In this document: in pieces, positions 1-60,648 of the stretch
How positions within the stretch are numbered: position 1 is the stretch's first letter
How the letters are laid out: every line of letters begins with the position of its first letter
NCBI GenBank assembly: GCA_903844155.1
Contig: CAIMSU010000212.1
Coordinates: 1-60,648, forward strand
Length of the DNA: 60,648 bases
Source of the DNA: an uncultured Pseudomonadota bacterium
Lineage (GTDB): Bacteria; Myxococcota_A; UBA796; SXON01
Reading direction: 5' to 3'
Translations under genes and position numbers: made by a program
The notes under the pieces: generated by a model
Databases searched by the model: none
The model's input: only the letters and a program-made list of their open reading frames with translations
What the model was told of the DNA's origin: nothing

Positions 1-422
1 CCCCTTCGACCGGCAGCCTGCTACCCGGCGCTTCGGCGCCTACCGGGATGGGACTTGCACCCACAAGGTAGATGCAGCCCGCCGCCGCGCTCGTCCCCGC
101 CTGCGCGGATTCGGGCTCGGAGGCTTCAGGACGCACCATGAACCCCCCATAACCCGGGGTCTTCGGCATCCTTTGGGCGGCTCGCTCCCAACGGCCAGCA
201 TATGAAAACGGACGACGTCGCTTTTCGCACATCGGAATGTGCGAAAAGTCGACATCGTCCGTTTTCACACGCTGGCCGTCGCCGATCCAGATCCTGCATG
301 GAACGCCGCGTTGTCCCTGCGCCGTTCCTGGGCCTGACCTTCGGCTCCCCCGCGCGGTTGCGGCCGTTACAATCCTCATCCCGCATCTCCCCACCCGCGG
401 GACGACCCGCAAAGGCACGCTC
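1..422. other. Gene-free region with paired palindromes
   Basis: No convincing coding sequence is seen here. The open frames over 40-485 are high-GC frames without a recognisable protein. The region holds a strong nested inverted repeat at 191-279, described separately, and a possible -10 box TACAAT at 368-373 for the lipoprotein gene that starts at 423. The first 80 bases, read on the minus strand, contain a 5-bp stem with a 7-nt loop (tgcaagt) that resembles a tRNA T-arm, but no anticodon or D-arm could be folded around it. Confidence 0.5.
191..279. repeat. Nested inverted repeat of two near-palindromes
   Basis: The left arm, 191-232, and the right arm, 237-279, are reverse complements of each other over about 42 bases with only a few mismatches and a 4-base centre (cgga). 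Each arm is itself an imperfect palindrome beginning with gaaaa and ending with ttttc. The two arms therefore also read as a degenerate direct pair. It could be a palindromic repetitive element, a MITE-like remnant, a paired operator, or a hairpin in RNA. No terminal T-run follows, so an intrinsic terminator is unlikely. Confidence 0.85.
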
Positions 423-941
423 ATGCTCGTTCTCCTGGCCGGTTGCCTGACCTCTCCCGCCACCTCCACCGAGTCCACCGCACAAACCCAGGCGCCACCT
501 ACGCTCTCGGGCCCGATCGGCGAGTGGTTGCCCAACACGTCCTGGTCCTGCGAGACCATCACCGCCAACGGCCCTACGAAGTACGAGGTGGCGAACACGT
601 GGTCCTTCACGGACACATCGTGGTCGTCGGACTGGGAACAGCGTGAGGCGGATGCCGCGAATTCAGGGGCGATCGACAACAACTCGACCTACGCGCTGGA
701 CGGGTGGATCACCAACGACGGCACCGGTTTCTGGTCCCCCACGAGCGATCCGCTGGCCGGCTACTGGTTCGCCGCGACGGACAGGACCGTGCTGCTGGAG
801 ATGCCGATCGCCAACGGCTCCTGGATGAGCACGATCTGGACGATCAACCGCTACGAAGCCACGGACGGCAGCACCCACGCCGAGTTCATCATGCCGTCGC
901 AGATGTTCGCCGCGACAACCGACTGCGCGCTGTCTCCGTAA
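423..941 (+). CDS. Putative lipoprotein, 172 aa, unknown function
   Basis: The chosen ATG gives a very short signal peptide with lipobox LLAGC (Cys8), predicting export by Sec and lipidation in the envelope. A longer frame reaches back to 237 but would bury the lipobox about 60 residues into the protein and cross the upstream palindrome, so it is rejected. The mature part starts with a Ser/Thr-rich stretch and continues with Trp- and Thr-rich sequence typical of extracellular beta proteins. No family was recognised. A weak purine stretch (aaagg) lies before the start and TACAAT at 368-373 could be its -10 box. The next gene starts 17 bases downstream. Confidence 0.7.
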   Translation: MLVLLAGCLTSPATSTESTAQTQAPPTLSGPIGEWLPNTSWSCETITANGPTKYEVANTWSFTDTSWSSDWEQREADAANSGAIDNNSTYALDGWITNDGTGFWSPTSDPLAGYWFAATDRTVLLEMPIANGSWMSTIWTINRYEATDGSTHAEFIMPSQMFAATTDCALSP

Positions 942-946
942 AACGG

Positions 947-952
947 TACACT
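947..952 (+). promoter_or_regulatory. -10-like box TACACT, 6 nt before start
   Basis: TACACT fits the TANNNT -10 pattern and is followed by exactly six bases and the ATG at 959, which would put the transcription start at or next to the start codon (leaderless mRNA). The same geometry occurs at nine other genes in the window. No good -35 box is visible. Confidence 0.5.
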
Positions 953-958
953 CGGGGG

Positions 959-2104
<1,146 letters not shown>

Positions 2105-2168
2105 CCCTGGCTCCGCGGTGGACACCCGCGCCCGCCGTGCATAGCCCTCGCCCGTTCCGAGAACCACC

Positions 2169-2546
2169 ATGCCCATCTACGAGTACGCCTGCCCCGACTG
2201 CGGCCACAAGTTCGACGAGATCCAGAAGTTCTCCGATGCGCCAATCACCGTCTGCCCGAAATGTGCAGCGGCGAACGTCAAGAAGCTCATCAGTCAAACG
2301 TCGTTCATCCTCAAGGGCGGCGGTTGGTACAAGGACCACTACGGGCTGAAGCCCGGTGGCGACGGGGACAAGGGCGGAAAGTCCGAGGCCGCGAAGGGGG
2401 ACTCTGGCAAGTCCGAAGGGGCGAAGTCTGAGGGCGGCAAGTCCGAGAGCAGCAAGTCCGAGGGCAGCGCGACGCCGAGCGCGCCCGCGGCTTCGGCACC
2501 GGCGCCAAGCTCCAGCCCCTCGTCGGGGTCGACGGGCAGCACGTGA
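2169..2546 (+). CDS. FmdB-family zinc ribbon protein with low-complexity tail
   Basis: 125 residues. The N-terminal 60 residues are the FmdB/CxxC-CxxC regulatory-type zinc ribbon: [15 protein letters not shown] followed by VCPKC, giving the four Cys of one Zn site. FmdB-like proteins are small cytoplasmic proteins of unclear function. The C-terminal half is an unusual low-complexity tail built on KSEG/KSES units of about five residues, then Ala/Pro/Ser-rich sequence, which is probably disordered. The stop overlaps the folD start by four bases (GTGA), so the two genes are translationally coupled. Confidence 0.88.
2380..2465 (+). repeat. Degenerate 15-bp coding repeat (KSEG units)
   Basis: The codons for Lys-Ser-Glu recur at about 15-18-base spacing, giving a run of KSE(G/A/S) units in the tail of the FmdB-like protein. 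The unit length is a multiple of three, so expansion or contraction would keep the frame. Confidence 0.7.
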
Positions 2547-3385
2547 GCGCGCGGATCCTCGACGGCAAGGTGATCGCGCTGGAGGTCACCGAGGCGCTCC
2601 GGCCCCGAATCGCTCAGCTCGCCCGCCCGCCCGGCCTGGCCGTCGTACTCGTCGGCGACGATCCCGCCAGCGCCGTCTACGTCCGCAACAAGACCCGCCG
2701 CGCCGGCGAGCTTGGCATGGTGCAACGCCAGATCACGCTGCCTGCGACCACGTCGGAAGCCGACCTGCTCGCGCTCGTGGACGCGCTCAACGCCGACGAC
2801 GCCATCGACGGCATCCTCGTCCAGCTCCCCCTGCCTGCCGGCCTCGACAAGGACCGGGTGCTGGACCGCATCGCCCCGGAGAAGGACGTCGACGGGTTCC
2901 ACCCGATCAACACCGGGAAGCTCTGGCAACGCCGACCGGCGCTGGTGCCGTGCACCCCCGCCGGGGTCGTTGAATTGCTGCGCCGAACCGGGGTTGCGCT
3001 ACGCGGCGTGGACGCGATCGTGGTCGGCCGGTCAAACATTGTCGGAAAGCCGATGGTGGCGCTGTTGGAGCAGCAGGATTGCACGGTCACGCTGGCACAC
3101 AGCCGCACGCGCGACCTCGCGGGGGCCGTCGGGCGTGCGGACGTGGTCGTGGCCGCCGTTGGCGTGCTGGAGCTCGTCAAGGGAGCATGGATCAAGCCGG
3201 GCGCCATCGTCATCGACGTCGGGATGAACAAGCGCCCGGACGGAAAGCTCGGTGGCGACGTGGAATTCGGCCCCGCGACCGAGCGCGCCGGCTGGATCAC
3301 GCCTGTCCCGGGCGGCGTCGGCCCCATGACCATCGCCATGCTGCTTGCGAACACGGTTGGCGCTGCGGAGCGGGCGAGTCGCTAG
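2543..3385 (+). CDS. folD: Bifunctional methylenetetrahydrofolate dehydrogenase/cyclohydrolase
   Basis: 280 residues, normal length for FolD. It interconverts 5,10-methylene-THF, 5,10-methenyl-THF and 10-formyl-THF in the cytoplasm using NADP. The active-site YVRNK (Tyr46, Lys50) lies in the N-terminal domain, KDVDGFHP carries the conserved Asp, and the Rossmann part shows [20 protein letters not shown] and PGGVGPMT. The GTG start overlaps the stop of the upstream zinc ribbon gene (GTGA), which supports the start and coupling. Nothing unusual is seen in the sequence. Confidence 0.97.
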
Positions 3386-3426
3386 GGCGTTCAATGGCCC
3401 GACCGGTCGGTTATCCGTCGCCGATC

Positions 3427-4011
3427 ATGCCCCCGTCGTCCTCGTACCGTCCCGCTCCCGGCTCCCCTGGCCGGATCATCGCCGCGTTGGCGTTTCTGCT
3501 CGTCGCGGTCCCGCGGATCGCCCTGGCCGATCCAGGGGATGCCGAGGGTGCGGGCGCGAGCCAGTCGGGCTCCAGCAGCGCGTCGGGCACCCAGCAAACA
3601 AAGACCACGGCCGAATTGTTGTCGGATCTGGGCGGGGAAGACGGCCCCAACCGGCTGTACGCCGCGCGCGCGCTCAAGGCCGAGCTGCGGCGCTCGCTGA
3701 GCGTCGTCCAGCACGCACAGCCCGGCAGCATGGCCGGTGACGAGGCCCTGTCCACCCTCGACGAGATGGGCGCGCGCCTGCCCGAGCAATGCATCGTCGC
3801 GTTGAAATACCCGAATGTCGTGGCACCCGCGGCCGAGATGCTGGCGTTGCTCGGCGACCGCGAGGCGATCCCGGCCGTGAAGGACGCTCTGGCGAAGGAA
3901 ACGCGAAAGGGCGTGGCCAGACGCCTGCAAACCGCCGAGACGGCGCTCGAGAACGCGCCGGTGACGGACCCGTCGGCGCCCGTCGGCACCCCGCCCCCAC
4001 CGAACCCGTGA
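3427..4011 (+). CDS. Secreted HEAT-like repeat protein, unknown function
   Basis: 194 residues from the ATG at 3427; an in-frame ATG at 3394 would add 11 residues. The N-terminus has a positively charged stretch, a hydrophobic segment (IIAALAFLLVAVP) and ALA-type cleavage site, so export is predicted. The mature protein starts with a Gly/Ser-rich spacer. It continues with alpha-helical repeats in which AAEMLALLGDREAIPAVKDA resembles a HEAT or PBS-lyase-type repeat, and ends with a Pro-rich tail. It probably acts as a protein-binding scaffold in the periplasm; the partner is unknown. The end overlaps the DedA gene by GTGA. Confidence 0.75.
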   Translation: MPPSSSYRPAPGSPGRIIAALAFLLVAVPRIALADPGDAEGAGASQSGSSSASGTQQTKTTAELLSDLGGEDGPNRLYAARALKAELRRSLSVVQHAQPGSMAGDEALSTLDEMGARLPEQCIVALKYPNVVAPAAEMLALLGDREAIPAVKDALAKETRKGVARRLQTAETALENAPVTDPSAPVGTPPPPNP

Positions 4012-4631
4012 CCCCGGTCGAGGCGCTGTTCGTCGCCTGCCTGGTCAGCGGGGTCGTTGTGCCGTTTCCCGAGGATGTGCCGCTGCTACTCGCCGGCGTG
4101 GCCGTGGGTCGTGGTGAGATGGCGCTGCCGGCTGCGGCGGCGGTCGGCATTGTCGCCACGTTCTGTAGAGACGCCGGGTTCTTCGCAGCCGGGCGCTACG
4201 CCGGACCCCGCTTCCACGCGTTGCTGGCGCGGATCCTCGGGCCCCGGCTCGCCCGGGCGACCGCGCGGTTCCAGGGGCGCAGCCGGTCCCGTCAGGACGC
4301 CGTCGTCTTCCTCACGCGCTTCGCCGCCGGCATGCGAGGCCCGCTCTACCTGGTCGCGGGTCTCCTCGGCGTTCCACCTCGACGGTTCGCTGTCCTGGAC
4401 CTCATCGGCCTCGCGCTGCACGTCCCGCTCGTGCTCTGGATCGGCATGACCTACGGTCAGGCGGCCGCGACCGCGCTTGAGGGCATTCTCAGCGACCAGC
4501 GGCCTGTGCTCCTCGCCCTGGGGCTCATCGGGCTGATTGTCTGGGGCAGGCGGCGCCAGCTTCGGCGGCGTCGCGTGTACGCGCAGGCTCAGGCGCGCCC
4601 CGTTGAGCCTGCGCCAGGGACGACCGCTTGA
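4008..4631 (+). CDS. DedA-family membrane protein
   Basis: 207 residues. The N-terminal segment (VVPFPEDVPLLLAGVAVG), a central FxRDxxFFAAGRYAG stretch and FLTRFAAGMRGPLYLVAGLLG match the DedA/SNARE-associated family of integral membrane proteins with re-entrant loops and several transmembrane helices. DedA proteins act in lipid carrier or phospholipid translocation and in membrane potential homeostasis. The C-terminus ends in a basic cytoplasmic tail (GRRRQLRRRR). The GTG start overlaps the upstream stop and the stop overlaps the TTG start of the next gene (TTGA). Confidence 0.88.
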   Translation: MTPVEALFVACLVSGVVVPFPEDVPLLLAGVAVGRGEMALPAAAAVGIVATFCRDAGFFAAGRYAGPRFHALLARILGPRLARATARFQGRSRSRQDAVVFLTRFAAGMRGPLYLVAGLLGVPPRRFAVLDLIGLALHVPLVLWIGMTYGQAAATALEGILSDQRPVLLALGLIGLIVWGRRRQLRRRRVYAQAQARPVEPAPGTTA

Positions 4632-5632
4632 CCAACCCCTACGCCATCGTCATTGCCCGCCACGGCGGCCCGGAAGTGCTGGAGCGTCACGACGTCGCAC
4701 CGCTCACCGCCGGCGCCGGCGAGGTGCGCGTCCGAGTGACCCACGTCGCGCTCAACCACCTGGACACCTGGGTGCGTCGCGGCGTTCCCGGCCATGATTT
4801 CGGCCTCCCGCGCATCCCCGGCAGCGACGTTGCCGGCGAGATCGACGGCCGTGCCGTGGTGCTCCACCCCGGGTGGGGCTGTGGGAGCTGCGCTGCCTGC
4901 CTCGCTGGGCGACAGAACCGTTGCCTCGGCTACCGGCTGCGCGGCGAAAACACCGATGGCGGCTTGCGATCCGAGGTCGTCGTCCCGGCGTGGCAGTGCC
5001 TTCCCGTGCCTCCGGGCCTCACGCCTGCGCAGGCCTGCGCCCTCCCGCTCACGCTGCTGACCGCCTGGCACATGCTCGTTGCCCGCGCGAGGCTTCAGAG
5101 AGGCGAGCGGGTGCTGGTGCAGGCCGGTGGCAGCGGCGTCGGCGTGATGGCGATCCAGATTGCGCTGCTTCACGGCTGCGAAGTTCATGCGACCGCGAGC
5201 ACGCTGGAGCGTCGCGAGCGCCTGCGCGCGTTGGGCGCGACCCCATGGAGCTACGAGCAGATCGGCAAGAAGGGCGGCGATGAATCGGGGCCGCGCGGGT
5301 TTGATGTCGTGTGCGAGTCGGTGGGAGAGGCGACGTGGGAGGCGAGCGTGCGGGCGCTGAAGTGGGGCGGTCGACTGGTCATCTGCGGGGCGACCAGCGG
5401 GGCCGAGGCGAAGATCAACCTTCGCGCCTTGTTCTTCAAGCAGTTGGACCTGCTGGGCTCCACGATGGGCGCCTCCGCAGAGCTGCTGACGGCCTGGGGC
5501 GAGGTGGCGGCCGGACGCATCAAGCCCGTCATCCACGCCATCCTCCCCCTCTCGCGCCTCGCCGAAGGGCATGCAATGCTCGAGGATCGCGCTGCGTTCG
5601 GCAAGATCGTCATCGCCATGGAGACGGAATGA
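4628..5632 (+). CDS. Zinc-type MDR oxidoreductase (alcohol dehydrogenase-like)
   Basis: 334 residues of the medium-chain dehydrogenase/reductase family, with a GroES-like N-terminal domain and a Rossmann domain (QAGGSGVGVMAIQIA). The structural-zinc loop is intact, with four Cys in CGSCAACLAGRQNRC. The segment where classical alcohol dehydrogenases carry the catalytic zinc Cys reads NHLDTWVRRG, with no Cys, as in quinone oxidoreductase or crotonyl-CoA-reductase-like branches. The substrate is therefore unclear and the catalytic zinc is probably absent. The TTG start is fixed by the TTGA overlap with the DedA gene, and the stop overlaps truD by ATGA. Confidence 0.9.
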   Translation: MTNPYAIVIARHGGPEVLERHDVAPLTAGAGEVRVRVTHVALNHLDTWVRRGVPGHDFGLPRIPGSDVAGEIDGRAVVLHPGWGCGSCAACLAGRQNRCLGYRLRGENTDGGLRSEVVVPAWQCLPVPPGLTPAQACALPLTLLTAWHMLVARARLQRGERVLVQAGGSGVGVMAIQIALLHGCEVHATASTLERRERLRALGATPWSYEQIGKKGGDESGPRGFDVVCESVGEATWEASVRALKWGGRLVICGATSGAEAKINLRALFFKQLDLLGSTMGASAELLTAWGEVAAGRIKPVIHAILPLSRLAEGHAMLEDRAAFGKIVIAMETE

Positions 5633-6561
5633 GCGGCTACCACCCCGATGCGGCGCTCCCGCGCTGGACAGACGGCCCCGGCGCAGGCGGGCGTTGGAAG
5701 GAGTCGCCCGAGGACTTCATCGTGGAGGAGCTCCCCCTGGCGGAGCCGACGGGCGAGGGCGAGCACCAGTGGTTCCGGATCCAGAAGAGCGGGCGTACGA
5801 CGCTGGATGTAGTCGAGGCGCTGGGGCGTGCGGCGGGCGTGAGCCCGGACGCGGTCGGCTACGCGGGCATGAAGGACCGCTGGGCGCTGACGACGCAGGA
5901 ATTCACGGTGCAACTTGGCAAACCGGTGACAGTCGAGCGGCTCGCGGAGGAGGGGTACACGGTGCTCGCCGTGTCGAAGACCCGAAAGCGCCTGCGCGTC
6001 GGCCAGCTCGCCGGAAATCGCTTCGCCCTGCGGATCCGCGACGGAAACGCGGCGTTGGCGGGGGAACGGTGCGAGCGACTGCGGCAATCGGCGATGCCGA
6101 ACTACTACGGCGTGCAGCGGGTCGGCGGGGAGGCGCCGTTGCAGGGCGAGGCGATCCTCCGGGGCGGCGGGCCAAAGCTGAACTACAACCAGCTCAAATT
6201 CACGCTGTCGGCGTACCAGAGCGTGCTGTTCAATCGCGTGCTCGCGAGGCGGGGGCGGGCGAGGCTCGCAGGCGATCTGGACGTCGATGGCGTGCCGACG
6301 GGGCCGATGTTCGGGCCGACGATGGCCTGGCCGGGCGGCGAGGCTGCCGAATTGGAGCGGACGATCCTGCGTGAAGCCGACCTGCCGGACGACGCGTGGT
6401 TCCGCTTCCCGAAGCTGACGCAGGGCACCCGCCGCGCGCTCTGGGTCGCCGTGGACCCACAGGTGGCGCCGATCCCGGGCGGTGCGGGCGGCGACTTCTG
6501 GATCCGCTTCTCGCTCCCGGCCGGGAGCTACGCAACCGTGCTGCTGGAGGAGATCCTGTGA
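5629..6561 (+). CDS. truD: tRNA pseudouridine(13) synthase TruD
   Basis: 310 residues. TruD makes pseudouridine 13 in tRNA. Recognisable parts are the N-terminal PEDFIVEE motif, GYAGMKDRWALTTQ with the catalytic Asp (residue 83), FALRIRD, PNYYGVQRVGG, and FTLSAYQSVLFNRVLA in the insert domain. It is slightly shorter than many TruD proteins but all key motifs are present. The ATG overlaps the upstream stop (ATGA), which excludes the longer frame beginning at 5311. The stop overlaps the PPK2 gene by GTGA. Confidence 0.95.
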   Translation: MSGYHPDAALPRWTDGPGAGGRWKESPEDFIVEELPLAEPTGEGEHQWFRIQKSGRTTLDVVEALGRAAGVSPDAVGYAGMKDRWALTTQEFTVQLGKPVTVERLAEEGYTVLAVSKTRKRLRVGQLAGNRFALRIRDGNAALAGERCERLRQSAMPNYYGVQRVGGEAPLQGEAILRGGGPKLNYNQLKFTLSAYQSVLFNRVLARRGRARLAGDLDVDGVPTGPMFGPTMAWPGGEAAELERTILREADLPDDAWFRFPKLTQGTRRALWVAVDPQVAPIPGGAGGDFWIRFSLPAGSYATVLLEEIL

Positions 6562-7364
6562 TTACGAAAGTAGAACCTGGCACGCGTGCTCGGCTCGCGG
6601 ACATCGACCCCGCCGGCAAGGGCCATTACGAAGGGAAGGACGACCCGCGCGTCGCCGCTGATCTGGCTCGGTACCTCGCGCGACTCGTCGAGCTGCAGGA
6701 GCGCCTGATGGCCGAGGGCAAGCAATCCTTGCTGGTCATCCTGCAAGCGCTCGACGCGGCGGGGAAGGACGGCGTTCTCAAAAAAGTCGCCGGTCCCCTC
6801 GATTCCCGCGGGGTCTTCGCGTGGAGCTACAAGGCGCCGGTCGGCGACGAGGCCACGCACGACTACCTCTGGCGCGTCCACCAGCGCACGCCGCGAAAGG
6901 GCGAGATCGCCTTCTTCAATCGGTCCCATTACGAAGAGGTGCTCGTCGTCCGCGTCTTCGACTTCGTCCCCCGCGAGCGGTGGCACAAACGCTACGAGCA
7001 CATCCGCGGCTTTGAGCAGATGCTGGTCGACGAAGGCACGAAGGTCGTGAAGTTGTACCTGCACATCTCCAAGGAGGAGCAACGCGCGCGCCTGCAGGAG
7101 CGGCTGGACATCCCCGAAAAGAACTGGAAGTTCGACCCGAGCGACCTGAAAACCCGCGCCCGCTGGCACGATTTTCAAGCCGCCTACGAGGACGCATTCG
7201 CGGAGACGAGCACCGAGTCCGCGCCCTGGTACATCGTCCCGGCCGACCGCAAGTGGGCGCGCGATCTCGCGGTCGCGAAGCTGCTCGTCGAGACGTTGGA
7301 GGCGATGAACCCGCAGTTCCCGAAGCCGAGCTACGACCCGAAGACCATCACGATCGATCCGTGA
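6558..7364 (+). CDS. Polyphosphate kinase 2 family protein
   Basis: 268 residues. PPK2 enzymes transfer phosphate between polyphosphate and nucleotides. The Walker A motif is LDAAGKDGVLKKV and the Walker B/lid region is FNRSHYEEVLVVRV. The HYEEVLVVRV wording is closer to PPK2 members that act on AMP and ADP (class III) than to FDRSWYN-type class I enzymes; this subclass call is tentative. The Lys-rich C-terminal part (PADRKWARDLAV) is typical. The GTG start is fixed by overlap with truD. A separate ppk1 gene lies at 22738, so the organism has both polyphosphate systems. Confidence 0.93.
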   Translation: MITKVEPGTRARLADIDPAGKGHYEGKDDPRVAADLARYLARLVELQERLMAEGKQSLLVILQALDAAGKDGVLKKVAGPLDSRGVFAWSYKAPVGDEATHDYLWRVHQRTPRKGEIAFFNRSHYEEVLVVRVFDFVPRERWHKRYEHIRGFEQMLVDEGTKVVKLYLHISKEEQRARLQERLDIPEKNWKFDPSDLKTRARWHDFQAAYEDAFAETSTESAPWYIVPADRKWARDLAVAKLLVETLEAMNPQFPKPSYDPKTITIDP

Positions 7365-7981
7365 GTTCAAAGCGGCCAGGAAGCGGGCGCGTCCCTGTCC
7401 TCCCGGGGCTCGTCCTTTGCTCGGCGACAGCGGGAGAGCTGGGCGATCTCCCCGGTGTCACCATCGGAATCGGCCTCTGCGACGCCCTCATCGGAATGAC
7501 GCGCTCAGTGCTGCCCCTGAACCCCGACTTCGTCGTCTTCGTCGGCACGGCCGGCGCTTTACCGGGCAGCGGACTCCAGATCGGCCAGGTCATCTGCGCC
7601 TCCTCCGTCCGTCTCGGCGACGCGGCTCTCGCCCTTGGCCTTGGCTACGTCCCCACGCCCGCGGGCGTCCACACGGGCGTGGCCATCGAGGGCCTCGCCT
7701 ACGTCGACGTCGTCACAAACCTGAGCATCACCTCCGACCCGGACCTTGCAGTCCGGCACGCCCAGACCGCCGAGGTCGAGCACATGGAGGCCTACGCCGT
7801 CGCCCACGCCTGCCACTCCCGACGCATCAATTGGGCCTGCATCCTCGGCATCGCCAACGTTGTCGGGCCGGACGCGCACGCGGAGTGGACCGCCAACCAC
7901 GTCGGCTGCGAGGCGGCTGCTCGGGACGTCGCCCGTCGGTGCCACCGACCCGGATCCTTGATACCCCGCCCACCTCCGTGA
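7361..7981 (+). CDS. Nucleoside phosphorylase-like protein (MTAN/PNP fold)
   Basis: 206 residues. The sequence has GIGLCDALIGMTRSV, FVGTAGALPG and EVEHMEAYAVAHAC, which match the glycine-rich phosphate/nucleoside site and the conserved Met-Glu of the PNP/UDP phosphorylase superfamily, which includes MTA/SAH nucleosidase and futalosine hydrolase. The exact substrate cannot be read from sequence. It is short for the family and its N-terminus is Pro/Gly/Arg-rich. The GTG start overlaps the PPK2 stop (GTGA). It is the last gene of the overlapped run; the next gene begins 7 bases later. Confidence 0.8.
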   Translation: MSSKRPGSGRVPVLPGLVLCSATAGELGDLPGVTIGIGLCDALIGMTRSVLPLNPDFVVFVGTAGALPGSGLQIGQVICASSVRLGDAALALGLGYVPTPAGVHTGVAIEGLAYVDVVTNLSITSDPDLAVRHAQTAEVEHMEAYAVAHACHSRRINWACILGIANVVGPDAHAEWTANHVGCEAAARDVARRCHRPGSLIPRPPP

Positions 7982-7988
7982 GCCTCTC

Positions 7989-8537
7989 TTGAGCAACGCC
8001 GTCATCCCCCGCGACCACGTCCACAAGCTGTCCGAGGCCTGCGCCGACGCCGGAATGTCCTTCCAAAGCACGGCCAAGCGCTCCCTCGAAAACCAGTCTC
8101 GCCTCGTCCGGTTTTTCAAGGCGAACCTGCCCGCGATGGCCGCGCAGCCTGGCGAGGTCTCCCTCTACCTCCTCGCCGTCGTGGTGCGGATCTTCGAGCA
8201 ATGCGGCGGAAAACTCGACCGCGTCGGCGCCGTGGAGATCGACCGGGCGACGGCGAGGGTCCAGGCCGCGGCCGCGCGCGCGGGACTCCTGCCTGCCGGG
8301 GACGATTTTCCCACCCGCGTGCGGTCGATCACCGACCGCGCCCAGCCCCACATCCTCGACGAGGCGCTCCACGCGCTGTTCGAGCGTGAGGAGCGAAAAG
8401 AGCTGGAGATCGAGATGGATCGCGAGCAATCCTCGCTCGTCTTCTTGATGCTGTGGGCGGCGACGGAGGCGATGGACAGCGTGTGGCGGTCGCCGAAGAC
8501 CCCGGTCTGGGACGCTGCCGTGACCGGAGGGGCGTGA
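7989..8537 (+). CDS. Conserved-looking cytoplasmic protein, unknown
   Basis: 182 residues from a TTG start with no clear Shine-Dalgarno sequence, just after the nucleoside phosphorylase-like gene. The protein is mostly predicted alpha-helical and charged (FEREERKELEIEMDREQ), with no signal peptide or membrane segment and no motif that was recognised. The C-terminus ends in Thr-Gly-Gly-Ala. Its stop overlaps the start of the Rieske gene by one base (TGATG), so the two are probably co-translated and may share a role. Confidence 0.65.
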   Translation: MSNAVIPRDHVHKLSEACADAGMSFQSTAKRSLENQSRLVRFFKANLPAMAAQPGEVSLYLLAVVVRIFEQCGGKLDRVGAVEIDRATARVQAAAARAGLLPAGDDFPTRVRSITDRAQPHILDEALHALFEREERKELEIEMDREQSSLVFLMLWAATEAMDSVWRSPKTPVWDAAVTGGA

Positions 8538-9025
8538 TGGGGCTGCGGGACAGGCTCAAGGGCGCGGTCAAGTCCGTGATCGGCGGCGGTGGCGGATCGA
8601 GCGCGACCGGGCCGGCTGTGCGCGCGGTGACGGGCCTCGGGAAGGACACGCCGGACGGCTACCGGGTGGTCGCTCCTGTGGGCGCCATCAAGGAGGGTGC
8701 GGCAGGGACCTACGGCCACAACAACAACCGGGTGGTCGCGGTCTTTTTGAAGGACGGGAAATACTACGCCGTCGACAACGAGTGCCGCCATGAGGATGGG
8801 CCGGTCGGCGAGGGCGCCATCAAGGGTTGCCTCGTGAAGTGCCCCTACCACGAGTGGGAGTACGACTTCACGACCGGAAAATGCACGACCCAGCCGGATT
8901 CTCGCCTGGAGGTCTACGCCGTGCGCGTGCAGGACGGGTTCATCCAGGTCGGGCCGATGACCAGCCCGGGCACGAGCATGCGGGGCGGCGAGCACAACGA
9001 CGGATTGAAGACGATCACCCGGTAG
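8537..9025 (+). CDS. Small Rieske [2Fe-2S] protein
   Basis: 162 residues. The Rieske cluster ligands are clear: CRH (Cys83, His85) and CPYH (Cys102, His105), with the spacing of Rieske ferredoxins or ferredoxin-like subunits. Residues 10-40 form a Gly/Ser-rich linker. There is no Tat or Sec signal and no transmembrane helix, so a soluble electron-transfer role for an oxygenase or reductase is likely; no partner oxygenase is adjacent. The second Rieske protein in the window is a larger oxygenase at 39422-40489. Translationally coupled with the upstream gene. Confidence 0.88.
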   Translation: MGLRDRLKGAVKSVIGGGGGSSATGPAVRAVTGLGKDTPDGYRVVAPVGAIKEGAAGTYGHNNNRVVAVFLKDGKYYAVDNECRHEDGPVGEGAIKGCLVKCPYHEWEYDFTTGKCTTQPDSRLEVYAVRVQDGFIQVGPMTSPGTSMRGGEHNDGLKTITR

Positions 9026-9064
9026 ATTTCTCGGCCGGCACTGGCCAGGACCACAGGAGCAGAC

Positions 9065-9409
9065 ATGAGCGCAGTCATCGGGGCCACGTTGCTGAAGGGC
9101 CAGACCATCCGCGACCTCACGGGCGTACTCGGCAAGCTGCAGGAGGGCGGAAAGCCGCTCGCCGTCAGCGTCGAGAGCCGGTGCGTGCCGTACCTCGGCG
9201 ACACCGTGGTCGGCTGGACGGACGGGCCGCCGAGCAGCACGGTGGCGTGGATGCTCTCAGGCAAGGACGCGCACGCGGACGCCTGGAGGCGTTGGACGAT
9301 CTCGCACAAGGACGGCGGCTACGAGATCGGCTGCTTCCCGACGCATTTTCGGAACGCGCAGGACCCGCTCGCGCCAGGCGTGCCGCCCTCGTCGTCCAAG
9401 CGGCGCTGA
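9065..9409 (+). CDS. Hypothetical protein, 114 aa
   Basis: A clear Shine-Dalgarno sequence (aggag) precedes the ATG by 7 bases, supporting a real gene. The product is a small soluble protein with an alpha/beta pattern, two Cys (VESRCVPYL and EIGCFPTHF) and a Pro/Ser/Lys tail. No family was recognised. It follows the Rieske gene by 39 bases in the same direction. It converges with the FG-GAP lipoprotein gene, whose stop is 5 bases away inside the palindrome tgaccggtca. Confidence 0.65.
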   Translation: MSAVIGATLLKGQTIRDLTGVLGKLQEGGKPLAVSVESRCVPYLGDTVVGWTDGPPSSTVAWMLSGKDAHADAWRRWTISHKDGGYEIGCFPTHFRNAQDPLAPGVPPSSSKRR

Positions 9410-9413
9410 CCGG

Positions 9414-11042
<1,629 letters not shown>

Positions 11043-11114
11043 GGCGTCTCCGCTTGAGAGCGGGATCCTACGCCCGTGGCAGCCCCATCGTCAATCGTCC
11101 CGTGCGAGGCCTGC

Positions 11115-12611
11115 TCAAAAGCCCATCTCCTCCGGCTGGCGGTAGCGTAAGAGCTTGAGCAACGCCTTCAATTCGAGCGGTGCTCGATACGCGCCCGTCG
11201 CCCAGCGCAACCGACCCAGCGCACGCAGACCCGCGCGGGACGGCGCTCCAAGGCGCATGTCCGTGTGTGTCGGGAAGCGGGCGTTGAGCACCGTCTCAAA
11301 GTCAGCCACCCTCCGGATCAATCCGGGGGTGATCCACGGCGTGAGCGGGCTGCGACGGTGCGAAAATCCCGACCACACCGGCCCGATCCAGTCATCGAGC
11401 GTGGTCGGGAAGGCGAAGCCGCCGGCTGTGGCTGTGTCATACATGCCGGGGAGCGGGACGGGCGTGTAGAGGTAGAGGATGATCTCGCAGTCGGGGTTCT
11501 CGCGCTTCAACGTCCGGATCAGCTCGAATGTGCGGGACGCCTCGCGCTCCGGGTCGCCGGGCGTGCCGAGGACGAAGCTGAACTCAGGCCGGACCCCATG
11601 CCGACGGGCGAGGCGGTTGAGGCTGCCGATGTCCGCGACGCGCAGGCCGCCTTTGTCCATGCGCGCGAGGACCTCGTCGTCGCCGCTCTCAGCGCCGTAG
11701 AACACCATCTTCAGGCCGGATCTCGCCATCGACTCCCACGTCGCACCGGCGAACCCGAGCATCGTGTCGATCCGCCCCTCGCCCCACCACGAAACGCCGA
11801 GGTCAGCAATGCCTTCCGCGACCTCCTTCGTCCGCTTCTCCCACGCGAAGTAGTTGTTGTCGTGAAACTCGATCGCGTCCGCACGGTACTCGCGGGCAAG
11901 CCGCGTGACGACGCGGACGACGTGCTCGGCGGGGTCCGGGAGCCAGCGGCCGTTGTAGACGTTCACCACCGCGCAGAAGTTGCAGACGTACGGGCAGCCG
12001 ACGCTGGAGTGGTGGTTGTAGGTGCGCTTTCCGAGCCACGTCCGCGCTGCATAGCGGTCCATGTCGAGCCGCTCGTAGGGGAAATCGGCGAACGCAGACG
12101 AAGCGGCGATCGGTGCGCCGACCGTGCGAACGACCGCGCCATCCTCCCGAAACGCGATTCCGGGGACGTCCCGCAGCCGCCGGGCACCGGCTAGCGCCTC
12201 CAGCAACGCGGGGACCGTCCCCTCCCCGAGCCCCAGCACCACGCCGTCGATGACGGGGTCGGCGAGGACGGCATCCGCGTGGATGCCCGGAAAATAGCCA
12301 CCCCACCAGATGCCCAGCGACGGAAACCGGGCTTTCAACTGCCGACATGCGGGGACTGCCACACGAAGCTGCGGTCCGGGCATGACCGTGACGAACAGCA
12401 CGGTGTCGGTCACCGCGCAGAGTCGGTCCAGGTCGGCCGAAGCGGTGGAATCCACGTTGTCGTCGACCAGCACCCAGGTGTGGGGCGACGGGATCACACG
12501 CGCCAGGGCGAGCAGCGAGAGCGGCAGGCGACGATGACTGCGTTGGGCGCGGGGGTTGTAGAGAACGATATTCAAAGCGGCATCATCCCGATGGCGAGCG
12601 CGCAGCGCCAA
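11115..12611 (-). CDS. B12-binding-type radical SAM protein
   Basis: Up to 498 residues from a TTG at 12611; a second TTG at 12575, directly before NIVLYNPRA, would give 486 residues and may be the true start. The N-terminal 150 residues are a Rossmann-like cobalamin-binding-type domain (NIVLYNP, WWGGYFPGI, VLGLGEGT) without the DxHxxG base-off His motif. The radical SAM cluster is CPYVCNFC (Cys206, 210, 213), followed by a TIM-barrel part and a C-terminal domain. It resembles magnesium-protoporphyrin cyclase or hopanoid-type B12 radical SAM enzymes, but the substrate is unknown. It is one of three such proteins in the window. Confidence 0.87.
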   Translation of the reverse strand: MALRARHRDDAALNIVLYNPRAQRSHRRLPLSLLALARVIPSPHTWVLVDDNVDSTASADLDRLCAVTDTVLFVTVMPGPQLRVAVPACRQLKARFPSLGIWWGGYFPGIHADAVLADPVIDGVVLGLGEGTVPALLEALAGARRLRDVPGIAFREDGAVVRTVGAPIAASSAFADFPYERLDMDRYAARTWLGKRTYNHHSSVGCPYVCNFCAVVNVYNGRWLPDPAEHVVRVVTRLAREYRADAIEFHDNNYFAWEKRTKEVAEGIADLGVSWWGEGRIDTMLGFAGATWESMARSGLKMVFYGAESGDDEVLARMDKGGLRVADIGSLNRLARRHGVRPEFSFVLGTPGDPEREASRTFELIRTLKRENPDCEIILYLYTPVPLPGMYDTATAGGFAFPTTLDDWIGPVWSGFSHRRSPLTPWITPGLIRRVADFETVLNARFPTHTDMRLGAPSRAGLRALGRLRWATGAYRAPLELKALLKLLRYRQPEEMGF

Positions 12612-12715
12612 ACAACGTCAAGCACCTGCAAAGTCACGGTTGTGGGGGGATAGCAAGGCACGCCTGCGTGGACACGGATAGAGGGCGCTCCTTACCCTGC
12701 TCTCGGAGCCTGCCC

Positions 12716-15700
12716 ATGTTGCGACGCGTCGTTGCCGCCTCCCTCGTCATCCAGCTCGCCCTCGGGCTTGGCGCGGTCCTCGCCCCGCACTCGGTGCCTG
12801 GAATCGCGTGGGCGGACCCGGTTTTCGAAGGGATCGGCGTCGTCGATCTGCTGCAGCCGACCGGGGTTGTTGGCGATGGCGCCTCGCCGGTCGACCTGTA
12901 CCTGCTCGCGCTGAATCCGGACGGGACGCCGATCGTTGGACTGAAGGGCAAGCCGACGGCCAGCGCCGGCGCCACGACGGACATCGCTGAGCTTGGCGGT
13001 GGTCTCTACAAGTTCAGCTTCACCGCAGCGAAGGTCGAGTCCCGCCAGCAAGTGACCCTCACCTTCAAGTCGAAATTGCCGAGCAAGGAGCCCGTCGCAC
13101 GCACGTGGAACGTCAGCGTTGCCCCGCCGGTGAGCCACCAGTTGAGCGTGACCGTGAACCCGGCGAGCATCACCCTCGGGCAGGACCGCACGGCCAGCGT
13201 CTCCTTCAATCTCGCGGGCGGGAACGCGCAGGCGCTCTCGGGCGTCGAGCTGCGAACGAACGTGACCGCCGGCACGCTGGAGAACGTCACGAACCTTGGC
13301 GCCGGCCAGTTCAGCGCGCTGTTCACGACCCCGAGCACGCCCTTCCCGCAGATGCTGCTGCTGACCGCGGTCGACAAGCGCGACCCCGGGCGCACCTACG
13401 GATCCGCAGCCGTGCAGTTGCTCGGCAAGGCCGACTTCCCCGTGCAGGTGGCCCCGAACAGCCGCGTGATCATCAAGGTCGCCGGCCGTGAGTTCGGGCC
13501 CATCCAGTCGGACCTGCAGGGGCGCGCGAAGGTCCCCATCGTCGTCCCCCCGGGCGCGGGTACGGCCACGAAGACGCAGATCGCGCCGGACGGCAAGGTC
13601 ACCGAGGAGCCCCTCGATCTGAAGATCCCCGAGTCCCGCCGCGTCGCGCTGTTCCCCACGGCGTCCTCCGTCCCCTCGGACGCCCGGCTCGGGGTCCCGA
13701 TCCGCACCATCGTCGTCACGCCCGACGGCAAGCCGGACGACAACGCGCTCGTCGCCATCACCGCAACCGCGGGCACCGTCAGCCCGCCGAAAAGCGAGGG
13801 CGGCGGCGTCTACCTCGCCACGTTCACCCCGCCGACCAGCAACGCGAACACCCAGGTCACGCTGACCGTGAGCCTGTCGAACGGCTCCTCGGTCCAGACC
13901 GACTCAACCACGCTCAACCTCGTCCCCGTGCGCCCGGCCAAGGTCGCGCTCACGGCCGAGCCCACGACGCTGAGCAGCACCTCGGATGGCTTCAAGGTCT
14001 ACGCCAAGGTCACCGCTGCCGACGGCCAGGGCCTCGGCGGTCGCGCCCTGGACTTCGGCGTGAACGGCGGAAAGGTCAAGGACATCAAGGATCTGCGCAA
14101 CGGTGACTACCAGGCCACCTTCGCGACCACCGGCAACGGCCCGGTGGAGCTGACGGCCTCCGTCGGCACCGCGGCGACCGGCAATCCCTTCGCCCGCGTG
14201 TTGCTGATCCCCGCCAAGAACCGCCTCCCCAACGACGGCTTGTCCCCGTTGCTCCTCACGATCGCGACGGTGGACGAGTACGGCTACCCCGTCGGCAACG
14301 TGCCGGTGAACCTGAAGCTCCTCTCGGGCGACGGCCAGATCCCGAGCTCCTCGACCACCGGGCCCGACGGCACCGTGCAGATCTACTACACGGCCGGCCG
14401 CAAGGCGCAGACGATCTCGATCGAGGCGAACGCCAACGACGCGACCGCCGCGGTCACCCTGCTCCAGGCCCCCGCGAGCTTGACCGCCCCCGAGCTGCCC
14501 ATCGTCGCGCCGAAGGACGTGGCGTCGATGATGAGCGAGTGGGCGGCGACGATCTCGCCGTTGCGGATCGAGCGCGAGGGGATGACGGGCGCGGTCCTCA
14601 ACCCGACCATGCTGCCGGCAGCCGCGGGCGACCGCCCGGCCAAGCTCGGCATCACTTCCGACCCCGCGACCGTCTCGCCAGGCGGCACCGTCGTCCTCAA
14701 GCTCTCGCTCCAGAACGCGGAAGGGCGTGGCATCGGCGGCGCCCCGCTCGACTTTCTGACCTCCGCGGGCACCGTCGGCGCGATCACCGACAAAGGGAAC
14801 GGGAACTACGAAGCGACGTTGACCGTCCCGCCGACGACGTCGGGCGAGGTCAAGGTCTCCGTCGCCACGCGTGACGGCCTGCTCTCCCAGTTCATGCACA
14901 TCCCCGTGAGCGGCACGGCGGCCGGCTGGACCGGCAGCAACCCGTTTGCGACCGGCACCGACCCCTACGCGCAGCAGCCCACGACGACGAACCCGACGAC
15001 GACCACCCCGGTCGTGCCCCCGCCCATCGCCAGCACGACGAAGGTGAAGCCGGTCAAGCCGCCGAAGCCGGCAGCCACAGCGAGCGCGCAGTTCCCCTGG
15101 CTGCGCTTCCGCGGCGGGTACAACGTCTCGTCCTACGCCTACGATCAGCAGCCCCTGCAGCAGACGACGGGGCTGTTCCCAAAGCCGATCCAGCTCAACG
15201 CCCTGTCCCAGGGGTTCGCCCTGAACGTTGACTGCGATGGTCCGGCGTGCCTCGGGGGGTTGAAGCCCTCCGACGAAGGCGCCATGAAGTACGTGAAGAC
15301 GGAGGTGTCGGTCCGCGCGGACCGGTACAGCCTGGATCCCGCGCCGCTCTGCAGCGCACTCGGCCGCCCGTGCGACTCGGCGGGGCTGAAGGCGAACTGG
15401 GTGCACGACGGCAGCGTCGTTTTGGTGGGGCGGTACCCCTTCCAGACGGGCGGCGATGAGTTCTGGGTGGGGGCCCGCGCGGGTGGCGACTGGAGCAGCG
15501 TATTGGCGATTCAGTCGAGCGACACCGCTCTGAACCTGACCCCGGTGGAGATCGGCTCCCTGCAGGTCGGCGCGGAGATCGGCGCAGACCTCGGGCCCAG
15601 GTTGTTCCTCCACACCAACTTCGACGAGGATCTTGCGGGCGGCACCGCGCCCTTCGCGACGAAGTTCGACGCCGAAGCCGGCTACGCGATCATGGGCAAC

Positions 15701-15832
15701 TTGTACCTGAGTCTGGCCTTCAACCTGTCGGACCGGAAGGTCGACGTCCTCGACAAGGCGTCGAGCAACAAGATCGGTGAGGTCTCGGACGCCACCTTCG
15801 GCGGCACGGGCTCGGTCGGGTTTCAGTTCTGA
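12716..15832 (+). CDS. Surface protein: Ig-like domains plus C-terminal beta-barrel
   Basis: 1038 residues. It starts with a Sec signal peptide (LRRVVAASLVIQLALGLGAV, cleavage near AWA-DP). There follow several Ig/invasin-like beta domains; at least two share a pattern of TLSSTSDG/ATVSPGGT strand, GxGLGG(A/R)xLDF and a G(N/D)YxATF end. A Pro/Thr-rich linker lies at about residues 750-790. The last 240 residues have alternating aromatic/polar strands and end in GGTGSVGFQF. A C-terminal Phe is the outer-membrane beta-barrel signature recognised by BamA. The arrangement is passenger first, barrel last. It is not an obvious member of a named autotransporter family. A GGAG site precedes the ATG. 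Confidence 0.8.
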   Translation: MLRRVVAASLVIQLALGLGAVLAPHSVPGIAWADPVFEGIGVVDLLQPTGVVGDGASPVDLYLLALNPDGTPIVGLKGKPTASAGATTDIAELGGGLYKFSFTAAKVESRQQVTLTFKSKLPSKEPVARTWNVSVAPPVSHQLSVTVNPASITLGQDRTASVSFNLAGGNAQALSGVELRTNVTAGTLENVTNLGAGQFSALFTTPSTPFPQMLLLTAVDKRDPGRTYGSAAVQLLGKADFPVQVAPNSRVIIKVAGREFGPIQSDLQGRAKVPIVVPPGAGTATKTQIAPDGKVTEEPLDLKIPESRRVALFPTASSVPSDARLGVPIRTIVVTPDGKPDDNALVAITATAGTVSPPKSEGGGVYLATFTPPTSNANTQVTLTVSLSNGSSVQTDSTTLNLVPVRPAKVALTAEPTTLSSTSDGFKVYAKVTAADGQGLGGRALDFGVNGGKVKDIKDLRNGDYQATFATTGNGPVELTASVGTAATGNPFARVLLIPAKNRLPNDGLSPLLLTIATVDEYGYPVGNVPVNLKLLSGDGQIPSSSTTGPDGTVQIYYTAGRKAQTISIEANANDATAAVTLLQAPASLTAPELPIVAPKDVASMMSEWAATISPLRIEREGMTGAVLNPTMLPAAAGDRPAKLGITSDPATVSPGGTVVLKLSLQNAEGRGIGGAPLDFLTSAGTVGAITDKGNGNYEATLTVPPTTSGEVKVSVATRDGLLSQFMHIPVSGTAAGWTGSNPFATGTDPYAQQPTTTNPTTTTPVVPPPIASTTKVKPVKPPKPAATASAQFPWLRFRGGYNVSSYAYDQQPLQQTTGLFPKPIQLNALSQGFALNVDCDGPACLGGLKPSDEGAMKYVKTEVSVRADRYSLDPAPLCSALGRPCDSAGLKANWVHDGSVVLVGRYPFQTGGDEFWVGARAGGDWSSVLAIQSSDTALNLTPVEIGSLQVGAEIGADLGPRLFLHTNFDEDLAGGTAPFATKFDAEAGYAIMGNLYLSLAFNLSDRKVDVLDKASSNKIGEVSDATFGGTGSVGFQF
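14960..15082 (+). repeat. Pro/Thr-rich linker coding tract
   Basis: Low-complexity codons for Thr, Pro and Lys (for example TTTNPTTTTPVVPPP) separate the Ig-like part from the barrel of the surface protein. The tract is probably an extended flexible spacer at the membrane surface. Confidence 0.6.
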
Positions 15833-16254
15833 GCCTCGACCCGCCGGCCCCCCGGCCGGACGACGCATGGCTTGCGGCGTTCGTGGCCGAGAACGGTGGC
15901 GTGGCGGGCTCGGTGCACCGCGTGGAAGCCGGCGCCCTGCACATCACCGGTGCGCTCCGCCTGCCCCCGCCCGTCATCGCCGCGACGACCGTGATCCCCC
16001 GCGGCAAGGGCATGGCGGGGCTCGCGTGGGAGCGAAATACCCCCATCCAAACCTGCAATCTCCAGACGGACGCCTCAGGCACCGTGAAGCCCGGCGCGCG
16101 TGCCGTGAGCGCGCAGGCCGCGTTGGCGCTGCCGGTGCGGAGCGCGGACGGCGCTGTCATCGCGATCGTGGGCATCGCCTGGGCGGACGAGCGGGTGCTT
16201 GACGATGCGGCGACGGCGTCCCTGATGACACAGGCCGGGTCGCTGCGGCGCTGA
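15829..16254 (+). CDS. GAF-like small protein
   Basis: 141 residues if translation starts at a CTG (15829) that overlaps the upstream stop as CTGA; a GTG at 15883 would give 123 residues. The upstream extension encodes PDDAWLAAFVAENGG, which looks like the first helix of the domain. This favours the CTG and fits the overlap rule seen across the window. The core (VIPRGKGMAGLAWE, ALALPVRSADGAVIAIVGIAW) resembles a GAF fold as found in small sensory proteins. It is cytoplasmic, without an output domain. Its partnership with the barrel protein gene upstream is unexplained. It converges with the next radical SAM gene, 4 bases apart. Confidence 0.65.
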   Translation: MSLDPPAPRPDDAWLAAFVAENGGVAGSVHRVEAGALHITGALRLPPPVIAATTVIPRGKGMAGLAWERNTPIQTCNLQTDASGTVKPGARAVSAQAALALPVRSADGAVIAIVGIAWADERVLDDAATASLMTQAGSLRR

Positions 16255-16258
16255 CCGG

Positions 16259-17617
16259 TTACCCCCGAACCACCGAGTCAAACGTATTCCCCCGCATCTC
16301 CCGGAACTTCTTGCGGGCGTCGTAGACGGTTGACGCACCCGCCTGGATGCCAGCGACCGCGTACTGCAACGCACCCGGGTTCCAGAACTGGCCCTCGACG
16401 AGCTCGTGGTCCTTGTCGACGAGCCCGGTCTCGCGCGCCAGCTCGTGCAAGCGCGTGTGCGGGTAGATGCGGATCGGCTGCATCATCAGCAAGGTGAAAA
16501 GCCGCAAGTTCGGGCCCAACTCCATCCGCGCGTGCGCCAGGAACTTCACGACCGCCCACAGGCTGCGCATGTCCTCGCCCGGACTGTTGAGGAAGAAGCT
16601 GTACTCCACGTCCATCCCGTGCTTCTTCGCGACCTGCACCGTGTAGAGCATGTCCTCGTGCCGGAAGTTCTTGTCGAGGTTCTTGAGCATGCGGTCGTCG
16701 ACGTGGTCGGGGCTGAACGACAGGAGCCCGCACCCGGCGCGCTTGAGCCAGATCATCAGCTCATCGGGCAGCGTGTTCCGGTGCTCGTTGAACCACGCGG
16801 ACCACTGAACATCGAGCTTGCGGCGCACGATCTCCTCGCAGATCGCGATGGCGTGTCCGGGTGGGATGTTGAAGATCTGGTCGCACATGAACATCTGGCG
16901 AACGCCGTAGTCCTTGACCAGCCCCTCGATCTCATCGACCACGTCGACCGGATCGCGCTGTCGCACCCGATGGCCGAGCAGGAACGTGTCTGAGCAATGG
17001 ATGCAATGCAGCGAGCAACCCCGCTTGGCCTGGACGCCCACGCTCACAAAGCTGGACTTGAGATACGGCTCGTGGGGCACGAGGTCTCGGCGCGGCTTCT
17101 TCAGGTTCTTCCAGTCTTCTCCCGGCGGAGTGCCGGTGTAGAGCACCTCCCCGCGCGGGTTCCGGTAGTAGATGCCCTTGATGCTCTCGGGGTGGTCGAG
17201 GTTGTCGAGCAGCGCGCGAAACCGGTGCTCGCCCTCACCCCAGAGCCCGATGTCGATCTGCGGGATGCGCTTCATGAACGTCTCGCTGTACAGCGAGAAT
17301 GCCGTTCCGCCCGCCACGATCTTCGCCCCGGGCGCGAGCTTCTTGATCAGCTCCACGGCCTTCTGCTGCGGCTCGAAATCGTCCGTGTGCAGGTGGGGCA
17401 TCCCCACCTTCATGTTGCGCAGGGAGATGCCGATGACTTCGGGCCCGAAGCTCCGCAATCGGGCTTCCAACGCCTCATACGGCGCCTCCCGGTGCAGGTT
17501 GACGTCAAAGATGTCGACCTCGTGATTCTCCAGGTGAGCCGCGAGGTACGCGAGCCCGAGCGGGTAGACGAGCTCCATGTCGAGCGCAGTGAAGGCCTGG
17601 ACGAGTAGTACGCGCAT
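16259..17617 (-). CDS. B12-binding-type radical SAM protein
   Basis: 452 residues. The N-terminal B12-binding-type domain (MRVLLVQAFT, VYPLGLAYLAAHLE, EVIGISLRNM, IVAGGTAFSL) is followed by the radical SAM motif CSLHCIHC (Cys201, 205, 208) and a barrel with MFMCDQIFNIP and YSFFLNSPGED. The wording RNMKVGMPHLHTDDF places it near B12 radical SAM oxidoreductases of unknown substrate. The ATG is preceded by six bases and a TATGAA box, so it may be transcribed without a leader. No metabolic neighbours on either side indicate its role. Confidence 0.88.
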   Translation of the reverse strand: MRVLLVQAFTALDMELVYPLGLAYLAAHLENHEVDIFDVNLHREAPYEALEARLRSFGPEVIGISLRNMKVGMPHLHTDDFEPQQKAVELIKKLAPGAKIVAGGTAFSLYSETFMKRIPQIDIGLWGEGEHRFRALLDNLDHPESIKGIYYRNPRGEVLYTGTPPGEDWKNLKKPRRDLVPHEPYLKSSFVSVGVQAKRGCSLHCIHCSDTFLLGHRVRQRDPVDVVDEIEGLVKDYGVRQMFMCDQIFNIPPGHAIAICEEIVRRKLDVQWSAWFNEHRNTLPDELMIWLKRAGCGLLSFSPDHVDDRMLKNLDKNFRHEDMLYTVQVAKKHGMDVEYSFFLNSPGEDMRSLWAVVKFLAHARMELGPNLRLFTLLMMQPIRIYPHTRLHELARETGLVDKDHELVEGQFWNPGALQYAVAGIQAGASTVYDARKKFREMRGNTFDSVVRG

Positions 17618-17623
17618 GGCGCG

Positions 17624-17629
17624 TTCATA
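17624..17629 (-). promoter_or_regulatory. -10-like box TATGAA, 6 nt before start
   Basis: On the minus strand TATGAA is followed by six bases and the ATG at 17617. There is no Shine-Dalgarno sequence between, consistent with a leaderless transcript. No -35 box close to consensus is seen. Confidence 0.45.
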
Positions 17630-17711
17630 CCCGCGCCATCGCGCGCCCGCGACCGGATCCGGGCGCAGATGTAGCCCGGGGCGCGGGATTTCATCATCCC
17701 TGCGTTCGGGT

Positions 17712-17717
17712 TAGCTC
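17712..17717 (+). promoter_or_regulatory. -10-like box TAGCTC, 6 nt before start
   Basis: TAGCTC is followed by six bases and the ATG at 17724. The preceding context (gggt) and the spacing match the element before ppk1 (22726). It is a weak match to TANNNT at the last base. Confidence 0.35.
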
Positions 17718-17723
17718 CCTGGC

Positions 17724-18233
17724 ATGTCCGAAACCTCGACCGAGACCACCTTCGCCACCGCTCTCTACCTGCTTCGGCGCTCGGGGGTGGACGTCGCGAA
17801 CGCCGAGCTCGCACGCCTCGCCAAGGCGGTCGACAGTGCCAAGAGCGCCGCGGACGCTGGCAAGGCCGCCGAGCACCTCGCCGCGGCGCTGGCGCAGCCG
17901 GGCGGGTTTGAGGCGGGTCTGGGCCGCGCTTTCCCGGGCTTGCAGGTGCAGGTCGTCCGGGGCGACAAGCACGCGCACGCCTCCGCCCTGCGTCGCGCGC
18001 GCTTCGGAAACCCGCTGCCCATGCTGGTCGGCATCGCGGACCGCTACCAGGGCGGCGTCGCCATCCGCTGGGCCATCGTGCTGGACGTCACGGAGGAGAG
18101 GGTCCACATCCTCGACCCGAACCCGTGGGACGACGTCGCAGAGGACCACCACCTGCCGCTCAACGACTTCATCGTGCGCTGGGAGCTGGCAAGCTCGGTG
18201 CTGGTCACCTTCCGCCCCGGCGACCGGCCCTAG
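17724..18233 (+). CDS. Hypothetical cytoplasmic protein, 169 aa
   Basis: The N-terminal 70 residues are predicted helical and Ala-rich, with a regular pattern (LARLAKAVDSAKSAADAGKAAEHLAAAL). The second half is beta-rich and acidic with several Trp, including VHILDPNPWDDVAEDHHLPL. The HILDPNP stretch is reminiscent of papain-like bacteriocin-processing or C39-type folds, but no catalytic set could be assigned. No export signal is present. It converges on the FG-GAP lipoprotein gene and the two stops share the palindromic tetramer ctag. Confidence 0.6.
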   Translation: MSETSTETTFATALYLLRRSGVDVANAELARLAKAVDSAKSAADAGKAAEHLAAALAQPGGFEAGLGRAFPGLQVQVVRGDKHAHASALRRARFGNPLPMLVGIADRYQGGVAIRWAIVLDVTEERVHILDPNPWDDVAEDHHLPLNDFIVRWELASSVLVTFRPGDRP

Positions 18234-21154
18234 GGCCCTTCGAAAACGTACACCGCCCCGCCGCCTGACGCCACAACGTCGGACCCCTGCGCCCCGAGCG
18301 CGACGTCCGCGTAGCCATCCCCGTTCACGTCGAGGTGCCCTGCGCCCTCGTCCGAGAGGTAGTCGCTGCTGGTCGTGCCGAGGAAGCGGACCGAAGCGCT
18401 CGCGGCCGACTCGGTGGCGCCCCAGGAACCGGCGTCCGCGCCAAGGAACAGGTAGCCGACACCCGCGCTGCCAACGCCACCGCCGGACCCGTGCGGGGCT
18501 GCGAGGAGCAGGTCGTCAAGCCCGTCGCCGTCCCAGTCGCCAGCGCCGTCCACCATGCCGCCGAAGTAGTCGCCCGCGGCTTCACCCTCAAAGAGCACGT
18601 CGGCATCAGTCTCGTTGCGGGTGGTGTTCAGGCCGTTGCGGCCGTAGAACAGGCCGACCTCGCCGGCGTCCGTCCCCGCGTCGTCGTTCAGGTAGCCGCC
18701 GATGAGCGCGTCCTCCAGCCCGTCGCCGTCCACGTCGCCCGCGCCGGAGACGTCGTACCCGACGCGGTCCCCGGCCGCCGTGCCGTTCACGAGCAGCCAG
18801 GAGACGGTGGCAACCGGCGATGACCCCGTCAGCCTGTCCCCCGAGATCAACGCGGCCTGGCCTGCGTCCGCGCCCGCGCTGTCCGCGTAGAAGACGCCCA
18901 CGCCGAGATCCCCGTAGCCATCGCCGTTCCCGTCGCCCATCACCGAGAGCGACCAGCCAAGCTCGCTGTCTGACTCCGTGCCGTACACCTCCGCATCTGC
19001 GTCCGAGATGTCGTAGCTGCCCGAGAGCCGCACGTCGCCGCCGAAATACACAGCGACGAGGCCGCCTTTGTCGACACCGGTGTCGTTGTATGGGGCGGAG
19101 ATGGCAAGATCGCTGATGCCGTCGCCGTCAAGGTCGCCCCCCGCCATGCGCGCGCCGAGCCAGTCGCCGGTGACTCCGCGAAAGCGAGCGTCTGACGCGC
19201 TCAGTACGTCATCACCCCAGGTCCACGACCCGCCGCCGTAGAACAGGTAGGCCTGCCCGGCGTCCGTGCCGGTCGTGTCGTCGTAGGGTGCTGACACCAC
19301 GAAATCGCCGAGGCCATCGCCATCCATGTCGCCAGCACCCGCCGCCCCGCGCGCGGAGCCAAGGTAGTCGCTATTGGCATGGCCGTAGAACGCGGCGTCC
19401 GCATCGGTGTCGCTCAACGTGCCGCCCGCCGAGAGCTGCGCCGACCCGTAAAGGAACACCGCGCCCTTGGACCCGCCGTCCCCGCGCGGCGCTGCGACGA
19501 TCAGCTCGGAGAGCCCGTCCCCGTCGAGATCGCCGACGTCGTCGACCGCCTTGCCGAACTGTCCGCTGGCGGCCGTGCCGACGATGATGGTGTGCGCGTC
19601 TGCCGCGGCAACGTCCCCGCTGGCGACCGCCCCGAGCGTCAACGAACCGCTGCTGCTGCCGCCGGTCATCGTGCCGTCCGTGGCGGTGGCGGTGCACGTC
19701 AGGCTGTCGCCCGTCGCCAGGTCCGCCGTCGGGAGCGTTGACGTGGTGCCGGTGGAGGTCGCCGCGCTCGTCGCCACGCCGTTCACCTTCCAGGTCCACA
19801 CGTAGCTCACGGCGTCCCCGTCGATGTCGGTGGCCTCCGAGGTGACGACGCAGCTTGCAGGCACGCCGGGCACCAGGTCGCTGCGCGTGAAGCCGACCCG
19901 GGGCGAGCCGGGCGCGGCGTCGCTGACGGTCAGCCAGGGCGAGGCGACGGCGGTGCCCGAGAGGTAGCCATCGCTCGGTGTGGCCTGCACGACGAGCTTG
20001 TCGTCGCGATTGAATACGCCGGAGAGCGTCTGCCCGGTTCCCGCATCCACCCCGTTCACGGTCCAGAGGTACGCGACGCTGACGCTGTCGTTGTCGGGGT
20101 CGCTGGGGCCGACGGGCGTGGCGGTGAAGGTCGCGGTGCGGTCACCGCTCGTGGGGCTGATGGCCACGCCGGTGAGCGACGGCGCGGCGTTGCCAATGCG
20201 GACGGGCGGGGAGACGAAGGGCGTGACGTCGCCATCGTCCACGAGCACCGAGCAGGTGACGATCTGGCCGCGCACGGTTGTATCGGAGAAAGTCTGCGTG
20301 GTGACGCCCGCGTCGACCCCGTCGACCGTCCACGCGAACGTGTAGACGATGGTGGCGCCCTCGGGATCCACGGCGTCTGCGTGCGTGCAGGTGAGGACGT
20401 CACCCGGCTGCGGGGCGATTGGGGAGATGGCGACGGGCGAGGGGTCGGGGATGGCGTTGCCGATGGTCACGTCGCGCGTGGCGACTGGCGACTGAGTCTG
20501 CCCATCGGTGGCGTAGACGGAGACGGCCCAGACGTCGTCACGCACCACGTCCGCCCCGGGCACGTCTGGCGTGTCGATCGCGGCGTCCACGCCGTTCTGC
20601 GTCCACGACCACACGTACGTCAGCGCGTCGCCCTCGGGATCGACGGCGTCGACGAGGATCGCGGCGGTGAGCGCATCGCCGGTGACCGGGGCCGCCGGGC
20701 TGACACCCACACCCGGTTGGGTCGGGAAGGTGCTGGCGAGCACGCGCACGGTGGTCTCGTAGGTGCCGACGTTGCCGAGCAGGTCGGTCGCGGTCGTGGT
20801 CAGGACGTGGGTGCCGGCGTCGAGCGTGAACGTGCCCTCGATCGTTCCGTCGGCAGCGGGAACCGGTTGGTCGACGACGCCCTGAAGGTCGGACGTCACG
20901 GCGATGAGCAGGGCGGTAGGCGCGTCCAGATCGTCAGACACGGTGGCGCTGAACGTGACCGGCTGGCCGGCGGTCCACGTGCTGCCGAGCGAGGGCGACG
21001 TGACCATGAGCTGCGGCGCCTGGGAGCCGGGCAGGGCCGAGTCGACGGCGGTCCACGTGGAGTGGCAGCCGTAGAGCGTCGGTCCAGCCACCGTCGTCCA
21101 GAGGAGGAGCCAACGGGAGGAGCGGGGGAGCCGGTCGGGGAGGCGCACGGTCAT
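18230..21154 (-). CDS. Large Ig/FG-GAP repeat lipoprotein
   Basis: 974 residues from the ATG at 21154; a longer frame up to 21502 overlaps the neighbouring lipoprotein and is rejected. The signal peptide ends in lipobox LYGC (Cys30). The first half is Ig/PKD-like, with repeats of about 90-100 residues sharing the core YxWTxNGVDAxxxT and ending in ACxV/TCxV strands. The second half, from about residue 470, is an FG-GAP propeller of about seven repeats with DxDGDGxxD loops. Domain order and size suggest a long surface adhesin or extracellular matrix-binding protein. Confidence 0.9.
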   Translation of the reverse strand: MTVRLPDRLPRSSRWLLLWTTVAGPTLYGCHSTWTAVDSALPGSQAPQLMVTSPSLGSTWTAGQPVTFSATVSDDLDAPTALLIAVTSDLQGVVDQPVPAADGTIEGTFTLDAGTHVLTTTATDLLGNVGTYETTVRVLASTFPTQPGVGVSPAAPVTGDALTAAILVDAVDPEGDALTYVWSWTQNGVDAAIDTPDVPGADVVRDDVWAVSVYATDGQTQSPVATRDVTIGNAIPDPSPVAISPIAPQPGDVLTCTHADAVDPEGATIVYTFAWTVDGVDAGVTTQTFSDTTVRGQIVTCSVLVDDGDVTPFVSPPVRIGNAAPSLTGVAISPTSGDRTATFTATPVGPSDPDNDSVSVAYLWTVNGVDAGTGQTLSGVFNRDDKLVVQATPSDGYLSGTAVASPWLTVSDAAPGSPRVGFTRSDLVPGVPASCVVTSEATDIDGDAVSYVWTWKVNGVATSAATSTGTTSTLPTADLATGDSLTCTATATDGTMTGGSSSGSLTLGAVASGDVAAADAHTIIVGTAASGQFGKAVDDVGDLDGDGLSELIVAAPRGDGGSKGAVFLYGSAQLSAGGTLSDTDADAAFYGHANSDYLGSARGAAGAGDMDGDGLGDFVVSAPYDDTTGTDAGQAYLFYGGGSWTWGDDVLSASDARFRGVTGDWLGARMAGGDLDGDGISDLAISAPYNDTGVDKGGLVAVYFGGDVRLSGSYDISDADAEVYGTESDSELGWSLSVMGDGNGDGYGDLGVGVFYADSAGADAGQAALISGDRLTGSSPVATVSWLLVNGTAAGDRVGYDVSGAGDVDGDGLEDALIGGYLNDDAGTDAGEVGLFYGRNGLNTTRNETDADVLFEGEAAGDYFGGMVDGAGDWDGDGLDDLLLAAPHGSGGGVGSAGVGYLFLGADAGSWGATESAASASVRFLGTTSSDYLSDEGAGHLDVNGDGYADVALGAQGSDVVASGGGAVYVFEGP

Positions 21155-21203
21155 AGAATAGCCCGGCCGAAAGCCACCGGCAGGGGTGTTCAGGTCCCGA
21201 CCG

Positions 21204-21581
21204 TCATGGCTGCACCTCGACGGTCTGGAACGGGACGTCGTGGTCGGCGTCTGTGTACCAGCGCACCTCCAGCGTGGCGTGCAGGCCGGCGAAGTGCACC
21301 TGGGGCTGGTAGCAGAAGGGATCGGTCGTCGCCGGGTCCGTCCAGCTCTCAAAAACGGACAGCACACCGGGCTCGTTGGTGAACGTCGGGCTGAACGTGG
21401 CGCCGGACTCGTCGAGCAGCACGTTGGAGCGCCACACGTCGGCCTCGCCCCCACCGTCGGACTGCCAGTCCACGACGGGGTCAGCGGGGTTCTCGTAGTC
21501 AAACTGCGCGCAGGTCGCCTGGGTGGGCGTGAGGGCGACGGGCGCGCAGGCGGAGAGCAGCAGGAGCCAGGACGCGAACAT
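21204..21581 (-). CDS. Small lipoprotein, unknown function
   Basis: 125 residues from the ATG at 21581; an in-frame TTG at 21596 would add five residues. Lipobox LLSAC gives Cys12. The mature part is beta-rich with three further Cys and several Trp, and no known domain. It lies upstream of, and in the same direction as, the large FG-GAP lipoprotein gene, with 49 bases between them, so the two may be co-transcribed and act together at the surface. ATACCC six bases before the ATG may be part of a promoter. Confidence 0.7.
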   Translation of the reverse strand: MFASWLLLLSACAPVALTPTQATCAQFDYENPADPVVDWQSDGGGEADVWRSNVLLDESGATFSPTFTNEPGVLSVFESWTDPATTDPFCYQPQVHFAGLHATLEVRWYTDADHDVPFQTVEVQP

Positions 21582-21596
21582 TCGGGCGGGTATCAA

Positions 21597-21653
21597 GGAT
21601 CCGGGCGGCGGGGAGGGCTGGAGGCTGGAGGCTGGGGGCTACGTGAATGGCCG
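21597..21653. repeat. Short ggctgga tandem repeat between genes
   Basis: The 57-bp gap between the lipoprotein start and the guanylyltransferase stop contains three consecutive copies of a ggctgga-like heptamer (about 21617-21640). No hairpin with a T-run was found. Confidence 0.5.
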
Positions 21654-22685
21654 TCAGCCGTACTTGCTCCCGCGGCGCTGCTCCACCAGGTCCAGCAGCT
21701 CCTTGATCCGCTGGCCCTCGCGCTTGTCCGCGACGAGGAGGACGTCGGGCGTGTCGACGACGACCAGCTCGTGAACGCCAAGCAGCGCGACAAGGCGGTC
21801 GCGACTGTAGACGATGTTGCCGTCGGCGCGAAGGGCCTCCACGTCGCCGACGCCCGTCCCCCACGTCTGCGCGGCGAGAATACTCTCCAGCGCCGGCCAG
21901 CTTCCGACGTCCGACCAGCCAAACTCGGCGGGGACGACCCGGATGTCGCCAGCACGCTCCATGATTCCGTAGTCCACGCTCGTCGCATCCGTCTCGCCCC
22001 AGGCGCTGCGGTCGCCCGCGACCAGCCGATCCATCGCTGCTGCCGTGCGGGGGAGGAAGGCACGCACGGCGGCCTGACACCGATCCGCCCGCCAGCAGAA
22101 CATCCCCGCGTTCCACAGGCATCCCTCCGCTATCAGGCGCTCGGCCGTCGCCCTGTCCGGCTTCTCGACAAAGCGGCGCACGCCCCGCACCGGCTCCGTA
22201 CCCGCCGCTGGCTCGATGTAGCCGAAGCCGGTCTCGGGCCGATCGGGCCGGATGCCGATGGTCACGAGCCCGCCTGCCTCGGCCGCAGTGGCGGCGATCG
22301 TGAGCGCCACGCGGAAGGCCTCCTCGTCTGCGATCGCATGGTCGCTGGGCAGCACGCAGATCGTCGCCGGATCGTCACCGGCATGGCGCCGCGCGACCTC
22401 CCAGGCGGTCCAGGCCGCCGCCGGGGCCGTGTTCCGGGGGCTCGGCTCGACGAGGATGTTCTCAGCGGGCAACCCCCTGAGTTGCTCGCGAATGGCCTCG
22501 ACCATGTCGGGCCCGGTGACCACGAGGATGCGCTCCATGGGCACCAGTGGGAGCACGCGCGTGACCGTGCGCTGGATCATCGTCGGGCCGCCGTCGAGCG
22601 AGAGGCACTGCTTCGGCATCGCGCGGCGGGAGAGTGGCCAGAAGCGGGTGCCACGGCCGCCGGCGAGGATCACGGCGTAGAGCAT
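21654..22685 (-). CDS. manC: Mannose-1-phosphate guanylyltransferase
   Basis: 343 residues. It makes GDP-mannose from mannose-1-phosphate and GTP, a precursor for polysaccharide and glycolipid mannosylation. Seen are the nucleotidyltransferase start LAGGRGTRFWPLSR, the Lys in AMPKQCLSL, EPSPRNTAPA, TGFGYIE, FVEKPD, WNAGMF and the C-terminal left-handed-helix-like VDYGIME/GWSDVGSW. It is the single-domain type without the C-terminal phosphomannose isomerase. The gene is divergent from ppk1, with 52 bp between starts. A TACCTC box lies 6 bases upstream of the ATG. Confidence 0.95.
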   Translation of the reverse strand: MLYAVILAGGRGTRFWPLSRRAMPKQCLSLDGGPTMIQRTVTRVLPLVPMERILVVTGPDMVEAIREQLRGLPAENILVEPSPRNTAPAAAWTAWEVARRHAGDDPATICVLPSDHAIADEEAFRVALTIAATAAEAGGLVTIGIRPDRPETGFGYIEPAAGTEPVRGVRRFVEKPDRATAERLIAEGCLWNAGMFCWRADRCQAAVRAFLPRTAAAMDRLVAGDRSAWGETDATSVDYGIMERAGDIRVVPAEFGWSDVGSWPALESILAAQTWGTGVGDVEALRADGNIVYSRDRLVALLGVHELVVVDTPDVLLVADKREGQRIKELLDLVEQRRGSKYG

Positions 22686-22691
22686 CGGGGG

Positions 22692-22697
22692 GAGGTA
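22692..22697 (-). promoter_or_regulatory. -10-like box TACCTC, 6 nt before manC start
   Basis: On the minus strand TACCTC is followed by six bases (all C except the last G) and the manC ATG. No separate ribosome-binding site is present. Confidence 0.35.
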
Positions 22698-22725
22698 ATC
22701 AGGATCGCGGGCGGGCGCGCGCGGT

Positions 22726-22731
22726 TAGCTG
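22726..22731 (+). promoter_or_regulatory. -10-like box TAGCTG, 6 nt before ppk1 start
   Basis: TAGCTG followed by six bases and the GTG at 22738. No Shine-Dalgarno sequence is present. The element lies in the 52-bp divergent interval with manC, leaving little space for separate promoters with long leaders. Confidence 0.4.
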
Positions 22732-22737
22732 GCACCC

Positions 22738-24873
22738 GTGCCGAACGAACCCTTCGTCAACCGCGAACTCTCCTGGCTGGAATTCAACGCCCGGGTGCTG
22801 GACGAGGCGGTCGACACCAGCGTCCCGCTGCTCGAGCGCGTGAAGTTCCTGTCGATCTTCAGCTCCAACCTCGATGAGTTCTTCATGGTCCGGTACGCGG
22901 GCATCTGGCGCCAGATCGACGCCGGCGTGGTCGTCCCCGGCCCGGACGGGCTGCCGCCGCGTCGGGTCCTCGAGGCCGTCAGCCGTCGGGTGCACGCCCT
23001 CGTGGCCGAGCAGCACCGCGCGTTCCTCTCGGTCATCCTTCCGGAATTGCGAAAGCACGGCGTCCGGATCCTCCGGGCGGACGAGCTCGACTCCTCGCAC
23101 CGCGAGGCGCTGGACGACATCTTCGAGCGCGAGATCCTGCCGCTGCTGACGCCCATGGCCATCGACCCCGGCCACCCGTTCCCCTACCTCGCGAACCGCG
23201 CCGTCTGCCTGGTCGCCGAGCTGGAGCCGACGCACCCGAGCGATGAGGATCGGCTCCCGCAGGCCAAGGTCTGCGTCCTCCACACCCCCGCCGGCATCCT
23301 TCCGCGGTTCATCCGGCTCTCAGCACCCGCTGGCCAGCACCACTTCGTGCTCCTCGAGGACGCCGTCCGCAGCCACGCCGCCCGCCTCTTCACCGGCTAC
23401 CGGGTCGTCTCCTGCACAGCGATCCGGGTCACCCGTGACGCCGAGCTCGACCTGGCCGAGAACGCGGCGGAGGACCTGCTCTCCACGATCGAGGACGCCG
23501 TCCGCAATCGCCGGATGGGCGCCGCCGTGCGCCTGCAGTACGAGCGCCGGCTGCCTGAGGCCATCCTCGGCGCCCTCACCAAGGAGCTGGAGCTCGAACC
23601 TGCTGATCTCTACCCGAGCGACGGGCCGACGGGCCTGACGGACCTCATCCAGCTCTACGCGGCGCTGGACATCCCCGAGCTCCGCGACCCGGTTTGGCAA
23701 CCCGCGCCGGAGCCCGATCTCGAGGTCCCCGACCTCTTCGGCGCCATCCGAGCCGGCGACGTCCTCGTCCACCACCCCTACCAGGACTTCGCCTACGTCC
23801 ACCGTTTTGTGCAAGCGGCGGCGGAGGACCCGGAGGTCCTCGCGATCAAGATGACCCTCTACCGGGTGAGCGGCGACAGCCCGATCGGGCAGGCGCTCGA
23901 GCATGCCGTGCGGATGGGCAAGGAGGTCGCGGTACTTGTGGAGCTGCGCGCAAGGTTTTCCGAGGAGGCGAACATCGCGTGGGCGAGGCGGCTGGAGGCC
24001 CAAGGCGCGCACGTCGTCTACGGCATCGGCGGGTTCAAGACGCATTGCAAGGCCACGCTCGTCGTGCGCCGCGAAAAGGAGGGCGTGGGTCGCCACCAGA
24101 AGACCGTGCTTCGCCGGTACTGCCACCTCGGCACCGGGAACTACAATCACCAGTCCGCGCGGCTGTACACAGACCTCGGATTGTTCACCTGCCGGGCCGG
24201 CTTTGGCGAGGACCTGACGCACCTCTTCAACCTGCTCACCGGCTACGTCCAGCCGCCGGCGTTCCAGCACCTGGTCCTGGCCCCAACGCAGATGGTGGCC
24301 TGGTTGCTGCGGCTCATCGCGCGGGAGGCAGACGCAGCGCGAGCCGGAAAACCGTGCGGCATCACGGCAAAACTGAACGCCCTGGCCGACGCGCGCGTGA
24401 TCCAGGAGCTGTACCGGGCGAGCGAGGCGGGCGTACCGATCCAGCTCATCATTCGGGGCATCTGCTGCCTTCGACCGGGCGTTCCCGGGCTTTCGGAGAA
24501 CATCCGGGTCATCCGGATTGTCGACCGCTATCTCGAGCACGCGCGCGTGTACCGGTTCGAGAGCGGCGGGCGCCCGGAGTACTACCTCTCCAGCGCCGAC
24601 TGGATGCCACGCAACCTCAACGGTCGCATCGAGATCGCGTTTCCACTGCTGGATCCGATACAATGTCGCCGGGTCCAGGAGATGCTGGACATCCAACTCG
24701 CGGACACCCAGAAGGCGCGGGAGCTGCTGCCCGACGGGTCCAGCGCCCGCGTCCCCTGCACCGTCGGCGAGCCGGTTCGCGCCCAGGAGCGGCTGATGCT
24801 CGTGACCCACGCGCACGGGAAGGACGCTGAAGCGGCCTTTGAGCCTGCCCAGTTCTTCAAGCCCCACGCATGA
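22738..24873 (+). CDS. ppk1: Polyphosphate kinase 1
   Basis: 711 residues, full length. PPK1 reversibly makes polyphosphate from ATP. It begins with the typical N-terminal NRELSWLEFNARVLDEA and LDEFFMVRYAGI. The catalytic core shows HPYQDF, KMTLYRVSGDSPI, VELRARFSEEANI, FKTHCKATLVVRRE with the phospho-accepting His, HLGTGNYN and DRYLEHARVYRF with the second conserved His. The GTG start is supported by the N-terminal motif. The stop overlaps the next gene by ATGA. Together with PPK2 at 6558 this gives the cell both polyphosphate synthesis and polyphosphate-driven nucleotide phosphorylation. Confidence 0.97.
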   Translation: MPNEPFVNRELSWLEFNARVLDEAVDTSVPLLERVKFLSIFSSNLDEFFMVRYAGIWRQIDAGVVVPGPDGLPPRRVLEAVSRRVHALVAEQHRAFLSVILPELRKHGVRILRADELDSSHREALDDIFEREILPLLTPMAIDPGHPFPYLANRAVCLVAELEPTHPSDEDRLPQAKVCVLHTPAGILPRFIRLSAPAGQHHFVLLEDAVRSHAARLFTGYRVVSCTAIRVTRDAELDLAENAAEDLLSTIEDAVRNRRMGAAVRLQYERRLPEAILGALTKELELEPADLYPSDGPTGLTDLIQLYAALDIPELRDPVWQPAPEPDLEVPDLFGAIRAGDVLVHHPYQDFAYVHRFVQAAAEDPEVLAIKMTLYRVSGDSPIGQALEHAVRMGKEVAVLVELRARFSEEANIAWARRLEAQGAHVVYGIGGFKTHCKATLVVRREKEGVGRHQKTVLRRYCHLGTGNYNHQSARLYTDLGLFTCRAGFGEDLTHLFNLLTGYVQPPAFQHLVLAPTQMVAWLLRLIAREADAARAGKPCGITAKLNALADARVIQELYRASEAGVPIQLIIRGICCLRPGVPGLSENIRVIRIVDRYLEHARVYRFESGGRPEYYLSSADWMPRNLNGRIEIAFPLLDPIQCRRVQEMLDIQLADTQKARELLPDGSSARVPCTVGEPVRAQERLMLVTHAHGKDAEAAFEPAQFFKPHA

Positions 24874-26273
24874 CCCGCCCGCTCTTCTGCGACGGCCGCC
24901 CGCTCGGCCAGATCCTGACCGCCGGATGGCCGGACTGGATCGGGACGGACGGGACGACGCTGGGATGGGCCGTCCGGGACCGGCTGTTCCTCACCTCCGT
25001 CGCCGACGATGCCGCTGTCGTGCGGATCGTTGAGCTGCCAGACGCGGTCGAAGGCGTCCACACCGACGCCACCGGCTGGGTCGTGGCGCTGGGCCAGGGG
25101 TTCGTGGTCGTCGACCCGGGGACGGGGCGGGTCGAGCGGGTCGTTCTCGACGACGAGGCCGATCCCGTCGGCACGCGCGGCGGTCGGGAAGTTGGCGTGT
25201 ACGTCGAGGCGCCGGCGCATCGCGTCATCGATCTGGTGACCGGGGACGAGCTGGCGATCCCGGACGGCGCCAGGCACTCGCGGTGGCTCACGCCGTGGGC
25301 GAGCGGTCGGGGGGTTGCCTGGGTCGACGCCGACATCGTCTATCGTCTGGGGTTTTTGGAGGATGGCCCGAAGATCTCCGCAGTTGGCCGATGCCGAGGG
25401 GTGAAGGAGCTTTGCGCAGGGCCGGAGGGCGCGCTGGTCGTGCGGGGTCGGACCGCGAGCCTGCTTGTCGCTGCGCGGGGCTTCGGCGTGGACGGGCCAT
25501 TGCTCGACGCCGTGCGCTTCGTCGAGGCGGAGACCGTTCTGGCGACGGACGCGGAGCGGGCGTTTGAACTGCGGTTGGCCGATGGTGGGATGGGGCGCGA
25601 GTGGCGCGGACATGTCGACCCGGTTGGCGGGGGCGGCGGGGACCGACTGGTGCACGACCGCGCGGTCGGCGAGGTGCGCAACCTCACCGGAACGCAGCGC
25701 TGGAGCGGGTTTTGTGGGGCGCACCCCGCCCGGGACGGAGCGCGGCTTGCGGGCCCGGGAGGGCGGGTCTGGACCCTGCCCGCCGACATCCGGGGCGACG
25801 TCGGGGCCGAGGATGTCGCGCTCGTGGACGGGCTCCTCGGGGTTGGCGGCGATGTGCTCGTGCACGCAGACGAGGGCGTGCGGGTCCTGGTTGCAGAAGG
25901 GGACTCCTGGCGCGAGCGGGCGCAGCTTGCCGATGGTGCGGGCGTTGACGGCGTGGCGGTCAGGGACGGGGTGATCGTCGTGGAACGCGGCGACAGCGTT
26001 GAGCGCTACGGGCCACCCCTCTGGCTGCGACTGCCGGACGAAGAATCGGTCGGGGTCAACGCCGAAGCAGCGGACCCCAACAGCGACGGCGGCGTGCGCA
26101 TCAGCGAGGAAGGGGCGGACAGCAACGTCTGCCGCGGGCGACAACGCTGGCCGGTGCCCGCCGACCATGCACGGGCAGCGACGGGCGGCGTCTACGCGTG
26201 GAGCGACCACGGCGCGCTGTACGCGTTGACCGACCTGCGGGCGACGCCTGCCCCGAAGTTGCGGCGCGGATGA
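24870..26273 (+). CDS. Beta-rich protein of unknown function coupled to ppk1
   Basis: 467 residues with no signal peptide or membrane helix. The sequence is a series of short strands with repeated Gly-Val/Asp-Gly turns (for example GVRVLVAEGD, GLLGVGGDVLVHADE), suggesting a cytoplasmic beta-propeller, though no named repeat could be assigned. Its ATG overlaps the ppk1 stop (ATGA), so it is produced with the kinase and may modulate it or bind polyphosphate; this is inference. The region 400-430 is acidic. It is followed by a 123-bp gap and then a lipoprotein gene. Confidence 0.7.
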   Translation: MTRPLFCDGRPLGQILTAGWPDWIGTDGTTLGWAVRDRLFLTSVADDAAVVRIVELPDAVEGVHTDATGWVVALGQGFVVVDPGTGRVERVVLDDEADPVGTRGGREVGVYVEAPAHRVIDLVTGDELAIPDGARHSRWLTPWASGRGVAWVDADIVYRLGFLEDGPKISAVGRCRGVKELCAGPEGALVVRGRTASLLVAARGFGVDGPLLDAVRFVEAETVLATDAERAFELRLADGGMGREWRGHVDPVGGGGGDRLVHDRAVGEVRNLTGTQRWSGFCGAHPARDGARLAGPGGRVWTLPADIRGDVGAEDVALVDGLLGVGGDVLVHADEGVRVLVAEGDSWRERAQLADGAGVDGVAVRDGVIVVERGDSVERYGPPLWLRLPDEESVGVNAEAADPNSDGGVRISEEGADSNVCRGRQRWPVPADHARAATGGVYAWSDHGALYALTDLRATPAPKLRRG

Positions 26274-26361
26274 CGCAGTGGGGCACGCGCGCCCCACAAC
26301 GCCCCGCGAAAAGCTCACCAACGGCGTGGGTTCTCGCACGAAAGCGCGGCATGACATTTGC

Positions 26362-26390
26362 TTGACCTCCTCGACATCCTGGAGTAAAAA
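26362..26390 (+). promoter_or_regulatory. Sigma70-type promoter with -35 and -10
   Basis: TTGACC at 26362-26367 matches five of six consensus -35 bases. A 17-bp spacer separates it from TAAAAA at 26385-26390, which matches four of six -10 bases. The ATG at 26397 lies six bases after the -10 box, so transcription would begin at about the start codon. A GGAG at 26381-26384 would then be upstream of the transcript; if the real start of transcription is elsewhere it could serve as a ribosome-binding site, though 12 bases is a long spacing. Confidence 0.6.
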
Positions 26391-26396
26391 GCACAC

Positions 26397-26846
26397 ATGC
26401 CCGTCCCCGTTCGATTCCTCCTTCCCGCGTTGATGCTGCCGTTCGCCGCCGCGTGTGGCTCCGTGGGCCTTGAGGAGAACATGAGCTTTGGGGGCAAGGG
26501 CATGGCGCAGGTTGCCCCCGACGGCATGGTGCAGTTCGAGAGCCGGCCCGTCGGCAAGGGCACGTCCGAGGACTTCACCGTCGACTCCGTCGGCGACATC
26601 CCCATCACCGTGCAGGACGCGTGGGTCGAGGTGACGGACCCCAACGTCTTCTTCGTCGGCGCGCTGCCGTTTCCAAAATCGCTCGACCCCGGGGACTCGG
26701 TGAGCTTCAAGGTGAACTTTGAGCCGCAACAAAGCGGCATCTTCTACGGCACCCTGGTGGTGACCATGGACGACGGCAGCACCCTCGAGCGCAATGTGAC
26801 CGGCGCGGGCTGCAACGATGCGGACCACGACGGGGTCTGCAACTAG
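26397..26846 (+). CDS. Lipoprotein with choice-of-anchor-like beta domain
   Basis: 149 residues. The signal peptide ends in lipobox FAAAC (Cys20). The mature protein reads like one Ig-like domain of the ASPM/SPD-2/Hydin or choice-of-anchor D type: FTVDSVGDIPITVQDAWVEV, LDPGDSVSFKVNFEP, GTLVVTMDDGS. It ends with a short Cys/Asp motif CNDADHDGVCN resembling half of a MopE or thrombospondin-3 calcium loop. It is probably a small surface protein. The gene has its own promoter and stands alone between unrelated genes. Confidence 0.82.
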   Translation: MPVPVRFLLPALMLPFAAACGSVGLEENMSFGGKGMAQVAPDGMVQFESRPVGKGTSEDFTVDSVGDIPITVQDAWVEVTDPNVFFVGALPFPKSLDPGDSVSFKVNFEPQQSGIFYGTLVVTMDDGSTLERNVTGAGCNDADHDGVCN

Positions 26847-26899
26847 CCGGACGCGCCAAGGCCGGCGCTCGGCACACCTCGCGGGTTAGCCCGCGCCCG

Positions 26900-27448
26900 A
26901 TGCAACTCCGAGTGCGATCCGGGCCACGCAACGCGCGCTTCGACCCGCCGACAGCCGGCCTCGATGGGGTGCGCGAGCTCGACGACGCGCTCGGCCTCTG
27001 CGTCTGGCGCGTCCTGGCCGAGGCCCTCACCCGTGGCGACCCCCCGCCCGTGGCGCTGCTCCTGACGGGTGACCTGGCCCATCTCGTCGACGTCGTCCCG
27101 CTGCTTCGGGCCGGGGAAGCGCTTGACGGCCGGGGGGTGGCCGGCTTCGCCAGCTTGCCCGGCGTGCTGGTGGTCGCCGTCGTCGGCCTGCTCACCCGCC
27201 GCCACAGGGGGGCGCCAAACGGTCGGTTTGCAGTAGCGTTCCTCGAATGGCCGGACGGGCGGTGGTGGCTCGCGCGGGCAGCGTTGGTGGAGGATGGGGA
27301 ACGCCTGGCCCTGGACCCGCTCGCGGACGTGACCGTTGAGCGCGCCGTCGATGGACTCGGCAAGCCCGGGGGCATCGGCGGTTGGTTTCGCCGGGCGAGG
27401 GTGGAGGGGCTGCGCGCGGAGTTGACGCCGGCGGACGTCGACAACTAG
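26900..27448 (+). CDS. Hypothetical protein, 182 aa
   Basis: A soluble, Arg- and Leu-rich protein with an internal hydrophobic segment (LPGVLVVAVVGLLTRR) that could be a buried strand or a membrane helix. No motif was recognised. The ATG has TAGCCC seven bases upstream and no ribosome-binding site. The gene converges with the GpsA-like gene and both stops use the same ctag tetramer at 27445-27448. Confidence 0.55.
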   Translation: MQLRVRSGPRNARFDPPTAGLDGVRELDDALGLCVWRVLAEALTRGDPPPVALLLTGDLAHLVDVVPLLRAGEALDGRGVAGFASLPGVLVVAVVGLLTRRHRGAPNGRFAVAFLEWPDGRWWLARAALVEDGERLALDPLADVTVERAVDGLGKPGGIGGWFRRARVEGLRAELTPADVDN

Positions 27449-28290
27449 TCGGCGACCGGCTCGCGCTCGATCATGTCGCGGAGCACGTCTTCCGCGCGCG
27501 CCTGTCCGGCCGCGACCCGTCGCACGCCCTCGGTGATCGGCAGGTGGCTCGCCCGTCGCAACAGGGCATCGCAGAGCTCCACCAGCGCGGGGTCGCGCTC
27601 ACCGCGGGCCAGCGCAAGACCATGGTGCAACGCCGGATGATCGGGCACGCTCGCGGCGGCGATCAACTCGCCGACCCCGGCCAGACCCGAAAACGTGCGC
27701 GCCTGCGCCCCCGCCCGAGTGAACAGTCGCGCGCCTTCCGCGATCCCGCGGGACACCGCCAGCGCCTGAACGCCAACCCCGGCGCCAAGCCCGCGCGCAG
27801 CCCCCAGCGCCGCGCAAAGAACCTCGACGAGCGCCCCGGCGAGCTCGGTCCCCACGAGATCGTCGGACTGGTAGACCTGGCAGATCGGCGAGCGGAACGC
27901 GCGGTGTGCCAGGGCGCACACCCCCGCGTAGGGCGACGCGACAACGACGGCCGACGGGGCCCCGCGCTCGATCTCCCCCGACAGCAACGGCCCGGCGAGC
28001 GCGGCTACACGCACGCAGGCGCTCTCCTGTCCGACAAGCTCCGAGAGCCTCCCCCCGGTGCGGCTGTCGAGGCCCCGCGCGGCGAGGATGACGACATCGC
28101 CCGGCCCCGGCGCGAGGCGTCCGAGCACCGCGCGCAGCTCGGCGACCGGCCCATCGATGAGCAGCATGTCAGCAAACAAGCTCTCCGCCGACCGGCCCTC
28201 CGCCCGCACCACGTCCGAACCGGCCGCCCACAGCAGGCGCTCGGCCGCGTCGACCCGCTGGCCCTTTCCCACGAGCGCGACGCGCGTCAC
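27445..28290 (-). CDS. GpsA-like protein without catalytic lysines
   Basis: 281 residues, shorter than GpsA (about 330-340). The middle and C-terminal parts align by eye with NAD-dependent glycerol-3-phosphate dehydrogenase: ARGLDSRTGGRLSELV, LAGPLLSGEIERGAPSAVVV, SDDLVGTELAGAL and TFSGLAGVGELI. The catalytic Lys of the KGLE motif is Arg72 here, and the Lys of the ELGGALKN motif is Val155. The N-terminal dinucleotide motif is replaced by VALVGKGQRVD and the segment after it is compressed. It is therefore probably a non-catalytic paralogue or an enzyme with changed function. The GTG start overlaps the acyltransferase stop (GTGA). Confidence 0.75.
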   Translation of the reverse strand: MTRVALVGKGQRVDAAERLLWAAGSDVVRAEGRSAESLFADMLLIDGPVAELRAVLGRLAPGPGDVVILAARGLDSRTGGRLSELVGQESACVRVAALAGPLLSGEIERGAPSAVVVASPYAGVCALAHRAFRSPICQVYQSDDLVGTELAGALVEVLCAALGAARGLGAGVGVQALAVSRGIAEGARLFTRAGAQARTFSGLAGVGELIAAASVPDHPALHHGLALARGERDPALVELCDALLRRASHLPITEGVRRVAAGQARAEDVLRDMIEREPVAD

Positions 28291-29906
28291 GCCCGCGCAC
28301 CACGGAGGTGGAACACGTCCAGCCGATTCCGATAGTACAACGTCAACTCCCCTGCGATCCGCACCCCCCGATCCTCCGTGATTTCGAGCGCGCGCTTCCG
28401 GTGGAAGTTGGCGAACAACGTGACCGCCTCGTCGAGGATGCGGTCCGCGGTTGGGGGGCCGGTGCGCGGTTGGGTCGAGAGCTGAACGAGGGCCGTGGCG
28501 ATCAGCCGCTCCACGTCGGCGCGCGGCACGACCTTCTGGTCGGGCCCAAGCCGAATGAGCCGATAAACGTCGAGCCCAGGGTGGCGGGACGCCAGCACCT
28601 CCCACGCCGCCCACGCCGCAAGATGCGTGGATTGCACGACGAATCCCGCCCGATACGCGTCGCACAGCCGCCCAGCCAGTCGCTCGGTGTAGAGGTGATC
28701 GCGCTGCTCGTCCACAACGACGGCGCCGCCCCTGTCCGTCACGTAGCCGCGCCGATCCACTGGCGACCCGTGCGGGTCCAGCGAGCGCCCATCGGCGTCG
28801 ATCGGGTTGCCCAGCACGTCCATCGGCTGCCCGAAGGTCACGTGCACCCTCGCGTCAAGCTTCAGGAGCTGCCGTACGAAGCTCGCGACCGTCCTCGCCT
28901 CGCTGAACTCGTCGTCCATGATGATGTAGCGCTGCTTTCCCTCATCCGCCAGGGAGTCGGCGATGAGGCTCTCGGCCTCGAGCACCACGCCGATGGAGAG
29001 GGTGCAGGGGACGACGAACACGTCCCCGTCGCCGGCCCGCGAGGGGTCGGCGAGGTTCTCCTGCCACGCCGCCAGGCCCGTCCCCAGCAGGCCCTTCTTG
29101 AGCTTGGACTCCAGTCGCCCGCTTCGCGACCGGGTCCCGCCGGGAAAGAACAGCGAATGGCACTTTCGGCGTAGAACCTCGATGGAGTAGTCCTTGAGCG
29201 TCTCCTTGTAGAGCGCGTTCCGCTTGCGACGATCCACGGTGTAGGCCCCGAGCCGGCGCATGAAAAACCCCATCGCGGGGTTCTCAAAGAGGTTCAGCCC
29301 CGCGCCGTAGGCGAACGGCGGGAGGCCGGCGGCGTAGAGGGCGTAGCCGATGAGCGGCGAGTCGAGGTTCGAGACGTGGGTGGGGGCGAGGATGACGGTC
29401 GCGCGGCGCGTCAGCTCGCGGATCTGCTCGATCGGCCCGGCGATGGCGATGCGCGAGGCGGGATCCAGGTCGCTCCGGCCCGAGACCACGCTCTTGACGA
29501 CGTCGCGCCCGCGTGACGCCGACAACAGCCGCGTGAGCCCGCGCGGGAGCACGCGCGTCGCAAACCGGTAGGTGCGCGGCGAAAAGGGGTTGTGGATCTC
29601 GTTGGCGTACGCCGAAACGAGGTTGAGGACCGCGGTCTCCATCTCGGACCGCCGCATGTCGCGGAGTGTGTTTGCGGCGGCGTCGACGTGGTCGGCGTAG
29701 GCCCTTTCGTCGGGCGTCGGCTCGCCCCGGGCGTCGTCCAGACGCTTGCGCTCGAAGAACACCGTGTCGGCCAGCACCTCCACGAGCGCCGCGTCTGACA
29801 GCGTCGCCAGACGTCGCCGCGCGCGTGTGACCAGAGCCCCCGCGATGACCTCCGCCGAGAGCGCGATGCCCTCGTTCGGCCCGCGGCCCTCCGGAGCGCC
29901 CGACAC
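28287..29906 (-). CDS. Glycerol-3-phosphate acyltransferase-like protein (PlsB/GPAT)
   Basis: 539 residues. The acyltransferase signature HX4D is HVSNLD (His177, Asp182), and FFPGGTRSRSGR is the phosphate-binding motif of GPAT-type enzymes, with Gly in place of the usual Glu in PEGTRS. Nearby FYxxGLNLFENP and MRRLGAYTVDRRKR match the remaining GPAT blocks. It acylates glycerol-3-phosphate or a related acceptor at the inner membrane to begin phospholipid synthesis. The GTG start lies 4 bases after the ExbD-like gene stop, and its end overlaps the GpsA-like gene, so all five genes 31586-27445 form one apparent operon. Confidence 0.87.
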   Translation of the reverse strand: MSGAPEGRGPNEGIALSAEVIAGALVTRARRRLATLSDAALVEVLADTVFFERKRLDDARGEPTPDERAYADHVDAAANTLRDMRRSEMETAVLNLVSAYANEIHNPFSPRTYRFATRVLPRGLTRLLSASRGRDVVKSVVSGRSDLDPASRIAIAGPIEQIRELTRRATVILAPTHVSNLDSPLIGYALYAAGLPPFAYGAGLNLFENPAMGFFMRRLGAYTVDRRKRNALYKETLKDYSIEVLRRKCHSLFFPGGTRSRSGRLESKLKKGLLGTGLAAWQENLADPSRAGDGDVFVVPCTLSIGVVLEAESLIADSLADEGKQRYIIMDDEFSEARTVASFVRQLLKLDARVHVTFGQPMDVLGNPIDADGRSLDPHGSPVDRRGYVTDRGGAVVVDEQRDHLYTERLAGRLCDAYRAGFVVQSTHLAAWAAWEVLASRHPGLDVYRLIRLGPDQKVVPRADVERLIATALVQLSTQPRTGPPTADRILDEAVTLFANFHRKRALEITEDRGVRIAGELTLYYRNRLDVFHLRGARA

Positions 29907-29910
29907 GCGG

Positions 29911-30441
29911 CTACTTGTGCTGGACGGTCAGCCGGTAGCTCGTGAACTGGGCACGGCCAGCGACGCTGAGCACGCCGGTCAACAGGCCATACGGCGTGTC
30001 TTCGTCCGCCACGACCATCAGGATGCCGTCAAAGTCCGGCCCGTGCGTGCGCAGCGCGATGGCGCGCAGGTCGTCCACGCGCTTGCGCAACGCGGTGTCG
30101 AGCGGCGCATACTGGTTCGCGGGGTCCTTGGTGACGATCTCGCCGTTCTTGATCTGGAGCACCGGCTTGTCGTCCACGACGATCGCAGACTTGGAGATCA
30201 TGACGCGAACTGCCGGCACGACGGGGTCCGGCGCCGTGGACTTCGGCGCGCGCAGGTCGTCGTTCAGCGTGATGTTCTCGGGGGAGTCGGCGTAGACCTT
30301 GATCAGGTAGACCAGCAGGATGGTCATGACGTCCATCATGGCCGTCAGGTTCAGGCCCGCCGCCTCTTCCATGTGGCGATGCTTGCGCTTGACGAAGATC
30401 GCGTCGTCATCGCCAGTCTCGGTGTCGAGGACGTCGCTCAT
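29911..30441 (-). CDS. TolR/ExbD-like motor subunit (second copy)
   Basis: 176 residues. An N-terminal cytoplasmic segment of about 30 residues precedes one membrane helix, LNLTAMMDVMTILLVYLIKV, which carries the conserved proton-path Asp. The periplasmic part includes ILMVVADEDTPYGLLTGVLSVAG, the C-terminal ExbD/TolR fold. The start overlaps the stop of the other ExbD-like gene. One TolQ-like plus two TolR-like subunits is the composition of AglRQS, the gliding motor of Myxococcus. No TonB, TolA or TolB is nearby. Confidence 0.88.
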   Translation of the reverse strand: MSDVLDTETGDDDAIFVKRKHRHMEEAAGLNLTAMMDVMTILLVYLIKVYADSPENITLNDDLRAPKSTAPDPVVPAVRVMISKSAIVVDDKPVLQIKNGEIVTKDPANQYAPLDTALRKRVDDLRAIALRTHGPDFDGILMVVADEDTPYGLLTGVLSVAGRAQFTSYRLTVQHK

Positions 30442-30920
30442 TGCGCACCCAACGCGAGCTGGATGCCCGGAAAGAGATCGCCCTTCGCGTCCTTGCGGGC
30501 AGCGTCCATCGTCGCGACAACCTCCTTGTACGGGGTCTTCGCATCGGCCACCACCTGCAGCGCATCCTTCAGGCCGGGCTGACCCGGGGCCGTCGCCTGG
30601 TCCTTGTACTCACGAAGGAGCTGGGTCAGCTCGCCGTAGGGCAGCCCATTGGGCCCGCGGAGCAGCTCACGGGGCGCGACTCCGTAGCTGGTCAGCACCG
30701 AGATCGCGCGCGGTGACACGGCGACAGTCAAGTACCCCTTCTTGTCCACGTCCGACTGGTCCGAAGGCCCACCGGACACCAACGTCGGCACGAGGACAGG
30801 CGCCTCACGAAGCTGGACGATGTTCGCCGTGACGGCGAGCAGGAACATGACCAGGTTGATCATGATGTCGAGGTATGGGACGAGGTTGAGCTCGCCCTCT
30901 CCACCGCCGCCGCCAGCCAT
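30438..30920 (-). CDS. TolR/ExbD-like motor subunit (first copy)
   Basis: 160 residues. The helix LNLVPYLDIMINLVMFLLAV has the conserved Asp after Pro-Tyr-Leu, in the normal ExbD position. The N-terminus is short and Gly-rich. The periplasmic domain includes LQVVADAKTPYKEVVATMDAAR. It differs clearly from the second copy in sequence, so the two are not a recent duplication and probably form a heteromeric pair around the TolQ-like subunit. It follows that gene by 3 bases. Confidence 0.88.
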   Translation of the reverse strand: MAGGGGGEGELNLVPYLDIMINLVMFLLAVTANIVQLREAPVLVPTLVSGGPSDQSDVDKKGYLTVAVSPRAISVLTSYGVAPRELLRGPNGLPYGELTQLLREYKDQATAPGQPGLKDALQVVADAKTPYKEVVATMDAARKDAKGDLFPGIQLALGAQ

Positions 30921-30923
30921 GTG

Positions 30924-31586
30924 CTACCCCTTGGCCGGGCCAGCGTCGGAGGAGCGGGGGCCCTTCCGCCACTGTGCGTGGGCGTTCATGAACTGGAACA
31001 GCGCGTGCTCGGACTTCTCGATGAGGCTCACCGCCTTGGAGTTGACGACGAGATGCCCAAGGATGCACAGCACGGCGATGGACAGACCGAACGCCGTGTT
31101 GTTCATGGCCTCGGAGATGCTCTTCGAGAGCACGTTGGCGCGCTGGTCCGCCGCAACGCCCGAGATCGCCGCGAACGCGCCGATGAGGCCGGTGACGGTT
31201 CCGATGAGGCCGATGAGCGTTGCGATATTCGCGATGGCCCACAGCCAGGAGATGCGCGTCATGACCACCCCGCGCGCGTCCATCATGGCCTGCTCAACCG
31301 CGAGCATGGGGCTCTCGTAGCCATTCTTGATGAGCCCGAGCAGCGTCCGCGTGGCGCGGGAGAGCGCGGGACGCGGCGCGACCTGGCAGGCCTTCGCAGC
31401 GGCGTCGATGTTGCCCACCTTCAAGTACTTCTCGACCGAGGCAACAAACGTCTTCTCGTTGATGGGCAGCACGAAGTAAACGAGGATGAATCGCTCCAGC
31501 GTCACCCCCATCCCCAGGACGAGGAAGGCGATGTTGATGAGCATGAAATACCCACCATCTTTGAAGAACGTAATAATCCAGGCCAT
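30924..31586 (-). CDS. TolQ/ExbB/MotA-like proton channel subunit
   Basis: 220 residues with three predicted membrane helices: FMLINIAFLVLGMGVTLERF near the N-terminus, ISWLWAIANIATLIGLIGTV in the middle and TAFGLSIAVLCILGHLVV late, with IGLIGTVTGLIGAFAAI as the conserved TolQ/ExbB core. With the two TolR-like proteins it would form an inner-membrane proton-driven motor. A GGAG 8 bases before the ATG gives good translation signals. It is the first gene of the operon; an upstream -10-like TACGTT lies at 31772-31777 on the minus strand. Confidence 0.92.
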   Translation of the reverse strand: MAWIITFFKDGGYFMLINIAFLVLGMGVTLERFILVYFVLPINEKTFVASVEKYLKVGNIDAAAKACQVAPRPALSRATRTLLGLIKNGYESPMLAVEQAMMDARGVVMTRISWLWAIANIATLIGLIGTVTGLIGAFAAISGVAADQRANVLSKSISEAMNNTAFGLSIAVLCILGHLVVNSKAVSLIEKSEHALFQFMNAHAQWRKGPRSSDAGPAKG

Positions 31587-31894
31587 TTACATCTCCGGGG
31601 GGCACTACGGGGGACTTGCCGGGGGCAACGTCACCCGATTTCTGGTGTTCGTCTACATCTGCAGGGGAGGAATGTTCGCGAAAGTTCCTGACGGCGAGGG
31701 CGGCGCCGCCTGAACGGCGCGCGCTTCGGGGAGGAGCTTCGGCGCCGGGGGGCCGGGACACCGACCGGGGAAACGTAGCACAGTCCTCCGCACTCGGGCA
31801 GTCGGCGGATGGGCGTACGATGGAAAACGAGCATTGAAAGCGAGTCAGCCCGGCTTGTGAAGGACTCGTCAGGGATTCCGGCCGCGGCGCGCGC
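31587..31894. other. 308-bp intergenic region upstream of the motor operon
   Basis: No gene is supported here. The right end is the 3' flank of the radical SAM gene and the left end is the leader of the TolQ-like gene. A TACGTT at 31772-31777 (minus strand) could be the -10 box for the motor operon, giving a leader of about 180 bases. A GC-rich ggcgccg-containing segment at 31705-31755 can fold, but no clear terminator with a T-run is visible for the radical SAM gene. Confidence 0.4.
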
Positions 31895-33367
31895 TCAGAC
31901 CGTGCCCCATTTGCCCAGCCCGACGCTCGGGATGCTCTTCAGCACGGTGCTCTTCACGATCTCGGTGAGGACGGTCGCACCGCCGATCATCTCCATCAGC
32001 TCGGCCCGCCCCTCGGACTTGGAGAACTTGCGACGGATCAGGTCCGGCCGCATGTAGAAGTTGAGGTAGGCCTTCGTCCGGTACTGGCGCAGGCGCTCGG
32101 CCGTGAATGTCTCGGTTTCAAGCTGGGGGATCGGGCCACCGCCGTTGATCGTGTACCGACGCCAGAAGTCGCCGTCCACGTACCCGCGCTCCTGCGCGAT
32201 CCGGTAGAGGTCGGTGGCGGGGAGCGCGGTGGCGACGGAGTAGCTCGCCCAGTCCAGGCCAAGACCGGCGGAGAACTTGATCATCTCCTCCACGTCCGCG
32301 GGCGTGGTGTCGTAGTAGCCGACCATGAAGTAGCCGCGGGTCTCCAGCCCGACCTCCCGCGCGATCCGGAATGCCTCTTCCGTCTGCTCGCGCGTGATCT
32401 GCTTGTTCATGATCTTGAGCACGCGGTCCGTGCCGGCCTCCACCCCCATGTGGATGGAGCGCAGCCCGGCCTTCTTGAGCCACGTCAGCACCTCGCGATC
32501 GACGGTGTCGACGCGGGCGCGGATGTTGAAATTGACCTTCAGGTTTCGGCGCAGGATCTCCTCGGACAGCGTCCGCATGCGCTTCTTGCCGATGGTGAAG
32601 GTCTCGTCGAACATGACGATCTCCTTCACCCCGTAGGTCTTGACCAGGTACTCCATCTCGTCGACGACGAGCGTTGGAGCGCGAAACTTGAGCTTGTCCG
32701 AGTACACCTGGGAGCAGTACCCACAGTGCCAGGGGCAGCCGCGCGTCGTGACCATGGTCGCGAAGGGCTTGAGCAGCGTGAGGCAGTGGTACCGGTCCAT
32801 CGGGAGCAGATCCCACGCGGGGATCGGGTACTTGTCGATGTCCTTGGACGCGGCGCGCGTGGGGTTCTGGTCGATCTCGCCAGTGGACCGCCGGAAGAGC
32901 GTTCCCGGGATCTTGTCGAGCTCCGAGCCCGACTCCACGTGGTCGCAGATGTCGAGGAAGGTGTCCTCGCCATCGCCGACGACAGCAATGTCGAAGCAGT
33001 CCCACGTCAACGACTCGCGCGGGTAGATGCTCATCTGCGGGCCGCCGCAGACGATGATCGCCTTCGGGCATGCCTGGCGGACGACCTGCGCGATCTCGAT
33101 GACCGCGGGCCAGCCGAGGGTCTTGGCGGTCAGGGCGACGATGTCCGGCTTTTCATCGGCGAATCGCTGCGCCGCGTCCCGGGGCTGGAGGTTCTCGGCA
33201 TGCAGGTCGATGAGGCCGACGGGGTAGCCGTGCTGCCGGACCCACGCTGCGAGCTGGGCCAGAGCGAGCGACGGAAAGATCCCGAGCTTCTCGGCCGCCT
33301 TCTGTGACAGGGGCTGCTGGTCGGCGGCCTCATGGTACTTGACGAAGAGGATCTTGGTTTTTTTCAC
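31895..33367 (-). CDS. B12-binding-type radical SAM protein
   Basis: 490 residues from a GTG at 33367 that has a strong site (gaggag) 6 bases upstream; a longer frame to 33418 is rejected. The N-terminal B12-binding-type domain (KILFVKYHEA, GYPVGLIDLHAENL, IIVCGGPQMSIYP) is followed by CPWHCGYC (Cys211, 215, 218), HMGVEAGTDRVLKIMNKQ and YFMVGYYDTTP, typical of the Elp3/MiaB-like radical SAM domain with cobalamin domain. The substrate is unknown. A possible -10 box TACAAT lies about 39 bases upstream of the GTG, so unlike many neighbours this gene has a leader. Confidence 0.9.
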   Translation of the reverse strand: MKKTKILFVKYHEAADQQPLSQKAAEKLGIFPSLALAQLAAWVRQHGYPVGLIDLHAENLQPRDAAQRFADEKPDIVALTAKTLGWPAVIEIAQVVRQACPKAIIVCGGPQMSIYPRESLTWDCFDIAVVGDGEDTFLDICDHVESGSELDKIPGTLFRRSTGEIDQNPTRAASKDIDKYPIPAWDLLPMDRYHCLTLLKPFATMVTTRGCPWHCGYCSQVYSDKLKFRAPTLVVDEMEYLVKTYGVKEIVMFDETFTIGKKRMRTLSEEILRRNLKVNFNIRARVDTVDREVLTWLKKAGLRSIHMGVEAGTDRVLKIMNKQITREQTEEAFRIAREVGLETRGYFMVGYYDTTPADVEEMIKFSAGLGLDWASYSVATALPATDLYRIAQERGYVDGDFWRRYTINGGGPIPQLETETFTAERLRQYRTKAYLNFYMRPDLIRRKFSKSEGRAELMEMIGGATVLTEIVKSTVLKSIPSVGLGKWGTV

Positions 33368-33496
33368 GGCGCTCCTCGCGGTGGCGCCGAATCTGGCACC
33401 ACGGGCATTGTACCGCACCCGAGCGTCCGGGCCCCGGTGCGACCGCGCGCGCCCGGCACGAATGGGCTACAGATTCGTTGAATGCAGGAGCAATCG

Positions 33497-34096
33497 ATGC
33501 GTCCGTCCCCCGTCCTCTCCGTGGCCATGTGGCTCGTCCCGTCGCTCCTGCTCGGTTGCGCCGGTGGCGACAAATCCGGCGACAGCGCCGCCGTCGACAG
33601 CCCGGTCATCAAGGGCGATCCCCCCGTCAACCCCACGCTGCTGATCAACGAGTTCCTGGCGAGCAACAAGGCCTCCAACGCGGATACTGCCGGGGAGTTC
33701 GACGACTGGATCGAACTGTACAACACGGGCACTGATCGCGTCAGCTTCACGGGGTTGTCGCTTACAGACGACCTCACGAAGCCCGAAAAGTCCCCGCTCC
33801 CCGCGGGCGCGGGGATCGACCCCGGGGCCTACTACCTGGTCTGGTGCGACAACCAGCCCGAGCAGGGGGAAGACCACGCGACCTTCCGGATCGCCAAGTC
33901 GAGCGGCGTCGTGGCGCTCTACTCCAACGCTGCCGGCTACGATTCGCTGCGGGTCGACGGCATCAACTACACCCAGCAGCCGGCGGACCTTTCGGCGGCG
34001 CGGGTGCCAGACGGCTCCACGAACTGGCTGGCCGGCCAGACACCCACTCCGGATGCAGCGAATGGCACCGGCGGAGCCAGCGACTCGGGCCCCTGA
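33497..34096 (+). CDS. Lipoprotein with lamin-tail (LTD) domain
   Basis: 199 residues from the ATG at 33497, which has a GGAG 8-9 bases upstream; an ATG at 33482 would add five residues. The signal peptide ends in lipobox SLLLGC. After an Asp/Ser spacer, LLINEFLASNKASNADTAGEF, DDWIELYNTG and VSFTGLSLTDDLTKP match the bacterial lamin-tail domain. It ends with VPDGSTNWLAGQTPTPDAAN. LTD domains in bacteria occur in secreted and surface proteins, often with nucleases or calcium proteins; here it is the only domain. Confidence 0.88.
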   Translation: MRPSPVLSVAMWLVPSLLLGCAGGDKSGDSAAVDSPVIKGDPPVNPTLLINEFLASNKASNADTAGEFDDWIELYNTGTDRVSFTGLSLTDDLTKPEKSPLPAGAGIDPGAYYLVWCDNQPEQGEDHATFRIAKSSGVVALYSNAAGYDSLRVDGINYTQQPADLSAARVPDGSTNWLAGQTPTPDAANGTGGASDSGP

Positions 34097-34100
34097 CCGG

Positions 34101-34119
34101 TTGACGCGTCAATATTGAC
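34101..34119. promoter_or_regulatory. Overlapping palindromic half-sites upstream of slt
   Basis: TTGAC at 34101, GTCAA at 34108 and TTGAC at 34115 alternate in orientation at an exact 7-bp step. They form two overlapping perfect 12-bp palindromes (ttgacgcgtcaa and gtcaatattgac). The site is in the 41-bp gap between the LTD lipoprotein stop and the transglycosylase start, so it may be an operator. The regulator is not identified. AT content is unusual for this window. Confidence 0.6.
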
Positions 34120-34137
34120 GTGGTACCGACAACGACC

Positions 34138-36513
34138 ATGCGGCTCGTCGTCCCACGCCCACTCTGGCCGATCGGCGCGCTCGCCCTGGCGCCGCCGCTG
34201 CTCATCGCGCTCGCCAGCGCCGCCGGCCCCGCGGATCCGCCGCCGAACAGCCCCGTGAATCCGTCCTCGGAGGCCTGGATCGCTGTGGCCCCGACGGCCT
34301 TCGCGCCGACGATGCCACTCCCTCCGGACCTGCTCGCCGCCCTCGCGTCTCGCGACCACGACACCGCGCTCGGCCTCCTGAAGTCCCTGGACACGACCGG
34401 CTGGACCGCCGACCAGCGCGCTGATCTCGCGTTCGTCCAGGCCTGGGAGCTCCTTCGCGTCGGCAAGGGGGCAGACGCCGCCCCGCTCGTCGACAGCCTG
34501 AAGGCAGCGCCGGACGCGCCTCCCGCCTACGCCAACCTGGTCGTTGGCGAGGTGCTCCTGGCCTCCGGCGATTCGACCCACGCGATCGCCCCGCTTGAAG
34601 CCGGCGCAGGCTCAGCGCCCATCGAAGTCCGCGCTCGCCTTGCCCTCGCGCAGGCCTACCAGGCCGCGTCCCGGCAGTCCGACGCGCGAAAAGTATGGAC
34701 AGACCTTGCTGCTCGCCCCGATCCCTCGCCCGGCACCGCGGAGGCGCTCTGGGCCATCGCGGGGAAGGATGGCCTCTCAGCGCCTGCCACGATCGCGTCC
34801 ATCCGTAGGATCTACCGTTACTATCCGGATTCCGGGCCCGACGCCGCCATCGCCGCGAACCCGGCCACGAAGATCGCCGCACCGTCGCTGGACGATCTCG
34901 CGATCCGCGGCGACGTCTTGCAGGAGCGCGGCAGCAGCATCGAGGCCAAAACCCTGCTCGGTCCTCGACTCGCCGAAGTGCCGTCCAACACTGCGGTCGG
35001 GTGTCAGTACCGCTACGCCTACGGGCGCGCCGAGAACAAGCTGAACAACGTCACCGACGCCGCAGACGTCCTCGCCCCGCTCGGTGCCGGCTGCAAGGGC
35101 ATCGACGACGACCGCGGCGCGAAAGCCCTGTACCTTGCTGGAAAATCGCTGGAGCGCAAGCAGGACTGGGCCGGCGCTGCGAGGGCCTACTCAGCCATCC
35201 CGAGGCTCTACCCCACGCACAGCATGGCCGACGACGGCTACGACCTCGGCGGAATTGCCATGCAGCAAGCAGGCGACCTCACCGGCGCCGAGCAGGCATG
35301 GCAGTCGGGGTTTCTCGCCTACCCAAAGGGCGACCTCGCCGGCGAGACGGCATGGCGACTCGCATGGGGGGAATGGCTCGAAGGACGCGTGCCGGACGCG
35401 CTGAAGTGGGCCGACGCCTGCGCCGACGGCGTCCCGCTCGCCACCAGCCCTACCGACGTGCTCGGATGCCGCTACTGGGCTGCTCGCTGGCGAGCTTTTC
35501 CCGATCCCAAGGCGCCGGCGACCGCCACGAAGGACCCGACCGCGCTCGCCGACGCCATCGCCCGCTTTGAACGCCTCGCGACCGAGGACGATTGGCACTA
35601 CTACGGCATCCTCGCGACATCGCGGCTCACGCAGCTCAGGCCCAACCAGCCGCCGCTCACCCGCCAGCCGATGGACCCCGACGACGCGCCCTGGCAGGTC
35701 CGCGACGCCTGGCTGCACTCGCCGGCGATCCAGAACGCGATGGACCTGGTCCGGGTCGGCCTGATTGGCGATGCGCTGCAGGAGTTCGGAACGTTCGACG
35801 ACGACAGTCTCGGCGGGAGCGAGATCGCCATCGTCACCGGGACGCAGACGCTCGGCGGCGACTTCCTCCACGCCCACGATCGGCTCCGCAGCTACCTCAA
35901 GACCCATCCCCCGGAGACCCTCGGTCCCAACGCCTGGAAGGTGATGCGGCAGGCCTACCCCCAGAAATGGTGGCCGGAAGTGCAGGCAGCGACGACCGGG
36001 TACGCCTGGGACCCCCAGCTCTTTCACGGGCTCGTGCGCGAAGAATCCAACTTCAACGAGAAGATCCGCTCCCACGCGGGGGCGTGCGGCCTCTCCCAAT
36101 TGATGCCCGCCACGGCGTACGGCGTCGCGAAGCAGATCGGGCTGCACTACGCCTCCGCGGACATCTGGAAGCCCGACGTCAACCTCAAGATCGGCGCGTA
36201 CTACCTCAACATGCTCCATGCGCGCTACAACAACGACAACGCGCTCACGCTCGCGGCCTACAACGCCGGCGAAGGCAACGTCGACAAGTGGTTGGCGCTC
36301 CAGCCGGATGTAGCGCTCGACGAGTTCGTGGAGGCAATTCCACTGCGCGAAACCCGGATGTATGTCAAGCGCGTCAGCTCGACCTGGCAGACCTACCGAC
36401 TCCTCGACGAGACGGGCCCCCTCTACGTGGACTGGTCGCCGTTCCTGGTCCGCGCTGTCCCGGCGACCTCGCAAGGCGCGGCACCGACCTCCGCCCCCTC
36501 ACCCGCGAAATGA
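34138..36513 (+). CDS. slt: Soluble lytic murein transglycosylase-like protein
   Basis: 791 residues. The ATG at 34138 gives a signal-peptide-like start (PLWPIGALALAPPLLIALASAA); an in-frame GTG at 34120 overlaps the operator-like palindrome and is less likely. Residues about 80-560 are helical TPR-like solenoid sequence, as in Slt70. The C-terminal catalytic domain has HGLVREESNFN with the catalytic Glu (about residue 636), GLSQLMPATA, NLKIGAYYLNMLHARYN and LAAYNAGEGNVDKW. It cleaves peptidoglycan glycan strands in the periplasm, producing 1,6-anhydromuropeptides. The stop overlaps the HAD gene by ATGA. Confidence 0.93.
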   Translation: MRLVVPRPLWPIGALALAPPLLIALASAAGPADPPPNSPVNPSSEAWIAVAPTAFAPTMPLPPDLLAALASRDHDTALGLLKSLDTTGWTADQRADLAFVQAWELLRVGKGADAAPLVDSLKAAPDAPPAYANLVVGEVLLASGDSTHAIAPLEAGAGSAPIEVRARLALAQAYQAASRQSDARKVWTDLAARPDPSPGTAEALWAIAGKDGLSAPATIASIRRIYRYYPDSGPDAAIAANPATKIAAPSLDDLAIRGDVLQERGSSIEAKTLLGPRLAEVPSNTAVGCQYRYAYGRAENKLNNVTDAADVLAPLGAGCKGIDDDRGAKALYLAGKSLERKQDWAGAARAYSAIPRLYPTHSMADDGYDLGGIAMQQAGDLTGAEQAWQSGFLAYPKGDLAGETAWRLAWGEWLEGRVPDALKWADACADGVPLATSPTDVLGCRYWAARWRAFPDPKAPATATKDPTALADAIARFERLATEDDWHYYGILATSRLTQLRPNQPPLTRQPMDPDDAPWQVRDAWLHSPAIQNAMDLVRVGLIGDALQEFGTFDDDSLGGSEIAIVTGTQTLGGDFLHAHDRLRSYLKTHPPETLGPNAWKVMRQAYPQKWWPEVQAATTGYAWDPQLFHGLVREESNFNEKIRSHAGACGLSQLMPATAYGVAKQIGLHYASADIWKPDVNLKIGAYYLNMLHARYNNDNALTLAAYNAGEGNVDKWLALQPDVALDEFVEAIPLRETRMYVKRVSSTWQTYRLLDETGPLYVDWSPFLVRAVPATSQGAAPTSAPSPAK

Positions 36514-37160
36514 ACGTCCGCGCCTGCTTCGTCGACGCCGCCGGCACGCTCATGAAGCCCCGCGAGCCCGTGGGCATCACCTACGCGCGCGCTGCGCGAC
36601 TACGTGGGATTGACGCAGATCCCGTGGTGGTCGAGGCGCGGTTCCGAGCGTCATTCAAGGCCCACGCCGACCGCGGGCACCGGCAGCAGGGCGACGGCCG
36701 AGCGTTCTGGTCCCCCATCGTGAAAGAGGCGATCAACGCCGATGATGACGTGGTTGTCGAGCTTTTGTGGGCGCATTACCTGGAACCGCGGGCGTGGTGG
36801 GTGGACGTGACCGCGCTCGCCGTGCTCGGACAGGTCGCGCGCACGGGCGTGAAGCTCGGCATCATCTCCAACTGGGACACGCGTTTACGGACGTTGTACA
36901 ACCGCTTTGCGCTGGACCGGATGTTCCCCGTCCTGGTCTGCTCGGCGGAGGTCGACGTTGACAAGCCGGACCCCGAGATCTTCCGCGTCGCCTGCAACGC
37001 CGCGGGCGTCAGCCCCTCGGAAGCCGTGCACGTCGGCGACGATCCGGAAAACGACGTCGCGGGCGCGAATTCCGCGGGCCTCGTCGGCCTGCTGCATGAC
37101 GAGGAGATCGGCTGGGATGCGCTGCCGGAGCGGATCGCGCGGCTGAGGCGGTTTCGGTAG
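36510..37160 (+). CDS. HAD-family hydrolase, HDHD3-like
   Basis: 216 residues. Motif I is FVDAAGTL (Asp9), so the nucleophile is present but the usual second Asp (D+2) is Ala, as in the HDHD3-like branch with DAxGTL and a following EPVGxxYA, seen here as REPVGITYA. Motif II is IISNWD, motif III is DKPDPEIF and motif IV is HVGDDPENDVAGA. Loss of the general acid/base Asp suggests low or altered phosphatase activity. The ATG overlaps the slt stop, so the two are coupled. It converges with an SDR gene across a hairpin-rich gap. Confidence 0.88.
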   Translation: MNVRACFVDAAGTLMKPREPVGITYARAARLRGIDADPVVVEARFRASFKAHADRGHRQQGDGRAFWSPIVKEAINADDDVVVELLWAHYLEPRAWWVDVTALAVLGQVARTGVKLGIISNWDTRLRTLYNRFALDRMFPVLVCSAEVDVDKPDPEIFRVACNAAGVSPSEAVHVGDDPENDVAGANSAGLVGLLHDEEIGWDALPERIARLRRFR

Positions 37161-37172
37161 GGCACCAACATG

Positions 37173-37255
37173 TACCACAAATGGTCTCCGCAGTTGTGGC
37201 GCATCGGCGGTGACGGGCGCGGAATATGCCAAAACTGCGGAGAGCAGTTGTGGTA
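37173..37255. repeat. Nested inverted repeat between convergent genes
   Basis: The left arm 37173-37200 and the right arm 37228-37255 are reverse complements over 28 bases with 3 mismatches and a 27-bp spacer. Each arm is itself a stem-loop: the right one has a 10-bp stem (ccaaaactgc / gcagttgtgg, one mismatch) around ggaga, the left one the complementary centre tctcc. It sits between the stops of the HAD and SDR genes and could act as a bidirectional terminator, but no T-run is present and the architecture resembles the element at 191-279. Confidence 0.8.
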
Positions 37256-37257
37256 GA

Positions 37258-38172
37258 TCACAGCTGGAACTTCACCCCCGTCCGCTTTTCACTCGCTTCC
37301 CAGAGCTTTTTCCAGCCCTCCGCGTCGCGCGCATGCGCGCCCGTCGCCTGCACGACCGGCGCGCCCCACGCCTGGAACAACCGCGGGCCGACGTACTCGC
37401 CGCCAGAGATCGTTGGCGAAACAGTCGCAAAAGCGGTCGGCAGCGCGCCCCACGCCGCCGGCTGCGCAAACAGCGCGTTGCCCACCGACCAGAACGCAGG
37501 GCCGAACATCGTCTTGTTCTGCTGCGGCGCGACGAATTGGAGGTTGGTCGACGCGTACCCGGGGTGACAGGAGAGGCTCTTGATGCCGGAACCGGCTGCC
37601 TTCAACCGCCGGTCCAGCTCGAAGGCGAAGTAGAGGTTTGCAAGCTTGGAGCGACCATAGGCTGGCCAGGCGCCGTAACCGCGCTCCCAGTTCAGATCGG
37701 TCCAGTCGAAGCTGCCGATGTGATGCATGCCCGAGGAGACCGTCACGACGCGCGCGTCCGGCGTGAGCGCGTCAAAAAGCAGGCCGGTCAGCGCAAAGTG
37801 GCCGAAATGGTTGGTACCGAGCTGCATCTCGAAGCCCTGGGCGGTGCGGGCGAGCGGGACCGCCATCACTCCCGCGTTGTTGATCACCGCGTGGATGTGC
37901 GGGTGAACGCCACGGAGCCCAGCCGCAAATGCGCGGACGCTGTCCAGATCCGAGAGGTCGAGCGCCATGACCTCAAGGCGAGCTCCGGGCGACAGGGCGC
38001 GGATGCGCGAGGCTGCTTCCTCACCCTTGGACACGGTCCGGCAGGCCATCACGACGCGGGCGCCGTGGGCCGCGAACATGCGCGTCGCCTCCCACCCGAT
38101 GCCGCTGTTGGCGCCGGTGACGACGTAGGTGCGGTCGGAGAGATCGGGGATGTCGGACTCGGACCAGGCCAT
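37258..38172 (-). CDS. Short-chain dehydrogenase/reductase
   Basis: 304 residues. TGANSGIG (residues 19-26), NNAG, SSGMHH and YGRSK mark the NAD(P) site and catalytic Tyr-Lys of a classical SDR. The pattern TAQGFEMQLGTNHFGHFALTGLL and SCHPGYASTNLQ is that of the WWOX/retinol dehydrogenase-like subgroup, which includes protochlorophyllide-reductase-like enzymes acting on hydrophobic alcohols. No substrate can be assigned from context. TAGTCG five bases before the ATG may be its -10 box. Confidence 0.92.
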   Translation of the reverse strand: MAWSESDIPDLSDRTYVVTGANSGIGWEATRMFAAHGARVVMACRTVSKGEEAASRIRALSPGARLEVMALDLSDLDSVRAFAAGLRGVHPHIHAVINNAGVMAVPLARTAQGFEMQLGTNHFGHFALTGLLFDALTPDARVVTVSSGMHHIGSFDWTDLNWERGYGAWPAYGRSKLANLYFAFELDRRLKAAGSGIKSLSCHPGYASTNLQFVAPQQNKTMFGPAFWSVGNALFAQPAAWGALPTAFATVSPTISGGEYVGPRLFQAWGAPVVQATGAHARDAEGWKKLWEASEKRTGVKFQL

Positions 38173-38320
38173 GGGTCCGACTATCCCGGCGACGGCGCCG
38201 ATCCTGGCGCTCGGCGAACCTCGCGCCGGCCTCGGCGCTTAATTCCCGCAGTTCCAAGGCCACGTTCGCCGCCAGCCGCCGAAGACGGCAGCCGGCACCG
38301 AACGTGCGGGGAACGCCGCG

Positions 38321-38404
38321 CGGGGGGCCAATCCGACCAGCCATCAACGCGATTTCAGGTGGATACAGACGCCATGTTTGCCGAGCGCACGGATTGGCCC
38401 CCCG
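38321..38404. repeat. 15-bp perfect inverted repeat with 54-bp spacer
   Basis: cggggggccaatccg at 38321-38335 and its exact reverse complement at 38390-38404 bracket a 54-bp segment that is richer in A and T. The right arm ends 8 bases before the -10-like box of the downstream gene. A looping repressor or paired operator is possible; a mobile remnant is the alternative. Confidence 0.65.
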
Positions 38405-38412
38405 TCCCCGGC

Positions 38413-38418
38413 TAAGCT
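38413..38418 (+). promoter_or_regulatory. -10-like box TAAGCT, 6 nt before start
   Basis: TAAGCT fits TANNNT and is followed by six bases and the GTG at 38425. No Shine-Dalgarno sequence is present, suggesting a leaderless transcript. Confidence 0.45.
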
Positions 38419-38424
38419 CCCTGC

Positions 38425-39411
38425 GTGCTCGTCCTCGCCACCGCGCTCCTCGCCCTCACCGCCCCCGCCCTCGCGAGCGTCTACGTCACGCCGCCCGAGG
38501 GCGCGCACGAGGTCACGCTGCTCGTGTGCCCGACAAACCCCGACTGCGAAGAAGAGGCGGACTGGGTAAGCGAGGCGCGACCGGACGATCTCGTCGTCAG
38601 CGCGGACAGCCTGCTCGCGCTGAACGTGATCCAGGGCGGGGACGCGCAGTCACGGGCGGAGACCTTCGCGACGTCACTGGACGCCACAATAGCGGCGTTC
38701 AAGAAGGAGGACTTCGCCAAGTCCGGGAAGTCGCTGGACGACGCCCAGCGCGCGCTGAACGGCTGGAGCGGAACGCCAACGAACCAGCAGCTCTTCAACC
38801 TGTACTACCTGCGCGCCGCCGTGAAGCTCGGCAACAGCAAGCAAGCCGAGGACGCGTTCCAGCAAGCCGCGTCGGTCGCCTGGAACCGCGCCGTCACCCT
38901 GCCCGTCGACGTGGAGCCGTACAGCTCGCTGTACTACAAGGCCGTCTACGATCTGCTCACGGAGGGGCTCGGCGAGGTGGATCTCGAGCCGGTGGACGGT
39001 GTCAGCTACCGCCTCGACGGCATCGACGTCGGCGCCGGGCCCGTCCACCTCTCCGTCTACGCCGGCACGCACCGCCTGAACGCCGTCCGCGCGGGCACCG
39101 ACGACGCCTGGCGCACGCAGCTCAAGGTCTCCGCCTTCCGCACCAGCGTCGCCACCGCCAAGCCGGAGACCATCGACGACCTCGGCTGGCTGGCCACCGG
39201 CTTGGTCCAGGCCGTCGACGAACACACCCTCGACCCCGATCTCGCGGCGTTGCTCGTGGATTGGTGCAAGCACTACCAGATCGCGCGCGTCCACATCCTC
39301 GTCGCCGAGCCGGCCCTCGACCCGCTGGCGAAGCCGGGCGAGCCCGCAACGGCCTTCGGGCTGCGAAGCGTTGGATATGACCCGAAGTTGCGGCGCTTTT
39401 CGGGGGAGTGA
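38425..39411 (+). CDS. Secreted protein with helical and PEGA-like parts
   Basis: 328 residues. The GTG start gives a signal peptide (LVLATALLALTAPALAS). Residues about 70-160 are helical and TPR-like (FNLYYLRAAVKLGNSKQAEDAFQQA is part of this stretch). A beta segment, YRLDGIDVGAGPVHLSVYAG followed by THRLNAV, resembles a PEGA domain, a short surface-binding module in bacterial envelope proteins. The C-terminus is mixed. A single Cys pair near residue 35 (CPTNPDC) may form a disulfide. The function is unknown; it is probably periplasmic. Confidence 0.7.
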   Translation: MLVLATALLALTAPALASVYVTPPEGAHEVTLLVCPTNPDCEEEADWVSEARPDDLVVSADSLLALNVIQGGDAQSRAETFATSLDATIAAFKKEDFAKSGKSLDDAQRALNGWSGTPTNQQLFNLYYLRAAVKLGNSKQAEDAFQQAASVAWNRAVTLPVDVEPYSSLYYKAVYDLLTEGLGEVDLEPVDGVSYRLDGIDVGAGPVHLSVYAGTHRLNAVRAGTDDAWRTQLKVSAFRTSVATAKPETIDDLGWLATGLVQAVDEHTLDPDLAALLVDWCKHYQIARVHILVAEPALDPLAKPGEPATAFGLRSVGYDPKLRRFSGE

Positions 39412-39421
39412 GCGCCGCGCC

Positions 39422-40489
39422 CTACGCCCCGACCGCGAGCCCCTCGCCGACGTCTTCCAGCGCCCCGGCACCGTCGGCGGTCAGCGCCCCTGCCGTCGCC
39501 CCCTCGCCCGTCCCCTCAGCCCCCTGCTCCCCATAGAACTGCCGGGCCCACCTGCGGTACGCCGCGATCGGCCCATCCTCGGCCGTCAACGCTGGCTTCG
39601 GGAGGTACCGCTTGCTGCCCCAGTAGACGATGTCCTTCTGGAAATCAAAAACAGCCGCACGCCTGAACAATTCGCGCACCAGCGGCGCGCCGACGATGTG
39701 CGGAATCAGCACACCAAGCCCCGGCACGGACTTCGCGATGGCGCCCGGGTCGGCCACAAGGGTGACGAGCCGGATCGCGAGATCCCCATCGCCGAGCGGT
39801 GTCGGCAGTACGATGGTAACGCTGCGGAGTCCGATGGCCTCGCTGTCGGAGGCGATCACGGCGATCCCAAGGCCGTAGGCGTCAAACTCAAAGGCGATGG
39901 TGACCTGACGCTTGGATTGCCCCGCGACCTTGGCCGGAGCGTCGAAGCGCGAGGAGAGGTGCAGGTGGTGGCCCTCGCGGGTGAGCGCGCTCGTCCGTTC
40001 GCCGGCTGCAAAGCCGTGGATCCACGAGAAGTGCGCGGTGTCGACGCCGTTCTCGATGACCTCCTGCGGATGCCCGCGCAACCGGAAGCGATCATGCGTG
40101 GGCGCGCCCCAACCCTCCGTCCGGACGACGGGAAGGGGCCATGGCTCGACGTTTTCGCGGTGGCGCCAGACCATCACGACGCCGAGCCACTCCTGCGCGG
40201 GCAGGCTGCGGGCGCGCATCCGGCGAGGACCGGCGCCGTCTACCGAAAAACACAGGCCGTGCGCGCCACATTGCAGGGTCTCGCCGACAACCTTGCCCTG
40301 GGCGGCAAAGCTGGCGCCCAGGTGGGGACAGTGCGCCTCGTAGGCTGCCAACGCGCCGCTGGCCGTGCGGATCACGACGAGGTCCTCGCCCTGGAGCCGG
40401 CAGGGGTGGATCGCGCCGACGGGGACGTCCGTGGCCAGGGCGACGGCGAACCAACCGTCCACACGGTCCGGAAGGGGCGAAGAATGCAC
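39422..40489 (-). CDS. Rieske-type non-heme iron oxygenase
   Basis: 355 residues from a GTG at 40489 with GGAG 5 bases upstream; a longer frame to 40558 would run into the promoter and operator and is rejected. The Rieske cluster has Cys54/His56 (CPHLG) and Cys74/His77 (CGAHG). The mononuclear iron site is VIENGVDTAHFSWIHG with His153 and His158 (Hx4H). The layout resembles KshA or Daf36/Neverland-like cholesterol 7-desaturases and related aromatic or steroid oxygenases. It probably acts on a hydrophobic substrate. A ferredoxin partner is not adjacent; the small Rieske protein at 8537 is distant. The C-terminal 40 residues are Gly/Ala-rich. Confidence 0.9.
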   Translation of the reverse strand: MHSSPLPDRVDGWFAVALATDVPVGAIHPCRLQGEDLVVIRTASGALAAYEAHCPHLGASFAAQGKVVGETLQCGAHGLCFSVDGAGPRRMRARSLPAQEWLGVVMVWRHRENVEPWPLPVVRTEGWGAPTHDRFRLRGHPQEVIENGVDTAHFSWIHGFAAGERTSALTREGHHLHLSSRFDAPAKVAGQSKRQVTIAFEFDAYGLGIAVIASDSEAIGLRSVTIVLPTPLGDGDLAIRLVTLVADPGAIAKSVPGLGVLIPHIVGAPLVRELFRRAAVFDFQKDIVYWGSKRYLPKPALTAEDGPIAAYRRWARQFYGEQGAEGTGEGATAGALTADGAGALEDVGEGLAVGA

Positions 40490-40511
40490 GAGAACTCCAT
40501 GTCTCGTCCGA

Positions 40512-40540
40512 AGTATATACCCTTCACTTTCTGGCGTCAC
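40512..40540 (-). promoter_or_regulatory. Promoter of the Rieske oxygenase gene
   Basis: On the minus strand the -35-like GTGACG (40540-40535) and the -10 TATACT (40517-40512; five of six consensus bases) are 17 bp apart. Transcription would begin around 40504, leaving a leader of about 15 bases that contains the GGAG ribosome-binding site. This is the best two-box promoter seen in the window. Confidence 0.7.
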
Positions 40541-40545
40541 GAAAA

Positions 40546-40564
40546 AAGTGAATACCATTCACTT
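40546..40564. promoter_or_regulatory. Operator-like palindrome upstream of Rieske oxygenase
   Basis: aagtgaat and attcactt form a perfect 8-bp inverted repeat around the centre acc. It lies directly upstream of the -35 box of the oxygenase gene. A third half-site (ttcacttt) is inside the promoter spacer at 40523-40530. Symmetry and size are typical of TetR-family or similar dimeric regulators; no regulator gene is adjacent. Confidence 0.65.
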
Positions 40565-40575
40565 CCCCGTGGCGC

Positions 40576-42117
40576 TCACCGAAGCCGCCTGACCTCGGTC
40601 GGCGCATCGAGGCTCACGTTCGCCTGCCAGATCGGCACGTCGGGGTGCATCGCCTCCACCTGTGCGAGCGTGGGGACGCGCGGGGGCGAGCCTCCCGACT
40701 GCGTTGTCGCCAGGCCGGACGGGTAACGGAGGAACAGGATGGGTCCGGGGACGATGGGGTCGTTCTCGCCGAGCCCAGCGCCCGGTCGCAGCCAGGGCAG
40801 GCACTCGCCGCGCTCCCATTTCAGCAGGTTCCAATGGCGCACCGGCAGGCCTGTGGGGTTGACGAGCACGACCCCGTCGGTCACGCCCGCAGCGTCGAGC
40901 TCCGCGCCGAGGTGGCTCGAGACGCCCCAGTAGTCATCCGCGAGCTCCCGCCAGACCTCCGGCGCCGTCCAGCCAACGCCCAGCGCCAGCACCACAGCAC
41001 CAACCCGCGGCCACCTACCCAGCGCCACGCCCAGCGAGGGCAGCGCCAAAAGATACATCGGATGCCAGAAACGCGCCCCGTAGCAGATCCCGTGGTACCA
41101 GTAGCAGCTCGACGCGGCCATGGGGCCAACGGCTGCCGCGACGATCGGCCACTCAGCCGCCTTGCGCCGCACCAGCGCGCCGAACCCGAGCAGGCCGACC
41201 ACGCCACCGAGCGGGAACCCGAGCAGCAGCACATCGAAGAAGTGCGCGTTCGCACCAAAGAACTCCAGCCCCATCGCGGGCGTGTAGCCCTCCGCCTTGT
41301 AGCTGGCCTGGCAGCCCCGGTCGGCGCCGAAACCGAGGCGGTTGCAGTCAGGACGCCAATGCATCCCCCAGTCCGAGCCCGCGTCAAAGTACCGGTTCAC
41401 GGCGAAGGTGAAGGGGGAGCCGGTATACGCGCGGTTCAACGCCAGGAGCAGCGCCATCCCCAGCGCCGGTCCAACCAGCAGCCGAGCGTGCTCCGAGCCT
41501 CGCGCGCGCGTCGCCGCCCACACGATCAGCGGGGCGCCGGCGACGAAGCCATCGAGCGGTCGGGCGAGGATGGTGACCCCGATCGCCACGCCCGCCACCC
41601 CAAACCAGCCCGCGCGCACCGCCGCCACGCACGCCAGCAGGTCGAAGAGGACCAGCGTGTGGCTCATCATCGACGAGCCCAGCGCCAGGATCCCCGGCGA
41701 GAAAGCAGCGACCGCACAGGCAAACCAGGCCTCGGTGCGCCGCAGGACGGGCGAGAACGCCGCCCAACAGAGCCACGGCAGCCCGGCCGCCAGCAGCGGG
41801 TTCACGAGCCACGGCAACCCCAGGCGCGCACCCAGCGCGAGCACCATCGGCCACCCTGGCGGAAAAACACCGAACCAACGCGGCGTAAGCTGCTGGTACT
41901 CCGAGGCGACGAGGACGCCGTCCGCCGACGGAGGAGCCCAGAGCGCCCCGTGCGCGAAGATCCGCGCCTGCAGCAGGTACGAAAGCTCGTCCTGAACGTG
42001 CGGCACGCCACCAAGCGCCGTCCACGCCGTGCCGGCGCAGTACAGGAGCGTGGCGAGAGACAGCGCCGCCAGAAAAGCGACCGGTGCCCGCCCTGAAGTG
42101 GCCGAGCCGTCGCTCAA
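40576..42117 (-). CDS. Polytopic membrane protein, GT-C glycosyltransferase-like
   Basis: 513 residues from a TTG whose last two bases lie in the sdhB stop (TTGA), which fixes the start. It has about ten predicted membrane helices. Early in the protein, HVQDELSYLLQARI (Asp43-Glu44) resembles the acidic loop motif of GT-C family mannosyl- or arabinosyltransferases, which use polyprenyl-phosphate sugars. A periplasmic segment holds YWGVSSHLGAELDAAG, near a soluble C-terminal domain. The function is not established; coupling to succinate dehydrogenase is unusual and probably positional. Confidence 0.72.
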   Translation of the reverse strand: MSDGSATSGRAPVAFLAALSLATLLYCAGTAWTALGGVPHVQDELSYLLQARIFAHGALWAPPSADGVLVASEYQQLTPRWFGVFPPGWPMVLALGARLGLPWLVNPLLAAGLPWLCWAAFSPVLRRTEAWFACAVAAFSPGILALGSSMMSHTLVLFDLLACVAAVRAGWFGVAGVAIGVTILARPLDGFVAGAPLIVWAATRARGSEHARLLVGPALGMALLLALNRAYTGSPFTFAVNRYFDAGSDWGMHWRPDCNRLGFGADRGCQASYKAEGYTPAMGLEFFGANAHFFDVLLLGFPLGGVVGLLGFGALVRRKAAEWPIVAAAVGPMAASSCYWYHGICYGARFWHPMYLLALPSLGVALGRWPRVGAVVLALGVGWTAPEVWRELADDYWGVSSHLGAELDAAGVTDGVVLVNPTGLPVRHWNLLKWERGECLPWLRPGAGLGENDPIVPGPILFLRYPSGLATTQSGGSPPRVPTLAQVEAMHPDVPIWQANVSLDAPTEVRRLR

Positions 42118-42884
42118 TCCTCGGTCGAGCCTTCGCGCGGGGAGCTGAAGAGCGTCGCCTCTACAAAACCGCGGTTCATCATGGCGATGTTCGTGACCGA
42201 GATGCCCTTCGGGCACACCGCCTCGCAGTCCGAGTGGTTCGTGCAGTGGCCGAAGCCCTCCACGTCCATCGCGACGACCATCCTTTCGCCGCGAACCAGC
42301 CTCTCCGGCTGGCCCTGCGGGAGCAGGTTCATATGCGCAAGCTTCGCCGCCGTGAACAGGCTGGCCGAGGCGTTCGGGCACATCGCGACGCAGGCCCCGC
42401 ACCCGATGCACGCGGCGGCGTCAAAAGACTTGTCGGCGCTGTCTTTTCGGACGGGGACGCTGTTGGCTTCGGGCGCGGAGCCGGTGTTCGTGGAGATGTA
42501 CCCGCCGGCCTGGATGATCCGGTCAAACGCCGAACGGTCGACGACGAGGTCGCGGACGACGGGGAACGCCTTCGCGCGCCACGGCTCCAGCGTCAGCTCG
42601 TCGCCATCCTTGAATGTCCGCATGTGAAGCTGACAAACGGTGGTCCTTGGCTGCGGGCCGTGCGCCTGGCCGTTGATCATGAAGCCGCAGCTCCCGCAAA
42701 TGCCCTCGCGGCAGTCGTGCTCAAACGCGATCGGCGCTTTCCCGGCCGACTCCAGCCGCTCGTTCAGGACATCGAGCATCTCAAGAAAGCTCATGTGCTC
42801 GGAGACATCGGGGCATTCGTGCGTTTCAAAGTCGCCCTTCGCGTCCCGTCCGCTCTGGCGCCAGACATGCAGTTTGATGCGCAT
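42114..42884 (-). CDS. sdhB: Succinate dehydrogenase / fumarate reductase iron-sulfur subunit
   Basis: 256 residues. The [2Fe-2S] ligands lie in CREGICGSC and the following VCQL, the [4Fe-4S] site in CIGCGACVAMCPNAS, and the [3Fe-4S] site in CTNHSDCEAVCPKGI. It passes electrons from the flavoprotein to quinone at the membrane anchor. The ATG directly follows the sdhA stop (TAGATG), so translation is coupled. Confidence 0.97.
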   Translation of the reverse strand: MRIKLHVWRQSGRDAKGDFETHECPDVSEHMSFLEMLDVLNERLESAGKAPIAFEHDCREGICGSCGFMINGQAHGPQPRTTVCQLHMRTFKDGDELTLEPWRAKAFPVVRDLVVDRSAFDRIIQAGGYISTNTGSAPEANSVPVRKDSADKSFDAAACIGCGACVAMCPNASASLFTAAKLAHMNLLPQGQPERLVRGERMVVAMDVEGFGHCTNHSDCEAVCPKGISVTNIAMMNRGFVEATLFSSPREGSTED

Positions 42885-44879
<1,995 letters not shown>

Positions 44880-44888
44880 CGGAACTCC

Positions 44889-45572
44889 CTATTTCACGAG
44901 CTGCAGGACGCAGGCGAGGGTGATGGCGATGTTCCCGCCGACGACCGTGAACGTCAACGCCGCGGCGATGACCCGCGCGAGCCGAAGCTGGCGTTGGCCC
45001 GAGAGTCCGAGCGTCTTGCACATCGAGTACGCGCCGTGGAAGAGGTGAACGCCGAGCGCGAGGTTGGCGACGATGTAGAAGCTCGCCCAGAGGGGGTTCG
45101 AGAGCAGCGCCGTCAGGTTCTCAAAGGCCTTGGGAACGCCATTTGTCTGCAGGTAGTTCGGGTGCAGCGCGATGTGCCCGGGCTCGGCACCCGTCGTCAG
45201 GTTCAGCAGGTGCACGACAAAGTAGATGAGCACGATCGGGCCCGTGAATTTCATCGTCCGCGAGTAGAACGTGCTCGCCTGCGCCGTCCACTTCCGGTAG
45301 CCTTCGGGCCGCGCCGCCGCCGTCTGCCGGACGAGCTTCATCGTCCCCCACACGTGCAGGACCATCGACGTCCCGACCACCGCCCGACCGCCCCAGAGGA
45401 TCTCGGGCTTGTGCAGAAACGCGCCGTACGAGTCCATCTCCTCGGGGCCGGAGAACACCTGCAGGTTCCCGATCATGTGGAACAGCGTGAAGCCGAGCAG
45501 CAGGAGCCCGGTCACGGCAACCACGACCTTGGTTCCGACGGTCGAACGCCAGAACGACAGGAGGAAGTTCAT
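44889..45572 (-). CDS. sdhC: Succinate dehydrogenase cytochrome b subunit (class B type)
   Basis: 227 residues with five predicted membrane helices. The His residues in GFTLFHMIGN, VLHVWGTMK, YFVVHLLNL and LGVHLFHGAY are in the positions expected for two b-type hemes. A single large cytochrome b subunit and absence of sdhD mark the class B enzyme, as in Bacteroidota, Campylobacterota and many former Deltaproteobacteria. It anchors sdhAB and reduces quinone. A much longer frame reaching 46547 is an artefact of high GC; the ATG at 45572 matches the family N-terminus. Confidence 0.95.
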   Translation of the reverse strand: MNFLLSFWRSTVGTKVVVAVTGLLLLGFTLFHMIGNLQVFSGPEEMDSYGAFLHKPEILWGGRAVVGTSMVLHVWGTMKLVRQTAAARPEGYRKWTAQASTFYSRTMKFTGPIVLIYFVVHLLNLTTGAEPGHIALHPNYLQTNGVPKAFENLTALLSNPLWASFYIVANLALGVHLFHGAYSMCKTLGLSGQRQLRLARVIAAALTFTVVGGNIAITLACVLQLVK

Positions 45573-45743
45573 CAACAGCTCTGGGGTGCGGGGGAGGTGC
45601 CTCTTAGCCCGTTGCCGGGTCTGCGGCACGCCGAAGCAGGCGGGAAGACGGCGGGCGGGGAAACGGCGGGCGCGCGCTCGACCGGCCCGCATACGCGGTT
45701 GCCGCCGCCGGGCTACCATCCGGCCTGAACGCCGCGGACCCGA

Positions 45744-45749
45744 TACGCC
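45744..45749 (+). promoter_or_regulatory. -10-like box TACGCC, 6 nt before start
   Basis: TACGCC is followed by six bases (agaccg) and the ATG at 45756, without a ribosome-binding site. It matches the spacing of the other boxes but is weak at its last bases. The rest of the 183-bp interval (45573-45755) between sdhC and this gene contains no gene. Confidence 0.3.
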
Positions 45750-45755
45750 AGACCG

Positions 45756-48107
45756 ATGCTCGGCGCCGTGCTCCTCGTGACCCCGCTCGCGCTCGCGCAC
45801 GTTCCGCACGACTCCACCCTCGCCGTCGCCGCGCCGCTCACCCTCGATCCGGGCGTGCCCTGGCTCCTCCTCGCCGGCAGCGAGGACTACGAGATCCTTG
45901 AGCGCTCGGATGACGGCGGTCGGCACTGGAACATGATCGGCGGAGCGCCGCTTGAGGACGCGATCGTTGGCGTCGCGGTGCTCGACGACGGGACCTGGGT
46001 GGCCGCGAGCTCGCGGCGTGTGTGGTGGTCGACGGACGAGGGGGCGACGTGGGAAAAGCGTGCTGCGCCGAGCGGTATCACGTTTGTAGCAGGCGGCGCC
46101 GTGCTGACCGTCGCTGGGGCGGACGGCGCGTGGAGCGGGCCTCCAGGCGGTGTCATGACGCGCGGGGCGCCGGGGTCTGCCGTGCTCTTTGGTTCTTCCG
46201 AGGACGGAGATGCGCTCGTGGACGACGCCGGGCAGCTCTGGCTCGGCGAAGGCGACGGGCGATGGCTGCACCACGGGAGCGTGCCCGGCGGGACGAGCGC
46301 GGTGACCCGCATCGGCCCTGTCGCGTACGCCGGCGCTGAGGACGGGAGCCTGCGCGTGCAGGGGGCCGGCACATGGGGCGTTTGCGGCGCTCTTCCACCC
46401 GAGGCGCTTGGCGCACACCCCGCCGTGGTCGGCCTCGCATCGTCGCCGGTCACCGCCGATGATCCTGCTGGCCTGCTGATCGTCGTGACCGGCGACGGCG
46501 GTCCGTACCGCTCGCGGGACGGGTGCGCCACCTGGGAAGATCTGCACGGCCCGCTCGACACCGTGTACAGCGGCGAGGGCTCGGCCAGCTCAGTTGCTGA
46601 GGCCGCCCGCGCGCTGATCGTGAGCGGTCCCGCCTGGCTGCACGCCGGCTGGGCGGGCCTTGCGATCGGCGACGACGCGGATTCGGTCCAGCCAACGCTG
46701 ATCCCCTGCGACTACACGCGTGGCGTGGCGTTCTCCCCGGACTTCACCAACGACCACACCGTGCTGCTCGGCGGGTACGCTGCAGGCGTTCTGCGGTCGA
46801 CGGACGGGGGCGCGACGTGGTTTGGCGCCGGAAACGGGCTCGACGCCGCGAACGTCCAACAGGTGGCCTTTCCCGCCGGCGAGCGCAACGCGCGGGACCC
46901 CGTTGCCATCGTCGGGCACCACGGGTGGGCGAGCCGGGACGGCGGGACCACGTGGACGAAGCTGGACACCCCGCAGAAAACGCTGTCCCAGCTCTTCGGC
47001 GCGGACGTGACGCAGCCGCGAACCTGGGCTTTCGGACCCGTCGGCGGCACGTACGAGGCGGCCGTGAGCACGGACGGCGCGCGGAGCTTCAGCCTCGACG
47101 CCCCGATGAACACGGCGCTGAACGGCGCGACGCCCGCCGGGATCGTCCACGTCCAGACTCCCGAAGGCGGCGCGCAGGTGCTCCTCGGCGCCCCGACTGT
47201 CGTCGAGTACTCCTTCGACGACGGCCTCACCTGGTCACAACGCTACGCCGACCCGACCGCCGACCAGGTGAGCGGCCCCGCCGGCTGGCCCCAGACCGCG
47301 CCCACCCGCGTGCTGTTCTCGGACACTGCGGGCGTCCACTACTCCGACGACGGCAATTCCTTCTCGACCAACGACGATTTTGGCGGCCAGCAGATCCGCG
47401 CCCTGGAGGTGGCCGGCGACGAGGTCTACGTGGCCAGCCGCGGCGGCGAATTGTGGCGCAGTGACGACGGCGGCACCACCTTCACCGACCTGCACCTCCG
47501 CACCGACGCGCCCGTCCACATCCTCCGCGCTGCCCCCGGTTTTGACACCTCCAACCTCCTCATCATCGGCACCCACGACGGCACCTGGACGCTTGGCGAC
47601 GCGACCGGCGAGGCCCCCACCCTCGACCGCTGGTCCCCCTACGAGCGCGTCGACGACGCCTCCCCCTACTTCGGCTGCGTCGCCTGCGACGACATCGTCG
47701 ACGACAACGCCGCCGGCATGGGCCAGCTCCGGCCGCTCGGCCACGACGGGGTGGCGACCACCACCCTCCGCGGCGACCACATCGACATCATCGGCACCGA
47801 CGACGCGGGAGGCTCCGCGGAGCTGTGGGTCGACGGCAACCACGTCCTCGACATCAACGACGCCGTCGGCGTGCGGACGAACCCGCAGGTCCTCACGACC
47901 GTGGATGGCCTGAAGGACGGCTGGCACGACATCGAGGTTCGCGGCGTTCAGAGCGGCGTTGCCATCGACGCGTTCGCCAGCTCGTCCGGTGGCGTCCGCT
48001 CCGGGGATCGCGGGTGCGCGACCGCCAACGCAACGGGGTGGATGGCGACAATCGCGGGGTTCTGGCTGGTGTTGCGACGGGCGAGGCTCAGAGCCCCCAG
48101 GCCGTGA
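45756..48107 (+). CDS. Secreted BNR/sialidase-type propeller with MYXO-CTERM-like tail
   Basis: 783 residues. A signal peptide (AVLLVTPLALAHV) precedes a repeat protein with many Asp-box/BNR signatures, SxDxGxTW, such as STDEGATWEK, SRDGCATWED, STDGGATWFG, SRDGGTTWTK and SDDGGTTFTD. This indicates one or two beta-propellers of the sortilin/sialidase type. A beta-sandwich with a Cys pair (GCVACDDIV) follows. The C-terminus has Gly-Cys, a hydrophobic stretch and a basic end (GDRGCATANATGW, FWLVLRRARLR), like the MYXO-CTERM sorting tag. The gene overlaps the convergent methyltransferase gene by 20 bases. Confidence 0.85.
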   Translation: MLGAVLLVTPLALAHVPHDSTLAVAAPLTLDPGVPWLLLAGSEDYEILERSDDGGRHWNMIGGAPLEDAIVGVAVLDDGTWVAASSRRVWWSTDEGATWEKRAAPSGITFVAGGAVLTVAGADGAWSGPPGGVMTRGAPGSAVLFGSSEDGDALVDDAGQLWLGEGDGRWLHHGSVPGGTSAVTRIGPVAYAGAEDGSLRVQGAGTWGVCGALPPEALGAHPAVVGLASSPVTADDPAGLLIVVTGDGGPYRSRDGCATWEDLHGPLDTVYSGEGSASSVAEAARALIVSGPAWLHAGWAGLAIGDDADSVQPTLIPCDYTRGVAFSPDFTNDHTVLLGGYAAGVLRSTDGGATWFGAGNGLDAANVQQVAFPAGERNARDPVAIVGHHGWASRDGGTTWTKLDTPQKTLSQLFGADVTQPRTWAFGPVGGTYEAAVSTDGARSFSLDAPMNTALNGATPAGIVHVQTPEGGAQVLLGAPTVVEYSFDDGLTWSQRYADPTADQVSGPAGWPQTAPTRVLFSDTAGVHYSDDGNSFSTNDDFGGQQIRALEVAGDEVYVASRGGELWRSDDGGTTFTDLHLRTDAPVHILRAAPGFDTSNLLIIGTHDGTWTLGDATGEAPTLDRWSPYERVDDASPYFGCVACDDIVDDNAAGMGQLRPLGHDGVATTTLRGDHIDIIGTDDAGGSAELWVDGNHVLDINDAVGVRTNPQVLTTVDGLKDGWHDIEVRGVQSGVAIDAFASSSGGVRSGDRGCATANATGWMATIAGFWLVLRRARLRAPRP

Positions 48108-49263
48108 TCCGCACGCCGCCGTTCGGGAACGTCGCCAACGGCCGGACCTTCGGGGAGACCCGCCGCGCGAGATCGGCCTCCGGTGCTAAAAACACCACCT
48201 TCCACCCTGCGAAGCGCTCGGCGATCACAACCGCGAAGCGATTGAAGATGTCGGTTGCCGGAATGACGCGGCTGTCCTTCCCGCCGCCGTCGTTCAGGCG
48301 ATGGCCCCAGGGCGGATTCGTCACGATGAAGCCCGTTTGTGTCGGCGGAGCGATGTCGACGACGTCGCGCACCTCGAACGGCACCCCGACGCCCGCGCGC
48401 CCCGCGTTCGCGATCGCGGCCTGGATCACCTTCGCGTCCCGGTCCGAGCCGTAGATGCCGCCCCGGCCGCCGCTGGATCGCTGCGGAGGCCCGCCCGCCC
48501 GCTGACCCGAACGCGGCCCCCCCTGCTGGCCCCGGCGCGCCACCGACGCCGATCGCAGCAACGGCCATTCCGAGCACGCAAACGTCGTCTTGACGAACGC
48601 GGGCCGGCCAGCGGCCATCAGCGCAGCCTCGATCGGGATCGTCCCCGAGCCACAGAACGGGTCGAGGAGCGTGGCGTCCGGCGTCCACCCCGAGATCCGG
48701 AGGAGCGACGCCGCGATGTTCTCGCGCAGGGGTGCCTTGGAGACGTCCGTGCGCCAGCCGCGCCGGTGCAGCAGATCGCCGCCTGCATCCAGCGAGATCG
48801 TCGCGCGGTCGTTCCCGGAGCGGTCCGAGCAGACGATCGAGACACGCTGGGTGAGGCGCGGGCGGGCGTAGCGCTCGGGCACGCGCGGGCCCTTGAGCGC
48901 CTCGTGGATCGTCCACGAAACCCGCTTTTCCACCGACTCCCGAAAGCGCAGGCCGCCCCCCTTCAACCCGTCGGCGACATGCACGTCCACGTCGATCGTG
49001 GCCTCGGGTGCTATCCAGTCCTTCCAGCGCTGGGCCCGAACCAGCGCGGCGAGGCCGTCGCCTCCCTCGCATCTGGCGTCCACGATCTGCAGCAGCAGCC
49101 GATCGGGCGTGCGCAGGCGAGGCAAGGCCGCCGCCACCTTCGCCACGTCGCCTTCAAACCGGACCCACCCTGGCTCCACGGATGGATCCCAGCCATGCTC
49201 GCGAAGCTCGGCAGCGACGAGGTTTTCGAGCCCGGGATGGGCGATGGCGATCCAGGTTGGCAC
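48088..49263 (-). CDS. RlmL/RlmN2-type 23S rRNA (guanine-N2) methyltransferase
   Basis: 391 residues from a GTG that gives VPTWIAIAHPGLENLVAAEL, the usual start of this family. The N-terminal part is a ferredoxin-like and THUMP domain; the second part is a SAM-binding Rossmann methyltransferase with DPFCGSGTIPIEAALMA and the catalytic NPPWGHRL (NPPYG-type). It methylates a guanine N2 in 23S rRNA. An Arg/Gly/Gln-rich insert lies between these motifs (about residues 245-275). The end overlaps the propeller gene by 20 bases in convergent orientation. Confidence 0.9.
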   Translation of the reverse strand: MPTWIAIAHPGLENLVAAELREHGWDPSVEPGWVRFEGDVAKVAAALPRLRTPDRLLLQIVDARCEGGDGLAALVRAQRWKDWIAPEATIDVDVHVADGLKGGGLRFRESVEKRVSWTIHEALKGPRVPERYARPRLTQRVSIVCSDRSGNDRATISLDAGGDLLHRRGWRTDVSKAPLRENIAASLLRISGWTPDATLLDPFCGSGTIPIEAALMAAGRPAFVKTTFACSEWPLLRSASVARRGQQGGPRSGQRAGGPPQRSSGGRGGIYGSDRDAKVIQAAIANAGRAGVGVPFEVRDVVDIAPPTQTGFIVTNPPWGHRLNDGGGKDSRVIPATDIFNRFAVVIAERFAGWKVVFLAPEADLARRVSPKVRPLATFPNGGVRITAWGL

Positions 49264-49296
49264 GGGGCGCCGGTGTATCGCGGGGGAGGCCCGGGA

Positions 49297-49302
49297 TATC
49301 CC
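49297..49302 (+). promoter_or_regulatory. -10-like box TATCCC, 6 nt before start
   Basis: TATCCC is followed by gaatgc and the GTG at 49309, again exactly six bases. The box falls in the 45-bp interval between divergent starts and supports the GTG as start of the lipoprotein. Confidence 0.4.
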
Positions 49303-49308
49303 GAATGC

Positions 49309-50745
49309 GTGCTCCTCCTCGTCGCCGGCTGCAAGCCAGCCACGGCCCCCCTCCCTCTCCCCGACGCCGTCGCCGTCGTCTCGGACAGCGGGAACGACCG
49401 CGTCGTCTACATCCACCTCGCGGATGGCGCCCTCGTCTACACCCTGGACCTGCGCGCCCTGACCCCCAATGATTGCGGGTCCGATTACGGCGGCACGGCC
49501 CCGGCCGGATCCACGTGCATCCCCTTCCAGAGTGACCCCGAGACCATCACCGATGTCGATGGCAGCGTCCACGACGAGCTCACCTTCACCTACGACCGCG
49601 AGGCCGGGGACCCGTACTTTGAGCGTTCCGCCTTTGAGCGCGTGCGGCTCGCACCCCCGGGCGGCAGTGACCTGGCGACCGTGCTCTGGCGGCTCGACGC
49701 CCTCGATTTCCAGACCAACTTCGCCGGCGACGACGATGCCTGCATCAACGTGAACCCCTGCGAGGATCGCCCAGACGACAGCTCCGCCACGCTCGACCTC
49801 GCCCTGCGCTGCCACATGGCGCACTCCCACGACTTCGACGTCGTCCACGAGGACCAGACCAGCGTCGACCTGCTCATCGCCGACACGAACAACGAGCGCG
49901 CTCTCGCTGTCCACCTCGACAAGTCCACCACCTGCGGCGTTGTCACGAGCGTGCTCGACGACGTGCACGTGCCCGGCTGGTCCATCGGCCGAACGCCCAA
50001 CGACATCGATGCCGTCGCGCTGGATGACGGGTCGACCGCGGCGCTTGTGACCTTCCGGTCCTCCAACGGCGACGTCGGCAGCGGCGGGATCGCACAGGGA
50101 GGCGACGGGAACGGGATGGTGATGCTGTTCACGCCCGACACGGGGGGGTGGGCCCATGCGTGGACGTGGCCGCCGACGGGTTTTCTCAACTCGCCGCACG
50201 ACAGCAGCATCGTCAACAGCGCGTCAGGCGCCCGCTTCCTCGTCGGCGCCCACAGCGACGGCAACGGCCAAAACCTCCAGGCGGACTGGACGTTTGCAGA
50301 CGACTCACGCGGGAGCGTCAGCGTGGCGAAGTTTGGCGCGGACCTCACCGAACCGCCCGACTACCGGTTCGACGCCGTCGTCGCCACGTCCAGGGACGAG
50401 CCCGGGCTGGGCTTCGTGCGCGCGGCCGTCCCGTTCGTCGCAGGCACCCCCGGGGCCGCCGATCCGGCGGGGATCGACTGGGCCATTGCAGACTCGGGCT
50501 GCATGTCTCCCGCGGCGTCATGCGAGCATGTTCCAGGTATTCGGACCATCCAATTCGATCTCGATGACCCCACCGATGGCGACGCGCCGGGCGACTTTGC
50601 CCCCCATCGGGCGGACCAGACCGATCTGGACGCCCCCGCCTCGCCGCCTGTGCCCTGCGGTTTTGCCGTGCCGTACACCGTGACGCTGCTCTGGTCGACG
50701 GGCGACGCGGTCGCCGGGACGACGCCGGGGACGTGCGGAACATGA
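49309..50745 (+). CDS. Lipoprotein, unknown function, start of sulfatase operon
   Basis: 478 residues. The GTG start gives a minimal signal peptide with lipobox VAGC (Cys8). The mature protein is beta-rich with repeats resembling a propeller (VVSDSGNDRVVYIHLADGAL, VDLLIADTNNERALAVHLDK, WAIADSGCMSP), Cys pairs (CINVNPC, CMSPAASC) and His-rich MAHSHDFDVVHEDQ. No named domain is certain; an NHL or six-bladed propeller that binds a ligand is possible. Its stop overlaps the next gene by ATGA, so it is made together with the sulfatase-like proteins. Confidence 0.78.
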   Translation: MLLLVAGCKPATAPLPLPDAVAVVSDSGNDRVVYIHLADGALVYTLDLRALTPNDCGSDYGGTAPAGSTCIPFQSDPETITDVDGSVHDELTFTYDREAGDPYFERSAFERVRLAPPGGSDLATVLWRLDALDFQTNFAGDDDACINVNPCEDRPDDSSATLDLALRCHMAHSHDFDVVHEDQTSVDLLIADTNNERALAVHLDKSTTCGVVTSVLDDVHVPGWSIGRTPNDIDAVALDDGSTAALVTFRSSNGDVGSGGIAQGGDGNGMVMLFTPDTGGWAHAWTWPPTGFLNSPHDSSIVNSASGARFLVGAHSDGNGQNLQADWTFADDSRGSVSVAKFGADLTEPPDYRFDAVVATSRDEPGLGFVRAAVPFVAGTPGAADPAGIDWAIADSGCMSPAASCEHVPGIRTIQFDLDDPTDGDAPGDFAPHRADQTDLDAPASPPVPCGFAVPYTVTLLWSTGDAVAGTTPGTCGT

Positions 50746-52175
50746 GACGATCGGCAAGAATGCGGCCGGGAGCGGCCATAAGCGCTTGGGTTTGCGCATC
50801 GAGCCTGTTCCTTGCGGCCTGCACGAGCGCCGGTGCCGGTGACCAGAACGCCATCGTGGTGATCTTCTCGGTCGACACCATCGGCCAGGCGATGGCCAAC
50901 CGGACCGACATGTGTGGCGAAATGACGGCGCTCACCGCCAACTATGGGCTCGACGTGGCCTGCCTCGACGGCGCCATCGCGCCAAGCAGTTGGACCGGCG
51001 AGTCGCACGCACGTTTTCTTTGGCCGCAGGACATCGAGGGCGCGCGGCGGGCCCTGCAGTACCCGAAGTGCGGTGACGAATCGGTGCTCGGCACGATCAA
51101 GGATGGGACCCGCGGCAAATACTTCTATGGCGCGGATAATTCCGTTCTCTCGGGGTCCGGGAAGGACATCTGTGGGATCACCCGCACGCAATTCACCCAG
51201 GACACCGACCAGGAGTTCGAGACCTCACTGACAACCGACAAGCTGGTGGACGTGCCCGAGGAGGACCGACCCGCGCACCACGCCATCGACGCGTTCGTCG
51301 ACGCGATCGGGCCATCCAGCGGCGCTTCGGTCCTGTTCCTCAACGCGGTGGAGCCCGGGGGCCACGAGCCACGCTGTTGGTTTGACCCCTACAGCCAGGC
51401 CTGCTCGGCGCTCTGGGATGTCGCCACAAATGCGGGGCTGGCCGACCCCGACGCGGATAGGCGCTCCACCTGGACAGACCCGGACTTCTACGCCCGGTTC
51501 ACACGACTGTTCGGCGTCAAACGCGAAGATCGCGAGGCAGAGTGGCGTCCGCTCTTCTGGGATGCGATCGATGAGGCGGTGGTGTACTTTCGGGCCCAGA
51601 TGTTCGAAGATCGGCTGCGACGCGTGCTGGACGCGATCCGGGACGCGGGGCGCCTTGGGGACTTGCGCCTGGTGGTGCTCGGTGATCACGGTGAAAACCC
51701 CTGTGTCCTGCGAGGCCTGGGGGACCAAACCCTGAACTGCGGGCACAACGGACTCCCGACCGAATACACGGCGTTCGTACCTGTTTTTGTGACGCCCGCG
51801 AGCCTTGCCGGGGACTGGACCGACAAGGGGCTGATCGGGGACTCTGCCACGCCATGGTCGACTGTGAACCTGGCGTTTGGGATGGTCGACAGCGTCGGGC
51901 TGACGGTGCCCGGCGACTGGGGGCAGATGGAACCGGTAGGCACGGCCACGAGCTGGACCTGCAAGGGACCCGATGGCACGTCGCCGCTCTCAGGCATCCA
52001 CGTGGAGGGCGAGGCCGCGATGCGCTGTCATCAAGGCGCCTGCGAGGCCTCCGGTTTCACGCTTCCGACAGATGAGACCTACGAACCAGCGGTGCTCTCG
52101 ACCGTGCCGGACGGCCTTCAGGCGTTTGCCGGGCCGCCGGACTGGTTCTCGGACGCCTGCGCAGGGGGCTCGTGA
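50742..52175 (+). CDS. Sulfatase-like lipoprotein without formylglycine cysteine
   Basis: 477 residues. The ATG overlaps the upstream stop (ATGA). The signal peptide ends in lipobox LAAC (Cys27). IVVIFSVDTIGQ (Asp45) and VVLGDHGENPC are the metal-binding strands of the alkaline phosphatase/sulfatase superfamily. In place of the Cys-x-Pro-x-Arg sulfatase motif there is APSSWTGESHARFLW (residues 80-94), so the nucleophile would be Ser or Thr. This type occurs in sulfatase-like and lipoteichoic-acid-synthase-like transferases. It contains extra Cys pairs, as expected for an exported protein. Confidence 0.85.
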   Translation: MRRSARMRPGAAISAWVCASSLFLAACTSAGAGDQNAIVVIFSVDTIGQAMANRTDMCGEMTALTANYGLDVACLDGAIAPSSWTGESHARFLWPQDIEGARRALQYPKCGDESVLGTIKDGTRGKYFYGADNSVLSGSGKDICGITRTQFTQDTDQEFETSLTTDKLVDVPEEDRPAHHAIDAFVDAIGPSSGASVLFLNAVEPGGHEPRCWFDPYSQACSALWDVATNAGLADPDADRRSTWTDPDFYARFTRLFGVKREDREAEWRPLFWDAIDEAVVYFRAQMFEDRLRRVLDAIRDAGRLGDLRLVVLGDHGENPCVLRGLGDQTLNCGHNGLPTEYTAFVPVFVTPASLAGDWTDKGLIGDSATPWSTVNLAFGMVDSVGLTVPGDWGQMEPVGTATSWTCKGPDGTSPLSGIHVEGEAAMRCHQGACEASGFTLPTDETYEPAVLSTVPDGLQAFAGPPDWFSDACAGGS

Positions 52176-53647
52176 TCCTGGCCCTGCTCGCCCTCTTTTC
52201 GCGAGCGGGGGCGACGCCGCCCAACATCGTCTTCATTCTCACGGACGACCTCGACCTGCAGAGCATCGACCAGATCCCCGAGCTTCGGCCGTTGCTCCAG
52301 GACGCCGGGGTGACGTACACGCACGACTACGTCAGCCTCTCGCTGTGCTGTCCGTCGCGGGCGACCATCCTCCGCGGCCAATACGCCCACAACACCGGGA
52401 TCTACTGGAACACCGGCCGAAACGGGGGCTATCCGCGCTTCGTGAGCACGGGCGACGAAGCGTCCACCCTCGGAACGTGGATGAGGGGCGCTGGGTACGA
52501 CACCGCGCTCTTCGGGAAGTATCTCAACGGGTATCCCGAGAAAGGCCAGGAGCGGAAGGTGCCGGCCGGCTGGGCCGACTGGATCGTGCCCGTGGCCGGG
52601 AATCCCTACGGTGAGTTCGGGTACACCCTGAACACCCTGGGCCGCTTTCGGCGGTATGGCCGCGCGGCGCGTGCGTACCTGACCGATGTCCTGTCCCAGC
52701 GCGCCGTCGAGTACATCCACGCCGAGACATCGAGAAAATCACCGTTCTTCCTATACCTCGCCACCTACGCCCCCCATTCGCCCGAGACTCCGGCGCCCCG
52801 CTACGCGAGCCTCTACCCCAACGCCCAGGCCCCCCGATCCCCCGCGTTCAATGAGGAGGATGTCTCAGACAAGCCGAGCTGGCTGCGCAACGCTCCCCCG
52901 CTGGACCCAAAGCGCATCGCCGACGCGGACGCGCGCTACCGCCGCCGCTTGCAGGCCATGCGCGCGGTCGTCGATCTCGTGGCCGCCGTCGTGCAGGAGC
53001 TGACGGCCGACGGCGCATTGAGTAGCACCTATCTGGTCTTTACCTCGGACAACGGGTACCACTTCGGGGAGCACCGGATGCACGTCGGGAAGAACACCGA
53101 GTACGAGACGGATCTGCGGGTTCCGCTGATCGTGCGCGGCCCCGGCCTTCGCGCCGGCACCGTGAACGACGACCTGGTCGTGAACACCGACTTTGCGCCG
53201 ACGTTCACGGCCCTCGCGGGCACGCAGCCCCCTGTGTGCTCGGACGGCCGCGACTTTCTCCACCCCGCCGGACCCGCTCGGCAGGCGTTCCTGATCGAGC
53301 ATCGCGGGCCGGCGCCAGAGCCCGGACCCGCCGAGGACGCGCCGCCGTCCGTGCTCGAGCCCGCGGATCCGGGGAACGGCCCGAACGAGGAGGGCGGCAC
53401 CGCGCGCGTGCCCGTGTACGTTGGCGTTCATACGCGGGACCACGTCTACGTGGAGTTCCAGAACGGCGAGCGTGAGCTCTACGACCTCCAAAAGGACCCG
53501 GACGAGCTTGACAACCTGGCGTCCACCGCGGCGGCAGGCCTCGTCGGATGCCTCCACGACTGGCTCGAAAGCCTGCGCCACTGCAGCGGGGCGTCGTGCC
53601 GCGCCGCCGAGGACACGGCCCCGGGCTCGTGCAACGGCGTGGAGTGA
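52172..53647 (+). CDS. Sulfatase, N-acetylglucosamine-6-sulfatase-like
   Basis: 491 residues. The GTG overlaps the upstream stop (GTGA). A signal peptide (LALLALFSRAGA) precedes IVFILTDDLD (metal ligands Asp25, Asp26). The catalytic motif is CCPSRATILRGQ with Cys59 as the residue converted to formylglycine, followed by SDNGYHFGEHR and DLQKDPDELDNLA. The double-Cys CCPSR form is characteristic of the GNS and related branch. It hydrolyses sulfate esters, perhaps on polysaccharides. No formylglycine-generating enzyme gene lies in the window. The C-terminus has Cys-rich CSGASC. Confidence 0.94.
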   Translation: MILALLALFSRAGATPPNIVFILTDDLDLQSIDQIPELRPLLQDAGVTYTHDYVSLSLCCPSRATILRGQYAHNTGIYWNTGRNGGYPRFVSTGDEASTLGTWMRGAGYDTALFGKYLNGYPEKGQERKVPAGWADWIVPVAGNPYGEFGYTLNTLGRFRRYGRAARAYLTDVLSQRAVEYIHAETSRKSPFFLYLATYAPHSPETPAPRYASLYPNAQAPRSPAFNEEDVSDKPSWLRNAPPLDPKRIADADARYRRRLQAMRAVVDLVAAVVQELTADGALSSTYLVFTSDNGYHFGEHRMHVGKNTEYETDLRVPLIVRGPGLRAGTVNDDLVVNTDFAPTFTALAGTQPPVCSDGRDFLHPAGPARQAFLIEHRGPAPEPGPAEDAPPSVLEPADPGNGPNEEGGTARVPVYVGVHTRDHVYVEFQNGERELYDLQKDPDELDNLASTAAAGLVGCLHDWLESLRHCSGASCRAAEDTAPGSCNGVE

Positions 53648-53654
53648 GCGCCGG

Positions 53655-55067
53655 TCACTCCGTCGGGCACCCGCCCGAAGCCCACGCCGCGAAGTCCCCA
53701 GCGAACGCAGCGGGGCCTGTAGGAACCACCGCTCCCGAGGCGAGGAGCGGGTCAACCACGTCGGAGAACGCGGAGTCCCAGGCGCCCAGTCCGGTTGGAA
53801 GGGCGTTCGCGTCACCAAAGTCTGGCAGGTCCAGGTCGCCGAGGTCGTCGGGGCGGACGACGAGGAACGTGCCGTTGACCCATCCCGGCCGCGCGTGCGC
53901 CGCCTCCTGACCGAGGACACTGCCCACAAAGCCAGGAAGTCGCACGGGATCAACCTCCCGTACCGGGACGACGGGCAAGTACGGGAGCGGTCCTTCAGGA
54001 TCGTCCACCGTGAACGCGACGGGATCGGCGTTCCCCGTGCCGTCTGGCGGGGTCCACGGGCTCTCGTAGGCGGCATCCAGCGCCCACCCCCCAGCGCGGT
54101 CCGTAAAATCCGTCAGCGCGCTGGCGCCCGCAGCCTGCACCTTGGACCATGCCTCCGGACCGGCATCAAACCCGCCCCCGAGCACCACCATCGTCCCTCC
54201 GGCGGCCGCGACGACCGCGTGCATGGCGGCGAAGGAAGCGGCGAGCTCGTCCGCGTCCGTCTGCGGACCCGGGCGCGCGCCCCACTCCACCGCAGGCACG
54301 AGTTCGGGACGCTGCAGCGCCAGAGTGGCCACGAACCCCTCGTCGGCGAGCACGGTCAAGCCAAAGCCGTGCGTGGCCAGACCGCCGCTCAGCCCATCCA
54401 AAACCGCGATCTCATTCGCCACGCGGTCGGGCAGTCGGTCAATCGCAAGGCCGGGATCCACCTGGAGCAGGACGCCCAGTCGAAGCACGGCGGCCGGAAC
54501 GGCATCCGTGGTCGTCCACGCGCTCGTCGTGACGGCGAAGTCCTGGATCGTCACCCCGCCGCCGCCGCCGTCGAAGGTCAACACCGCCCGCGCCCCGGCG
54601 TCCGGGAGCGCAAATTCCCACGCCAGGTCAACGTTGCCGCTGGCCGCGGCGGTGCTGGCGACGGGGGTCAACACGCCATCATCGCCCTCCTCCAGGACAG
54701 CGACGACAACGCCCAGGTGCGAGGTGATCCGGGCGTTCAACGTGTGGGACTGCCCCGGCGTGAGCACGAGGCGCGTCTCAACAGCGCCAGCGCCGGTCCA
54801 CGTGACGCAGGGCTGCGACGCGCATCCCGACTCATCGCCCAGCGTCGCGTCGCCCTGAACGTCCCATCGCGCCGAGGCCCCGTCACTCCGGGCCACATCG
54901 GCCACCACGGGCTGCCACCCGAGGCTTCGCGGCAGCCCGCACTCCATCGGCGCGGCCCGACCGCACGCGATGAGCAGGCTGGGAAGGGCCACCGCACCGG
55001 CCTGAGCCAGCCGCGGGGGAGCCGGGCGAGGGCGTGCAACGCGTGGTTTACCAACCAGAACCGGCAC
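53655..55067 (-). CDS. Lipoprotein of unknown function
   Basis: 470 residues from a GTG at 55067. The signal peptide ends in lipobox SLLIAC. Residues 40-170 look like a carbohydrate-binding-type beta-sandwich (LVLTPGQSHTLNARI, ALPDAGARAVLTFDGG). Residues 170-330 have alternating strands and helices as in a TIM-barrel (LRLGVLLQVDP, GLTVLADEGFVATL, GGTMVVLGGGFDAGPEAW, ALDAAYESPWTPPDG), suggesting a glycoside-hydrolase- or deacetylase-like enzyme, but no catalytic pair could be fixed. It converges with the sulfatase gene, 7 bases apart. Confidence 0.75.
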   Translation of the reverse strand: MPVLVGKPRVARPRPAPPRLAQAGAVALPSLLIACGRAAPMECGLPRSLGWQPVVADVARSDGASARWDVQGDATLGDESGCASQPCVTWTGAGAVETRLVLTPGQSHTLNARITSHLGVVVAVLEEGDDGVLTPVASTAAASGNVDLAWEFALPDAGARAVLTFDGGGGGVTIQDFAVTTSAWTTTDAVPAAVLRLGVLLQVDPGLAIDRLPDRVANEIAVLDGLSGGLATHGFGLTVLADEGFVATLALQRPELVPAVEWGARPGPQTDADELAASFAAMHAVVAAAGGTMVVLGGGFDAGPEAWSKVQAAGASALTDFTDRAGGWALDAAYESPWTPPDGTGNADPVAFTVDDPEGPLPYLPVVPVREVDPVRLPGFVGSVLGQEAAHARPGWVNGTFLVVRPDDLGDLDLPDFGDANALPTGLGAWDSAFSDVVDPLLASGAVVPTGPAAFAGDFAAWASGGCPTE

Positions 55068-55074
55068 GGGGGAC

Positions 55075-56022
55075 TCAGCGTTGTTTCGCAACAGCCCCCC
55101 CCTGCGCTTCGCGCCGTAGCGCCGCTTCGAGGTCCGGGTGCGCGAAGCGAAACCCCCCTGCCAGCGCTTTCGCCGGGACAGCACGCTGTCCCCCAACGAG
55201 CAACTCCCGCCCCATGTCGCCCAGCGCCAGCCCGATGAACCAGCCCGGCACCCGGAAAAGCACCGGCCGACCGCACACCCGCCCCAGCGTTTCCATCAGC
55301 ACGCGGTTGGTGACGGGGTCAGGGGCGGTCGCGTTGACGGGCCCAGCGAGCTCGGCGTCCAGCGACCAGATGATCAGGGCGACGAGATCATCGAGCGCGA
55401 TCCAGGGAAAGAACTGGTCCCCCGTTCCAACCACGGCCCCGAGCCCAAACCGCACCGGGCCGAGGAGGTTGGGGAGGGCACCGCCGTTTGCGGAGAGGAC
55501 AACGCCGATGCGGAGGTTCACCGTACGGATTCCCGCCTCGGACGCAGGCATTGTCGCGCCCTCCCACTCCCCGCAGACCTCGGGGAGAAAGCCCGTCGCC
55601 CCGCCGCGGCTCACTTCGGTCAGCAGCTCGTCACCGCGGTCGCCGTACCAGCCGACCGCCGAGGCGGAGACGAACACGCGAGGTGGAATCGGCATCTCCG
55701 CGAGCCCGCGCGCGAGGATGTCGGTCGAGTTGGCCCGGCTGTAGCTGATCTCAGCCCGCGTCGCCTGCGTCCATCTCCGCGAGACGCTCTCGCCGGAGAG
55801 GTGGACGACGGCCTCGACCACCCCGATCCCAGCGAGATCGACCCGGCTCGCCGCCGGATTCCACGTCACCTCGCCCGGTCCGGCGGGTCGACGGACCAGG
55901 CGGACCACCTCCCAGCCAGCCTCGGCGAGCGCCGCGCAAAGCGCCTTTCCGACGAGGCCGCTGGCGCCCGAGAGGAGGATCCGGCGCGGCGAACGGCCCG
56001 AATCTGCGGAAACGGCGCTCAA
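55075..56022 (-). CDS. SDR39U1/TIGR01777-type NAD-dependent epimerase
   Basis: 315 residues. The Rossmann motif LLSGASGLVGKALCAALAEAG, VVHLSGESVSRRWT, VSASAVGWYGDRGDE and the C-terminal DUF1731-type segment (RVPGWFIGLALGDMGRELLVG and following) identify the TIGR01777 family, present in most bacteria but of unknown substrate. The ATG overlaps the kinase stop (ATGA), so the protein is made from the kinase operon. Confidence 0.93.
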   Translation of the reverse strand: MSAVSADSGRSPRRILLSGASGLVGKALCAALAEAGWEVVRLVRRPAGPGEVTWNPAASRVDLAGIGVVEAVVHLSGESVSRRWTQATRAEISYSRANSTDILARGLAEMPIPPRVFVSASAVGWYGDRGDELLTEVSRGGATGFLPEVCGEWEGATMPASEAGIRTVNLRIGVVLSANGGALPNLLGPVRFGLGAVVGTGDQFFPWIALDDLVALIIWSLDAELAGPVNATAPDPVTNRVLMETLGRVCGRPVLFRVPGWFIGLALGDMGRELLVGGQRAVPAKALAGGFRFAHPDLEAALRREAQGGAVAKQR

Positions 56023-58976
56023 AGCGAGCCCAGCCGAAGCTCATCGCGCAGCGCGACCTGGGCCCGGGGGTCGAGCAGACCCAGCGCCCGCTGGACCACG
56101 CTCCGAGCGGAGACGTCCTGCATGTCGCGCAGCGCGATCGCAGCGTCGTTCAGCACCCGCGCGGCCGCTCCCGGCAGCAGCCGGGCGCCGTCCCCCACGC
56201 GAGCGATCGCCTCGGCCGCCGCGCGCCGACGAACACCGGTATCGGGATGGCATCGGGCCAGGAGCCCGGCGCGAAGCGCGTCCGCGCCGACCCCCGGCAC
56301 CGGCAACCACTCGGCCGACTCCAGCCGGGGGAGGAGCTCCGGCGGGACGGTCTGGCCAAGCGCCCGCGCGAACGGCGCCATCACGAACAGGTCCCTGCAG
56401 TCCAGCGCCAGGAGCCCCACCAGCGCCTCCCCGGCGGCGACCGGCGTCTCCTGGCCGCGAAGCCTGCCCGCGTCCACGCGGACCCCAAGCGCGATCTCCG
56501 CGACGAACGGAAGGCCGGACAGCTCCCCCGTGCTGTCCAGCTCATCGCCAAGCCGCGTGGCCAGCGCAAAGTTTGCTTCTTCAAACGCCATCTCAGCGCG
56601 CTGCATCAGCACCCGGAGTGAGGGCCCGCGGTCCGAGCAGTCCTCCGCGCGCGTCTGGGCGCGGTCCAGCAGGTCGAGCGCGCGCACGGGCTTTCGCTCG
56701 ATGCGGGCCAGCCAGGCGAGCACACACAGCGCGTCGACCTCCCCGACCGGCTCGCGACCCTCGAGCGAGCGCTCAAGCAACGCCCGCGCGAGCGTTCCCG
56801 CGCGGTCGACCTCGCCGGCATCGAGCAGCAACCGAAGCTGCGTCGCCGCGGCCTCCGGCCACACAGGTTGCCCCTCCGGCAGGCCCAACAGCCCCTCCGT
56901 GAGCAGCACGCGCGCCTCCTCGCGCTGCCCGAGCATGATCCGGGCAAGGCCGCGGCTCGCCACTGCTCGCGCCGACTCCTCCGCGTTCCCCTCGCTCCGG
57001 GCGGCCAGCAGGGCGCGAGCGTAGGCGTCGTCGGCCCGTAACGGCTGACCGAGCGTGCGCAGCGCGTCGCCGTAGACCAGGTGCAGGGTTCGGCGCAGCT
57101 TCGCCCCTTCAAGCAGGGTAAGGTGAGGTTCGGCCCGCGGAGCCAGCGCCAAGGCGCGCTCGCAGAGGCCTCGGGCGGCCATTTCCCCGCTGCGCGACCG
57201 AGCCCGTGCGGCCGCGCTGACCAGCAGGGGGTAGGCGCCGACGGCATCTCCGGCCCGGAGCAGGTGCATGGCGACGGTCTCGGAGATTGTCCCCGGCCGA
57301 CGCCGGTACCAGGCCTGAAGCCCTTCGGCTACCCGCCGATGCAACGCGGCCCGTCGCACCATCGGCATCGCCTCATAGATCGCCTGCTGGCGCCGCGGCG
57401 GGGTCAGCCCGTACAGCGTCATCGCGGTGCTCCCCTCCTTCTCGCGCGCGAGCAGGCCATCGGCGTCGATCGCCGCGATTGCTGCCTCCACCGCGCTCTC
57501 GTCCAACCCGACGAGCTGGGCAAGCAGGCCCGGCGCAGCCGTGTTTCCCAGCACCGCCAACGTCGCCGCCACCTCCGACGCCGCGACCGGCAGGCCGGCC
57601 AGCCATCGCCTCGCGCCGTCCACCTCGTCGTCCGGGAGGGGCAACGGGTCTGTCTGGAACGTCTCGACGGGCACGCACGGCTGCAGCCGGCCGTCGGCCT
57701 GGCGCTCCAACCACCCTTGCCTGAGCATGGCATCGAGCGTCCGAACCAGCGTCCCGGGCTGACCGTCCAGATCTGCGAGAAAGCGACGCGCGAGGTGAGC
57801 CGCGACGGCACCGTGGATCCCGCGGTCGCGCAGCACCTCGCGGACCTGCTCCCGATCCAGCGGCGCGAGCGAAAGCTGGCCCGGAAGGGGCGGATCGGGC
57901 GTCAGGACCACCCGCACCAGCGCGTCGCGGGGGCCGAGCCCCTCGCCCTCGTCGCCGGTCTCCACACGCACTCGCAATCCGAGGTCCGCCGCCAGCCCGT
58001 CGACCGCCGTCGCAAATCGACGACGCCCGCTCCCGACCGGGGCATGGACGCGAATGGTGCCGCCAGCAGGCCCCATCACGCGCAGCTTGACGCGCAGCGC
58101 CGCCAACACGCGCTCCCGGCCCACGTAGATCGGGGGCGGAACGGTCGCCAGAGCGGCCACAGCGTCCGCCGCGGAGGCAAACCGGCGTTGCGGGTCCTTT
58201 TCGAGGAGGCGCATGCACACGCGCTCGACCGAACGCGGGATGCGGGGGTCGATGTCGCCGAGCGGGCGCGGGGTCTCCGTGAGCTGCTTGGCCAGAAACC
58301 CGGCGATCGAGTCGGACCCGATGGGCTTCTTGCCGGTGAGGAGCAGGTAGTAGACAGCGCCGAGCGCGTAGAGATCGGCCGCGGCGGTGACGGCATCGCC
58401 GCTGATCTGCTCCGGCGCCATGAACGCGACCGTACCGACCAGGCGCCCCGTCATAGTGAGGTTTGACCTGAAGTTCTCGTTGTCCTTCACGCCGCCGAAA
58501 TCGCTCAGATGGACGTGGCCCTCGCGGTCGAGCAACACGTTCTGCGGCTTGATGTCGCGGTGGACGATACCGCGGGCGTGGATGTAGTCGAGCGCCTCGG
58601 CCAGCTCGACGAAGAGCTGCGTGGCCCGGGCGACGCGATCCGGCGGGGGGTGCGCCGCCCAACCCTCCACCACCACGGCGAGATCGGGGCCGTCGACGAG
58701 CTCCATCGCGTACCAGGGCAGGCCCCGTGTGGTGCCGGAGTCCAACGCCCGAACGATGCGCGGATGATCGAGCCGCGACAGCGTGACGAACTCACGGCGC
58801 ATCCGCTCCTCCTCCTCGGGGGAGAGCTTGGCAGGGAGCAGGATCTTGACGGCCGCGAGCCGACCGTCGCCCTGATGACGGGCGGAAAAAATGGCCGCCA
58901 GTCCCCCCTGGCCGATACCGGCCTCGACGATCCAGTCGCCAAGACGATCACCGGGGTGTGGCAGTCCAGCGTGCAC
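56019..58976 (-). CDS. Ser/Thr protein kinase with ATPase-like and TPR-like regions
   Basis: 985 residues from a GTG. The kinase domain occupies about 1-280: GIGQGGLAAIF (nucleotide loop), Lys44 in AVKILLP, HRDIKPQN (Asp141), SDFGG (Asp159) and GTVAFMAPEQ. A segment after YVGRERVLAALRVKL looks like an AAA/STAND-type ATPase, but its P-loop position reads VGSGRRRF rather than GKS/T. The C-terminal half is TPR-like helical repeats, as in PknK-type kinases. The upstream gene on the same strand is a PP2C phosphatase, so kinase and phosphatase form a pair. No membrane helix is present. Confidence 0.93.
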   Translation of the reverse strand: MHAGLPHPGDRLGDWIVEAGIGQGGLAAIFSARHQGDGRLAAVKILLPAKLSPEEEERMRREFVTLSRLDHPRIVRALDSGTTRGLPWYAMELVDGPDLAVVVEGWAAHPPPDRVARATQLFVELAEALDYIHARGIVHRDIKPQNVLLDREGHVHLSDFGGVKDNENFRSNLTMTGRLVGTVAFMAPEQISGDAVTAAADLYALGAVYYLLLTGKKPIGSDSIAGFLAKQLTETPRPLGDIDPRIPRSVERVCMRLLEKDPQRRFASAADAVAALATVPPPIYVGRERVLAALRVKLRVMGPAGGTIRVHAPVGSGRRRFATAVDGLAADLGLRVRVETGDEGEGLGPRDALVRVVLTPDPPLPGQLSLAPLDREQVREVLRDRGIHGAVAAHLARRFLADLDGQPGTLVRTLDAMLRQGWLERQADGRLQPCVPVETFQTDPLPLPDDEVDGARRWLAGLPVAASEVAATLAVLGNTAAPGLLAQLVGLDESAVEAAIAAIDADGLLAREKEGSTAMTLYGLTPPRRQQAIYEAMPMVRRAALHRRVAEGLQAWYRRRPGTISETVAMHLLRAGDAVGAYPLLVSAAARARSRSGEMAARGLCERALALAPRAEPHLTLLEGAKLRRTLHLVYGDALRTLGQPLRADDAYARALLAARSEGNAEESARAVASRGLARIMLGQREEARVLLTEGLLGLPEGQPVWPEAAATQLRLLLDAGEVDRAGTLARALLERSLEGREPVGEVDALCVLAWLARIERKPVRALDLLDRAQTRAEDCSDRGPSLRVLMQRAEMAFEEANFALATRLGDELDSTGELSGLPFVAEIALGVRVDAGRLRGQETPVAAGEALVGLLALDCRDLFVMAPFARALGQTVPPELLPRLESAEWLPVPGVGADALRAGLLARCHPDTGVRRRAAAEAIARVGDGARLLPGAAARVLNDAAIALRDMQDVSARSVVQRALGLLDPRAQVALRDELRLGSL

Positions 58977-59044
58977 GAGGGCCGGAAGCTATCAAGCATC
59001 GCGGGGGAAGGGCGGGCCTGAGCCTGAACCGGCGGCTGCCGTGG

Positions 59045-60082
59045 CTAGTGCACGTGCACGGTGGACGCGTGTGCCAGCCACCCCACCACGCCGCCGATGA
59101 GAAACGCCGCGACCACGAACGCCGCGGCCAGCTTGGGCGTGACCACGGCGGGTGTGGCACCTGGCGATGCCTGCGGGGCGGGCGGCGAGGCCTGGCCGCG
59201 GTGAAAAGGGGCGGAGTTACCGCCTTCCACACCCATGCCTGGCCAGGTGGGCTCGGCGCCGGCGTGCGCTTCGGGATCGAACGTCTGACTCGCGCTCCCG
59301 TGGGCCGCCAGCGCCGGGCGGGCCGGGGGCAACGTGGGGATCATGCCGCTGTCGACCGTTGCCAGGATGACCGTGATGTTGTCGTGCCCGCCGCGCTCGT
59401 CGGCGACCTCGACCAGCCGGTGCCCCGCCGCGACGACGTCACGCCCGGAGACGATCTCGGCGAGCTCATGCTCCTCGATCAGATCGTAGAGACCGTCGCT
59501 GCACAGGAGCAGGACGTCGCCCGGCTCGATGTCGAGTGGCTCGGTCCAGGCCCCGGGCTTGAACGCCTCACGGATGCCCGGCCCGCCGCCGATCGCCTGC
59601 ATGAGGATGTGCGCCTCGGGGTGGTTGCGGGCCTGATCGGCGGTCAGGATGCCCATCTCCACCATCCGCGCGACCCGGGTGTGGTCCTCCGATCGGACCC
59701 GATCGCGGCCGCGGAGGCGATAAAACCGGCTATCGCCGACCCAGGCGACCCAGACCTTGGAGCCGAGGACCCACGCCACCACCGCGGTGGTGCCCATCGT
59801 CGGCATGGCGCGGGCTTCGGCCACGCGGCGCACGGCGTTGTGCGCGTCCACCAGGGCCGCACAAAGCGCCTCGCGCGGTGCCGTGGCGTCCGCCACCGCC
59901 AGGCTGGACGCAATCGCGTCGACCGCGGTCGCGCTCGCGACCTCCCCGCCCTCGTGGCCGCCCATGCCGTCGCAAACGATGAGCAAGGTGCTCGCTGGGC
60001 CGAGAGGCACGATCCTCGCCGAGTCCTCGTTGAGTTCGCGCGCCCGGCCGACGTCCGTCGTGAGCTCGGTAAAAAGGGTCAT
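59045..60082 (-). CDS. PP2C-type Ser/Thr phosphatase with C-terminal anchor
   Basis: 345 residues. The catalytic domain is intact: RELNEDS (Asp20), CDGMGGH (residues 37-43), VGDSRFYRL, LLLCSDGLYDLI and GGHDNITVIL. A Pro/Ala-rich spacer leads to a C-terminal membrane helix (KLAAAFVVAAFLIGGVVGWL), making it tail-anchored with the phosphatase in the cytoplasm. A start 14 codons upstream is possible but less likely. It precedes the kinase gene by 68 bp in the same direction and probably opposes its activity. Confidence 0.93.
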   Translation of the reverse strand: MTLFTELTTDVGRARELNEDSARIVPLGPASTLLIVCDGMGGHEGGEVASATAVDAIASSLAVADATAPREALCAALVDAHNAVRRVAEARAMPTMGTTAVVAWVLGSKVWVAWVGDSRFYRLRGRDRVRSEDHTRVARMVEMGILTADQARNHPEAHILMQAIGGGPGIREAFKPGAWTEPLDIEPGDVLLLCSDGLYDLIEEHELAEIVSGRDVVAAGHRLVEVADERGGHDNITVILATVDSGMIPTLPPARPALAAHGSASQTFDPEAHAGAEPTWPGMGVEGGNSAPFHRGQASPPAPQASPGATPAVVTPKLAAAFVVAAFLIGGVVGWLAHASTVHVH

Positions 60083-60179
60083 CGGCCGACTCCGCGCGCA
60101 GCCGTGAGGCTGTAACCGGGTCACCGGAGGCGCGCCTGAGCGCGAGGTTCGCCGAGCACCGGCATCGGCGGGGCCGCGC

Positions 60180-60185
60180 TACACT
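60180..60185 (+). promoter_or_regulatory. -10-like box TACACT, 6 nt before start
   Basis: TACACT, six bases (ccctga), then ATG at 60192. It is identical in hexamer and spacing to the box upstream of the MopE-like gene at 947. No ribosome-binding site is seen, so a leaderless mRNA is likely. Confidence 0.5.
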
Positions 60186-60191
60186 CCCTGA

Positions 60192-60648
60192 ATGCTGCTG
60201 TCGCTTGCTCTACGGCTCCTCTGCACCGGAACCTGGACGTCCACCGCCTTCGCCGGAGACCCGCAGCCGGTCGTGCAGTTGCCCCCATCCGAACCCTCGT
60301 CGGATTGGGCGCCGCTGCTCCGTGAAACCGGGCTCGCCATTGGCCGGCCGAACGGTTGGGGGGTCACGGTGACGGACAGCGGCGACGGGGCGACGTGGAA
60401 GGTGCACGTCGTCGCCGCCGATGGGAAGGCGCAGGACCTGGTCGTGCTGATCCCGGCGAACGGGCAGGATCGCGAAGACCTGGCGTGGTACCTTGCGAAG
60501 CTGGCCGGCGCCACGCCCCCTCCCGTTGACGTGATCCCGCCCCAGATGCCGGCGCCCGCGCCGACGCCCACTCCCGCGCCCGAGCCGGCCCCCGCCCCGA
60601 CGCCAGCGCCCGCCCCGGCACCCAAGCCGGCCCCCGCCCCGACGCCAG
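60192..60648 (+). CDS. Secreted Pro/Ala-rich protein, truncated by window end
   Basis: The frame is open to the last base, so only the first 152 residues are seen. A signal peptide (LLSLALRLLCTGTWTSTAFA) is followed by a small beta domain of about 85 residues (GLAIGRPNGWGVTVTDSGDG, VHVVAADGKAQDLVVLI, EDLAWYLAKLAG) and then a repeating Pro-Ala-Pro-Thr/Lys/Glu tract from about residue 117. Such tracts span the periplasm or cell wall. The small domain was not recognised. It is divergent from the PP2C gene. Confidence 0.75.
   Translation, partial: MLLSLALRLLCTGTWTSTAFAGDPQPVVQLPPSEPSSDWAPLLRETGLAIGRPNGWGVTVTDSGDGATWKVHVVAADGKAQDLVVLIPANGQDREDLAWYLAKLAGATPPPVDVIPPQMPAPAPTPTPAPEPAPAPTPAPAPAPKPAPAPTP
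60540..60648 (+). repeat. Degenerate Pro-Ala coding repeat
   Basis: Short units encoding Pro-Ala and Pro-Thr (PAPAPTPTPAPEPAPAPTP and on) are repeated to the end of the window. The repeat is codon-periodic, based on ccggcgcccgc-like units. Confidence 0.7.

Follow-up and report, generated by a model that had tools for sequence, protein, structure and literature searches.

A minus-strand block at positions 27445-31586 of the window (the whole 60,648-nt stretch of DNA that was analysed) contains five genes, in the order tolQ-like, tolR1, tolR2, acyltransferase and gpsA-like, with neighbours that either overlap by 4 nt or are separated by 3-4 nt. A first-pass annotation had described this tight packing and named the five products; the packing was confirmed and the identities proved right, each being backed by Pfam matches. 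The genes and their neighbours are listed below; the gene caller was home-made and the starts are approximate.

31895..33367, minus strand: B12-binding radical SAM protein, 308 nt before tolQ (Pfam Radical_SAM 4.6e-27, B12-binding 2.8e-18)
30924..31586, minus strand: tolQ-like, 220 aa, TolQ/ExbB-like channel subunit (Pfam MotA_ExbB 4.4e-18)
30438..30920, minus strand: tolR1, 160 aa, first TolR/ExbD-like subunit (Pfam ExbD 2.7e-13)
29911..30441, minus strand: tolR2, 176 aa, second TolR/ExbD-like subunit (Pfam ExbD 1.1e-8)
28287..29906, minus strand: short PlsB-like acyltransferase, 539 aa, GTG start (Pfam Acyltransferase 8.3e-18)
27445..28290, minus strand: gpsA-like, 281 aa, GTG start (Pfam NAD_Gly3P_dh_C 3e-15, NAD_Gly3P_dh_N 6e-6)
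26900..27448, plus strand: c4, convergent, with a 4-nt overlap at the end of gpsA-like; no Pfam or NCBIfam match

The junctions within the block are, in order, a 3-nt gap (tolQ-tolR1), a 4-nt overlap (tolR1-tolR2), a 4-nt gap (tolR2-acyltransferase) and a 4-nt GTGA overlap (acyltransferase/gpsA-like). This last overlap, together with homologues, supports the gpsA-like start at 28290; a 406-aa ORF that had been listed for this gene begins too early and was rejected. Neither a consensus promoter nor a minus-strand terminator was found inside the five-gene block, in a scan that is weak for such a genome.

The five-gene order is identical across the window's genus (5/5 genomes, Myxococcota MAGs), and in each of them a start of the acyltransferase ORF is possible 4-9 nt past the tolR2 stop. 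Within the genus dN ranged from 0.09 to 0.36 and dS from 0.67 to 1.30, with dN below dS for every one of the genes, and all five are under purifying selection. The block is therefore not a chance arrangement. Because five species share its order and the 4-9 nt junction despite synonymous distances near 1, selection for joint expression of the five genes is possible. The tolR2-acyltransferase junction is not singled out, however, since conservation is about as good for the radical SAM gene upstream (present in 5/5 genus genomes and not counted in the unit) and for c4/c3 downstream. In other genera c4 lies on the opposite side of the acyltransferase, and its change of position is a mark of rearrangement.

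The first three genes have the composition of the AglRQS motor, as the first-pass annotation had proposed: one TolQ and two TolR in a row, with a membrane Asp in both TolR-like subunits (LVPYLDIM in tolR1, LTAMMDVM in tolR2). AglQ and AglS also carry a membrane Asp (PMC9389320), and M. xanthus has more than one such motor, AglRQS and an M2 homologue (Luciano et al. 2011, PMC3169522). The TolQ-like protein aligns with E. coli TolQ structures across the channel helices and groups in a tree with the motor-2 orthologues of the family (support 100); the TolQRR set is the second such motor of the genome.

Four other genera of the family contributed six genomes with an orthologous motor (TolQ identity 55-63%, one supported clade); there it follows FtsK-LolA-RimO(-H+ pyrophosphatase) and lies at a distance of about 11-13 kb from a GltD/E/G-like motor cluster. 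This cluster is a Glt-like (AglRQS/GltG-type) envelope cluster, and its proximity is a further likeness to AglRQS. In the genome under study a lipoprotein-like gene and rplC come after FtsK instead, with LolA, RimO and the motor not there; rplC is seen at the FtsK end in two sister species too. The FtsK end has been rearranged and the motor now lies at the acyltransferase. Unlike AglRQS, it adjoins lipid genes, and its locus lacks a GltG-like gene. The Pfam search of the window genes detected no GltG/TonB-like partner gene near the operon and no TolA, TolB or Pal at the locus. Candidates for the periplasmic partners that the first-pass annotation suggested seeking lie elsewhere in the genome: GltG-like genes in the other motor cluster (G000:C366), and a separate cluster on contig C36 comprising TolQ, a weak TonB_C match and TolB_N.

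The close packing had been read as coupling of the motor to first-step phospholipid synthesis, and absence of a conserved neighbourhood in relatives had been named beforehand as the observation that would count against it. We compared gene neighbourhoods, outside the genus at the 61 loci where the acyltransferase is orthologous and its upstream gene could be read. A TolR gene lies directly upstream of the acyltransferase in 5/5 genus genomes, at 0/15 loci in other genera of the family and at 0/46 loci elsewhere. Thus the five genes stay together within the genus, but motor-acyltransferase synteny as an ancient unit was rejected (0/61), and coupling as a general arrangement is not supported. 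Moreover, two genomes (G006, G019) keep the motor with no copy of the short acyltransferase seen, although the close relatives are all draft MAGs and some gene absences may be gaps. One locus among the other families (L074) has a TolQ gene beside the acyltransferase; it was rejected as a second case, being a single locus with TolQ on the opposite strand.

Adjacency of the acyltransferase and gpsA-like genes, by contrast, was found at 5/5 loci in the genus, 12/15 in other genera of the family and 37/46 in other families. The widespread unit is this pair, not motor-acyltransferase. At one distant locus (L069) an APP1-type phosphatidate phosphatase gene directly follows gpsA-like, which supports a role of the pair in glycerolipid metabolism. 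Our literature search on PlsB and GpsA in Myxococc- organisms found nothing, and we know of no description of a GPAT/pseudo-dehydrogenase complex.

Is the short acyltransferase an ordinary PlsB carrying out the first step of phospholipid synthesis? It shares with PlsB the PF01553 acyltransferase core, an HX4D motif kept in 72/72 orthologues and an RSRxG stretch; its PDB relatives are GPATs (bacterial 9vuq and human GPAT1), and no PlsY was found in the genome. The fold match to human GPAT1 (TM 0.48) is supporting only, because the predicted model is poor (pLDDT 65). Against this assignment, the 539-aa protein has no match to GPAT_C (PF19277) in the Pfam search, has Asp where long PlsB has Lys in motif II, and reads FFPGGTRSR in motif III (PlsB FxEGGRSRTG), the Glu being replaced by Gly in 71/71 orthologues. 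Its best NCBIfam match, plsB, scored 66.6 bits against a cut-off of 618.5. Furthermore, the same genome has a full-length PlsB gene at G000:C242, whose product carries GPAT_C, HRSHLD and FIEGGRSRTG. We consider an ordinary PlsB role rather unlikely. Since a canonical GpsA is likewise encoded elsewhere in the genome and both local proteins depart from the catalytic consensus, the first-step phospholipid role assigned by the first-pass annotation is doubtful.

The GpsA-like protein resembles GpsA in domain order and fold: its predicted model (pLDDT 92) has the GPDH fold and best matches Coxiella GpsA 3k96 (TM 0.89). The protein is shortened, and its best curated score was 130.7 bits against a cut-off of 257. 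The roles of the active-site residues have been described for human GPD1, where R269A alone cuts kcat 41,000-fold (PMC12874384). In that numbering the window protein has Arg for Lys120, Val for Lys204 and Pro for Arg269. Among the GpsA-like members Lys204 is kept in 1/70, Lys120 in 7/70 and Arg269 in 3/70, whereas canonical GpsA copies keep all three in 10/10; Thr264 is lost along with them in nearly all members. The protein is therefore probably a pseudoenzyme. Alternatively, it could still be an enzyme with an altered substrate or mechanism, supplying or consuming an acceptor for the acyltransferase. The intact fold is consistent with this, as are a dinucleotide-binding GxGxxG visible in about 43/70 members and Asp260 in 47/70 (Glu in 15), and in one genome (G031) no GpsA was found besides the acyltransferase-adjacent copy, which has the full set of active-site residues. 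However, the joint loss of four residues in nearly all other members, the severity of R269A and the degenerate glycine motif of the window copy (GxG only at the N-terminus) argue against catalysis, and we judge it quite improbable. No literature on GpsA as a pseudoenzyme was found.

It is also conceivable that in this genus the motor works with the acyltransferase pair in a single process, for example motor-driven phospholipid traffic matched to the supply of acyl-glycerol-phosphate. The five-gene order and its 4-9 nt junction, kept in all five species at dS near 1, fit this idea, and Tol-Pal offers a precedent: ybgC lies in the tol-pal operon (ybgC-tolQRA-tolB-pal-cpoB), PlsB and Pss are binding partners of YbgC-ACP, and phospholipid builds up in the outer membrane of tol-pal/ybgC mutants (PMC6013679). 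In both systems the genes for a Tol motor share an operon with that of a cytoplasmic protein of lipid metabolism; here, however, there are two TolR, an acyltransferase instead of a thioesterase and no TolA/TolB/Pal, and the genome has its separate TolQ-TonB_C-TolB cluster. The 0/61 loci outside the genus, the motors lacking this acyltransferase in G006 and G019, the about equally conserved unrelated neighbours and a locus devoid of a TolA/TonB-like gene make such cooperation unlikely. The precedent also tempers the earlier claim that the arrangement had not been described, although we found no literature joining AglR/AglQ/AglS/TolQ with an acyltransferase; searches on ExbB, acyltransferase and operon returned unrelated matches only, and those on AglQ/AglS D28N none.

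In summary, the explanation we favour, and regard as probable, is that two old modules were joined once in the ancestor of the genus and now form one tight operon. The first, tolQ-tolR1-tolR2, would be a second AglRQS-like proton-driven motor, for which homology predicts a TolQ pentamer around a TolR pair, both with a proton-carrying Asp. In the family this motor usually neighbours an envelope-spanning cluster of Glt-like type that includes a GltG/TonB-like protein, so it most likely delivers force across the periplasm to a partner in the outer membrane whose gene lies elsewhere. The second module would be the phylum-wide pair, a PlsB-type acyltransferase of glycerolipid metabolism and a GPDH-fold partner that, having lost the hydride-transfer residues, most likely serves as a subunit for binding, scaffolding or regulation. 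We infer that the two modules are probably co-transcribed in the genus. Because two old and separate sets were joined in a single genus, the operon alone is weak evidence that they cooperate, and motor-lipid coupling is only weakly supported. More tentatively, we suggest that a divergent short acyltransferase of PlsB type may, in much of the phylum, be encoded together with a conserved pseudo-GpsA as its regulator or scaffold, in this genus also sharing a transcript with the AglRQS-like motor.

The locus illustrates that, when relatives are not considered, a single genome's tight operon can be a misleading guide to function: the motor-lipid operon carries little weight beyond one genus, and synteny points to rearrangement. 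The possible importance lies in the conserved acyltransferase/pseudo-GpsA pair behind it. If a dead GpsA does control the acyltransferase, glycerolipid acylation could in this way be tied to the level of glycerol-3-phosphate or NAD(P)H.

The five genes occupy the minus strand with the positions and tight packing assigned in the first-pass annotation, as confirmed when the gene coordinates were checked:

31586-30924, minus strand, tolQ-like
30920-30438, minus strand, tolR1
30441-29911, minus strand, tolR2
29906-28287, minus strand, acyltransferase
28290-27445, minus strand, gpsA-like

The successive junctions are a 3-nt gap (tolQ-like/tolR1), a 4-nt overlap (tolR1/tolR2), a 4-nt gap (tolR2/acyltransferase) and a 4-nt overlap (acyltransferase/gpsA-like). 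Pfam and NCBIfam profile searches gave concordant family assignments for the five proteins, with 0/5 reaching an equivalog cut-off. The window is a single contig (C212) of a genome that is an 8.1-Mb draft of 375 contigs and contains nine MotA_ExbB genes.

Comparison with the four sister species gave dN of 0.09-0.36 and dS of 0.67-1.30 for the operon genes, and in each sister a start codon for the acyltransferase lies 4-9 nt past the tolR2 stop, indicating that the five-gene unit has been kept in the genus. The flanks are kept about equally, with the radical SAM gene upstream in 5/5 genomes and c4 (an unnamed-family convergent gene, 26900..27448, plus strand) and c3 in 4/5, the fifth contig ending; synteny therefore extends over the entire stretch and does not single out the tolR2-acyltransferase junction. 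The B12-binding radical SAM protein itself (31895-33367) is nearest to BchE/HpnJ-type models, scoring below cut-off, and its gene lies before tolQ in every one of the genus's five genomes and is upstream at 0/15 other family loci.

The proposal that a proton-driven motor is coupled to the first step of phospholipid synthesis was supported in part: the arrangement is a genus-level operon, with TolR directly 5' of the acyltransferase in 5/5 genomes, but this order was found in 0/15 other family loci and 0/46 loci of other families. Most of the 94 genomes searched contain a full-length orthologue of the short acyltransferase, and most also have a second, long PlsB-type match. We fetched 71 neighbourhoods, predicted genes with a home-made caller and compared gene orders. 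In the genus (5/5), in other family loci (12/15) and in other families (37/46), the acyltransferase gene is immediately followed by a co-directional gpsA-like gene. The preceding gene is not constant. In other families it encodes a Ser/Thr kinase at 17/46 loci (three checked by Pfam); much of the family has a divergent lipoprotein-like gene there, with a glutamate racemase-like gene following gpsA-like in 10/13; and at a few distant loci the position is taken by a glutamine synthetase-like gene. At locus L069 an APP1-type phosphatidate phosphatase gene (8540-9541) overlaps the end of gpsA-like, and a gene of this phosphatase cluster occurs in two further loci.

Several loci merit separate mention. 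One other family of the order (L043, L044, L048-L051, L053-L058, L061, L066) has the kinase directly before the acyltransferase, often overlapping it by 1-4 nt. One distant genome (G086, locus L074, ~5000-7530) has a TolQ-like gene immediately before the acyltransferase but oriented on the opposite strand. MAG contigs L144 and L145, labelled Bifidobacterium breve and Klebsiella pneumoniae, encode Myxococcota-type proteins, and the labels look wrong.

TolQ and TolR2 searches placed the family orthologues of the window-type motor elsewhere (55-63% TolQ identity). In L155-L159 (genomes G013, G012, G008, G005 and G014) it follows a Glt cluster: genes for GltD-like, GltE-like and small proteins come first, then the first TolQRR and a GltG-like gene, then several envelope genes, then FtsK, LolA and RimO, with an H+ pyrophosphatase next at some loci, and the window-type TolQRR after that; L174 (G006) has the same order interrupted by a contig end, and a lipoprotein-like gene comes next where the contig continues. 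The GltG-like proteins match NF033760 under cut-off (1e-20 to 1e-34) and the AgmX/PglI C-terminal domain over cut-off. In the TolQ tree the window copy, four sister copies and five family copies form one group (support 100), separate from the Glt-linked motor. The Glt-linked motor of the window's own genome lies on contig C366, where a lipoprotein-like gene and rplC come after FtsK, and LolA, RimO and the second motor are all absent from the 16 kb past FtsK; rplC also follows FtsK in two sister species. Given this difference from the family at the FtsK end, relocation of the motor in the genus ancestor is the most likely explanation. Rearrangement also affected the acyltransferase side, since c4 and c3 follow gpsA-like in the window genome and precede the acyltransferase in other members of the family. 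G006 and G019 have the motor, with no short acyltransferase found at E <= 1e-60, and G016 has the acyltransferase with only weak TolQ matches; as these are draft genomes, this is no more than suggestive of independent occurrence.

In M. xanthus, AglRQS and GltD/E/G, with additional copies including M2, have been described (Luciano et al., PMC3169522), and AglQ and AglS are both reported to carry the membrane Asp (PMC9389320). Both window TolR-like proteins have this residue, as do both TolR proteins across the window motor's clade, including Glt-linked L164 and L165. In every readable case among Glt-linked motors L155-L162 and L169-L174 this position is Ser or Asn in the first TolR, the Asp being kept in the second TolR only. 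In this point, therefore, the window motor is nearer to AglRQS than is the genome's own Glt-linked motor. The window TolQ aligns with E. coli TolQ across the channel helices.

The motif III Glu has a catalytic role in PlsB/PlsC. The short acyltransferase has Gly in this position in 71/71 sequences (FFPGGTRSR), while 72 orthologues keep PTHxSNLDS (one with H for N) and HX4D, with GAYxVDR as motif II. The long copy on contig C242 has HRSHLD, GAFFIKR, FIEGGRSRTG and GPAT_C. The window genome has 15 PF01553 matches, and PlsY was not found in it.

In human GPD1, Lys120 and Lys204 work at the carbonyl and Arg269 binds the phosphodianion, R269A lowering kcat 41,000-fold (PMC12874384). We tabulated 70 acyltransferase-linked or orthologous GpsA-like copies against ten canonical ones: Lys204 is kept in 1, Lys120 in 7, Arg269 in 3, Thr264 in 6 and Asp260 in 47, whereas all five are present in every canonical copy. 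The sole copy keeping the lysines, Arg and Asn is acyltransferase-linked (G031, locus L062, 5216-6229), and that genome gave no other GpsA match, which suggests that the pair started with a working GpsA. The GpsA-like protein of the window shares 29.6% identity with the canonical GpsA of the same genome, and its predicted model (pLDDT 92) best matches GpsA structures.

An operon link between motor and lipid genes is not unprecedented, because the enterobacterial tol-pal operon starts with ybgC and YbgC-ACP binding partners include PlsB and Pss (PMC6013679); the component parts differ from those of the window operon. The five-gene operon is a genus-level joining of two older modules, and the part worth following is the conserved acyltransferase/pseudo-GpsA pair.
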